A stretch of DNA of 37,902 nucleotides from a virus, in the IMG/VR virus record IMGVR_UViG_3300045918_000235, positions 1 to 37,902 of that record. One strand, 5' to 3'. The position numbers and the translations under genes were made by a program. Below the pieces are notes generated by a model. That model was not told where the DNA came from and ran no database searches. It was given only the letters and a program-made list of their open reading frames with translations. This document shows positions 1-37,902 of the stretch, piece after piece (position 1 is the first letter of the stretch; each line of letters begins with the position of its first letter).

Positions 1-105
1 TGGATCGTTTGAGTATATATCCATGACTCTCCAAAGAGTAATTTCGTTATTCTGTTTATCCTCTTCTGTATAATACTCCCAATCTTTCATTTCATTAAAT
101 TCCAT
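1..105 (-). CDS. Small early protein, cut by the left edge
   Basis: Leftward reading frame whose ATG is at 105..103, preceded by an AAAGG ribosome site. 35 codons lie in the window: an acidic, Trp/Tyr-containing peptide (MEFNEMKDWEYYTEEDK...). No family is recognised. If the window is circular, the frame runs on through 37902..37888 as MSLQ and a TAA, giving a 39-residue protein. It is the first gene after the leftward promoter at 141-167 and would therefore be the most promoter-proximal early gene, the usual place for small host-takeover proteins; that role is inference only. It is too short to judge by coding statistics. Confidence 0.55.
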   Translation of the reverse strand, partial: MEFNEMKDWEYYTEEDKQNNEITLWRVMDIYSNDP

Positions 106-140
106 ATTTACCTTTTTGTTTTAATTAATAATTAATATTT

Positions 141-167
141 ATTATAATAGAATAATTAATGTGTCAA
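141..167 (-). promoter_or_regulatory. Leftward early promoter candidate
   Basis: On the minus strand TTGACA (167..162) is followed after 15 bases by a perfect TATAAT (146..141), or after 17 bases by TAATAA. Transcription would begin about 30 bases before the ATG at 105, leaving room for its ribosome site. The 15-base spacing is short, so the exact -10 box is uncertain. The -35 box is the outer end of the left arm of the inverted repeat at 163-327. Confidence 0.6.
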
Positions 168-327
168 CAAAAAGCGTGTATGTATGATGTTTTTTGAATG
201 TCTGTTTTTTACATAAAAAAAGAAAATAATATATATTATATAATATATATATATGCCCTTTTAAAACTTTTTTGTATGTAAAATAGACATTTGTTGAAAA
301 TATCATACATGCATATTGTTTGTTGAC
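163..327. repeat. Long imperfect inverted repeat with AT core
   Basis: Left arm 163-222 and right arm 267-327 (about 60 nt each) are imperfect inverted copies. Shared blocks are GTCAACAAA, ATGTATGAT, AATGTCT, TTTTACATA and AAAAAAG. The 44-nt spacer is nearly all A/T with alternating TA runs and should melt easily. GTTGAC sits at the outer end of both arms, so both arms point promoter-like -35 boxes outward (TTGACA leftward, TTGACG rightward at 323-328 with a weak TATTTT at 347-352). This fits a shared operator or an origin of replication. Confidence 0.65.
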
Positions 328-653
328 GGGAATATTTATACTACTTTATTTTTAATAATATTGCAAATTTCTTTTTGTTCTTTATTTAATTCATCTACAG
401 TACTAACCTCATCAAAATTGTGGCAAATGCATGATTCTATTAGCTAAGATACACTTTTATCTGTCTTGTATGATAGATACTTTAAGTACTTTAATATGTT
501 TGTGCTTATAGTTATACTTGTATTTTACCGTGACTCATCTTGTCTATCTAACCACTCATCTTTTAAAAAACTGTGATAAAATATAACTTTTGTAATTGAC
601 ACAATAGCCAATATGATATCAACAAAATCTATTTACTAAACAAGGCGGTGTTT

Positions 654-716
654 ATGCACAGTGCATATACTTCACTGCGTATAAGTGACAAATACTTCAC
701 TGCGTAGCAGTGACTC
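654..716. repeat. Iteron-like 25-nt tandem repeats
   Basis: ATACTTCACTGCGTA occurs at 667-681 and again at 692-706, within two 25-nt units (667-691, 692-716). Each unit contains a dyad: TCACTGC-GTA-GCAGTGA is perfect in the second, and the first is a weaker version. Just upstream is a perfect ATGCAC-A-GTGCAT palindrome (654-666), and related CAGTGATGCAGTA fragments follow to about 745. Repeats of this kind bind replication initiators or regulators; here the role is inferred from position. Confidence 0.5.
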
Positions 717-773
717 AGTATGTAGATGCAAGCAGTATGCCAGTGATGCAGTAGACTAACGCATATAGAGCAG

Positions 774-843
774 AGGGGGGTGTTTGACGACTGCGTTCAG
801 CAAAGAGGGTAGGTGTAGGGGGTATGAGAGCTTTGTGGGGTGG
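774..843 (+). other. G-rich tract, possible G-quadruplex or packaging signal
   Basis: The plus strand carries runs of six, three, five, four and three G (around 774-780, 809-811, 819-823, 836-839 and 841-843) in an otherwise AT-rich genome. Loops between the last four runs are about 7, 12 and 1 nt, so a G-quadruplex is possible but not ideal. No gene lies here. Composition and position just before the packaging genes make it worth testing as a structural or packaging element. Confidence 0.35.
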
Positions 844-894
844 GTGAAAGTTAGTCTTTATAGCACCAAACTTCGACCTTTACTTTTAAACTTG

Positions 895-924
895 TTGACA
901 GTATCATTTAAGTATGAATATAGA
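895..924 (+). promoter_or_regulatory. Rightward promoter candidate for packaging genes
   Basis: TTGACA (895-900) followed after 18 bases by TATAGA (919-924). The octamer GTTGACAG (894-901) is shared exactly with two leftward promoters, at 32031..32024 and 35984..35977. If transcription starts near 931, the first usable start in the next gene is the ATG at 956 and not that at 914. Confidence 0.45.
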
Positions 925-1378
925 TGAACTAAGAAGACAAAAACTAATAGAAGAAATGAATGTTAAACCAGATTTATCAGTTGACTTTGATAATAAGCAA
1001 GAGTTTAAAGATAAACCTACACAGTCATTAATTGATGAACCATCTATAGAGATACCTAATGAAACTGCAGTTAGTAGAGAACCATCTAGTAAGTTACCAA
1101 TAAGCAATGATGATATAGCAAGAAGACAGTTGATGCTAAAACAAGCAAAGCAGAGCGGTGATGATGAGATATATCTTTCATCTCATCCAGAAGAACAGGA
1201 TAAATTAAGATTACTAGATCAAGAGTACTACAATAAACAATCATCTGCACCAGAAAGAGTACCAGAAGATGCTAATTTTGTTAATCAGGCAAAAGATAAT
1301 CAAGACGCATTAAGAAGAATAATGTTCTCAATAGACTACAAAAAGAAAAATAAAATAAATGAAACTGATGGTGCTTAG
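914..1378 (+). CDS. Hypothetical hydrophilic protein at head of late block
   Basis: 154 residues from the ATG at 914; very rich in D, E, K, N and Q, without hydrophobic segments, probably largely disordered with short helices. No family is recognised. The ATG at 914 has no ribosome site and would lie inside the core promoter proposed at 895-924. The ATG at 956 (codon 15) follows AGAAGAA and is the better start if that promoter is used, giving 140 residues. It is the first rightward gene before packaging, so a structural or packaging accessory role is possible, but nothing in the sequence shows it. Confidence 0.65.
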   Translation: MNIDELRRQKLIEEMNVKPDLSVDFDNKQEFKDKPTQSLIDEPSIEIPNETAVSREPSSKLPISNDDIARRQLMLKQAKQSGDDEIYLSSHPEEQDKLRLLDQEYYNKQSSAPERVPEDANFVNQAKDNQDALRRIMFSIDYKKKNKINETDGA

Positions 1379-1395
1379 TATTGACTCATTAATTA

Positions 1396-1417
1396 GTTGA
1401 CGATAGTGTATGTCAAC
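1396..1417. promoter_or_regulatory. GTTGAC dyad before next gene
   Basis: A GTTGAC-N10-GTCAAC inverted repeat lies about 20 nt before the start of the next gene. The half-site equals the -35 hexamer context used at the other promoters here, so this may be an operator or a transcript hairpin. The -10 match nearby (AATAAT, 1421-1426) is too close to the start codon to be a good promoter. Confidence 0.35.
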
Positions 1418-1435
1418 AGCAATAATGGAGTTAAT

Positions 1436-1915
1436 ATGATATCTACTGAACAAATCAAGAAGAGAAAATCTCAATTAGAAGACGCATTAAGAGATGTACA
1501 TGTAGCTCTTAATCATGAAGAGTATACAACACCATTTAAATTTAAAAGAATGGATCTAATTGAACCAAAACATTTGAGACACCACCATTTAAAGAACATA
1601 TGTGAAAAGTGCATAGTAACTGGTAGTGGTTTTGATCCATCATTGATTACACAGCATATTGAGCATATTGCTCTAGATAGGTTTAATAAGATTGTATTAG
1701 ATGAGTTGTCATTATTATCTATTGAAAGCTTAATGGGTATGAGGCATGAATTAGAATTGTTAATGTTAAAAGAGAGATCTAATCATTATAATATTGAAAT
1801 TGAAAAGATTAATAAGTTGTTAGTTGAAGATACTACAGGAGTAGTTGCTGGTGATTTAGTTGTTGAAGAATCATTGAAAGAAAGTAATAATAAAAACTCT
1901 AAGAAGAAAAAATAG
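1436..1915 (+). CDS. Hypothetical protein, helical with CxxC
   Basis: 159 residues. I choose the ATG at 1436 because it follows GGAG with 5 bases of spacing; the frame is open further upstream from a TTG at 1397 that lies in the dyad and has no ribosome site. The middle carries a His-rich run (HLRHHH) and a CEKC pair, which together could bind a metal. The rest reads as amphipathic helices with leucine-rich stretches, and the C-terminus is a Lys/Asn tail (KKKK). No family is recognised. It sits between two other small hypothetical genes upstream of the terminase, in one rightward run. Confidence 0.7.
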   Translation: MISTEQIKKRKSQLEDALRDVHVALNHEEYTTPFKFKRMDLIEPKHLRHHHLKNICEKCIVTGSGFDPSLITQHIEHIALDRFNKIVLDELSLLSIESLMGMRHELELLMLKERSNHYNIEIEKINKLLVEDTTGVVAGDLVVEESLKESNNKNSKKKK

Positions 1916-1923
1916 GGGAATTT

Positions 1924-2124
1924 ATGGTTAAGACTATATTAAAAAAGAAAGTTTCTAAGATTAAAGTTGAAGCTGAGAATAAGAAAGAAGATAAAGCAGA
2001 GAAAGGAATTGAAGAGGCTGGAGAGAAAAAGAAGAAAGATTTCTCACTGAAAGCTGGTCATACTAATGTAATGAATGGTAAATGTCCTGACTGTGGAAAA
2101 AATGCAGCTACTTGTAACTGCTAA
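1924..2124 (+). CDS. Small Lys/Glu-rich protein with Cys-pair C-terminus
   Basis: 66 residues starting at an ATG after GGGGAATTT. The first two thirds are almost all K, E and A. The last 15 residues hold CPDCGKNAATCNC, a four-cysteine knuckle typical of a small zinc ribbon. A charged tail joined to a compact metal-binding tip suggests nucleic-acid or protein binding, which is inference. It begins 8 bases after the preceding gene and is followed after 13 bases by the 19-residue Lys-rich peptide, so the three are probably co-translated. Confidence 0.65.
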   Translation: MVKTILKKKVSKIKVEAENKKEDKAEKGIEEAGEKKKKDFSLKAGHTNVMNGKCPDCGKNAATCNC

Positions 2125-2137
2125 TGTTGGAGTAAAT

Positions 2138-2197
2138 ATGGCAAAGAAAAAAGCAGCTAAACCAGCTGTAAAGAAACCTGTTAAAAAAGGTTGTTAA
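2138..2197 (+). CDS. 19-residue Lys-rich micropeptide
   Basis: ATG at 2138 with a TTGGAG ribosome site 5 bases upstream; reads MAKKKAAKPAVKKPVKKGC and stops at TAA. Half of its residues are lysine or alanine. Very short basic peptides of this kind occur in many phage genomes, and the good ribosome site is the main evidence here. The TAA is followed after one base by a perfect 10-bp hairpin. Its frame is the same as that of the small terminase gene downstream, but TAA and two TAG codons separate them. Confidence 0.5.
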   Translation: MAKKKAAKPAVKKPVKKGC

Positions 2198-2198
2198 T

Positions 2199-2221
2199 AC
2201 ATATGGACATAGTCCATATGT
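2199..2221. other. Perfect 10-bp hairpin
   Basis: ACATATGGAC (2199-2208) and GTCCATATGT (2212-2221) pair perfectly around a 3-nt loop. There is no T-run after it, so it is not a standard terminator. It may protect the upstream transcript end, or act as a recoding or translational element for the downstream frame. Confidence 0.55.
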
Positions 2222-2227
2222 GGTTAG

Positions 2228-2428
2228 TCTAGTGAGAAGCTGACTTTAAATGCTTCTCGCCTTAACTGGTGCTATTATAATATAGATACGTCATGCTTAG
2301 TTTTAACTGAGAGTACTATTGGTGAAATTCCAGTACACCAGTCCATTTTAATTGGTAAACCGTATGGAGCCTTTATAGAAATTGAGATTCAAAAGATTGA
2401 TAGAAAGACAAAAGAGTCAGCTAGAATA
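2228..2428 (+). other. Open frame without start codon, in frame with small terminase
   Basis: From the TAG at 2225 to the ATG at 2429 the small-terminase frame stays open for 67 codons with no ATG, GTG or TTG. The translation looks protein-like (for example GEIPVHQSILIGKPYGAFIE), with alternating hydrophobic residues. The same DNA can form GAGAAGC/GCTTCTC (2234-2240 with 2252-2258) and ACTGGTG/CACCAGT (2265-2271 with 2336-2342) stems. The only ribosome-site-like GGAG (2366-2369) precedes ATA and ATT codons. It could be an N-terminal extension using a rare start, a decayed N-terminus, or an RNA element. Confidence 0.4.
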
Positions 2429-2953
2429 ATGTATTTTAGTGACTATGATCTCATTGATATCAGTGAAAAATTAAACATAAATTTAGATACAGTTAGGTTT
2501 TATGTATTCGGAGAGAATGGGTCTGGATCTAATGAACACTGTTGGTTTCAATTAAAGAAGCAGTTGAATCCTACTAGTGTTGCTACATATATAAAAGATA
2601 AGATAATAGTTTTAGATAAAACGGCTGGATTAGCATTAAATATATTAAATGAAAATTTAAGAAGAGTTCAGAATCAATTGCTAGATGATGATTCATTTAC
2701 ATTGTCAATAGATGATACAAAGAAACTTGCTGGTATTGTTGTTGATATGGATAAGATAGTTAGACTAGAGAGTGGAAAGGCTACAGATATAATTGACAAT
2801 ATTGCACAGATGAGTATTGCAGATGCGAGAAGAATATTAGCGGAAGACCCATTTGCACCTACAGTAATTGAAGCTGAGTTTGATGAATTAGTTGATGAGA
2901 ATGCTATTGAATCAAGCAGAGAAATGAAGCAGGTTACACGTCCATGGAAGTAG
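2429..2953 (+). CDS. Probable terminase small subunit
   Basis: 174 residues from the ATG at 2429. It ends inside the start of the large terminase (10-base overlap), the position expected for the small subunit that recognises the packaging site. Residues 5-45 resemble a helix-turn-helix (YDLIDISEKLNINLDTVRF), followed by a long helical region (about 50-145) suited to oligomerisation and an acidic tail that could contact the ATPase. No catalytic motif is present or expected. The ATG has no good ribosome site and the frame is open for 67 codons upstream, so the true N-terminus may be longer. The assignment rests on position and fold, since small subunits are poorly conserved. Confidence 0.6.
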   Translation: MYFSDYDLIDISEKLNINLDTVRFYVFGENGSGSNEHCWFQLKKQLNPTSVATYIKDKIIVLDKTAGLALNILNENLRRVQNQLLDDDSFTLSIDDTKKLAGIVVDMDKIVRLESGKATDIIDNIAQMSIADARRILAEDPFAPTVIEAEFDELVDENAIESSREMKQVTRPWK

Positions 2954-4386
2954 AAGATCAAGTTAAAAATGCTAAGATTACTGCAGATATGTTATATGAT
3001 CTTGCTCAAGTGTTTACACCTCATGCTGGTCAGATACCAATAGGAAAAGCTCTATTTGGTGATAATAAGAAATTGATAGTAATTGAATGTGGAAGGAAGT
3101 TTGGTAAGACAGATATTCTTTGTTATGCTCTTTATAGATGGGCGATGACTAATCCAAGAACATATTCATATTATATAGCACCGTGGGCGAAACAGATTAC
3201 AGATTTAGTTTGGGCGAATGGAAGATTACCTATGTTCTTACCAGATCATTTAATGAAGAAGTATGTTCATTCTGTAAACAATACAGATAAGCGTATTGTA
3301 TTTAAGAATGGTTCATTTATTAAGTGTGAAGGGAGTGATAACTATGAAGCAGGAAGGGGTTTTTCGGCTACAGGAATGGTTGCGTATGACGAGGCTAAGG
3401 ATCATAATCCTAACTTTCATAATTCCTTTGAACCTAACCTTGCTATTACTGATGCGCCTTTGCTCGTGGTTGGTACTCCAGCTTATGAAGATAATAACTT
3501 ACTTACAAGACTAGGAGACCTAGCTAAGATAACTAAGACAGGGTCTTATAACTCATTTCCATCTCATATGAACCCATACATATCTAAAGAATACTTAGCT
3601 AGAAAAGAGGCTGAGTTTAGAGAGCGTGGAGAATATGATATATTCGAACTTGAGTATCTAGCAAAACGAGTTAAGATTGGAAGTAAGTATATTTTTCCAA
3701 TGCTAAAGAAAAGTATGATTAAGCCACATGGAGAGTTGCTTGAGCATTTACGAATTAATAGAAAAGACTATGACTTTTATACTGGGTATGATCCAGGGTC
3801 AGTTAAGTGCTTTGCTGTGGGATTCACTGCTATACACAGGTATAATAGGAATATCATTATTATTGATGAAATTTACGCCACTAAATTGGGAGAAAACTCG
3901 ACACGACAGATAGTCCCAGTATCATTACAAAAGTCAAATGATATAAATTCTAACAATGATGATTGGAGTGATTGTTATGATTATGCAGCAGCTTGGTTTG
4001 CAAGTGAGATTGCTTATGAGTATCCTGATTACCCTCATGCTTTATTCCCATGTGAGAAAGATTTAAAAAATAAAGAAAATAAATTATCACTTATAAAAGA
4101 TGCATTGCTAGCAGGTCTAATAACATTTAGTGATAAGTGTGAAAAAACATATTGGGAATTTGATAACTATAAACTTGATGATAAAGGTAAGGTAGTTAAA
4201 GAGAACGACCATTTAATTGATCAGTTTAGATATGTTTTAAATCTTGCTGGATTTAGTACAGTAGAAGGTGCGATACCACTTTCATTTCTAGATAAGTATG
4301 GGCCTGGAACACCTAGGTCAGATAGATATATAGAGGACTCTGAGGAGGGTTATGGAGATATTGACGATTACATTATCAATGGTTAG
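2944..4386 (+). CDS. terL: Terminase large subunit (ATPase and nuclease)
   Basis: 480 residues, the usual length for the motor that cuts concatemeric DNA and pumps it into the prohead. Walker A is GRKFGKT (residues 50-56), Walker B MVAYDE (145-150, catalytic Glu 150) and the coupling motif VVGTP (175-179). The RNase H-like nuclease half begins at about 270, with acidic residues at D283 (GYDPGS), the IIIIDE strand (304-309) and a late cluster NDHLIDQFRY (421-430, D422/D426). It overlaps the small subunit and is followed by a membrane-protein frame that begins inside it. It should act at the portal vertex. Confident call. Confidence 0.95.
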   Translation: MEVEDQVKNAKITADMLYDLAQVFTPHAGQIPIGKALFGDNKKLIVIECGRKFGKTDILCYALYRWAMTNPRTYSYYIAPWAKQITDLVWANGRLPMFLPDHLMKKYVHSVNNTDKRIVFKNGSFIKCEGSDNYEAGRGFSATGMVAYDEAKDHNPNFHNSFEPNLAITDAPLLVVGTPAYEDNNLLTRLGDLAKITKTGSYNSFPSHMNPYISKEYLARKEAEFRERGEYDIFELEYLAKRVKIGSKYIFPMLKKSMIKPHGELLEHLRINRKDYDFYTGYDPGSVKCFAVGFTAIHRYNRNIIIIDEIYATKLGENSTRQIVPVSLQKSNDINSNNDDWSDCYDYAAAWFASEIAYEYPDYPHALFPCEKDLKNKENKLSLIKDALLAGLITFSDKCEKTYWEFDNYKLDDKGKVVKENDHLIDQFRYVLNLAGFSTVEGAIPLSFLDKYGPGTPRSDRYIEDSEEGYGDIDDYIING

Positions 4387-4555
4387 TTTCATTTTATCAG
4401 TCATTTCAATAGTGATTGGTATTATTGCGTTTATTGAATTAAGATCTTTTATGAAGTCAACACATAAAGTGGAATTTGTTCCTCTTGATCCAAATCAAGT
4501 TGGTGGCAAAGAGCCAAACATTAATGATGAATTAAAAAGATATGGATTAGATTAA
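4352..4555 (+). CDS. Small single-pass membrane protein overlapping terL
   Basis: 67 residues. The ATG at 4352 lies in the last 35 bases of the large terminase gene and follows GAGGAGG with 3 bases of spacing; an ATG at 4382 that overlaps the terL stop is an alternative giving 57 residues. Residues 7-31 form one long hydrophobic segment (ILSVISIVIGIIAFIEL is its core), followed by a hydrophilic tail. A membrane protein between terminase and portal is unusual. It could be a holin-like or superinfection protein; no family is recognised. Confidence 0.65.
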   Translation: MEILTITLSMVSFILSVISIVIGIIAFIELRSFMKSTHKVEFVPLDPNQVGGKEPNINDELKRYGLD

Positions 4556-4566
4556 GGAGTAACGCA

Positions 4567-6639
4567 ATGAGACAAGCAATTTGGGATTCTTTTGATGATA
4601 ACTATAGTGGTAATAGCAATGAAAAACTATTCCCATTTATTAATCTAGAAGATGAAAAGGAAACACTAGACTGGTTAGTAAAAGATATTGAAGGTAAATT
4701 TAGATCAAGATCATCTAGACTTGAGATGTTAAGAAGATATGATGCGATGTTTAAAGGAGCAACGTATGTTGGAGATAAAAATAGTAGAAGAGGGGCAGAA
4801 GAAGACGGAATCGACTTTAGAAGACCTAGCTCAATCTATAATTTCGTTTCTGAGATGGTTGAAGCAAAAGTTTCTCAGAGATCAAGATTCAAACCGTCTA
4901 TTGCAGTAATACCGCAAAATGATGATCAGAATGATGAGAATAGAGCTGATGCGGCTAAGATGGTTTTAAATGCAATGTCACAGACAAAAGACTTTGAAAC
5001 AATTTTAAGCAATGGTGATAAGTGCAATTTTCTTTGTGGTCAATCTTATACATATGTTAACTGGAATAAGTACTTAGGAAAGCAAAGCAAGCAATTCCAA
5101 GATGCAATTAATCAAGGTGTAGAATTAAAATATGAAGATGGAACACCAATACCATTTGCTATGGAAGGTGATATTGATTATCAAGTTTTTGGGCCTGATA
5201 GGTGTTATGAGCAATTAGGAAAGAAGAGATGGGAAGATGTCATGGACATCGATAAGATAGAATGGGTTCATGTAGATGAATTAAAAGCAGACTATCCAGA
5301 TAAAGATATTAGTCCAACAGATTCTATATATCACTCATATTTCTCTGCTGAAGAGAGATTAGATTGGGTAAATCATTGTATGGTAGTTACTTATTATCAT
5401 AAGCCAAATAGATTCTTACCTAATGGAAAGATGGTTAAGTTTACTCCAGGTGCAGTATTAGAATCTACAGATTTCCCTTATTCTCATGGAAAGCTTCCTT
5501 TTATTTTTGATACAGATATAGATGTTCAAGGTGAATTAACTGGAAGACCATTCGTAGCTAATATTGAAAAACTCCAAAGACTACATGATATGATTTCTTC
5601 CAGTGCTGCAAGAGGGTTTGCTATTAGTAACTCTCCTAAATGGGTATATGCTAAGGGATCTATTGATCCTAATAAACTAGCTAATCAGTATTCATCATTA
5701 GAATTTAAAGGTCCATTGGCTCCAAGACTTGAAACATTTAACGGTGTTCCACAAGCTTCAATGCCAATGTTAGAATGGACCGAGAAAGGAATTGAAAAAG
5801 CAGCTACTATCTATGGTATTTCTCGTGGAGAACCACCTACAGGTGTTAAGGCGGCTGTAGCATTGCAATTTCTTGATGAACAAGAGCTTCAAAGAGAATC
5901 AAGAGGAATGTCAAAAAGACAAAGAAGAATTATAGAGTTAAATAAGATGACTCTTTCAATGATCCAACAATTCTACACTAAAGAAGATGGAAGGATTCTA
6001 AAGATACTAGGTGAAGATAATCAGTATCTAGTATTAGACCTTCAAACTATGGATCTATCTGGAGAGTTTGATATTAGGATTGAGAATAGCTCATCTCTTC
6101 CAGATAGCAAAACAGGAAAGATTGCAGCTATTCTTGACCTAAATACAGCTACACAAGCTGATCCTATGTTTAATAAAGAAGCAATTGCCCAAATGCTTGA
6201 TCTAGGTAATGATAGAAGATTTAAACAACAATCAACTGCTGGATTAAAAGCAGCTCAGTTTAAACTTCAAAATATGTTAACTGGAAAACCAGCTCAAGAA
6301 CCAAGAGATTTTGATGATTTCATTGTTGAATATCCAATATTCATTGCAGCTTTAAGACAAAGAGAATTTAAAGGTGAAGATCCAAAAATTATTGAAGTGC
6401 TTTCTAGTTATATATATGGAATGGAGTTCTTAATGTGGAAAAAGTCACAAATGAATCCAATATTTAAGCAAAAGATAATGATGTTTAATGATTATCCAAT
6501 ATTCTATAAAGTTCCTTTAATGGCTCCTGCTCCTCAACCAATTGCAGGTGGAGAAAAACCAATAGGTCCAATGGAATCAAATAAAGCTGAACAGAAGCAG
6601 CAACAACAAGTAGATCAACAACAAGGAGCAATTAAGTGA
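4567..6639 (+). CDS. Portal protein, P22 gp1-like
   Basis: 690 residues with AAGGAG seven bases before the ATG. Length and position (between large terminase and scaffold) fit the dodecameric portal ring through which DNA enters and leaves the head; the P22 portal is about 725 residues. The sequence is mixed helical, with a conserved-looking core (FPYSHGKLPFIF, residues ~305-316; then a helical stretch and a GISRGEPPTG loop, ~417-426) and a long Gln-rich, low-complexity C-terminus (about 650-690), comparable to the barrel and tail of P22 portals. No enzyme motif is present. It ends in a GTGA overlap with the next gene. Confidence 0.88.
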   Translation: MRQAIWDSFDDNYSGNSNEKLFPFINLEDEKETLDWLVKDIEGKFRSRSSRLEMLRRYDAMFKGATYVGDKNSRRGAEEDGIDFRRPSSIYNFVSEMVEAKVSQRSRFKPSIAVIPQNDDQNDENRADAAKMVLNAMSQTKDFETILSNGDKCNFLCGQSYTYVNWNKYLGKQSKQFQDAINQGVELKYEDGTPIPFAMEGDIDYQVFGPDRCYEQLGKKRWEDVMDIDKIEWVHVDELKADYPDKDISPTDSIYHSYFSAEERLDWVNHCMVVTYYHKPNRFLPNGKMVKFTPGAVLESTDFPYSHGKLPFIFDTDIDVQGELTGRPFVANIEKLQRLHDMISSSAARGFAISNSPKWVYAKGSIDPNKLANQYSSLEFKGPLAPRLETFNGVPQASMPMLEWTEKGIEKAATIYGISRGEPPTGVKAAVALQFLDEQELQRESRGMSKRQRRIIELNKMTLSMIQQFYTKEDGRILKILGEDNQYLVLDLQTMDLSGEFDIRIENSSSLPDSKTGKIAAILDLNTATQADPMFNKEAIAQMLDLGNDRRFKQQSTAGLKAAQFKLQNMLTGKPAQEPRDFDDFIVEYPIFIAALRQREFKGEDPKIIEVLSSYIYGMEFLMWKKSQMNPIFKQKIMMFNDYPIFYKVPLMAPAPQPIAGGEKPIGPMESNKAEQKQQQQVDQQQGAIK

Positions 6640-7793
6640 GTAGACTCGACGATGTAATGGAGGCTGAAGAATCGGCTGAACCAACAGGAACTGCAAGTAA
6701 TGGTGATAGAATGTCTTCTATAATGGAAGATGATTATGAAACACCAACTAATGAACCGTCTGAACCAGAAGAAGATGGTATAGAAGATGAGCAAATACCA
6801 TCATCTGAAAAACCTAAAATAGAAAAAAAGAAAGAACCAAAAGAAGGTTCTGAAGAAAATACTGAAGAAGAAAATGAAGAAGAAAATGAAGTAAAAAAGG
6901 AAGAACCAAAACCTACAGATAAAAAAAAGATAAAGTTCAAGGTTGATGGTCAAGATGTAGAGGAAGAAGTATCTGAACAAGATTTAATAAATAATTATTC
7001 TGGACAGAAAGCAATACAGAAAAGATTTAATGAGATAGATAAGATTAAAAAAGAACATGCTGTAAAAGAAGAAAACTTCCAGAAAGAATTTAATTATATT
7101 AAGCAAGAGATGCAAGATGTAAGAGCATCATTTAGTAATGCAATTGATGATTTTACAAAAACCGGATCAGTCAAGGGAAATCCTACAGAAGGGATATTTA
7201 ATTTGCTTGACAACTTGGGTCTTGATACGAAAGAATATGATAAGTTGCTATTTTCACACTATATACCAGAAGTTGCGAGATTCTTGGATATGGATGAAAA
7301 TGCAAGAGAAGCGTTTATGCTTAAGAAAGAGAATGGTTGGCTTCAGAAAGGAAGAGACAAACTAGAGAATGAAAGGAAACAGACCGCTGAACAACGGCGC
7401 AAACTGGAAGAAGAAAATTCTCTTAAACGTCAAAACGGAATTTCAGAAGAATCATTTAAAGAGCTTAAGGATGAATTAGAAGGAAAGTTTGACTTAAAAG
7501 GTTTAACTACTGAACAAGTCATTCAATGGTCTAAAGAGAAACCTGCTTATACTAGAGCTGAAAGCATAGCTGAAAAGATTCCTGGATCTGACATCGTAAA
7601 AATTGCTAAGATTCTTCTCGAGTTTCCTAGCACTACTGATGAATGGATGCTTGAACAATTAGGCTATAAAGAAGTAATAGCAAAGAAGACTATCGATAGT
7701 ATCAAAGGAAAGATACCACCTAAACCTGCTTCAAAAAAGGTATCAGAAAACGAAGAAGACGATGAATTTTTTAAAAACTTTAGAAGGAGATAG
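6636..7793 (+). CDS. Scaffolding protein
   Basis: 385 residues beginning at a GTG that overlaps the portal stop (GTGA); AAGGAG lies seven bases before it. The N-terminal third (to about residue 100) is extremely acidic and Lys-rich, with almost no hydrophobic residues. The middle (about 125-270) is predicted coiled coil (runs of E, K, Q and R), and the C-terminus is short, charged and helical. A charged, coiled-coil protein between portal and coat is the standard scaffold that directs prohead assembly and then leaves. The function is inferred from position and composition. Confidence 0.8.
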   Translation: MSRLDDVMEAEESAEPTGTASNGDRMSSIMEDDYETPTNEPSEPEEDGIEDEQIPSSEKPKIEKKKEPKEGSEENTEEENEEENEVKKEEPKPTDKKKIKFKVDGQDVEEEVSEQDLINNYSGQKAIQKRFNEIDKIKKEHAVKEENFQKEFNYIKQEMQDVRASFSNAIDDFTKTGSVKGNPTEGIFNLLDNLGLDTKEYDKLLFSHYIPEVARFLDMDENAREAFMLKKENGWLQKGRDKLENERKQTAEQRRKLEEENSLKRQNGISEESFKELKDELEGKFDLKGLTTEQVIQWSKEKPAYTRAESIAEKIPGSDIVKIAKILLEFPSTTDEWMLEQLGYKEVIAKKTIDSIKGKIPPKPASKKVSENEEDDEFFKNFRRR

Positions 7794-7795
7794 TT

Positions 7796-9172
7796 ATGAG
7801 TTCTGGAAATGCTTGGTCACTAAGTACACAAAGTGATCGTTTTAAAATTAAATATGGTAAATTAGCTGAAAAAGTTTTCAATGCTGGAAACCCTATCACT
7901 ATGCAAGTTCCTGTTAAGAATGACTTCATAGGTAAGTCAATGATTGAAGATAATCCATTAGGGTTTTCTGGATCAGTTGGTTCACGTATTATGCCAAAAT
8001 CAAATGTTGGTAACTATGCTAATAGTACATTAGTATCTAAGAAAATTTACGCTACAGTAATTGTAGACCGTGAATCTATGAAAGCTTCATCTACTACTGA
8101 AGGTGCTTTCTTTAAATTTATGGATAAACCAGTTAAAGATGCTATGGAATCATTTGATAGAAATAAATCAAGAATGTTCTTTGGTGACGGTTCAGGTATT
8201 CTTGCAAAAGGTGCTGCTAGTACAACTGCTGATGTAGTTTCTATTGCTGCTTCTGGAACATTTGGAACACCTGGTTATGTTCCTGCTCACTACTTAATCC
8301 CATTAAATTCAGCTGGTCAATTCCATGATGCAAACTTTGAAGAAAAAGATTTTGTTCAAATTGTAACTGGAATTACTGGTGTTGATAACTCTGGTGGAAC
8401 TTCAGAAGGTGGTGATTCTGGTGTTAATTTATTAGAAGTAATTGAAGTTAACCCTGCAACTAAGTCAATTAAAGTTGTTGGTACCTCTGCAGTTCTTGCT
8501 GCTCTTGCAGCTGCTGCAGTAACTACTCCAGGAACTGGTGAACTTCCAGCTAACGCTGCAATCGTTATGCAAGGTTCTTATATGGGAGATTTTACTGGAT
8601 TAAGATTAGTTTCTAATCTTTCTGCTGCATTTGATGCAGGAACAGCTGGTCTTTCTCTATATGGAATACCTGTTCAAAGACGTTGGAAAATGCATGTTGT
8701 TGATGCTCAAGCCGGTGGAGCAAGTGGGGCACTTTCTACTGCATTATTAAACCAAGTTGCTATTGCTGTTGAAAAGAAATGTGGAAAAGCAATTACTTTA
8801 CTAGCAGCTTCTTACGAACAATATACAAAACTTCTTGATCTTTCTGAGTCAAACAAAAGATATACAACTGTTATGCCAGCTGCAGCTAACTTTAAAAAAG
8901 CTATCTACGGATTTGAAGCAGTTGAATATATGTCAACTACTGGTGCAGTACCTGTTATTGCTGACCGTATGATCAAAGCTGATGAAATTTGGTTCCTTAA
9001 TAAGAACTTCATTGAATACAGACTTAGACCAGATGGAGCTAAATGGGCTGATGAAGATGGTACAGTATTCTTAAGAACTGGTTCAGATTCTTATGAAGCT
9101 ACTTACGCTTGCTATGGAGATTGCCAAATCTCTCCAAGTTATCACGGACACTTAAAAAATCTAGCTGCTTAA
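7796..9172 (+). CDS. Major capsid (coat) protein
   Basis: 458 residues with a very strong ribosome site (AGAAGGAGATAG). It follows the scaffold and is followed by the strongest terminator in the window, as expected for the most abundant product. An N-terminal arm is followed by a mixed alpha/beta body suited to an HK97-type coat, with an Ala/Gly-rich insertion at about 130-270. Codons look more selective than in neighbours (many GCT and CTT), consistent with high expression. P22-type coat is likely from context, but the family cannot be fixed by eye. Confidence 0.88.
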   Translation: MSSGNAWSLSTQSDRFKIKYGKLAEKVFNAGNPITMQVPVKNDFIGKSMIEDNPLGFSGSVGSRIMPKSNVGNYANSTLVSKKIYATVIVDRESMKASSTTEGAFFKFMDKPVKDAMESFDRNKSRMFFGDGSGILAKGAASTTADVVSIAASGTFGTPGYVPAHYLIPLNSAGQFHDANFEEKDFVQIVTGITGVDNSGGTSEGGDSGVNLLEVIEVNPATKSIKVVGTSAVLAALAAAAVTTPGTGELPANAAIVMQGSYMGDFTGLRLVSNLSAAFDAGTAGLSLYGIPVQRRWKMHVVDAQAGGASGALSTALLNQVAIAVEKKCGKAITLLAASYEQYTKLLDLSESNKRYTTVMPAAANFKKAIYGFEAVEYMSTTGAVPVIADRMIKADEIWFLNKNFIEYRLRPDGAKWADEDGTVFLRTGSDSYEATYACYGDCQISPSYHGHLKNLAA

Positions 9173-9183
9173 TAAGCAATAGT

Positions 9184-9210
9184 GGAAGGGCTTTACGCCC
9201 TTCCTTTTTT
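9184..9210 (+). terminator. Strong rho-independent terminator after coat gene
   Basis: GGAAGGGC (9184-9191), loop TTTAC, GCCCTTCC (9197-9204), then TTTTTT (9205-9210): an 8-bp G/C-rich perfect stem and U-tract. It ends the packaging/capsid transcript and would set a lower level for the fibre genes unless read through. Confidence 0.93.
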
Positions 9211-9236
9211 CTTTTATACTCTTTATAGAGGTATAG

Positions 9237-9878
9237 ATGTCAATTAGCAGTTCGGGTTCAGAATCTAAATATAATAGAGTTGTATCACTGACTTCTGGTA
9301 ATGGTGTTAAGGGAGATTCATCTGGAGATCCTTGCTTTGCTGAAACTAAACTTAGAATAGAGATAGTCGGTGTAGGGCCATTAAATACTGTAGATGTGGA
9401 AGGAAGAGTAAAATCATCTCCTAATTGGTATGTGATTACTACAGCAACTGGAGCTATAACTGGAACTGTAGATATATCTACATATGACTTTGTTAGATAT
9501 AGGGTTACAAACTCAGATGGAGTTGGAAGTATTCATGCTTCTGGATTTATATTAAACTCTATACCTAATAACATAACAGGGACATTTACACCATCTGGGC
9601 TTCGTGTAAGAATGAAGGTTACAAATATGATTGTAACTGACATAGTAACACCACTTCCATTAACGTCACTAGCATCAAGAAATTCAATTATTATTGAAAA
9701 TAAGGGGTTAGATCCTATTTTTATTGGAGAGATGGGTGTAACATCTATTGGTATAAATGAAGGGTGGGAGATATCTGCATCAGCATTTTTCTCAACAGAT
9801 GTAACAGATGCAATAGTTATTTATGCAATAGCTCCTACTGGAAAATCTGTTAATGTAAAAATATTGGAGCTAGCATAG
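9237..9878 (+). CDS. Probable virion decoration or fibre protein with shared C-terminal module
   Basis: 213 residues after AGAGGTATAG. The N-terminal part (about 1-105) is a Ser/Gly/Thr-rich beta domain. The C-terminal part (about 145-213) matches, residue pattern for residue pattern, the C-terminus of the gene at 10194: R..I.I.N.G...IFIGE followed by a Gly/Ser loop and a closing strand ending in K/R-I-x-E-x-A. Such small beta proteins downstream of the coat usually decorate heads or join fibres. The exact role is unknown. Confidence 0.65.
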   Translation: MSISSSGSESKYNRVVSLTSGNGVKGDSSGDPCFAETKLRIEIVGVGPLNTVDVEGRVKSSPNWYVITTATGAITGTVDISTYDFVRYRVTNSDGVGSIHASGFILNSIPNNITGTFTPSGLRVRMKVTNMIVTDIVTPLPLTSLASRNSIIIENKGLDPIFIGEMGVTSIGINEGWEISASAFFSTDVTDAIVIYAIAPTGKSVNVKILELA

Positions 9879-9879
9879 T

Positions 9880-10185
9880 ATGGCACTTACCTCGCCAACA
9901 TTTAAACCAATAATAAATACAGGTGCTTTAAACTTTTCTGTAATTGAAGAGAATACAGTATTAGGAAAATGTCAAATACTGCTTCCAGATGGAACAAGAT
10001 CATTTACATTAAGATCAAGAAGTACATGTACTCTTAATATATCACACTCATTAAGTGGTCCATATATAACTGTTAACCCAAAATGCTGTTTAACAATTGA
10101 TAACGTAGAATTTACTGGTAAAATATTATATATTGAAAGTAGTATCTCAGTCACGACGATTGAGACTTTAATAACCCATGGATAG
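9880..10185 (+). CDS. Small beta-rich structural protein
   Basis: 101 residues, starting one base after the previous stop; GGAG lies 10 bases upstream inside that gene. Short alternating hydrophobic strands (FTLRSRSTCTLNIS) and no charge clusters suggest a compact beta fold. It sits among fibre or decoration proteins and is probably part of the virion. No family is recognised. Confidence 0.6.
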   Translation: MALTSPTFKPIINTGALNFSVIEENTVLGKCQILLPDGTRSFTLRSRSTCTLNISHSLSGPYITVNPKCCLTIDNVEFTGKILYIESSISVTTIETLITHG

Positions 10186-10193
10186 GAGAAAAT

Positions 10194-10709
10194 ATGATTA
10201 CACTTGACGAGAAACTTCCTTTAGAATTTGCAGTAGACAAAGTGGACGCATCTGGATCAGTAGTTGCATTAGATTCAACTACTCTTGCAGCATTAGAAAG
10301 CGTAGTAGTTTCTGGTGAAGTAGAATTAGGGGCAACTACATTAGCAGCTCTTGAAAACGTAGTAGTAAGTGGAGAAGTTGAGCTAGGGGCAACATCACTA
10401 GCTGCTTTAGAAACTATTTCCACAATCGAAGGTGGTTTTGCTAATTGGAAAGCAACATCTCATGCTGCTTCTTCTACAGTTGGACAAATTGTAGCTACTC
10501 CATTAACTGGAAGAGTTGCTATTACTATACAAAACCTTGGTTCAAAAGATATTTTTATTGGTGAATCAAATGCAGTAACGGTATCAACAGGTATCAAAAT
10601 TGCTAAAGGTGTTGCATTCAGTGAAAAACTGGCAGCAGCAGCAAATATTTGGGTTATCTGTGCAAGCGGTGAAACTGCTAGCTTAAGAATTTCAGAATTT
10701 GCAGCATAG
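10194..10709 (+). CDS. Repeat-bearing virion protein with shared C-terminal module
   Basis: 171 residues after AGGAGAAAAT. Residues 25-80 hold three near-identical 19-residue units (ELGATTLAALENVVVSGEV type), the kind of repeat that forms a coiled or beta-helical shaft. Residues about 100-171 are the beta module also found at the end of the gene at 9237 (NLGSKDIFIGES core). The architecture of shaft plus knob suggests a short fibre or head appendage; this is inferred from composition and neighbours. Confidence 0.68.
   Translation: MITLDEKLPLEFAVDKVDASGSVVALDSTTLAALESVVVSGEVELGATTLAALENVVVSGEVELGATSLAALETISTIEGGFANWKATSHAASSTVGQIVATPLTGRVAITIQNLGSKDIFIGESNAVTVSTGIKIAKGVAFSEKLAAAANIWVICASGETASLRISEFAA
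10266..10433 (+). repeat. Three 57-nt coding repeats
   Basis: Three in-frame units of about 57 nt encode 19-residue copies. Copies two and three share longer exact DNA stretches than copy one, so copy number may have changed recently. Confidence 0.7.
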
Positions 10710-10717
10710 GAATATAG

Positions 10718-10930
10718 ATGAGTGAATTTGATGATATTACTTATGAAGAATTTATTCCTGAGTTGTCATCAGATCCAGTAAATGTAATGACAGAAGATTC
10801 TTGGATGCTCAGAGATGAGCATCCTGGAGTTCCAATAGGTTTACTTTTAAGCCTAACGCATACTAAAATGATTTATAAATTTAGTTACAAAACTCTGAGC
10901 GGAAAAATAGTTAGAATTAGAATGGAGTAG
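10718..10930 (+). CDS. Small acidic hypothetical protein
   Basis: 70 residues with AGGAATATAG before its ATG. The first half is very acidic (DDITYEEFIPE); the second half has short strands and a basic end (GKIVRIRME). No signal peptide and no membrane segment. It lies between two virion genes with gaps of 8 and 4 bases, so it is probably co-translated with them as a structural or assembly component. No family is recognised. Confidence 0.6.
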   Translation: MSEFDDITYEEFIPELSSDPVNVMTEDSWMLRDEHPGVPIGLLLSLTHTKMIYKFSYKTLSGKIVRIRME

Positions 10931-10934
10931 TTTT

Positions 10935-12656
10935 ATGGTAGATAACGTAACAGTAGAAGAGGCAGTATCTGGATCAGCAATAGCCGCTGATGATATAGCT
11001 GGAGTTAAACATCAGAGAGTAAAACTAACTCTAGGTGCAGACGGTATTAATGATGGTGATTTATCATCTACTAATCCAATGCCAATAGCTGGAGCAGTTA
11101 CAGTGAGTGGGGTAGCCAGTGCAGCTAATCAGGCAACTGAGATAGCGTCATTAGCATCGATAGATAGTAAGCTAACTTCACCCATATCTGTTTCATTTTC
11201 AGGTGGTGGATTAGCTACTGCAACAGAACAAACATCTCAAACAACAATTTTAAGTGCAATACAGACTAATACAGGAGTTACTACAGCAACTGCTCCTGCG
11301 ACTACTATGACAGGTGCTAAGGGTAGCTTAATATTCGGAGCGGTAACAACATCGGCACCAAGCTTTACAAACAACACACAAAACTCCCTGTCATTAACTA
11401 CAGGTGGACTTTTAAGAATAGATGGATCAGGGACAACTATTCCTGTTTCTAACTCCTCATTAACTACTATTGCTACTAACTCTGGTACTCAAGCAACAGC
11501 ATCAAATCAAACGTCAGTTATTGGTGCAAAAACAGCAGGAACAGCAGCATCTTCTTCGATGCTAGGTGGTGGAGTTTATTTAACTACTCCTCCAACTATG
11601 ACTAACAATCAACAAGCAGCAGTTCAAATGAACGTAAATGGAGCTATAAAAGTAGACGCCTCTGCAACTACAGGATTGAAAACACAAGTTGTAGACGGTG
11701 CAGGTGCAGTAGTAGGAACTACTAACTCAAACGGAATTATCGGACATAACGTCGCACTTACAGGAACAACTTTCATTTTTTCAACTGTTAATAGTTCAAC
11801 AGTACAACTTGCGGCATCGGCTACTTTTACAGGTGCTATTGAAACTGCAATTAATCAGCAAGCAGCTTCAATAAATTTGACGAGTGATCAGCCCGGAACG
11901 CTTATCATGCACCAATATATTGACGTAGTAGGTGCTTCAGAACTTCCTCCAATAGTTATCCCAGTAATAGCGGGAGAGAATACTAATAGAGCGATTACAG
12001 TAAATGGATCTTATATAAAGTTCACTTTTCAAAACACAGGGGCAGTAGCAACTACAACTTTCAACCTCTCAGTAGCATATGGGATTTTACCAGCGACTAC
12101 AGAATTAGGTAACGGAAACGTAGCTATAAATGAAATTGCAGGTGTAGCAACAACTCCACTAGTTAAAGGTGTTCAGGGTAATGGTTTTACAGTTCAACTT
12201 CTAAGTGAAGGTGGAAGAAATAAGATAAACTTTTTTATGGCAATTCCAGTAATCGCTACTAGTACAGAGTCATTGGTATCACTAACTTCGTATACTGATT
12301 TACTAGGTGCAGTTACAGCAACAACCACTCCAGCAGTTATTAATGCGGGGAAAGAATATCGATTAACTAGTATGACTATTTCATATATAGGAGTTACAGC
12401 AGAAACAACAGGTGAAATAAATCTAAGAGCGAATACGGCTGGCGTTGTTGCGATAACATCTCCAGTAGTAGCGTCTTGGTCAACGGGAAATAATGCTCGT
12501 GGCACAGCGGGTGAATCATTTGTCCACTCTTTAACTCTGGATCAAGAATTTTCAGCGGGTACAGGAATAGGTATTTCAATCATTGGTAGAAGTGCTACTC
12601 AAGCAGCTGCCAATGCAGGATATGTAAAAGTCACATTAACAGGTTATGAGTATTAA
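10935..12656 (+). CDS. Large Ser/Thr/Ala-rich fibre or appendage protein
   Basis: 573 residues following GGAG. The N-terminus carries a motif found in many phage fibre-associated proteins (GVKHQRVKLTLGADG, residues about 24-38, then NPMPI), probably the part that joins the particle. Residues about 60-260 are low in charge and rich in A, T, S and N with repeated NQATEIASL / NQTSVIGA-like units. The C-terminal half is a series of beta strands. No enzyme motif is seen. A host-surface or decoration role is inferred. Confidence 0.72.
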   Translation: MVDNVTVEEAVSGSAIAADDIAGVKHQRVKLTLGADGINDGDLSSTNPMPIAGAVTVSGVASAANQATEIASLASIDSKLTSPISVSFSGGGLATATEQTSQTTILSAIQTNTGVTTATAPATTMTGAKGSLIFGAVTTSAPSFTNNTQNSLSLTTGGLLRIDGSGTTIPVSNSSLTTIATNSGTQATASNQTSVIGAKTAGTAASSSMLGGGVYLTTPPTMTNNQQAAVQMNVNGAIKVDASATTGLKTQVVDGAGAVVGTTNSNGIIGHNVALTGTTFIFSTVNSSTVQLAASATFTGAIETAINQQAASINLTSDQPGTLIMHQYIDVVGASELPPIVIPVIAGENTNRAITVNGSYIKFTFQNTGAVATTTFNLSVAYGILPATTELGNGNVAINEIAGVATTPLVKGVQGNGFTVQLLSEGGRNKINFFMAIPVIATSTESLVSLTSYTDLLGAVTATTTPAVINAGKEYRLTSMTISYIGVTAETTGEINLRANTAGVVAITSPVVASWSTGNNARGTAGESFVHSLTLDQEFSAGTGIGISIIGRSATQAAANAGYVKVTLTGYEY

Positions 12657-12696
12657 GAGCTAATAACAGCTAATAAGAGATAATGGGAGATAATAT

Positions 12697-13023
12697 ATGG
12701 TAGTGAGTTATGATTCAACTTTAGTAGGAGTTCCGTATGTTAGATGCAGTAATGTAGCGATTCGCTATAAGGCTTCAGCATTACCATTGGTATTAGTAGA
12801 ACAAGAATGGGCAGTTAAACTATTAGATGGATCTATTGCAATACTGTCTACTCCAATAAGCTCATTTAGCTTTGAATTAGATCTAATAAATGAAGCTGTA
12901 TTAGATATTCCAATGATTAATCCAGACAGTGGTGAATTTTTAGGTGCTAATACAAATCTACAAGATACATTAATTGACATGGCATCTATTATTAGAGTTA
13001 AGCAATTAACATTTAATGTATGA
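12697..13023 (+). CDS. Small beta-rich structural protein
   Basis: 108 residues; GGGAG lies seven bases before the ATG. Alternating hydrophobic strands with few charges suggest a compact beta domain. It overlaps the next gene by the ATGA tetranucleotide. It sits within the fibre block, so it is probably a virion component. No family is recognised. Confidence 0.6.
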   Translation: MVVSYDSTLVGVPYVRCSNVAIRYKASALPLVLVEQEWAVKLLDGSIAILSTPISSFSFELDLINEAVLDIPMINPDSGEFLGANTNLQDTLIDMASIIRVKQLTFNV

Positions 13024-13235
13024 ATTATTTAAAAGAAGTTTTAATAGCATTTGATCAACTAGTTAATTCATTACTAAATGGATGGGCAGACGAAACTTTA
13101 AGCTCGAGAGCTTGGAGGACTAAATCTATCTTCTATCCAATTATAGATATAATGTTCTTTTTTGATCCTAATCATTGTCAAACAAGCTATGAGAGTGAGA
13201 AATTGCGCTTGCAATCTCCACCAGAAGAAAGATAA
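13020..13235 (+). CDS. Conserved small phage protein (IAxDQLxNxLLxG..DET(L/I)SSR type)
   Basis: 71 residues translated by stop-start overlap (ATGA) with the gene before. The N-terminal pattern IAFDQLVNSLLNGWADETLSSR (split here as IAFDQLVNSL and LNGWADETLSSR) and the ending with DPNHC...SYESE belong to a widespread family of small phage proteins often found near tail-fibre or lysis genes. I know the pattern from phages of Gram-negative bacteria but know of no established function. Some database names for it are unreliable. Confidence 0.72.
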   Translation: MNYLKEVLIAFDQLVNSLLNGWADETLSSRAWRTKSIFYPIIDIMFFFDPNHCQTSYESEKLRLQSPPEER

Positions 13236-13273
13236 TATTAATCATCACTAAGACCGCCGAAAAGGAGCGCAGG

Positions 13274-14743
13274 ATGTCAGAAACAATTCAAGGATCAAGT
13301 TCGTCAAAGTACATTAAAGAAATAGTTCCAGGGTATCAGGACTCTGGTGATTCAATGACTCATCAGTCAGTTCAAGATTTATGGTCAGGAAGAGGAGCAT
13401 CAGATGTATTAATACATGCTGTATATGCACCTTCATTGACTCCAGTAGCAATTGAAGCTGGATCAGTAAGAAGATTAATTAAAATTACAGGCCATGGAGC
13501 ATCTAAAGGAGACTTCATTAGAATATCTTCTGGAGTATCTAAATCAGAAGAAGTAACTATATTAAAAATAGTAGATGCTAACTCATTCATCATTTCAAAA
13601 GAAATAAATGCAGCTATTGGTGATACATTAATATTCTTAAAACCAGTAACTCCAACATATAATGAAGATGGATCATTGAACGTATCAATAGTTCCATCTC
13701 CAATAGCATATAAACTAGACGGAGTGGCTACAACTGTTAATAGAGATACAACTACTCCAGCAAATACTAGAGCATTACCTGTAGAAATTATGGGATCTAA
13801 CGGTACAGTTATTAACTTAACAGCTGGGGATATAAGTATCCAGTCATCTCATCTTGGAGTAAATTATGATTCTATTAGAATTGGTAATGGTAACTCTGAA
13901 CTAGATATAAATAATGCTGGTGAAGCATTAGTTCGTGATGGTGATGCAATCCAAGTACTAACTGATACAAAGACGCTAATAACAACTATTGATGGAAAAT
14001 TACCATCGCTAGGACAAGCAGTAAGTGGATCATCGATACCAGTTGTTCTACCATCTGCTCAAATTACAGCATTAACTCCTCCTGCTGCAATAACAGGTTT
14101 CGCATTAGAGACTGGAAATATTGCTGCGATTAAAACAAGTACTGATAAAATACCAGCACTGGGTCAAGCATTAGATGCTGGATCAGTACCAGTTGTTTTA
14201 ACAGCATCGCAAATTTCTACACTTACTCCATTGAGCTCTGTTGGTGTAAACAATTTTCCAGCAACTCAACCAGTTAGTATAGCATCATCTGTTTCTGTAA
14301 CGGGGACTTTTTATCAGGCTACTCAGCCTGTATCAGGAACATTTTATCAAGCAACTCAACCAGTCTCTATAGCATCTATGCCAAGTACTCCTGTAACAGG
14401 AACTTTCTGGCAAGCTACGCAACCAGTATCCATTGGTGGAAAAGCAAAAGCCAACCCTCCAATGAGAAATGATTATACAGTAACTTCTATTTTAACATCT
14501 GCATATGTTCAAGTAGTCGCATCAATGGCTTCAGCTTGTACCGAACTAGAAATATTCGACTCATCTGGACAGACGCTTGTATTAGCAGTTGGAGCAGCAG
14601 CTTCAGAAGTTGATCAAGTTATTATCATCCCAGGTGGAAATGGACGTATACCGCTTGCAATAGCTTCTGGAGCGAGAGTATCAGTAAAGGCTTTATCAGC
14701 AAGTGCATCGACTGGGGAACTAGATATTAACTTTTACAACTAA
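13274..14743 (+). CDS. Fibre protein with QATQPVS repeats
   Basis: 489 residues with a strong AAGGAG. The N-terminal 130 residues are a mixed domain probably used for attachment. Residues about 140-320 are beta strands with repeated LGQA...VPVVL elements. Residues about 326-388 hold four PATQPVS / FYQATQPVS / FWQATQPVS units, a repeat seen in many phage fibres. The last 95 residues form a terminal beta domain (ELEIFDSSGQTLVLAVG) with the same layout as the end modules of the genes at 9237 and 10194. It is likely a trimeric fibre. Confidence 0.75.
   Translation: MSETIQGSSSSKYIKEIVPGYQDSGDSMTHQSVQDLWSGRGASDVLIHAVYAPSLTPVAIEAGSVRRLIKITGHGASKGDFIRISSGVSKSEEVTILKIVDANSFIISKEINAAIGDTLIFLKPVTPTYNEDGSLNVSIVPSPIAYKLDGVATTVNRDTTTPANTRALPVEIMGSNGTVINLTAGDISIQSSHLGVNYDSIRIGNGNSELDINNAGEALVRDGDAIQVLTDTKTLITTIDGKLPSLGQAVSGSSIPVVLPSAQITALTPPAAITGFALETGNIAAIKTSTDKIPALGQALDAGSVPVVLTASQISTLTPLSSVGVNNFPATQPVSIASSVSVTGTFYQATQPVSGTFYQATQPVSIASMPSTPVTGTFWQATQPVSIGGKAKANPPMRNDYTVTSILTSAYVQVVASMASACTELEIFDSSGQTLVLAVGAAASEVDQVIIIPGGNGRIPLAIASGARVSVKALSASASTGELDINFYN
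14250..14436 (+). repeat. QATQPVS coding repeats
   Basis: Four in-frame copies of a (G-T-F-Y/W)-Q-A-T-Q-P-V-S type unit with unequal linkers. Synonymous codons differ between copies, so they are not a recent copy-and-paste expansion and are probably kept by selection on protein structure. Confidence 0.75.
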
Positions 14744-14757
14744 GTAGAAATACTTAC

Positions 14758-14774
14758 TGATCGGGAGATCACTT
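14758..14774 (+). promoter_or_regulatory. Ribosome site held in a small hairpin
   Basis: TGATC (14758-14762), loop GGGA, GATCA (14767-14771), just before the ATG at 14775. The Shine-Dalgarno GGGAG spans the loop and the first base of the 3' stem, so the fold would partly mask it. This may limit initiation until ribosomes finish the upstream gene. The stem is only 5 bp. Confidence 0.4.
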
Positions 14775-16712
14775 ATGGCAGCACCTATTATTTGGAATGG
14801 AAAGAAAGCAAAAGTTTTAGCACCTAATGGGATTATACTTCAAAATGGTGTAACTTTAACTCAGAACGGATCACTAAATTATATCAATGAAGTTAATGGT
14901 GACTTGATTGGTGAGTGGACTACCTATAACGATGGTGCTGCAAATCCTGTAGATGGTACAGGAGGAACTCCAACTTCTGGTTTTACTTATACAGTAAGTA
15001 CCGACTCTTCAATGAGAGGAACTACAAACTTCTTATTAACTAAACCTGCATTAAACTGCCTAGGGTCGGGATTTTCATACCCTTTCACCATTGATCCAAG
15101 TGACTCCGGGAAAATTCTTCAGATAAGTCTAGAATATAGAGTAGACTCAGGAATTTATAATGACGACGATCTTCAATTTTATGTTTACTACAAAGACGCA
15201 ACTAACCATACCGTTATTCAGCCCGCCCCTTATAAGGTAAAAAACTCAGGACTAATTGAAAAATTTTGTATGGAATTCCAAACTATAGGCGGAGCAGGAG
15301 CAACTTATAATTATAACCTAATCGCAATTCATACTGCTACAACTACTACTGCTTACACGATTAGATTTACTAACTGGAATCTAGGGCCGCAGGCAAAATT
15401 GTATGGGAGTGCGATTACTGATTGGGTTGCTTATACTCCTACTTTTACAGGATTTGGAACACCCACAGCAGTTGGATTTGAGTATAGAAGAGTTGGTAGC
15501 AATATTGAAATTAGAGGTAAGTTTACTACTGGTACAAATACTGCCACCGAAGCTCGAATTTCTTTCCCTTTTACAAGCGCAGATACGACATTAATTCCAA
15601 GTATTCAGGCTGTAGGATATGTTGGTCAAGGTCAGAGTGCAGCTGGATTTACTCAGGTTTTAATTGAACCGAGTGTCTCTTATATTACATTCTCATATCA
15701 GTCAGTTGCTTCTAACGGATTAACAAAACAAAATGGAAATAACGTTTTTAGTAGTTCGGCTCCTCAATCTGTTTTTGCAGAATTTCCAATCCAAGGCTGG
15801 TCATCATCTCAAGTAATGTCATCCGACAGTGCAAGCTATCCGATTGTTTTGATTGCAAATACTATAGCTGCAACCTCTATAACTAATACAAACTCTGGGA
15901 TCACCGTACTAAAACCTTCAGTAGTAATAAAAGATTCGGTATCTGGATACGATTTATCTACTGGATTATATACGGTAAAAGTTCCAGGACAGTATCAAGT
16001 AACAGGAGCAGCATATGTTGTTTCAGGTGCTAATATATGGGCAATTTCAGTATATAAAAATTCACTAATACAGGCTAGTTCTCCATATCCATATTTAGGA
16101 AATGTAACTACTCCACAACAAGTAAACGCAATAGTAGATTGTATCGCTGGAGATACAATTAGCCTAAGAGGAACTATTGCGAGTGGTACTTCTACTTCCA
16201 CAATAGGAACTTCTGATCCTACTGTAGACAGATTAACAATCACTAGAATTTCCGGTCCTGCTCAAATAGCAGCAAGTGAAAGTGTGAGTGCTCTTTATAC
16301 TGGTGCGCCTGCTACAATAGTAAGCGGCACATTAGCTGCGGGTAATGCTATATTAGCTTATGGTACAAAAGTAAAAGATACACATGGATCATATGGAGTT
16401 ACTACTGGTATTTATAAAGTTCCAGTAAGTGGAGCATACTCCATTTCTACCCAAGTTTTAATACAAGGTACTTATATTGTAAATCAATACGCTGCCATAA
16501 ACGTATACATAGACGGTATTCAATCATATGAATATTATCAACGATGTGGAGGCTCTGTATCGGATGCGTTTCCAGTACTAAATGTAGAGTCTATTCCTTT
16601 ATTGGCAGGACAGCAGATTACTATTGTAGCTCAAGCAAACGGCACAGGTATGACTATACTTGCCAATAGTATTGTTAACTTTTTCTCTATTACCAGAACA
16701 GGAAACTACTAA
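14775..16712 (+). CDS. Large fibre or receptor-binding protein with two C1q-like domains
   Basis: 645 residues. Residues about 40-210 resemble a beta-sandwich that could bind carbohydrate. Residues about 215-340 begin with WVAYTPTFTGFG and include YRRVGSNIEIRG, an element common in phage fibre and surface proteins. Two tandem C1q/TNF-like jelly rolls follow (about 360-487 and 492-645), each with the G(I/L)Y.V.VPG.Y / GIYKVPVSGAYSI strand signature. Trimeric C1q-like heads are common receptor-binding tips. It is followed by a tail-fibre-assembly-type gene through TAATG overlap, which supports the role. Confidence 0.78.
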   Translation: MAAPIIWNGKKAKVLAPNGIILQNGVTLTQNGSLNYINEVNGDLIGEWTTYNDGAANPVDGTGGTPTSGFTYTVSTDSSMRGTTNFLLTKPALNCLGSGFSYPFTIDPSDSGKILQISLEYRVDSGIYNDDDLQFYVYYKDATNHTVIQPAPYKVKNSGLIEKFCMEFQTIGGAGATYNYNLIAIHTATTTTAYTIRFTNWNLGPQAKLYGSAITDWVAYTPTFTGFGTPTAVGFEYRRVGSNIEIRGKFTTGTNTATEARISFPFTSADTTLIPSIQAVGYVGQGQSAAGFTQVLIEPSVSYITFSYQSVASNGLTKQNGNNVFSSSAPQSVFAEFPIQGWSSSQVMSSDSASYPIVLIANTIAATSITNTNSGITVLKPSVVIKDSVSGYDLSTGLYTVKVPGQYQVTGAAYVVSGANIWAISVYKNSLIQASSPYPYLGNVTTPQQVNAIVDCIAGDTISLRGTIASGTSTSTIGTSDPTVDRLTITRISGPAQIAASESVSALYTGAPATIVSGTLAAGNAILAYGTKVKDTHGSYGVTTGIYKVPVSGAYSISTQVLIQGTYIVNQYAAINVYIDGIQSYEYYQRCGGSVSDAFPVLNVESIPLLAGQQITIVAQANGTGMTILANSIVNFFSITRTGNY

Positions 16713-17194
16713 TGAAAACAAAAATAATAATTAAAAAAAATGGCATTATTCAAGATCAACCCTACCTTTTTGATGATCAAGTTACGTTAGATAACTTTTT
16801 AGAGATGATTAAGATAAATGAGACTTTTGGTAAACCAGAGCATCAAGAAATGCTAACTCCAACTATTAACAACGAAGACGGAACCGTTACCGCTGCTACT
16901 TATCAGACTATTCCTAGCGAATATACTATTGAACAATCTGAATATATAGCCCCAATAGCAAGTATTTCACCACGCCAAATCAGGCTAGCTCTCTTGGCCT
17001 TAGGAATTACTGAAACTATGGTTGACGCTGCAATTGCTACTATGCCATCTCCACAAAAAGAAGAGGCAACTATTGCGTGGAAATATTCAACCAGTTTTGA
17101 AAGAGAAGTTCCAGCGGTTGCATTAATTGGGACTATGCTTGGATATGATAGTATTGGGTTAGACCAACTATGGATTGCAGCGGTGGCACTATGA
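16712..17194 (+). CDS. Tail-fibre assembly-type protein
   Basis: 160 residues starting in a TAATG overlap with the fibre gene. The N-terminal half is a short mixed domain. The C-terminal 70 residues (SPRQIRLALLALGI ... AIATMPSPQKEEATIAWKYS) match the helical module common at the end of small proteins encoded after tail fibres, where Q-R-L-x-L-x-x-x-G, a hydrophobic helix and W-x-x-x-x-x-F/E patterns recur. It could be a fibre chaperone or a short fibre-tip protein. Confidence 0.65.
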   Translation: MKTKIIIKKNGIIQDQPYLFDDQVTLDNFLEMIKINETFGKPEHQEMLTPTINNEDGTVTAATYQTIPSEYTIEQSEYIAPIASISPRQIRLALLALGITETMVDAAIATMPSPQKEEATIAWKYSTSFEREVPAVALIGTMLGYDSIGLDQLWIAAVAL

Positions 17195-17655
17195 TTAATG
17201 AAGAGGGTTTAAAAATACTAAAAGAATCAGAAGGATTATTCCTTACAAGTTATAAGTGCCCAGCTGGTATTTGGACTATTGGATACGGAACTACTATCTA
17301 TCCATCTGGTAAAAGAGTTCAACCTAATGAAGTTTGTACTTATGATCAAGCAAGGGAATATTTAGAATTTGAACTAAAAGAAAAAGCAGCAACGATTAAA
17401 AATTGGATCAATAATAATAAACTAGAATTGACAGGTAATCAGTTTTCAGCGTTGCTGTGCTTTGCATTTAATCTTGGATGTGGACCTATAATTGATAAAG
17501 ATAGATCACTAAGCCAGGCAATTTTACATAACAAAGATATACGAAAAGCGTTCATGATGTATAATAAAATTAAAGTTTGGTATGGAACTAAGGAGTTAAG
17601 GGGCTTAACTATTAGACGAACTAAAGAAGCTGATTTATACTTTACTAAAGGCTAA
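17191..17655 (+). CDS. Endolysin, T4/P22-type lysozyme (GH24)
   Basis: 154 residues, the normal length for a single-domain muramidase that cleaves the peptidoglycan glycan strand at lysis. The start is the ATG in the ATGA overlap at 17191; an upstream in-frame ATG at 17170 has no ribosome site. The active-site stretch reads ESEGLFLTSYKCPAGIWTIG, with catalytic Glu 14, Cys 23 in the place where many family members have Asp, and Thr 29. There is no signal peptide or N-terminal anchor, so export depends on a holin. The next gene is a holin candidate. Confidence 0.92.
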   Translation: MINEEGLKILKESEGLFLTSYKCPAGIWTIGYGTTIYPSGKRVQPNEVCTYDQAREYLEFELKEKAATIKNWINNNKLELTGNQFSALLCFAFNLGCGPIIDKDRSLSQAILHNKDIRKAFMMYNKIKVWYGTKELRGLTIRRTKEADLYFTKG

Positions 17656-17656
17656 C

Positions 17657-17848
17657 ATGAAAACATTTAAACATATAGGTGCAGAGGTTATATTAGCAGT
17701 TGTAGTAGCACCTATGATAGCATGGTTTGCAACATTTGTAATAAGTACATACGGAGCAATAGCTGAAATATCTAATTATAAAGAAGATATAAGAGATATA
17801 AAGACAGATGTAAGAGAAATAAAAACATTCTTAATGGAGAAGAAATAA
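17657..17848 (+). CDS. Holin candidate
   Basis: 63 residues immediately after the lysozyme. Residues about 8-36 are hydrophobic (ILAVVVAPMIAWFATFVI core), followed by a charged heptad stretch (EDIRDIKTDVREIKTFL) that would form a coiled coil. A single-pass membrane protein adjacent to an endolysin is a standard holin position, and other small membrane proteins occur at 4352 and 25694, so identity is not certain. It ends in a TAATG overlap with the next gene. Confidence 0.6.
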   Translation: MKTFKHIGAEVILAVVVAPMIAWFATFVISTYGAIAEISNYKEDIRDIKTDVREIKTFLMEKK

Positions 17849-18246
17849 TGGCTAGCTATTCATATAATCCAGATCCATCATTGTCATTTAGCAATCAAGG
17901 AGTAATGGATTTATTCAAGACTCAAGATAATATAGCATCAGACAGTGCACCTCAGTTTACTTCTCAGCAACAAACTAATGGAGCAATTCAGTCTGGAAGA
18001 GCATCTGCTGCAGGAGGTGGTGGTCTTGGAGGAGCGTTAACTTCTGGAGGAACTACTGCTGCAATGATGGGGTCTGGATATGGTTTACCAGTAGCTGCTG
18101 CTGGTATGCTTATTTCAGCAGTACAGCAAAATAAAAAAGATAAGGCAGATAGAGCACAACGGGATGCAGACAATGAAAATGCAAAAAGACAAAATCTAAT
18201 AAATATTTACCAACAAGACTCAAGTAGTAATTTTGGATTATCATAA
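17848..18246 (+). CDS. Probable internal or ejection protein, small
   Basis: 132 residues. Ser/Gln-rich N-terminus, then a Gly/Ala-rich hydrophobic middle (about 52-92, including GGGGLGG) and a Lys/Asp/Gln-rich helical end. Small Gly/Ala-rich proteins with a mid-molecule hydrophobic segment are typical of virion proteins that enter the host membrane during DNA ejection. It is followed by TAATG overlap with the adaptor gene. Family not recognised; role inferred. Confidence 0.6.
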   Translation: MASYSYNPDPSLSFSNQGVMDLFKTQDNIASDSAPQFTSQQQTNGAIQSGRASAAGGGGLGGALTSGGTTAAMMGSGYGLPVAAAGMLISAVQQNKKDKADRAQRDADNENAKRQNLINIYQQDSSSNFGLS

Positions 18247-19091
18247 TGAGAAAAATAGAATATCTTATTAAAGAAGCTAGACAAAATACAAATACAACTG
18301 ATGTTGAAGCTATAACAAATCAGCTATGTGTTTCATTGCTTAATAGAGCGCAAGAATTTATTCAGGCATTTATATTTACTCAAAATGTAGAGTCTAGATT
18401 ATTTAGAGGACAATACTCATTTAATACTTCAAGAGGTATTGATTCATATGATCTTCCTTTTGATATTTATGCTAAAAATTCAGTAGACAATATAATGTAT
18501 AAAAATGGTAATACCTATTCTCCAATGAGACAGATATCTGAAAAAGCTAGGGGTACAACTTCTGGTTATTTTTTATCTGATAGTACTATTATTTTATCTC
18601 CTATACCTTCATTTGATTTTGAAATATCTGTTTCATATACAAAATCATTACCAAATATTGGGATATCATATGGAACAATTCAATCTATAGTAACTAATAC
18701 AAGTATAACACTAGCAACTGGATATTCATCTTTAACTGGAATAGATGACTTTTTCTGTATAGTAGATATAAATGGATTAATAATAAAAAGAGGTTTAGTA
18801 GTAAACCAAACTGCTGGAGTACTTTCATTATCTGATACTTCATTGATTACTGCAGGAATGTTTGTAGTTCCTGGTAAATATTCTACAATAATATCTCAAC
18901 TTCCAGATGAGTTTGAATCAGCTCTTATAATGTCATTGGAGACAATGATAGATGCAAGGCTTTCCAGTAAAGATACTACTGTAGCCAAATCATTTGGTGA
19001 TGAGATGCTAAGTCAAATTGGATCAATGTTTGCAGATAACAATTCAGATACTTTTATGCCTCCTATAGTGGAGTACTCAGAATGGGTTTAA
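18246..19091 (+). CDS. Head-completion adaptor, P22 gp4-like
   Basis: 281 residues. The N-terminus is helical (about 1-45: EARQNT, LLNRAQEFIQ), followed by a beta-rich body (about 55-220) and a C-terminal helical hairpin. It lies directly upstream of the gp10-like gene and overlaps it by 10 bases. In P22-like phages this place is held by the gp4 or related adaptor that binds below the portal. Length is greater than P22 gp4 (166 residues), so a fused or different adaptor type is possible. Confidence 0.6.
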   Translation: MRKIEYLIKEARQNTNTTDVEAITNQLCVSLLNRAQEFIQAFIFTQNVESRLFRGQYSFNTSRGIDSYDLPFDIYAKNSVDNIMYKNGNTYSPMRQISEKARGTTSGYFLSDSTIILSPIPSFDFEISVSYTKSLPNIGISYGTIQSIVTNTSITLATGYSSLTGIDDFFCIVDINGLIIKRGLVVNQTAGVLSLSDTSLITAGMFVVPGKYSTIISQLPDEFESALIMSLETMIDARLSSKDTTVAKSFGDEMLSQIGSMFADNNSDTFMPPIVEYSEWV

Positions 19092-21205
19092 AATTATTTT
19101 CTCCAGGAGGAATAGATCAGAAGTCATCTCATTTAGTTAGAGATCCTAATAGTCTTGTAGATGCTAGGAACATTTCACTGTCTACCCATAAAGAGTATCA
19201 AAAAAGACCAGGAACAATTACTGATTCTAATTTTTCTGGAGATACTTATAATGATGTAGTATTTATTAAATCATTAGATGAGTACTTTTTTAGAAATGGA
19301 TCTGATTATTACTCATATAAAAATGGTGTTAAGAAAGTAATACCAATTCCATTTGTTGATCCTACTTTAGATTCAACAAGTAATATTAATGGAACTGAGT
19401 ATTTAAAAACTTTCATATTTACTCATGATAATAAGCAAGCAGGAACATTTAAATATGATGGGAACTCATTATACCTAGCAGGATTACCTACTCCAGCTAT
19501 ATCAGTTAATAATCCAGGTACTGGAGCATTCCTATTAAGCTTTTATGATTTTATAGATAATCAAGGAAATGAGATATTTGGTCCTTCAACTATTACTCCA
19601 ATTCAAATAAATGCAGGATTATTATCAGTATCTACATTAAAAGATACTGGTTTTTATGAAGGATATTTAAAAGTAGCAGGAAGTAGTGGAGTATCAAACT
19701 ATACATTAGATGCATCTAGCAGATCAATTACATATGTTTCTAAGTCAAATGATATAGTTGTTGGATCAAAGATAGCAGTCAGAACATCTTCTTTAAGTAG
19801 ATATGCAGCTATTCAATGTGGAAACTTAGATGGATCAGTTAAATCATTTTATGAATACGTATTATTAGAAGTTGAGTCGATAGTAGGATTTGTAATAACA
19901 TTTACTGCTGCAAGTTTCTTAAGATGTCAAATTAATATTATTTCAAATGCTTCTCAAGATTTTAATATAATGTCAAATCTAATTATTAGAAATTATGTTT
20001 CTGACCAAGAAACTACAGGATACTCACAATCTACTGATTATAATTTTTCTATAGATAATTCATCTGTAACTAATACCTTCACAATCTCACTTTCATTATC
20101 TCCTACAGTAAATATATATTTACTATCTGATATATATGACATTAATACATCAAAGTTAAGACCTCCTAAGTGTAAATTTATAAAAGCATATGGATCTCAA
20201 ATAGTTTGTGGAAATGTAATTTCATTTTGGGATTTTAAGAATAAAGAGAATACATATACTAATAATGATTTAATTATGTATTCAGATATTTTTAATGGTG
20301 ATTTAGGTGAGAACTTCTCTGAACAAAATAGACAATTGATAGGTGATACATTTGATGGTGAGGTTACTGGACTAGAGAGAACTAATAATTCAATGCTTGT
20401 GTTTAAAGAACGATCAGCCTATTCATTAGATGGTGTTCTATCTCCTGGTCAGTATTCAATTAGAAAAATAGAAACAAATCAAATTGGATGTTTCTCTAAT
20501 AAATCAATATTATCAATAGATTCAATGATTATATTCCATGGACAAGATGGGTTATATGCTATTGATGGATATAAATGTAAAAAGATAACTGATAAGTTAG
20601 ATCCATTTTTCTATAATTTACATAAAACTGTAATTAGATCAGTAATGGATAATGATAATGATCAGTATCTATTTTTTACTCAGAATGGAGTTGTAGTATT
20701 TAACTATATGTACTCTCATTGGTTCATTTGGAATGGTATAGATGCATCTAAGGGTTCTGTGGTAGATAATACAGTTAAAAGAGTAGTAAGAATGTTTGGA
20801 TCTTCTGAGTGTAAAAAATTTCAATTAGCAAAGAACGATGGACCAGATCCATTAAACGTACCACATAATAAACCAATAAATGCATGGATTCAAACTCATT
20901 GGTTTGATCTTGGTGAGCCTTCATTGCTTAAGAATGTAATAGATGCTAGATTTTTTTCATTAAATAATAATGGTCAAGTTTTATCAGCAAGACTTTATCA
21001 TGATTGGGATATTAACAAAAACAAACCATCTTTTATAATTGATTTTTCAGATCCATCTAGAAAGACGTTATTAAGAAAACTTGATATACAGAAAGCACAA
21101 TCATTCTCATTTATAATTGGAAATAATATAGAAGATGAAGATTTTAGCTTAAGTGGATTTGAAATAAACTGCGTAGTATCTCAAGATAAGGATAAGAATG
21201 TCTGA
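19082..21205 (+). CDS. Tail hub / packaged-DNA stabilisation protein, P22 gp10-like
   Basis: 707 residues; GGAG precedes the ATG, which lies inside the previous gene. The N-terminus FSPGGIDQKSSHLVRDPNS and the pattern N-x-x-L-x-x-x-x-x-x-K-R-P-G-T are the opening of many virion proteins with a beta-propeller that plug the head after packaging. Repeated strand/loop units (YxxxDGxKxY, FNYMYSHWFIWNG, LxxxDSMxIF) run through residues 60-560. P22 gp10 is 472 residues, so this is longer. It is followed by a collar-type fibre-tip protein. Confidence 0.75.
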   Translation: MGLKLFSPGGIDQKSSHLVRDPNSLVDARNISLSTHKEYQKRPGTITDSNFSGDTYNDVVFIKSLDEYFFRNGSDYYSYKNGVKKVIPIPFVDPTLDSTSNINGTEYLKTFIFTHDNKQAGTFKYDGNSLYLAGLPTPAISVNNPGTGAFLLSFYDFIDNQGNEIFGPSTITPIQINAGLLSVSTLKDTGFYEGYLKVAGSSGVSNYTLDASSRSITYVSKSNDIVVGSKIAVRTSSLSRYAAIQCGNLDGSVKSFYEYVLLEVESIVGFVITFTAASFLRCQINIISNASQDFNIMSNLIIRNYVSDQETTGYSQSTDYNFSIDNSSVTNTFTISLSLSPTVNIYLLSDIYDINTSKLRPPKCKFIKAYGSQIVCGNVISFWDFKNKENTYTNNDLIMYSDIFNGDLGENFSEQNRQLIGDTFDGEVTGLERTNNSMLVFKERSAYSLDGVLSPGQYSIRKIETNQIGCFSNKSILSIDSMIIFHGQDGLYAIDGYKCKKITDKLDPFFYNLHKTVIRSVMDNDNDQYLFFTQNGVVVFNYMYSHWFIWNGIDASKGSVVDNTVKRVVRMFGSSECKKFQLAKNDGPDPLNVPHNKPINAWIQTHWFDLGEPSLLKNVIDARFFSLNNNGQVLSARLYHDWDINKNKPSFIIDFSDPSRKTLLRKLDIQKAQSFSFIIGNNIEDEDFSLSGFEINCVVSQDKDKNV

Positions 21206-21710
21206 TCCATTAATTAAAACAAAAATACCACAGATAACAGATAATATGCCAGTAGGTGATGTTGTAAACTTCATTGCTAAGACTTTAAATGAATCTAAGA
21301 TGTCATCAAGTGCATCAAGCTCATTAGTAAACTCATTTTTACCAGTTGGATCAATAATTCATTCAATGTTAACAGTATCTCAGTTTCAAGCAATATCTGG
21401 AAATAGTTGGGTTTTAGCCAATGGTCAGTCATGTTCTGGAAGTACATATTCATCAGTAACTGGAGCATCTGCAGTACCTGACTGTACTGGCAGGTTTCTT
21501 AGAGGAAAGGGGTCTAATAATCCAGATGGTGACTTAACTCTTGGTACATACTCAGCTGATAAGGTTCATATTAATGCTTATTCAGATAACGGACCATCTA
21601 CTAATTTTAAAACATATATGACATTAATGGGAGCATATCCACAGTCAGTAGCTGATAATGAAACAGCTCCTAAAAATATAACAGTTAACATTTTTATTAA
21701 AATAAATTAG
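21198..21710 (+). CDS. Short tail-tip protein with collar-like domain
   Basis: 170 residues, overlapping the gp10-like gene by 8 bases. Residues about 50-120 carry the phage tail-collar pattern LPVGSI...WVLANGQ...VPDCTGRFLRG, which occurs at the ends of fibres and needles and often binds receptors or metals. A short N-terminal helical segment (about 15-35) would oligomerise. It could be the plug or needle equivalent below the gp10-like hub. Confidence 0.72.
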   Translation: MSDPLIKTKIPQITDNMPVGDVVNFIAKTLNESKMSSSASSSLVNSFLPVGSIIHSMLTVSQFQAISGNSWVLANGQSCSGSTYSSVTGASAVPDCTGRFLRGKGSNNPDGDLTLGTYSADKVHINAYSDNGPSTNFKTYMTLMGAYPQSVADNETAPKNITVNIFIKIN

Positions 21711-21731
21711 AATCTTATAAAAGAGGTTAAT

Positions 21732-22262
21732 ATGCCAAACGAAGATGGTTCTCCTACATTAAAAGAACAAATAGATAGTGCGATAGCTCCATATAAGGAC
21801 AAAGCGAATCAATTTGATAACCAACAATCTAATCAAACTAAATTAAATAATAAAGTAAATAGTATATATGGAACTGAAGCTAATAACTTAGGTGCTAATA
21901 CTCAGCAATATATGGGAAATCTTAGAGATAACCTAACAAAGAATGTTGCTAGTGCTGATTATATGAATCAACAGTCTGGGCAAGCTAACGGATTAATGAA
22001 AGCCCAAGCTGGACTGCAAGGAACAGATACTACTGCAAAAGATGAACAATCTAGAAGATCTTCGATATATGCATCAGCTGGAATAAACGAAGCTGCAAAA
22101 AGACAAGCTAACCAGCAATTTGGTAAAGCTACTGCTAATATTGCATCTGGAGTTAATAAGATTGAAAATCAACAAAATGCATTAAATATGGCAAGTCAGG
22201 GTCTAGCACTTCCAGCAGATACATCTGGTGGTTTAACAGATACTCTTTTTGGATGGGTATAA
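21732..22262 (+). CDS. Probable ejection protein 1
   Basis: 176 residues following AGAGGTTAAT. Predominantly Asn/Gln/Ala/Lys helix with Gly-rich turns and few hydrophobic residues, low-complexity throughout. It is the first of three genes in the position of the P22 gp7, gp20 and gp16 ejection proteins, which leave the capsid with the DNA and form a channel through the envelope. The assignment rests on order and composition. Confidence 0.6.
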   Translation: MPNEDGSPTLKEQIDSAIAPYKDKANQFDNQQSNQTKLNNKVNSIYGTEANNLGANTQQYMGNLRDNLTKNVASADYMNQQSGQANGLMKAQAGLQGTDTTAKDEQSRRSSIYASAGINEAAKRQANQQFGKATANIASGVNKIENQQNALNMASQGLALPADTSGGLTDTLFGWV

Positions 22263-22263
22263 T

Positions 22264-23382
22264 ATGCCAATAGATCAATATAATGAAATAAGAAAAAAAG
22301 CTATTATAGACAATATGAATAATATTGGATCACCTGAGAATGTAGACTTAACAGAGCAGAGACATGCTGCTTATAATGCTCAACAAATGGGGTCTGCTAT
22401 AGGTGATATAGCTACTGCAGCAGTTCCAACTCTTATGGGTATATTTGGATCAGGAAATGATGTTGAGCGTGGAAATAGGATTAATCAAGCTAATTCATAT
22501 CTTCAAAAAAGAGCAATTCAAGACACTCCTAATAAAAATAGTATTACACAAATTTCAAATGAATATGGATCTCCAGAATTAATAGATATTAAAAATTCTA
22601 TTGGAGAAGAGCCATATATTAAAGAAAAACTTTCTAACTCTGGACTTGTTAAAGGTGTACCTCATAAGATGTTTAATAAGATTACTGGAGAAAGAGCAAT
22701 TATTTCTGTTGGATCAGATAATATAGCTAGAAAAATAGGTGAAAAAGATCCAATTGATATGAATGGATGGATGCAGGATCTTGGAGTAGGAAATGCAACT
22801 GGAACTGATGTTTTTGGGACAAAGACACAAAAGCAGTTTGAAAAAGGAAAAGTTGAAGATACAAAAGTAGTTAATTCTACTCAAGGTCTCGGATCATATA
22901 TGGGTGGAATACCTCTAGAAGAAGCAAAGTCAAGAATGAAAGAGGCTGGGAAAGGAAAAGAGAAAGTAGCGGAATCAAATGCAGTAATCGGAGAACTTGA
23001 TGCATCTGAGAGAAAATTAAGAGTAACAAAAGATCCAATGACATTTTCAATAGCTCTTGGTCAGGCACTTAGATCTGTTGAAAAAAGACTATCTGAGGAT
23101 GAACAAAGAAGATTCATGGGTAATGATTATAGAAGTGTATTCCAAAATGCTGAAAACTACATTCAAGGTAAAATGGGAGAAATACCTCCAAATATTAGAT
23201 CAGGAGTTATTGAAGCTATAAAATATTTAAAAGAAAAAGAGCAAGGAAAAGCTAAAGCTAATCAAAAATCATACTCAGATAAGGCAGGATTAAATAAAAA
23301 AGGTCAGGAAACTATTCAGAGGACAATTGGCCAAGGAGACTCTCCTAAAGAATCTACTGATTGGAAATCTAAATACAAATAG
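22264..23382 (+). CDS. Probable ejection protein 2
   Basis: 372 residues from the ATG at 22264 (reads MPIDQYNE); a TTG at 22249 in frame lies inside the previous gene and is not needed. Residues about 40-60 are hydrophobic (IGDIATAAVPTLMGIFG), a possible membrane-entering segment. The C-terminal half is very rich in Lys, Glu and Gln and is helical. It fits the second protein of a P22-like ejection set by position and composition. Confidence 0.62.
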   Translation: MPIDQYNEIRKKAIIDNMNNIGSPENVDLTEQRHAAYNAQQMGSAIGDIATAAVPTLMGIFGSGNDVERGNRINQANSYLQKRAIQDTPNKNSITQISNEYGSPELIDIKNSIGEEPYIKEKLSNSGLVKGVPHKMFNKITGERAIISVGSDNIARKIGEKDPIDMNGWMQDLGVGNATGTDVFGTKTQKQFEKGKVEDTKVVNSTQGLGSYMGGIPLEEAKSRMKEAGKGKEKVAESNAVIGELDASERKLRVTKDPMTFSIALGQALRSVEKRLSEDEQRRFMGNDYRSVFQNAENYIQGKMGEIPPNIRSGVIEAIKYLKEKEQGKAKANQKSYSDKAGLNKKGQETIQRTIGQGDSPKESTDWKSKYK

Positions 23383-23390
23383 GATTAATA

Positions 23391-25478
23391 ATGGATAATA
23401 CTGATTATATAATTGATAGTTCAAATTCTGAAGAAGATATGATTAGGTCAGTAACAGACTTGGCAAGAAAAACTCATGGGAATGAAGCTGTAGATTCTCT
23501 TCTTGAGCTATCTCCAGACGAAGAATCTTTTAAAAGAGATATAGTTGGTCTTTCTAGACAGAAAAAAATAGAAGAACCAACAATGGAAGAGACTCTTGGA
23601 TTTAATAGGGTATATAAGGCTGCAGACGTTGCTGGAAAAGTAATTGGACCTTTTATAAAGCCAGTTACAACACCTATTGCAGGTGTACTTGAAACAATTA
23701 ACGAAGGTCCATCAGCTGGTTTATCAGCAATGGGAGAAGATCTTACTCAACTTTCTCCATCTCCAAAATCAAGTTTTGCTTATCAGCTAGGTAAATATAA
23801 AGAGTTAAATAAGCCTATAATGAATACACCTATAGAAACATTAAAAGAAGATACATCAAAGTTTGATATGTTTTCTCCGAAAACTAGAGCTGCTGCAAAG
23901 CTATGGCTACAAAAAGAATTCCCACAAACATATGGGTTTGTATCAAATGCATCACCAGCTACATTAATTGGTGGGTCACTAGATATGCTAACAGGGGAGT
24001 CTTTAGCAAACGCATCATCAAGTGCAGTTAAAAATATTGCTGGTAAAGTTGGAGATATTTCAACAGAAGCATCATTTAATAGTGCAGAAAAAGCAATAGA
24101 AAGAATGTCATCTATATCCGGAGAGAAAGCATCAGAAGCATCAAATACACTTAAGACAAGAAAATCAGCAATGACAGCTGCTGAGTATGGGTTAACAGAC
24201 TCTTTAAGTAATCCAACAGAATTAACTGAAAAGTTAAATGGGTCTAGGGGTATATTACCAGATGATTTAACTGGTAAAAAATCAGTAAAAACTAAAACTG
24301 GACTGATAGATGCATTAACAAATCATGTAAATTCTATTGCTGATGATTTAGGTTCAGAAGTTGAACCAATTAATACAAAAAAAATAGAAGAAGATGTATT
24401 TAAAAGTATAGAAACTAAATTATCTGATATTAACTCTGGAGCAACATGGAATCCAGAAATAGCTGGATCTGTAAAAAAGACAGTAAATAGTTTTTTTAAA
24501 AACACTCCATATTCATTAGAAGATATAGCATCTGAGGTTAGAAATGGTAATTTTGATAATGCTATGGATATGCAAAATAACTATAACAAATCAAATAAAA
24601 GAGATTTTAGGTCACTAATTAAGCTAAAAAGAGCAGCTGCTGATAAAGTATTTGAAATAAATAAGAATCCTGAAATATTTGGAGTTGAAGGAGCTACTAA
24701 TAAAGCAATATTTAAAGAAATATGGGATCAAATAGATAATAAGGTCAATTCATTAGCTAGTTCAGAAGTTCCTGGAGTATCTGATTTTGTTAAATATAAT
24801 TCAGACTTATCAGATATGCTTCATTTAAAAAATATGACCCAGAATGCAAGAGTAGAAGGGCTATCTACACTATCTATACCTGAAATGGTTGCTGGTACTG
24901 CAGCCACCACAACAGCCGCAAGTATGTTCGGACATCCTCTTGCAGGACTAGCCTATGCTCCAGCAAGAGCTGCAATGAAAATGGGAGAAACAAACATACC
25001 AGCATACCTTGCTCCAATGCAAGAGTCGTTAGCAAAAGGAGCATATTCTACTATGTTAGGAGAAAATTCATTGTCAAAGGCACCAGGAAGGTCAGTTGGA
25101 TTATCAATTGCAAGTGCAGCAAGACCTAATATAGAGCAATTCAGAATACCAAGAAATACTCAATCTGTTATGCAGAATCAGGATATGGTATATGCTAAGG
25201 TTAAGATGGTATTAGGATCAAGAGCATCAGATGCTTTAAATAATGCTACAAGCTCTAAACATGTATCAGACCTTCTCAGTACGTATGTACAAGCAAGACC
25301 AGATATGTTTGAGGAAAGCCAGTATAATTCATTTGATGGTGTTATACTAGACCCAATGATGAGACAAAAAGCTATATCAGATCTAGTTAAGAACCCAGGT
25401 TCATCTATACAAGATGCTAAAAAAATGGAAAAATTAATACATGATGGGATAGACCCAACAATACAACAAGGAAATTAA
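23391..25478 (+). CDS. Probable ejection protein 3, large
   Basis: 695 residues, the largest of the three internal-type genes. The N-terminus is acidic, residues about 70-120 include amphipathic segments (VIGPFIKPVTTPIAGVLETI), and a Gly/Ala-rich hydrophobic region lies at about 500-530 (IPEMVAGTAATTTAASMFG). P22 gp16 is of similar size (609). No lytic transglycosylase signature is visible by eye. Channel formation across the host envelope is the inferred role. Confidence 0.62.
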   Translation: MDNTDYIIDSSNSEEDMIRSVTDLARKTHGNEAVDSLLELSPDEESFKRDIVGLSRQKKIEEPTMEETLGFNRVYKAADVAGKVIGPFIKPVTTPIAGVLETINEGPSAGLSAMGEDLTQLSPSPKSSFAYQLGKYKELNKPIMNTPIETLKEDTSKFDMFSPKTRAAAKLWLQKEFPQTYGFVSNASPATLIGGSLDMLTGESLANASSSAVKNIAGKVGDISTEASFNSAEKAIERMSSISGEKASEASNTLKTRKSAMTAAEYGLTDSLSNPTELTEKLNGSRGILPDDLTGKKSVKTKTGLIDALTNHVNSIADDLGSEVEPINTKKIEEDVFKSIETKLSDINSGATWNPEIAGSVKKTVNSFFKNTPYSLEDIASEVRNGNFDNAMDMQNNYNKSNKRDFRSLIKLKRAAADKVFEINKNPEIFGVEGATNKAIFKEIWDQIDNKVNSLASSEVPGVSDFVKYNSDLSDMLHLKNMTQNARVEGLSTLSIPEMVAGTAATTTAASMFGHPLAGLAYAPARAAMKMGETNIPAYLAPMQESLAKGAYSTMLGENSLSKAPGRSVGLSIASAARPNIEQFRIPRNTQSVMQNQDMVYAKVKMVLGSRASDALNNATSSKHVSDLLSTYVQARPDMFEESQYNSFDGVILDPMMRQKAISDLVKNPGSSIQDAKKMEKLIHDGIDPTIQQGN

Positions 25479-25479
25479 A

Positions 25480-25692
25480 GTGGACGCTGTAATTAAAAAA
25501 CAAATTCTAGAAAGTAAAGTAAAAGACCTTCCCTTTTTAGCTGTTGAAGTAGCACTTGAACCAGCTCTTAAGAAAGTAGTAGCAGACTCATCTAATCTAG
25601 TTGATGATGCTGTTTTTGCAATGGTATACCCTCCATTGAAAATTGAACTACAAAAAGCTATTGCTGCTTTAGTTGAAAAATTAGAAGCATAA
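25480..25692 (+). CDS. Small Ala/Lys helical protein
   Basis: 70 residues from a GTG at 25480, preceded by AAGGAAATTAAA. Ala-, Lys- and Glu-rich helices with moderate hydrophobicity but no clear membrane segment. It lies between the ejection set and the spanins, one base from each neighbour, and is probably co-translated. No family is recognised. Confidence 0.55.
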   Translation: MDAVIKKQILESKVKDLPFLAVEVALEPALKKVVADSSNLVDDAVFAMVYPPLKIELQKAIAALVEKLEA

Positions 25693-25693
25693 T

Positions 25694-25882
25694 ATGTTAA
25701 ATACCGTCATTTCAGTAATTCTAAATTGGTTTTTAACTATTATAGTAATTCCTGGAATGGCGTTTATTTATGATGTATATAGATTAAGAAAAGAGAATAA
25801 AGAACTTAAGAAGATAATAGAGGAATTTAAAAATGCAAAAACTAAACCTTCTATTGATGTTAGTATCGATCAACTTCCTTAG
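25694..25882 (+). CDS. Inner-membrane spanin candidate (Rz-like)
   Basis: 62 residues: an N-terminal hydrophobic segment (about 3-26, NWFLTIIVIPGMAFIYDVY end), then a charged coiled coil (RLRKENKELKKIIEEF). The last 50 bases overlap, in another frame, a lipoprotein gene, which is the classical Rz/Rz1 arrangement. Typical i-spanins are over 100 residues, so this one is short and the pairing is inferred from topology plus overlap. It would span the periplasm with its partner and fuse membranes at the end of lysis. Confidence 0.6.
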   Translation: MLNTVISVILNWFLTIIVIPGMAFIYDVYRLRKENKELKKIIEEFKNAKTKPSIDVSIDQLP

Positions 25883-26144
25883 CTCATGCAATGAGTTCCC
25901 TACCATAACTCCTAAAGAAAGATGTGTTATAGTACTTTTACCAGAAATACCTACAATGGAAGAAAGCTATTGTAGATGTCATATGTACCAATGGTCGTCG
26001 GAGTCTATAGGAAGAGTTTCAGACTCAGTAGACCATCCAGTTAATTACTGTAATAAACTGATCGGGTTTAATGCAGATGACTCTTTATCTATATATTCTT
26101 GGCAGAATAATATTAGATTATGGTTGTTAAGGAACAAAAAATAA
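25833..26144 (+). CDS. Outer-membrane lipoprotein, o-spanin candidate (Rz1-like)
   Basis: 103 residues. Signal peptide MQKLNLLLMLVSINFLSSC ends in the lipobox LSSC (Cys 19), so the mature protein starts at that lipid-bearing cysteine. The mature part has a Pro-containing stretch near the start (EFPTITPKERC) and three more cysteines, with CRCH and a SDSVDHPVNYCNKLIGF block that I have seen in other phage lysis-region lipoproteins. The start lies inside the preceding membrane/coiled-coil gene. Confident that it is a lipoprotein; o-spanin is inferred. Confidence 0.68.
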   Translation: MQKLNLLLMLVSINFLSSCNEFPTITPKERCVIVLLPEIPTMEESYCRCHMYQWSSESIGRVSDSVDHPVNYCNKLIGFNADDSLSIYSWQNNIRLWLLRNKK

Positions 26145-26186
26145 GAGAAAATAAGTAGACCTCCAACTAATTCAAGGATGAATTTA

Positions 26187-26888
26187 ATGGATCTATCTAC
26201 CATATTGGTTATATCTGACCTACAAGCACCTCATAATCATAAAGATACAATAGTATTCTTAAAAGAAGTAAAAAAGAGATTCAATCCAACCTATATAATA
26301 GACATTGGAGATCTAGCAGATTTCCATAGACTAAACTTTCATGGGGCAAATCCAAACCTTCCATCAGCTCATGACGAATTAATTAACTTAAGATTGTTTG
26401 TTAAGCAATTGGCAAAGTTATTTCCTTGTATGACAATTATAGATAGCAATCATGATGCTTTACCTAAGAGAAAAGCAAGATCTATAGGTATTCCAGATGC
26501 AATGCTTAAGGATGAGCGTTCCATATTACAAGCTCCACAGACATGGAAGTTTGTTAATGAGCTTGTTCTTAAATTACCAAACAAATTAAAATGTAAATTC
26601 AGACATAATTTTGGATCTAATTTATTATTAGACTCTATTAAGCAAGGAATGAGTGTTGTGTGTGGCCATTTGCATACTAAGTCGAATATTAACTGGTGGC
26701 AGAATGACCATGGTATTAACTTCTCTATGCAGGTTGGTTGTTTAATAGATAGCAATCATCCTGCATTTGATTACGATAAAAATAATGCAATAAGACCTGT
26801 ACTTTCTGTAGGTATAATTAAAGGAGGTGTTCCAATTATTGTACCAATGATAATAAATAATAAGAATGAATGGGTAGGTCACTTATGA
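26187..26888 (+). CDS. Calcineurin-like metallophosphoesterase
   Basis: 233 residues from the ATG at 26187 (AAGGA lies 8 bases upstream); an ATG at 26178 directly follows AAGG and is poorly spaced. The phosphoesterase motifs are present in order: DLQAPH (11-16), GDLADFH (41-47), SNHD (87-90) and GHLH (160-163), giving the residues for a two-metal centre. Related phage enzymes may cleave RNA, DNA ends or nucleotides, and this sequence does not tell which. It is the penultimate rightward gene and overlaps the next by ATGA. Confidence 0.85.
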   Translation: MDLSTILVISDLQAPHNHKDTIVFLKEVKKRFNPTYIIDIGDLADFHRLNFHGANPNLPSAHDELINLRLFVKQLAKLFPCMTIIDSNHDALPKRKARSIGIPDAMLKDERSILQAPQTWKFVNELVLKLPNKLKCKFRHNFGSNLLLDSIKQGMSVVCGHLHTKSNINWWQNDHGINFSMQVGCLIDSNHPAFDYDKNNAIRPVLSVGIIKGGVPIIVPMIINNKNEWVGHL

Positions 26889-27172
26889 GATTACCAAAGT
26901 TTCTAGCAATATTTGGTCAAAAGATAAAAGTTGAAAAGTCTATATTAGATCCTGGAATAGGTGGTCTTAGTCATGCTAAGGGATTAATACAGATTAGTTC
27001 TCAGCTTAAAAAAGATGAAGTTACTCAGGTATTATTGCATGAGATGGTTCATTCTATATTCTTTAGATTATCTATATATCAGAATGTTTCATTAGATATG
27101 GAAGAGATGATTGCTGAAGGGATATCAAAGGCAATTGTTGAGAACTTCGAGCTAAAGCCAAAGAAGCTTTAA
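26885..27172 (+). CDS. Small zinc metallopeptidase (HExxH)
   Basis: 95 residues starting at the ATGA overlap (26885) after a GGTAGG site. The zinc motif HEMVH is at residues 52-56, within QVLLHEMVHSIFFRL, and a downstream Glu cluster (MEEMIAEG, about 72-79) can supply the third ligand. Size and layout fit phage peptidases of the SprT/IrrE-like fold. The target is unknown; it could act on a host factor or a virion precursor. The last 101 bases are overlapped on the other strand by a gene from the early block. Confidence 0.78.
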   Translation: MRLPKFLAIFGQKIKVEKSILDPGIGGLSHAKGLIQISSQLKKDEVTQVLLHEMVHSIFFRLSIYQNVSLDMEEMIAEGISKAIVENFELKPKKL

Positions 27173-27347
27173 ACCTTTCATACTTTAATTTATTATTATC
27201 TTTATAAGATTTTATTCTTATTATATCCATATGTTCTTTTCTTTCTTCTTCTGGGACATATATCCAACATGCTCTGCATATTTTATACTTCCACTTAAAA
27301 GCCATTTTCTCTTTTTCTATTGAGCATTTAATACATTTAGTTTTCAT
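27072..27347 (-). CDS. Small zinc-finger-like protein
   Basis: 91 residues, last gene of the leftward block; ATG overlaps the stop of the exonuclease gene by 11 bases. The N-terminus has CIKC and, about 20 residues later, CRAC, a four-cysteine zinc module as in many phage HNH-associated or Zn-ribbon proteins, then a basic helix (EERKEHMDIIRIK). The last 30 residues (Ser/Leu-rich) overlap the peptidase gene on the other strand and may be only read-through with no selected function. Confidence 0.6.
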   Translation of the reverse strand: MKTKCIKCSIEKEKMAFKWKYKICRACWIYVPEEERKEHMDIIRIKSYKDNNKLKYERFKASLALARSSQQLPLISLQQSSLPYLMKHSDI

Positions 27348-28062
27348 ATATATAATCTATCTCTGTGAATATAAATCTTCTTACTATATCATCTGAAAGT
27401 GCTTCTTTTGATATATATATACCATCATCTTCATAGAACTGGACAAACTTTGAATCCATATACTTTCTTCTCATCTCTTGATATTTAAGAACATCAGTCT
27501 TTTTAACTTCTTTTTTTTTATGAATCTTTAATAATTCTTCATATACTTTTATTGTTGCATCTATATCAGGAAGAGCACTATGTTCATTTTCTAATACTAT
27601 ATTAAAGTAATCGCATAATTTCTTTAAAGAATTTCCTTCTGGTTTGTTTCTTTTACCTTTAAAACATTCCTTGGCCATTACAAATGTACATACACCATCT
27701 GGTTTAAATCTAGTTATATATGAACCGTAGTGCATATTACGAAAAAAAAGATTTCTTATTTTTTTAATATCAAAAGATACGTTATGACCACTAACTGCGA
27801 ATACACATCCAAATGAATCTATATACTCTAATAGGCTAGATATAACATCCTTAGCCAGTGGGAATGAATCTAATTGCTTTGGATTAATACCATTTATCTC
27901 AAATGCCTTCGCATCCATTGTGCATCCCAAATGAGGTTTTACATATGACTGGAAATGGTGCTTTCTCTCACCGTCTATATAGGCTATAGCAGCTATTTCA
28001 ATTACAGCTGCATTATCACCTAGTCCGCTAGTTTCTACATCTATAAAGAGAAGATTAGACAT
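27337..28062 (-). CDS. DnaQ-like DEDDh 3'-5' exonuclease
   Basis: 241 residues with AAAGGA before the ATG. Motifs: FIDVET (D8, E10), HNVSFD (D98) and HSALPDIDA (H161, D166), the complete DEDDh set that binds two metals. This is the epsilon-type proofreading exonuclease or exonuclease X/RNase T fold. No polymerase gene is present, so it could proofread for the host enzyme, trim recombination ends or degrade RNA. An extra 60 residues at the C-terminus follow the domain. It overlaps the HNH gene by 8 bases. Confidence 0.88.
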   Translation of the reverse strand: MSNLLFIDVETSGLGDNAAVIEIAAIAYIDGERKHHFQSYVKPHLGCTMDAKAFEINGINPKQLDSFPLAKDVISSLLEYIDSFGCVFAVSGHNVSFDIKKIRNLFFRNMHYGSYITRFKPDGVCTFVMAKECFKGKRNKPEGNSLKKLCDYFNIVLENEHSALPDIDATIKVYEELLKIHKKKEVKKTDVLKYQEMRRKYMDSKFVQFYEDDGIYISKEALSDDIVRRFIFTEIDYIYEN

Positions 28063-28552
28063 TAATTAGTTCCTTTTTTAATATTTTTAACTCTCTTCTT
28101 CTTGCTAATCTTTTATCTCTAGTAGAATCATCATATCTTATTTTTCTATTTTTTATTCTTGCACACTCTCTGCATACTGTAACATAGCCACCCTTACTTT
28201 TATGTGATGCTTTATTTTCAATTGTTAGCATGTGACCTTTTTTACAGTAATCAATGAGCATATTACATCTATTTTCTGTTACATTTGTATTAGTTGTTAC
28301 AGCCCTTAAATGATCTGGATTACAACATGCTCTATTTCTGCACTTATGGTCTATTACAAGCTCATTGCTAAGACCTTTATTAAATAAAGCATAAGAATAT
28401 CTATGTGCTTTGTATTGCCCAATATCTCTAATTATAACATATCCATCTTGATCTCTTGATCCACTATGTATCCAACATCCGTCTTTATCTATAGATATTT
28501 TAGAAAGAAATCTTTCTGGATTAACTATTGCTATTTCTTTGAATTTTTTCAC
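28055..28552 (-). CDS. HNH endonuclease, homing-type
   Basis: 165 residues from a GTG at 28552, preceded by GAGG six bases upstream; it begins 32 bases inside the VRR-NUC gene. The HNH core reads VIDHKCRNRACCNPDHLRAV (66-85), with H69, N78 and H81. The region from Cys 103 to Cys 130 (CKKGH ... CREC) is a second zinc knuckle. The N-terminal FLSKI.....GCW pattern is typical of free-standing phage HNH nucleases. It may be a mobile gene that has settled in the recombination operon, or a packaging/recombination helper. Confidence 0.85.
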   Translation of the reverse strand: MKKFKEIAIVNPERFLSKISIDKDGCWIHSGSRDQDGYVIIRDIGQYKAHRYSYALFNKGLSNELVIDHKCRNRACCNPDHLRAVTTNTNVTENRCNMLIDYCKKGHMLTIENKASHKSKGGYVTVCRECARIKNRKIRYDDSTRDKRLARRRELKILKKELINV

Positions 28553-28979
28553 TTAATTCCTCAATTGATCTAATTACATAGTATTGTGCATTTCTTTTTA
28601 ATATCTCTTTTCCAAATACCTTTTGATGTTTATTTTGTACTCCAGCCCCTGTTTTAATTTCAAAACCATAAAATACACCAGTATCAGGATGTATTGCTAT
28701 TATGTCTGGACTTCCTTTTGCACCAAATGTGACATATCTATTTTCAAATTTTATACTTCCAGTATTATTTGACCAAGCCAGAAATCGAGAACTGCTTAAT
28801 ATAAGAAGACATTTCTTCACTAACAACTGGTGATTCTGAAGACCAACATTCGTCTTTATAGTTGCAGAACTTGCATTTGAAGAAAGCTTTGCTTGCGTAT
28901 TTTCTTTGCGCTTCTTCTTCTTTTCCTCTGATAATCTCTTTTCCACGATTGATTGCATAGACGGATTTAATCTTTTCAT
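28521..28979 (-). CDS. VRR-NUC domain nuclease
   Basis: Up to 152 residues from the ATG at 28979 (GGAG ten bases upstream). The nuclease domain is at about 49-150: FGAKGSPDIIAIHPDTGVFY with D92, then FEIKTG (E107, K109) and Q119, the VRR-NUC signature of the PD-(D/E)XK fold, as in small phage junction or flap nucleases. The first 48 residues are Lys/Glu/Ser-rich and overlap the exonuclease gene in another frame; nearby GTG (codon 54) and TTG (codon 52) would begin at the domain edge but have no ribosome site. The domain itself begins inside the overlap, so at least about 70 bases must be read in both frames. Confidence 0.83.
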   Translation of the reverse strand: MKRLNPSMQSIVEKRLSEEKKKKRKENTQAKLSSNASSATIKTNVGLQNHQLLVKKCLLILSSSRFLAWSNNTGSIKFENRYVTFGAKGSPDIIAIHPDTGVFYGFEIKTGAGVQNKHQKVFGKEILKRNAQYYVIRSIEELSEKIQRNSNS

Positions 28980-29493
28980 ATTTCACTATCTCCATGTGAA
29001 GTTCACAAGTATTTTTATTAATTGCAAAGAATAAAGCACTATCTAATTCCATGTAGTGCATATATGTCTGCATTTGTGTATAGTAAACTGGATTAGATCT
29101 CTCAACCCCATCCTTTACCATTTCAGCAAATCTTTTATCATTAGCTGATTTTATCTCAAGCAAATTAGGTTTACCACCTAATACAATTACTGCGTCGATG
29201 TTTCCAGCCACCTCTTCATCTGTAAATCCAAACTGAGAACCTCCTTCTTCATGGAATACTTCATATCCAGAAGTTTTAAGCATAGCAAGACAGTATGACT
29301 CAAGCATGTGCCCCATATCGAATATCCTATGAACTCTAGGATCATCTACTTTTTTATTAATATGGTATGAATACCATAACTGTCTATCACACTCTATTCC
29401 TATAGAAGAGCAGCCGAGGTAGTCCCTCGACTGTTTATTAGAGGCTATTTCCATTATTGTTGTGTCTATTCTGGATCTAATCTCATTTATCAT
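28765..29493 (-). CDS. Fe-S cluster PD-(D/E)XK exonuclease (Cas4/RecB-like)
   Basis: 242 residues after AGGATT. The nuclease core has GNID (D100), LLEIKS (E113, K115) and YTQMQTYM (Q140, Y144). Four cysteines are placed as in Cas4 and AddB: C28 and/or C35 (LGCSSIGIECDRQLWY) and C207, C210, C216 (KCKFCNYKDEC), predicting a 4Fe-4S cluster that ties the ends together. In phage recombination operons such enzymes resect double-strand ends for the annealing or RecA-like partner, and Sak4-type and DUF669-type genes lie just upstream. The C-terminus overlaps the VRR-NUC gene by 215 bases. Confidence 0.9.
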   Translation of the reverse strand: MINEIRSRIDTTIMEIASNKQSRDYLGCSSIGIECDRQLWYSYHINKKVDDPRVHRIFDMGHMLESYCLAMLKTSGYEVFHEEGGSQFGFTDEEVAGNIDAVIVLGGKPNLLEIKSANDKRFAEMVKDGVERSNPVYYTQMQTYMHYMELDSALFFAINKNTCELHMEIVKYEKIKSVYAINRGKEIIRGKEEEAQRKYASKAFFKCKFCNYKDECWSSESPVVSEEMSSYIKQFSISGLVK

Positions 29494-29499
29494 ATAATC

Positions 29500-29976
29500 C
29501 TATTTCTTTTCCCAGGGTTTAGATGCTTTTGTTGCTGGTTCCTTTACTGCTTCTTTTACCGTCAAGTCTCTTGTACAGATAACAGCTTTAATCTTCATGT
29601 TCTTGTACTCACCATCATCTACTTGTTCAACTGAAATCTCGAATTGTTCTTTTCCAACTAAATCATCAGTGTCGTTTAAAACCCCACCTTTCATTGGTGC
29701 ATTGGTTGCCCATGCAATTGTAGCAAGTCTTTCTAATGAAATTCTTTGTGCTTCTGCCGATGGGTTTACGATATTAAGGAATTCCTTAATAAGTTTTCCT
29801 TCGTGTTCACCCTTAACGATTGCATATCCAACAATCAATGATGATCCATTCTTTGTTGTACCAACATCAGCACTCCCAACAACAACAGTATATTTACCTG
29901 TTGGTACGATTGAGAATCCGTTTCCTGATCCTGTTGATACTTTTACGTCTGCAAGTGATAAGTTCAATTTAGCCAT
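29500..29976 (-). CDS. Single-strand DNA-binding protein, DUF669-like
   Basis: 158 residues with GGAGAATAT before the ATG. The pattern IVPTGKYTVVVGSADVGTTK, then G..L...Y.I..GEHEGKLI..FLNI and LVGKEQFEI, is that of DUF669 proteins, whose genes lie beside phage Sak4/RecA-like ATPases. The core is an OB-type beta barrel and the C-terminus is charged (KASKPWEKK). It probably coats single-stranded DNA and helps the neighbouring recombinase. It sits 25 bases after the ATPase gene. Confidence 0.82.
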   Translation of the reverse strand: MAKLNLSLADVKVSTGSGNGFSIVPTGKYTVVVGSADVGTTKNGSSLIVGYAIVKGEHEGKLIKEFLNIVNPSAEAQRISLERLATIAWATNAPMKGGVLNDTDDLVGKEQFEISVEQVDDGEYKNMKIKAVICTRDLTVKEAVKEPATKASKPWEKK

Positions 29977-30001
29977 ATATTCTCCATATAGTAAGCCCCA
30001 G

Positions 30002-30706
30002 TTAGAGGGACTTTATTTTGTTAATAATTTCTGAAAGATCAGCATTTTCATAGGCATCTAGCTTACCAGATCGATCCTTTGCCAATGGTGCTTCTGCAAT
30101 ATCAGTTACAAGTTTTCTGATATGATTACCTTCTTCATCGGTATAAACCTTGTAGAATAGAACCAAGTCAAACCAACTCTTGATATTGTCTTTTACTTGA
30201 TTCCCTGGAAGATTGAATGATTCTATTTTTTCCAATCCGTCTTTTTGTACAGCATCTAAACAAGTAAAGATAACAGAGTATTCACTCATATCTCTATAAG
30301 ACTTCACAATGGTAGTCATTAGTTCACCGTATTTTCCCCAAAGTGGAAGGGCATTTTTTGCCTGACCATAGTGTGGATCTTTCTTCAAATGAGATACTAT
30401 TAATTGTGCAATCTCAGTCAATGAGTCAATGAAAAGATAGTCATATTTCTTTTTGTATTCATCTGTTGAAAGTGCATCATATATCTCTTCGATAGACTCC
30501 ATTGGTGAATCTGGATTAATCTCGATTACATCAATATTAGTTCCTGCTAGGCACAATAGACCTGACTCTGCACTAATGATAAGAATCTTTGATTCTGGTG
30601 CAGGAAGTGTTCTTGCTAATGAAGTCTTACCAATCCCTGATGGTCCTACTACCAATGCAACGAATCTTTTAGATGCAATTTCTCCTGTTTTCTTAATTGT
30701 AATCAT
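30002..30706 (-). CDS. Sak4-like RecA-fold ATPase (single-strand annealing)
   Basis: 234 residues with AAGGAG seven bases upstream. Walker A is GPSGIGKT (21-28); the Walker B strand is YDYLFIDSL (88-96, D94) followed by the hydrophilic TEIAQLI helix. Length and order match the AAA_24/Sak4 group, minimal RecA-fold proteins that anneal or exchange strands with help from a DUF669-type binder. The gene is in the expected order: ATPase, binder, exonuclease. It overlaps its upstream neighbour by 4 bases. Confidence 0.87.
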   Translation of the reverse strand: MITIKKTGEIASKRFVALVVGPSGIGKTSLARTLPAPESKILIISAESGLLCLAGTNIDVIEINPDSPMESIEEIYDALSTDEYKKKYDYLFIDSLTEIAQLIVSHLKKDPHYGQAKNALPLWGKYGELMTTIVKSYRDMSEYSVIFTCLDAVQKDGLEKIESFNLPGNQVKDNIKSWFDLVLFYKVYTDEEGNHIRKLVTDIAEAPLAKDRSGKLDAYENADLSEIINKIKSL

Positions 30707-31647
30707 TTTGTTCTCCTTGGATCATATTCATGTAGTTCTCCGTTAATAATAAAGTGCATATCAAAAGCAGCCATTTTAGCATCAATTTCTTCAATAAATA
30801 ACCCAACATGTAGTCTGTGATTTACCCCATAACAGAAAAAGCTACCAGATGAATAATAACCAGCACCTTTTGTGTTTTTTGTAATACCAATGAAGTGTTT
30901 ATCTATATCCAAAGTAAACCTAGGATCTTTCTTGTAATAATTTCCTGTTATTTCTTTATACTTTTCAAAAGAAATACTCTGCGCTAATTCTCTTGTATCA
31001 TGATGACCAAATCTATGTACCTTATTCCTAAATGGAAAAGATGATTCATACTTTCCTGTACAAGAATGTCTTATCAAGTGATACCCTTCAAGTGGCAAAA
31101 ATCTATTGGTTTCATCTACGTTCTCTCTTTTGTTTTTTTTATATGAACTACCACCAAATTTATCATATGTATCTAACCTTAGCCCACACTCGCTTAATGC
31201 TATGTATTTTTTAAGGTGTGCCGTATATGCTGCCTCTCCACTGGTAATCCTTGAAATATCTTTCCACGAGAGATGCGCCTTTACTCCTGGCTTAATTTGA
31301 ACTTGTTTTGTTTCTGTTGTTTTAGGAAAAACCTCAAGCGAAGAGTCGTATATAACACCTTTTCCATCGTAAAAACAATTATAACCGTGAGTGATTAGCC
31401 TCTTAACCCCAATAGATGAAAACTGATCAAATCTTACTATTTTGCTATATGTTTCTTCACCATACCACTCTTTTATAAAGATATCCCTATCTTCAAGTGC
31501 ATCTATTACATTGTTCTTGTATGATATAGTAAATCTAGTTTTTATATATGAAGAGTCATAGTATCTTACTATGAATTGGTTTTTATGCTCATGTATCATA
31601 TACAATGGATTTTTGACTATTCTATTTAGAATTTCTTTAGATGACAC
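30703..31647 (-). CDS. Protein with AP2-like DNA-binding repeats, function unknown
   Basis: 314 residues from a GTG in a TAGTG overlap with the preceding stop. The C-terminus (about 250-308) follows the AP2/ERF three-strand plus helix pattern: HFIGI, SGSFFCYGV, HVGLFIEEIDAKMAAFDMHF, with a final INGE. Two weaker segments with the same layout lie at about 17-63 (NQFIVRYYDS ... NVIDALEDRD) and 188-236 (GYHLIRHS ... HHDTRELAQSISFEKY). The middle has no recognised domain and no HNH or other nuclease motif is visible. A DNA-binding role is inferred from the fold pattern. It sits among recombination genes. Confidence 0.6.
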   Translation of the reverse strand: MSSKEILNRIVKNPLYMIHEHKNQFIVRYYDSSYIKTRFTISYKNNVIDALEDRDIFIKEWYGEETYSKIVRFDQFSSIGVKRLITHGYNCFYDGKGVIYDSSLEVFPKTTETKQVQIKPGVKAHLSWKDISRITSGEAAYTAHLKKYIALSECGLRLDTYDKFGGSSYKKNKRENVDETNRFLPLEGYHLIRHSCTGKYESSFPFRNKVHRFGHHDTRELAQSISFEKYKEITGNYYKKDPRFTLDIDKHFIGITKNTKGAGYYSSGSFFCYGVNHRLHVGLFIEEIDAKMAAFDMHFIINGELHEYDPRRTK

Positions 31648-31979
31648 TATTTTATCTCCACACTAAATGTTGGCTTGTTCTGTTTAATGGTAACTATTTC
31701 ATCTAATTCCCCTTCTGCTTTTTTATACTGAGAATAAGAAAGTTCATACTTCACCTTAAAAGAATTAGGAAACTTAGCAGCTTCTTCTTGATCAACAGAT
31801 ACTGCAAAATTAGGCTTTACAGATAACTTATATTCATCAGCGTATACAGTAACTGTTTTATCATCATTAAATTGAGATTCAATCATTGTATAGATCTCAC
31901 CCTCTAATACAGCTCTCTCCTCTTTAATTACTCTTTCTTTCTCTTTTAGATCCATTAATTTGATTATTAGTTCTTTCAT
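31647..31979 (-). CDS. Small coiled-coil protein of the recombination operon
   Basis: 110 residues from the ATG at 31979, which has AAGGAG six bases upstream; an upstream ATG in frame lies in the promoter and is not needed. Residues 1-37 form a charged coiled coil (LKEKERVIKEERAVLEGEI), and the rest is beta-rich, ending in FSVEIK. Proteins of this layout are common beside phage single-strand binders and annealing proteins, but I know of no proved function. It is the first gene after the strong promoter at 32002-32030. Confidence 0.68.
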   Translation of the reverse strand: MKELIIKLMDLKEKERVIKEERAVLEGEIYTMIESQFNDDKTVTVYADEYKLSVKPNFAVSVDQEEAAKFPNSFKVKYELSYSQYKKAEGELDEIVTIKQNKPTFSVEIK

Positions 31980-32001
31980 TAGTTTCTCCTTGATATTTAA
32001 T

Positions 32002-32030
32002 ATATTATGTGTTAAGTTTTCAGCTGTCAA
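32002..32030 (-). promoter_or_regulatory. Strong leftward sigma70 promoter
   Basis: TTGACA (32030..32025), exactly 17 bases, TAATAT (32007..32002). Transcription would start near 31995, about 16 bases before the start codon at 31979. Its -35 is part of GTTGACAG, shared with the promoters at 894 and 35984. It lies directly upstream of the rightward Cro-like gene, ideal for a two-way switch. Confidence 0.85.
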
Positions 32031-32049
32031 CTATTATTATAAAGGTTTT

Positions 32050-32274
32050 ATGACTCTAATAGATTTCTTAAATAAAAGCTCACTAATACATTCTAGATTC
32101 GCAGAAAGATGTGGAATTAAGAAATCTGCATTTTGTAGATATGTTAATAAAAGTAGAAAACCAGATCCAATTACTGCAATGAAGATTAAGAAAGAATCTA
32201 AAAATAAAGTAACTGAATTTGATACAATCATTGATAATCACCTTGAAGAAATACGAAACAGCTCATCTATATAG
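32050..32274 (+). CDS. Cro/YdaS-like helix-turn-helix regulator
   Basis: 74 residues from the ATG at 32050, preceded by AAAGG. Pattern FLNKSSLIHSRFAERCGI, KKSAFCRYVNKSRKPDP and ITAMKIKKESK is that of the Cro/YdaS group: short N-terminal helix, HTH with a recognition helix around residues 22-34, and a wing-like end. It is the only rightward gene inside the leftward block, and its end overlaps the helicase gene by 37 bases. It faces the promoter at 32002-32030 and probably controls it. No CI-like partner or integrase is visible. Confidence 0.8.
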   Translation: MTLIDFLNKSSLIHSRFAERCGIKKSAFCRYVNKSRKPDPITAMKIKKESKNKVTEFDTIIDNHLEEIRNSSSI

Positions 32275-33623
32275 GGAATAACCTTAGCTCCATACTTCTT
32301 TTCTATTTGTTGCTTTATCCATATTTTAGGTAATCCTTTAGACTTAGCTACCCATTGAAGTTTATAGAAAGCTACTTGAGCTTCTTTAATCTTTCTTGCT
32401 AATTTTTCTTCTTCGCTCTCACAGTATTCGGACAATATCCCATCAATACTCTTAACTTCTCGAGTTTCAGCTTCTTCTCCACAATAAGGACATTCTTTTG
32501 CTGGAGTTTCATATATCGATAAGCAGCTTCTGCATGTTCGAATTGTTGTATCATTATTTCTTGATTTGCTTTTTCTATCTGGTTTTTCCAATGATATTTC
32601 TCTTGGCCTGTAAGCTGTACCATGACGATATACATTCCCAGCATTATCCAAAATAATGCAGTTACTTTTCCCTGGTGAAGATCGTAGTCCACGACCGATC
32701 GCTTGAAGATACCAAACCAATGACCATGTAGGACGGGCCAGTATAATACAAGAAACAATAGGACAATCCCAGCCCACGCTAAATATATCAACATTGCATA
32801 AAACTTTAATTGATCCATCCTTCAATCTCCTCTCAGCATTTAATCTTTCATCATCAGATGAGTTAGCATCACAATGGATAGCGATAATTCCAGCTCTGTT
32901 AAACTCATCGCAAAGCTGTTTGGAGTGCTCGATATTAACTGCAAAACATACACTAGGACGATTATCACCATACTTAATATAATCACCAATAACATTTCCA
33001 ACTATTTCTCCTTGTGTAACTAGTTGTGCAATCTGATCTCTCTTAAAATCACCTGCTACTATCTTAATGTCAGATGTATCAATAGCGTGTGGACAATATA
33101 TTTTATCTGGAACTAATATCCCTTGATCTCTTAATTCATATGGCTCTATTGGTATGACATAATCATCATAATCAGACATATCAGAAAAAGGTGTAGCAGT
33201 TAGTCCTAATATGTATTGGGTCTTATATCTTTCAAAAACATCTGAATAATCTTTATGAGCTTCATCTAATATTACAATGCAATTTCTATCTTCAAATGGA
33301 TATTGATCCCTAGCTTTTAAAGTATCTATTGAACATATTTGAATCATCTTAGATTTATTTAATCTATTACTTCCGGCCATATAAATTGAGTGATCAATAT
33401 TATATTTATCTAGTCTTTTTGAAAGATTGTATACTAACTGTCTTCCACGCATAATCATTACTACTGGAATACCATCTTTAGATGCATCCTGAGCTATATA
33501 AGAAGCCATTTCAGACTTACCTGCTCCCATTTGAGACCATAGTATAATCTTTCTCTCATTTCTCCATTTAGAGTATATTTCTGATATACCTAATTCCTGA
33601 TAATCTCTTAGTTTTATAGACAT
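32238..33623 (-). CDS. SF2 DNA helicase (DEAH type)
   Basis: 461 residues after AAGGACAATT. Motifs in order: RDYQELGI (Q-like, 6-13), Walker A MGAGKS (32-37), DEAH (119-122), GLTATPF (139-145), motif IV/V region around CFAVNI and SVGWDCP, and motif VI QAIGRGLRSS (306-315). A C4 zinc ribbon follows (C363, C366, C377, C380), then a short helical tail. It would unwind DNA for replication or recombination; origin opening or D-loop processing are both possible. It lies eight bases downstream of the primase gene. Confidence 0.9.
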   Translation of the reverse strand: MSIKLRDYQELGISEIYSKWRNERKIILWSQMGAGKSEMASYIAQDASKDGIPVVMIMRGRQLVYNLSKRLDKYNIDHSIYMAGSNRLNKSKMIQICSIDTLKARDQYPFEDRNCIVILDEAHKDYSDVFERYKTQYILGLTATPFSDMSDYDDYVIPIEPYELRDQGILVPDKIYCPHAIDTSDIKIVAGDFKRDQIAQLVTQGEIVGNVIGDYIKYGDNRPSVCFAVNIEHSKQLCDEFNRAGIIAIHCDANSSDDERLNAERRLKDGSIKVLCNVDIFSVGWDCPIVSCIILARPTWSLVWYLQAIGRGLRSSPGKSNCIILDNAGNVYRHGTAYRPREISLEKPDRKSKSRNNDTTIRTCRSCLSIYETPAKECPYCGEEAETREVKSIDGILSEYCESEEEKLARKIKEAQVAFYKLQWVAKSKGLPKIWIKQQIEKKYGAKVIPYIDELFRISSR

Positions 33624-33631
33624 AATTGTCC

Positions 33632-35929
33632 TTAAATGTTTGGATGAAAGTTATACTTATCACCTGTTCTTCTTATATAGTTATTATCAATAAGCATTTC
33701 AATCGCACCTCTTACTTCAGTAGGACTAAATTTGCATGACCTAATGATATCTCCAAAGAAATTCTTTTCAGAAATTTGAGCTGACTTAATACCATCTAAA
33801 ATTGAGTTACATACTCTTAATGATGTTGAGTAATTATTATTAGACCATGTAATGTCTAAGCATCTTGATTGCCAATTTAGCCATTCAACTGCCATTAAAA
33901 AGTATTTCTTACTAATTTTTGTAACTATTACTCCTGGAGGTGAATCTAATTGAGCAAATATCCATGCTATCTTTACAGACTGACCAGAGTATTTTGATCT
34001 AAATGATCTAATTGCAGATGAATCGTACTGAGAATCTTGTCTTAACTTAAAATCATATTCAAAATATGCTTTTTTAGTTTCTTCACTATCCCATCCAACA
34101 TGTATTTCACTATCATGATCATATAATAATGCAAATTTATTATCTATTAGATATGAGTTTATTTCCTCATCTGAATCTTCCATCATTCTTATTTCTGGAG
34201 ATACATTTATTAAAAAGAATCTTTGGAATAATCCATCATTAACAGTTCCTAATTCCATTTTCCTTATCTCATGAGAAAACGTATCAGTCTGTACACCAAC
34301 TAAGGCACAACCATAAACTCTTCTAGTATTTATATTTAGTCCACCTATTGTTTGATGGCTATGAGTTTCATTAACTGATCCGTTAAGAAGCTTAAGTATA
34401 AACCCTCTCATTGATTCATTTCCAACTTTATTTAATGTCCCCATCATTTGAACAAACTCTGGGATACAAATAAATATTCCTTTGTTCTGGTTTTCATTCA
34501 TCATCTTATAAAGTTTTTCTTGAGTACCTGATTCAAAAGTAAACATTGGATTCTGATTCTTCATATTTACTAGTTCAGATTGAAGCTTAATTGATTCTTC
34601 ATTAAGAGACTTTAGTAAAAATTCATCTGACTCTGCTACTGCTTTTTTCTTTTTTCTATGGTTCTCTTCCAACTTCATTACAGTATTCTTTTCATTCTCG
34701 ATGAAGTCTTCACCTAGTTTTTTTAAATCTCTGTCTTTTAACCTTCTAAATGGTGCTAATGATCCGTCAAATATAGTATCTTTTCTAGATCCAGACGGTG
34801 CAATGATCATCGTAGATATTGTAGGATGTACCACAAAATCTCTCTTTGCATGAATATAGACTTTTCCCTGACATACTACTGAGAATGTTGTCATTATAGC
34901 TGACATAAAAGCCTCTGGAGGCATTGCAGATAACCTAGATAGCTCATGACAATAATCTTTACATGATAATGGGTACAAATGAGATGGGTACTCTACAGCT
35001 TGTTTTGATGTTACCAATGGTGTAATGTTATGCCAGTCTCCATGAACCTGTACAGATTCAGTGACTCTTACTATATTAGACAGCGTCTTTCTCAGATCAG
35101 CATCCGTTCTCATTATGCTATTCTTATAAGTAGAAACCCACATCAATGCATTTTCAAAATCATCTATTTTACTTATTAAATCTTTCCCTATCTTAGATGA
35201 AAAGAAAAACTGATTACCCTGGAACAATCTCCTATCAATTCCAATTAAAGTTTTAGCAATTGAAGCATCATCAATACCTAAATGAAGCAATCTTGACGCC
35301 TCACTAGTTATAGTTTTCCATTTTCCTGACCCATCTCCAGTTATTCCAGTAGGTACAAGCTTTAATCCCTCTTCTAATGAAGGTGCTCTTAATATAGTTT
35401 GCAGATATTCAATTCGCTCCTCATCTATAATTGGAAGATCTTCAATATCTATCTCTAATAAGCTTTGAGAAACCCATGTGTATGGCATACCAGTATCAGG
35501 ATGAATTGATGGTGGCAATACAGTTTGTCCACTGCAAAAGTTAAACTCAACGATAGGCTTCTTATCACCATCTCTTAGGTATATATTGTATTTTGATTTC
35601 TTAGGAGTTGCTATGTATCTAAAGAATACAGTTTTACCTTTCATTCCTTTCTTGCAACATATATTTGAAAGATCCATTACTTCATCTATTTTATAGATCT
35701 GTCCTATATCATTGCTATCGATATCCATAAAACCGATATTATACTGACCAGCTCTAAAACCTAATCCAGTTGCGATACCTAGATACCTCTCTTCCCATGA
35801 ATCTATAACTTCATCTGTAACATTTAACGATTGCCATTCTTGAATGAATGGTGCCTTTCCTTTAACTGGTATACACTGAATCGATGGTGATTTCTGTAAG
35901 TACTCGCTTATTATATTGAAGTAGTTCAT
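33632..35929 (-). CDS. Primase (AEP type) fused to DUF3987
   Basis: 765 residues with AAAGGA before the ATG. N-terminal archaeo-eukaryotic primase fold: FMDID (D69, D71), PIVEF (E128) and SGQTVLPPSIHP (H143). Residues about 300-765 have the layout of DUF3987, a helicase-like ATPase region found in many phage and mobile-element primases. Where the P-loop should be, the sequence reads APSGSRKDT (377-385), with Arg in place of the Gly before Lys and Asp in place of Ser/Thr, so ATP hydrolysis may be changed or lost. It should make primers at the fork and may load or replace a helicase. Confidence 0.87.
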   Translation of the reverse strand: MNYFNIISEYLQKSPSIQCIPVKGKAPFIQEWQSLNVTDEVIDSWEERYLGIATGLGFRAGQYNIGFMDIDSNDIGQIYKIDEVMDLSNICCKKGMKGKTVFFRYIATPKKSKYNIYLRDGDKKPIVEFNFCSGQTVLPPSIHPDTGMPYTWVSQSLLEIDIEDLPIIDEERIEYLQTILRAPSLEEGLKLVPTGITGDGSGKWKTITSEASRLLHLGIDDASIAKTLIGIDRRLFQGNQFFFSSKIGKDLISKIDDFENALMWVSTYKNSIMRTDADLRKTLSNIVRVTESVQVHGDWHNITPLVTSKQAVEYPSHLYPLSCKDYCHELSRLSAMPPEAFMSAIMTTFSVVCQGKVYIHAKRDFVVHPTISTMIIAPSGSRKDTIFDGSLAPFRRLKDRDLKKLGEDFIENEKNTVMKLEENHRKKKKAVAESDEFLLKSLNEESIKLQSELVNMKNQNPMFTFESGTQEKLYKMMNENQNKGIFICIPEFVQMMGTLNKVGNESMRGFILKLLNGSVNETHSHQTIGGLNINTRRVYGCALVGVQTDTFSHEIRKMELGTVNDGLFQRFFLINVSPEIRMMEDSDEEINSYLIDNKFALLYDHDSEIHVGWDSEETKKAYFEYDFKLRQDSQYDSSAIRSFRSKYSGQSVKIAWIFAQLDSPPGVIVTKISKKYFLMAVEWLNWQSRCLDITWSNNNYSTSLRVCNSILDGIKSAQISEKNFFGDIIRSCKFSPTEVRGAIEMLIDNNYIRRTGDKYNFHPNI

Positions 35930-35954
35930 AGTTTCCTTTTTGATTAAAGGTTAA

Positions 35955-35983
35955 TAATCATTAGTTTGTTAACATACTGTCAA
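35955..35983 (-). promoter_or_regulatory. Leftward promoter before the primase gene
   Basis: TTGACA (35983..35978), 17 bases, TGATTA (35960..35955, 3 of 6 matches). The GTTGACAG octamer is identical to that of the promoters at 894 and 32031, and GTTAAC follows 11 bases on, giving a near-dyad. Its -35 ends 2 bases from the stop of the preceding gene. Confidence 0.55.
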
Positions 35984-35985
35984 CA

Positions 35986-36189
35986 CTATTTATTATAACT
36001 CTCTTTGTTAAAAGAATTCTCTTCACTATCCTTAACAATCTTGAATGATATATCATTATCAGCTTCAAATAATATTACTGAATCTTTTCCTTTATTTTGC
36101 TCATCAACTTTTATGCTGCATATAAATTCACCATTTTTATATATATCAGCATGAATCTTATTTCTTTTAAGGTTAATCCATAATCCCAT
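35986..36189 (-). CDS. Small early beta-rich protein
   Basis: 67 residues; the ATG directly follows the stop of a 22-residue peptide and is preceded by GAGGATGGGATAG, which serves as ribosome site. It reads as alternating strands (IHADIYKNGEFICSIKV, then VILFEADNDISFKIV) with a polar tail (SEENSFNKESYNK). It is the last gene before the primase promoter. No family is recognised; DNA- or protein-mimic functions are common in such early genes but cannot be shown here. Confidence 0.6.
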   Translation of the reverse strand: MGLWINLKRNKIHADIYKNGEFICSIKVDEQNKGKDSVILFEADNDISFKIVKDSEENSFNKESYNK

Positions 36190-36258
36190 CTATCCCATCC
36201 TCGATACAAGTACCGCTAAAATTAATACAATAATCATCATGCAGGAATAAATCAGCAT
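36190..36258 (-). CDS. 22-residue membrane micropeptide
   Basis: ATG at 36258 inside the stop of the preceding gene (ATGCTGA), so it would be translated by coupling. It encodes MLIYSC, a hydrophobic run MMIIVLILAVLV, and SRMG, then TAG, and is followed at once by the next ATG. A single short membrane helix is the only feature. A similar frame (hydrophobic helix ending WRIG) ends at the same kind of junction at 37847, where the ribosome site of the next gene also encodes the last residues. It may be real or may reflect an A/T-rich leader. Confidence 0.4.
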   Translation of the reverse strand: MLIYSCMMIIVLILAVLVSRMG

Positions 36259-36470
36259 TTTTTATCACTATTTAGCATTTCCACATGCTCCTTACCAAGG
36301 TCATCATACTTATCTTGCAACTGACTTAACTCCCACCTTAGTTCACCGTTCATCTGCCTAAGTTCGACTAAAGTTTTAAGCGTTCTATTTGCTGAATCTA
36401 GTTCGGCTTGGAGTTGTCTTTTCTCGTCATCCAGTCTAAATATTATATCTTCAAGTTTATCATCACTCAT
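36252..36470 (-). CDS. Small coiled-coil protein
   Basis: 72 residues, starting in a 4-base ATGA overlap with the gene before. Almost wholly heptad-patterned helix (LEDIIFRLDDEKRQLQAELD ... LRWELSQLQDKYDDL), acidic overall, with a KKC end. It is likely a dimeric coiled coil that binds a protein partner. Position in a run of small early genes suggests host modulation, by inference only. Confidence 0.65.
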   Translation of the reverse strand: MSDDKLEDIIFRLDDEKRQLQAELDSANRTLKTLVELRQMNGELRWELSQLQDKYDDLGKEHVEMLNSDKKC

Positions 36471-36694
36471 TCTTTCACCCTCGATTTAATTTTTTCGATC
36501 GTCTTTTTCCATTCTATGACTGTCGGATAACCTTTTAAACTGTCTTGGTCTAATTCTTCTTGCAATTGTTGCTTAAGTTGGGAGATTTTTAATTCTTTTT
36601 TATCCCATACTTTTTTTGCAAATCTATTAGCAGGTGAGCGTATATGACCAAACTCACTTTCTAGATCTGACCAATATTTATCAAATTCACTCAT
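36467..36694 (-). CDS. Small charged helical protein
   Basis: 75 residues from the ATG at 36694, which has AAGGAG four bases upstream; an upstream start in frame at 36751 overlaps the HTH gene and has no ribosome site. Helices rich in Lys, Glu and Gln (KELKISQLKQQLQEEL) with several Trp (YWSDL, VWDKK, EWKKT). No family is recognised. It is coupled to the coiled-coil gene by ATGA, so the two may act together. Confidence 0.65.
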   Translation of the reverse strand: MSEFDKYWSDLESEFGHIRSPANRFAKKVWDKKELKISQLKQQLQEELDQDSLKGYPTVIEWKKTIEKIKSRVKE

Positions 36695-36716
36695 AATTCT
36701 CCTTATTCTCTGTGGT

Positions 36717-36965
36717 TTATTTAAGATTAAAGTATTCCCAATCTGAAACAAAACTGTTTATTTCTATATCAAGAGCTTTAAATATTTTTAATGTTCTAAC
36801 CAAACTCGGAGTAGTTTTACCTACAAAAATATCATTAATGGCACTTTTCAAGATACCTACTTGTTGACCTAGCTCTATTTGGGTAATTCCTTTTTTATGT
36901 AATGCTGTTAATAGTACAAAAGACATAAATTTTCTTAACTCTAGCTCTTCTCTGTCTATCTTCAT
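36717..36965 (-). CDS. XRE-type helix-turn-helix regulator
   Basis: 82 residues after GGGGAG. The HTH is at about 26-62: GITQIELGQQVGI, then KSAINDIFVGKTTPS and LVRTLKIFKALDI, the five-helix XRE/Cro fold with its conserved Gln/Leu/Ser/Pro positions. It is the second regulator in the window, after the Cro-like gene at 32050, and lies in the early operon, so it probably acts early on phage or host promoters. The GTTGACAG elements are possible targets of either one. Confidence 0.83.
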   Translation of the reverse strand: MKIDREELELRKFMSFVLLTALHKKGITQIELGQQVGILKSAINDIFVGKTTPSLVRTLKIFKALDIEINSFVSDWEYFNLK

Positions 36966-37008
36966 CTCTCCCCATTCCTCTTTCCGTTTATAATTATTTG
37001 CGAGATTC
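36966..37008 (-). repeat. Early-gene linker repeat, copy A
   Basis: On the minus strand: TCTCGCAAATAA, then TTATAAACG, then a purine run with the ribosome site of the XRE gene. Closely similar to copy B. Confidence 0.75.
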
Positions 37009-37236
37009 TAATTTATTAAATCCAAAAACTACATAATCAGGCATCTGCATATAGTTTGTTATGTAGGTAATAATTCCTTTTATATTTTCCCTACAAGTGT
37101 AGTCGCCGTTAAATTCTTTTAAAACTATTATGTCACCAACTTGAAAACATCTGTCATTTTTCCGTATTTCAAAATTCTTTGTTCCGTTCCAGACTGCTTC
37201 AAAGTATATCGGATCTATTTTTAATTCGTGTATCAT
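36994..37236 (-). CDS. DUF3850 / ASCH-like RNA-binding domain protein
   Basis: 80 residues with GGAGAGAAGAT before the ATG. The pattern IHELKIDPIYFEAVWNGTK, NFEIRKNDRCFQVGDIIVLK, then YTCRENIKGIITYI and VVFGF is that of DUF3850, a small PUA/ASCH-like barrel of phages and bacteria. The fold suggests binding to RNA or to a modified nucleotide; no exact function has been proved to my knowledge. Its 3' end and the following linker match those of the next gene upstream. Confidence 0.85.
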   Translation of the reverse strand: MIHELKIDPIYFEAVWNGTKNFEIRKNDRCFQVGDIIVLKEFNGDYTCRENIKGIITYITNYMQMPDYVVFGFNKLESRK

Positions 37237-37239
37237 ATC

Positions 37240-37283
37240 TTCTCTCCTTATTCCCCTTTTCGTTTATAGTTATTTGCGAGATT
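37240..37283 (-). repeat. Early-gene linker repeat, copy B
   Basis: Matches copy A over about 45 nt with few differences, including the gene end TCTCGCAAATAA, TATAAACG and GGGGAATAAGGAGAG, the ribosome site of the DUF3850 gene. Confidence 0.75.
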
Positions 37284-37446
37284 TAAATTCTTTTAATGCT
37301 TGCAATATTGTCTTTGCTTTTATTACTTCAAATATTGGTGTCATTGTTTCAAGATTAATATCTGCTTCGTCATTATCCCACTTGCCAAGCTTTAATAATC
37401 CTTCTATTGCATCTATTATAAAATCTAATGTTTCATTCTCGTTCAT
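37270..37446 (-). CDS. 58-residue acidic helical protein
   Basis: ATG at 37446 with GGGGAATAG upstream. It reads an acidic start (MNENETLDFIIDAIEGLLKL) followed by GKWDNDEAD and a hydrophobic helix ending in SRK. The last bases (TCTCGCAAATAA) and the linker after them are shared with the DUF3850 gene. No family is recognised. The rightward frame of similar length over these bases is a shadow with no ribosome site. Confidence 0.6.
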   Translation of the reverse strand: MNENETLDFIIDAIEGLLKLGKWDNDEADINLETMTPIFEVIKAKTILQALKEFKSRK

Positions 37447-37486
37447 TCTATTCCCCTTATTACACTTTTCGTGCGGTTGTTATTAA
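37447..37486 (-). repeat. Early-gene linker repeat, copy C (diverged)
   Basis: Keeps TTTAATAAC, ACGAAAAG and AATAAGGGGAATAG in the same order before the gene at 37446. Weaker than copies A and B. Confidence 0.5.
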
Positions 37487-37638
37487 AGCTCGCCAAGCTC
37501 GATAAAATCCTCATCATTCCATTCAAGATAATACCGACCATAATCACCAATTAAATATGCAAACACGCAATTACAATCCGTCTTTAAAAATAGCTCGCTA
37601 GTTTTTTTGTGGAGCATGACGATGTTAATGGGTTTCAT
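37483..37638 (-). CDS. 51-residue early protein
   Basis: Begins in a TAATG overlap with the gene before. It has a short basic start (MKPINIVMLHKKTSELFLK), a CNC pair (residues 22-24), an aromatic stretch (FAYLIGDYGRYYLEW) and an acidic end (NDEDFIELGEL). No family is recognised; the coupled start is the main evidence that it is a gene. Confidence 0.58.
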   Translation of the reverse strand: MKPINIVMLHKKTSELFLKTDCNCVFAYLIGDYGRYYLEWNDEDFIELGEL

Positions 37639-37850
37639 TATGCTATCCAATTATAATTAGTAAGTGCTACACAAGTTTCGTTATAGCAGTACTCCGACAA
37701 TGGAAAACAATCTTTAATAGCATGGAAATTTCTATTCTGTAGATTAAATCCATAAGAAAATTCATCAAATGGAATTACGTCTATATAATAATTACTCAAC
37801 CAAAAGTGCATAATAAATAAGTTAAATATTAATTCTTCATTCTTACTCAT
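37638..37850 (-). CDS. 70-residue Tyr/Phe/Asn-rich early protein
   Basis: The start is the ATG at 37850, with GGAGG five bases upstream; a GTG at 37862 would place the ribosome site inside the gene. Rich in F, Y and N (LFIMHFWLSNYYIDVIPFDE), with three Cys and no clear membrane segment. No family is recognised. It overlaps the next gene by TAATG and the upstream hydrophobic frame by ATGA. Confidence 0.65.
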   Translation of the reverse strand: MSKNEELIFNLFIMHFWLSNYYIDVIPFDEFSYGFNLQNRNFHAIKDCFPLSEYCYNETCVALTNYNWIA

Positions 37851-37902
37851 CCTATCCTCCACACAATTATCGCTGCTATTATTAGAATTACTGCAATGAC
37901 AT
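37847..37902 (-). other. Hydrophobic open frame running off the right edge
   Basis: Frame VIAVILIIAAIIVWRIG ends in TGA within ATGA at 37850. It is a membrane-helix-like peptide. If the window is circular, the frame extends into the 3' end of the gene at 1-105 and reaches only a TTG (34..32) with no ribosome site, so a proper start is missing. The ribosome site of the next gene encodes its last residues. Confidence 0.3.
37888..37902 (-). CDS. 3' end of the gene at 1-105, if circular
   Basis: Reading on from position 1 into 37902 on the minus strand gives ATG TCA TTG CAG TAA in the frame of the gene at 1-105. This would complete a 39-residue protein. The evidence is continuity of frame at the ends only. 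Confidence 0.45.
   Translation of the reverse strand: MSLQ

Follow-up and report, generated by a model that had tools for sequence, protein, structure and literature searches.

What is the mirrored stretch of noncoding DNA that separates the early from the late genes of an uncultured phage? The stretch lies at the beginning of the window, by which we mean the whole DNA analyzed here, a single IMG/VR virus record of 37,902 bp. An earlier note had described it as an inverted repeat with outward-facing promoter boxes at its ends, offering a replication origin, a regulator-bound switch, or both as its role. We suggest that the element is a putative bidirectional replication origin nested with an early promoter, a reading to which we give a probability of about 0.6, and that the switch is its main rival.

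The mirrored block and its surroundings

The features on which the argument draws are the following:

1–105, minus strand: first early (leftward) frame, which begins with ATG at 105 and is cut off by the contig start
141–167, minus strand: leftward early promoter candidate (TTGACA at 162–167, 15-nt spacer, TATAAT at 141–146)
163–221, plus strand: left arm, 59 nt, with gapped symmetry reaching outward to about 133
222–268: A/T-rich core of 47 nt between both arms, candidate unwinding element
253–263, minus strand: TAAAAGGGCAT, in the core and adjoining the right arm
269–327, plus strand: right arm, 59 nt, with gapped symmetry reaching outward to about 360
323–352, plus strand: weak, mirrored rightward promoter-like site (TTGACG at 323–328, 18 nt, TATTTT)
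914–1378, plus strand: first rightward (late-side) reading frame
2944–4386: terminase large subunit, downstream of the 914–1378 frame
32050–32274, plus strand (opposite to the early genes): Cro-like helix-turn-helix (HTH) protein, with a homologue in the same block of the relative G001
33632–35929, minus strand: Prim-Pol plus DUF3987 (MCM-like) helicase plus predicted C-terminal winged helix, the proposed initiator
36717–36965: XRE HTH protein

The two arms, 47 nt apart, are 73% complementary, and in a gapped alignment the mirror spans 133–360. Used as a query on the genome, the element returns its own reverse strand with E = 2.7e-15. Its mirror score of 190 compares with 99.1 ± 11.7 in dinucleotide shuffles, none of which (0/300) reaches it (z = 7.8), and among the inverted repeats of the whole window these arms rank strongest. 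As single-stranded DNA, the element also folds much better than its shuffles do (z = −5.85). The inverted repeat around an A/T-rich core is thus real, and its arms do end in the boxes given for them, GTCAAC at 163–168 and GTTGAC at 322–327. Tandem direct repeats, as in iteron origins of the P4 alpha or lambda O type, do not stand out in either arm of the window (p = 0.18 and 0.10); direct repeats are present in the arms of G001 and of the Bdellovibrio phage phi1422. The arm motif, when sought across the window, has no match beyond the element, including at the promoter of the Cro-like gene itself, and elsewhere in the genomes of relatives it has just a few chance-like matches.

The proposal that both arms carry outward promoters is half supported, because the left box is general and the right one is not. 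At all 10 junctions read, a leftward TTGACA borders the mirrored block on its left, within about 100 bp, whereas the mirrored right-hand TTGACG is clearly common only to the window and G001, its nearest relative. The leftward match of G001 is TTGACA-17-TATAAA; its right-hand TTGACG has no good -10, and a second TTGACA-17-TATTTT is found farther right. Promoter-like sites in the first kilobase of the window are not in excess (9 versus 6.9 ± 2.4 in shuffles).

The element sits inside a noncoding gap, with early genes leftward and late genes rightward. On the left side, which would continue past the contig end in a circular genome (the record itself is no proof of circularity), small early frames are followed by the Prim-Pol/helicase gene; the other leftward genes encode a second helicase, a Sak4-like recombinase, a single-strand binding protein, a Cas4-type exonuclease, an HNH endonuclease, and an exonuclease. 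The rightward genes encode the terminase, portal, major head protein, and further structural proteins. The original description, in which one mirror-symmetric element separates the early from the late module, is supported, and the layout is kept in relatives. Two further features lie to the right of the element. A 25-bp sequence, CATATACTTCACTGCGTATAAGTGA, is directly repeated in two near-identical copies at 664–713. In the noncoding gap ahead of the terminase genes, the window (772–797) and G001 (L007, about 2539–2565) have an identical block of 26 bp around GGGGGGTGTTTGACGACTGCGTT, possibly a packaging site.

Persistence of the mirror in related phages

Relatives were gathered from viral contigs, with sequences of the terminase, portal, and helicase as queries. 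DNA-level searches of a phage collection gave no matches, the sole match in a scan of viral contigs with a conserved 23-mer was G001, and no bacterial genomes carrying terminase or portal relatives were found. A mirrored block of ~160–340 bp occupies the early/late gap in nine phages, including that of the window (G000). It is clear in seven, with mirror z-values versus shuffles from 3.9 to 14.6 (besides the window, G001, 6.1; G003, 3.9; G005, 10.6; L121, 8.9; L126, 5.5; L198, 14.6), and weak in two (G004, 2.1; L118, 2.7). Usually the block is the strongest inverted repeat in the sequence examined for each relative, and the rest of each genome usually contains no inverted repeat of comparable strength. 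Short arms are seen at the contig start of G033, no mirror is significant versus shuffles in L194, and among more distant phages the gap of G007–G010 lacks a comparable element while G006 has a weak one. In L124 the top inverted repeat falls inside coding sequence where the contig ends, and we discounted it as an assembly artifact.

The symmetry is kept, but the sequence of the arms is not, so that the conservation asked for as a check in the earlier note holds for the mirror alone. Arms measure ~30–170 nt across the lineage and are about 70–85% alike within a phage; between phages, the similarity of the mirrored regions is mostly at the level of shuffles. Clearly above that level are the close pairs G003/G004 and G005/L198, and more weakly so G004/L121 and G000/L121. 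Even G003 and G004, which have a conserved core and leftward TTGACA in common, differ so much in the left arm that it can hardly be aligned. The cores of relatives are likewise A/T-rich and share small motifs: TAAAAGGG[C/T]AT occurs once per genome, inside the mirrored region, in G000, G001, and G005, and TAACCCATT is found in the core of G003, G004, G005, and L126. The search for covarying bases, which had also been proposed, gave no signal in the close pairs, where counts of base-by-base compensatory changes are not above slid controls.

Could such symmetry arise with no protein binding at all, from DNA structure or replication slippage, with template switching near the fork copying one arm into the other? 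Arms whose sequences turn over and yet remain mirrored would be expected in that case, and the matches between arms are not consistently clustered in blocks as protein sites would be. Template switching, however, yields near-perfect palindromes, and the arms here are considerably less alike than that. Moreover, the element is fixed in place across the lineage and comparable repeats are usually absent elsewhere, a combination that calls for selection. We therefore consider slippage unlikely.

Contigs end at or in the mirrored element in the window (1–163) and at the starts of G005, G033 (L117), and L119. Either assembly failure or a virion terminus would account for this clustering. Ends lie no more than 200 bp from the element in 3/8 near-complete genomes, for which the binomial chance is about 0.0002, and long inverted repeats mark the protelomerase sites of known linear phages; a DNA end or packaging feature (virion terminus or protelomerase site), or else an invertible segment, would thus be a further way to explain the block. 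But A/T-rich inverted repeats break assemblies too, and G003 and G005 assemble as circles with end overlaps of k-mer length. No match to a protelomerase or to a tyrosine or serine recombinase was found; with no cognate recombinase, the protelomerase site and the invertible segment were rejected. We regard this whole group of explanations as very improbable.

Regulator or replication initiator

The main rival holds that each arm is an operator. A DNA-binding protein encoded by the phage would use the arms to control the divergent transcription of early and late genes, possibly with a loop that spans the A/T core. The leftward TTGACA that flanks the left arm at every junction is in line with this, as are the two small HTH proteins (XRE and Cro-like) encoded in the window. 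In addition, operator sequences evolve quickly together with their regulators. Operator pairs of the Cro/CI type, however, recur at the promoter of the regulator itself, and in the window the arm motif recurs nowhere, even there. HTH genes similar to the Cro-like one are present in G003–G005, and a single residue distinguishes the Cro-like protein of G003 from that of G004, yet the arms of these two phages are partly different. Furthermore, the mirrored right-hand box is clearly shared with G001 only, and the early frames beside the element (read by eye, a few also compared with Pfam and PHROGs) include no recurring regulator that we recognized. As no integrase match was found in the window, nothing points to a lysogeny switch. 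Thus, of the roles first offered for the element, the origin is the better reading, and the switch, weakened by near-identical Cro-like proteins that go with partly different arms and by the solitary motif, appears rather doubtful.

The putative origin has a candidate initiator in the same genome. The protein encoded at 33632–35929 carries Pfam Prim-Pol and DUF3987 domains (PF09250 and PF13148), and its AlphaFold model (mean pLDDT 71) matches the prim-pol of ORF904 from the Sulfolobus plasmid pRN1 (1rni, 3m1m, 9aam) as well as MCM helicases. At its C-terminus the model has a pair of helices and a pair of strands, the arrangement of a winged helix, a domain that we predict from the secondary structure of the model alone. 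If the contig closes as a circle, the element lies ~2.1 kb upstream of the start of this gene. A mirror that is kept while its letters turn over fits a start site for the primase-helicase of the phage itself. GC skew, proposed earlier as a check, does not support an origin: at fourfold sites it flips at the element in the window but is inconsistent in relatives. The counts of compensatory changes do not support one either.

Likeness to known origins

The closest precedent is the origin of pRN1, a stem-loop of roughly 100 bp whose structure is conserved and whose sequence is not. One stem mutant replicated only after the symmetry of the stem had been restored. The stem-loop sits just 3′ of the rep gene and also functions after relocation; ORF904 showed no specific binding to this region. 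The authors of that work proposed similar stem-loops for phages with this type of protein. The phage of the window resembles pRN1 in its replication protein, an archaeo-eukaryotic (AEP) prim-pol fused to an AAA+ helicase and, according to the model, a C-terminal winged helix. It also has a long imperfect inverted repeat in noncoding DNA, the symmetry of which is maintained among relatives while the arm sequence changes. It differs in that the arms of its lineage, ~30–170 nt long, enclose an A/T-rich core, in that its helicase is of the DUF3987 type, and in the place of the element, which is found in the early/late gap, upstream of the primase gene and not directly 3′ of it. Since the position differs and the role in replication is putative, we do not claim formal membership in the pRN1/BIP-1-type origins.

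Other systems share parts of this arrangement. The origin of the Lactococcus phage c2 (Ceduovirus) is in the gap between early and late genes, and several origin types without mutual similarity are known there. The window has the same kind of noncoding gap between divergent early and late modules; unlike it, the c2 gap has no mirrored arms (z = −1.0), and the c2 annotation has no Prim-Pol/DUF3987 gene. A mirror was sought in the c2 origin and in the Baldr gap, and none was found in either. In archaeal chromosomal origins, inverted ORBs flank an A/T-rich unwinding region and diversify along with their initiator. The flanking of an A/T-rich core by recognition elements would be the common feature, whereas the Orc1/Cdc6 initiator gene that adjoins the archaeal origins has no counterpart recognized in the window. 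The statement that no named element has such a layout was therefore too strong, as the pRN1 stem-loop and the archaeal inverted-ORB origins are close analogs.

Mirrored repeats also occur near primase genes in two other phages. Phage phi1422 has one of 310 bp (L274, 14005–14313; E = 7e-37), built of GGTAACA units around an A/T-rich centre. Like the element of the window it is a mirror with such a centre, it directly follows a primase gene, and the phage has the same helicase type (35% identity); it differs in its GGTAACA-type iterons, in its Toprim-type primase, and in lying away from the early/late junction. In the Bordetella phage BPP-1 (L284), a strong mirrored repeat (record 26592–26724; E = 5e-19) with two TTTGCCTCG units per arm has the terminase genes on one side and the primase gene on the other.

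The pRN1-like protein, the stem-loop precedents, the repeats of phi1422 and BPP-1, and the location of the c2 origin lead us to favor a bidirectional origin. The mirrored arms would be docking or structural sites around an A/T-rich core that melts, and the Prim-Pol/helicase/winged-helix protein would assemble on the element as two complexes facing in opposite directions. Both strands would then be primed and two forks started, one through the early and the other through the late module, while origin opening would be coupled to early transcription by the leftward promoter that borders the left arm. By analogy, this may be a known kind of origin, the stem-loop of Prim-Pol replicons, here of a new size and in a new setting, and its symmetry can be traced through a lineage. 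More tentatively, the lineage could represent a class of origins in which selection preserves the symmetry itself and not the sequence, arms being swapped in matched pairs around the A/T-rich core; an initiator acting on arms replaced in this way would read shape or paired geometry.

In uncultured phage genomes, few features are annotated as rarely as the origins. If Prim-Pol phages have their origins at such mirrored blocks between early and late genes, these could be predicted from sequence alone. The lineage would also provide about nine natural variants for the question left open by pRN1, namely in what way an initiator can make use of a stem-loop of unconserved sequence.

Two further observations concern early genes. 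A small lipoprotein-like protein, with a signal peptide ending in SCA and later cysteines, is encoded near the element (L096, 18674–18898), and similar frames are found in L094, L118, L121, L126, and L198. In G001 (L007, 220–1060), the early genes encode glycine-rich proteins with long runs of GDGSGFG-type repeats.
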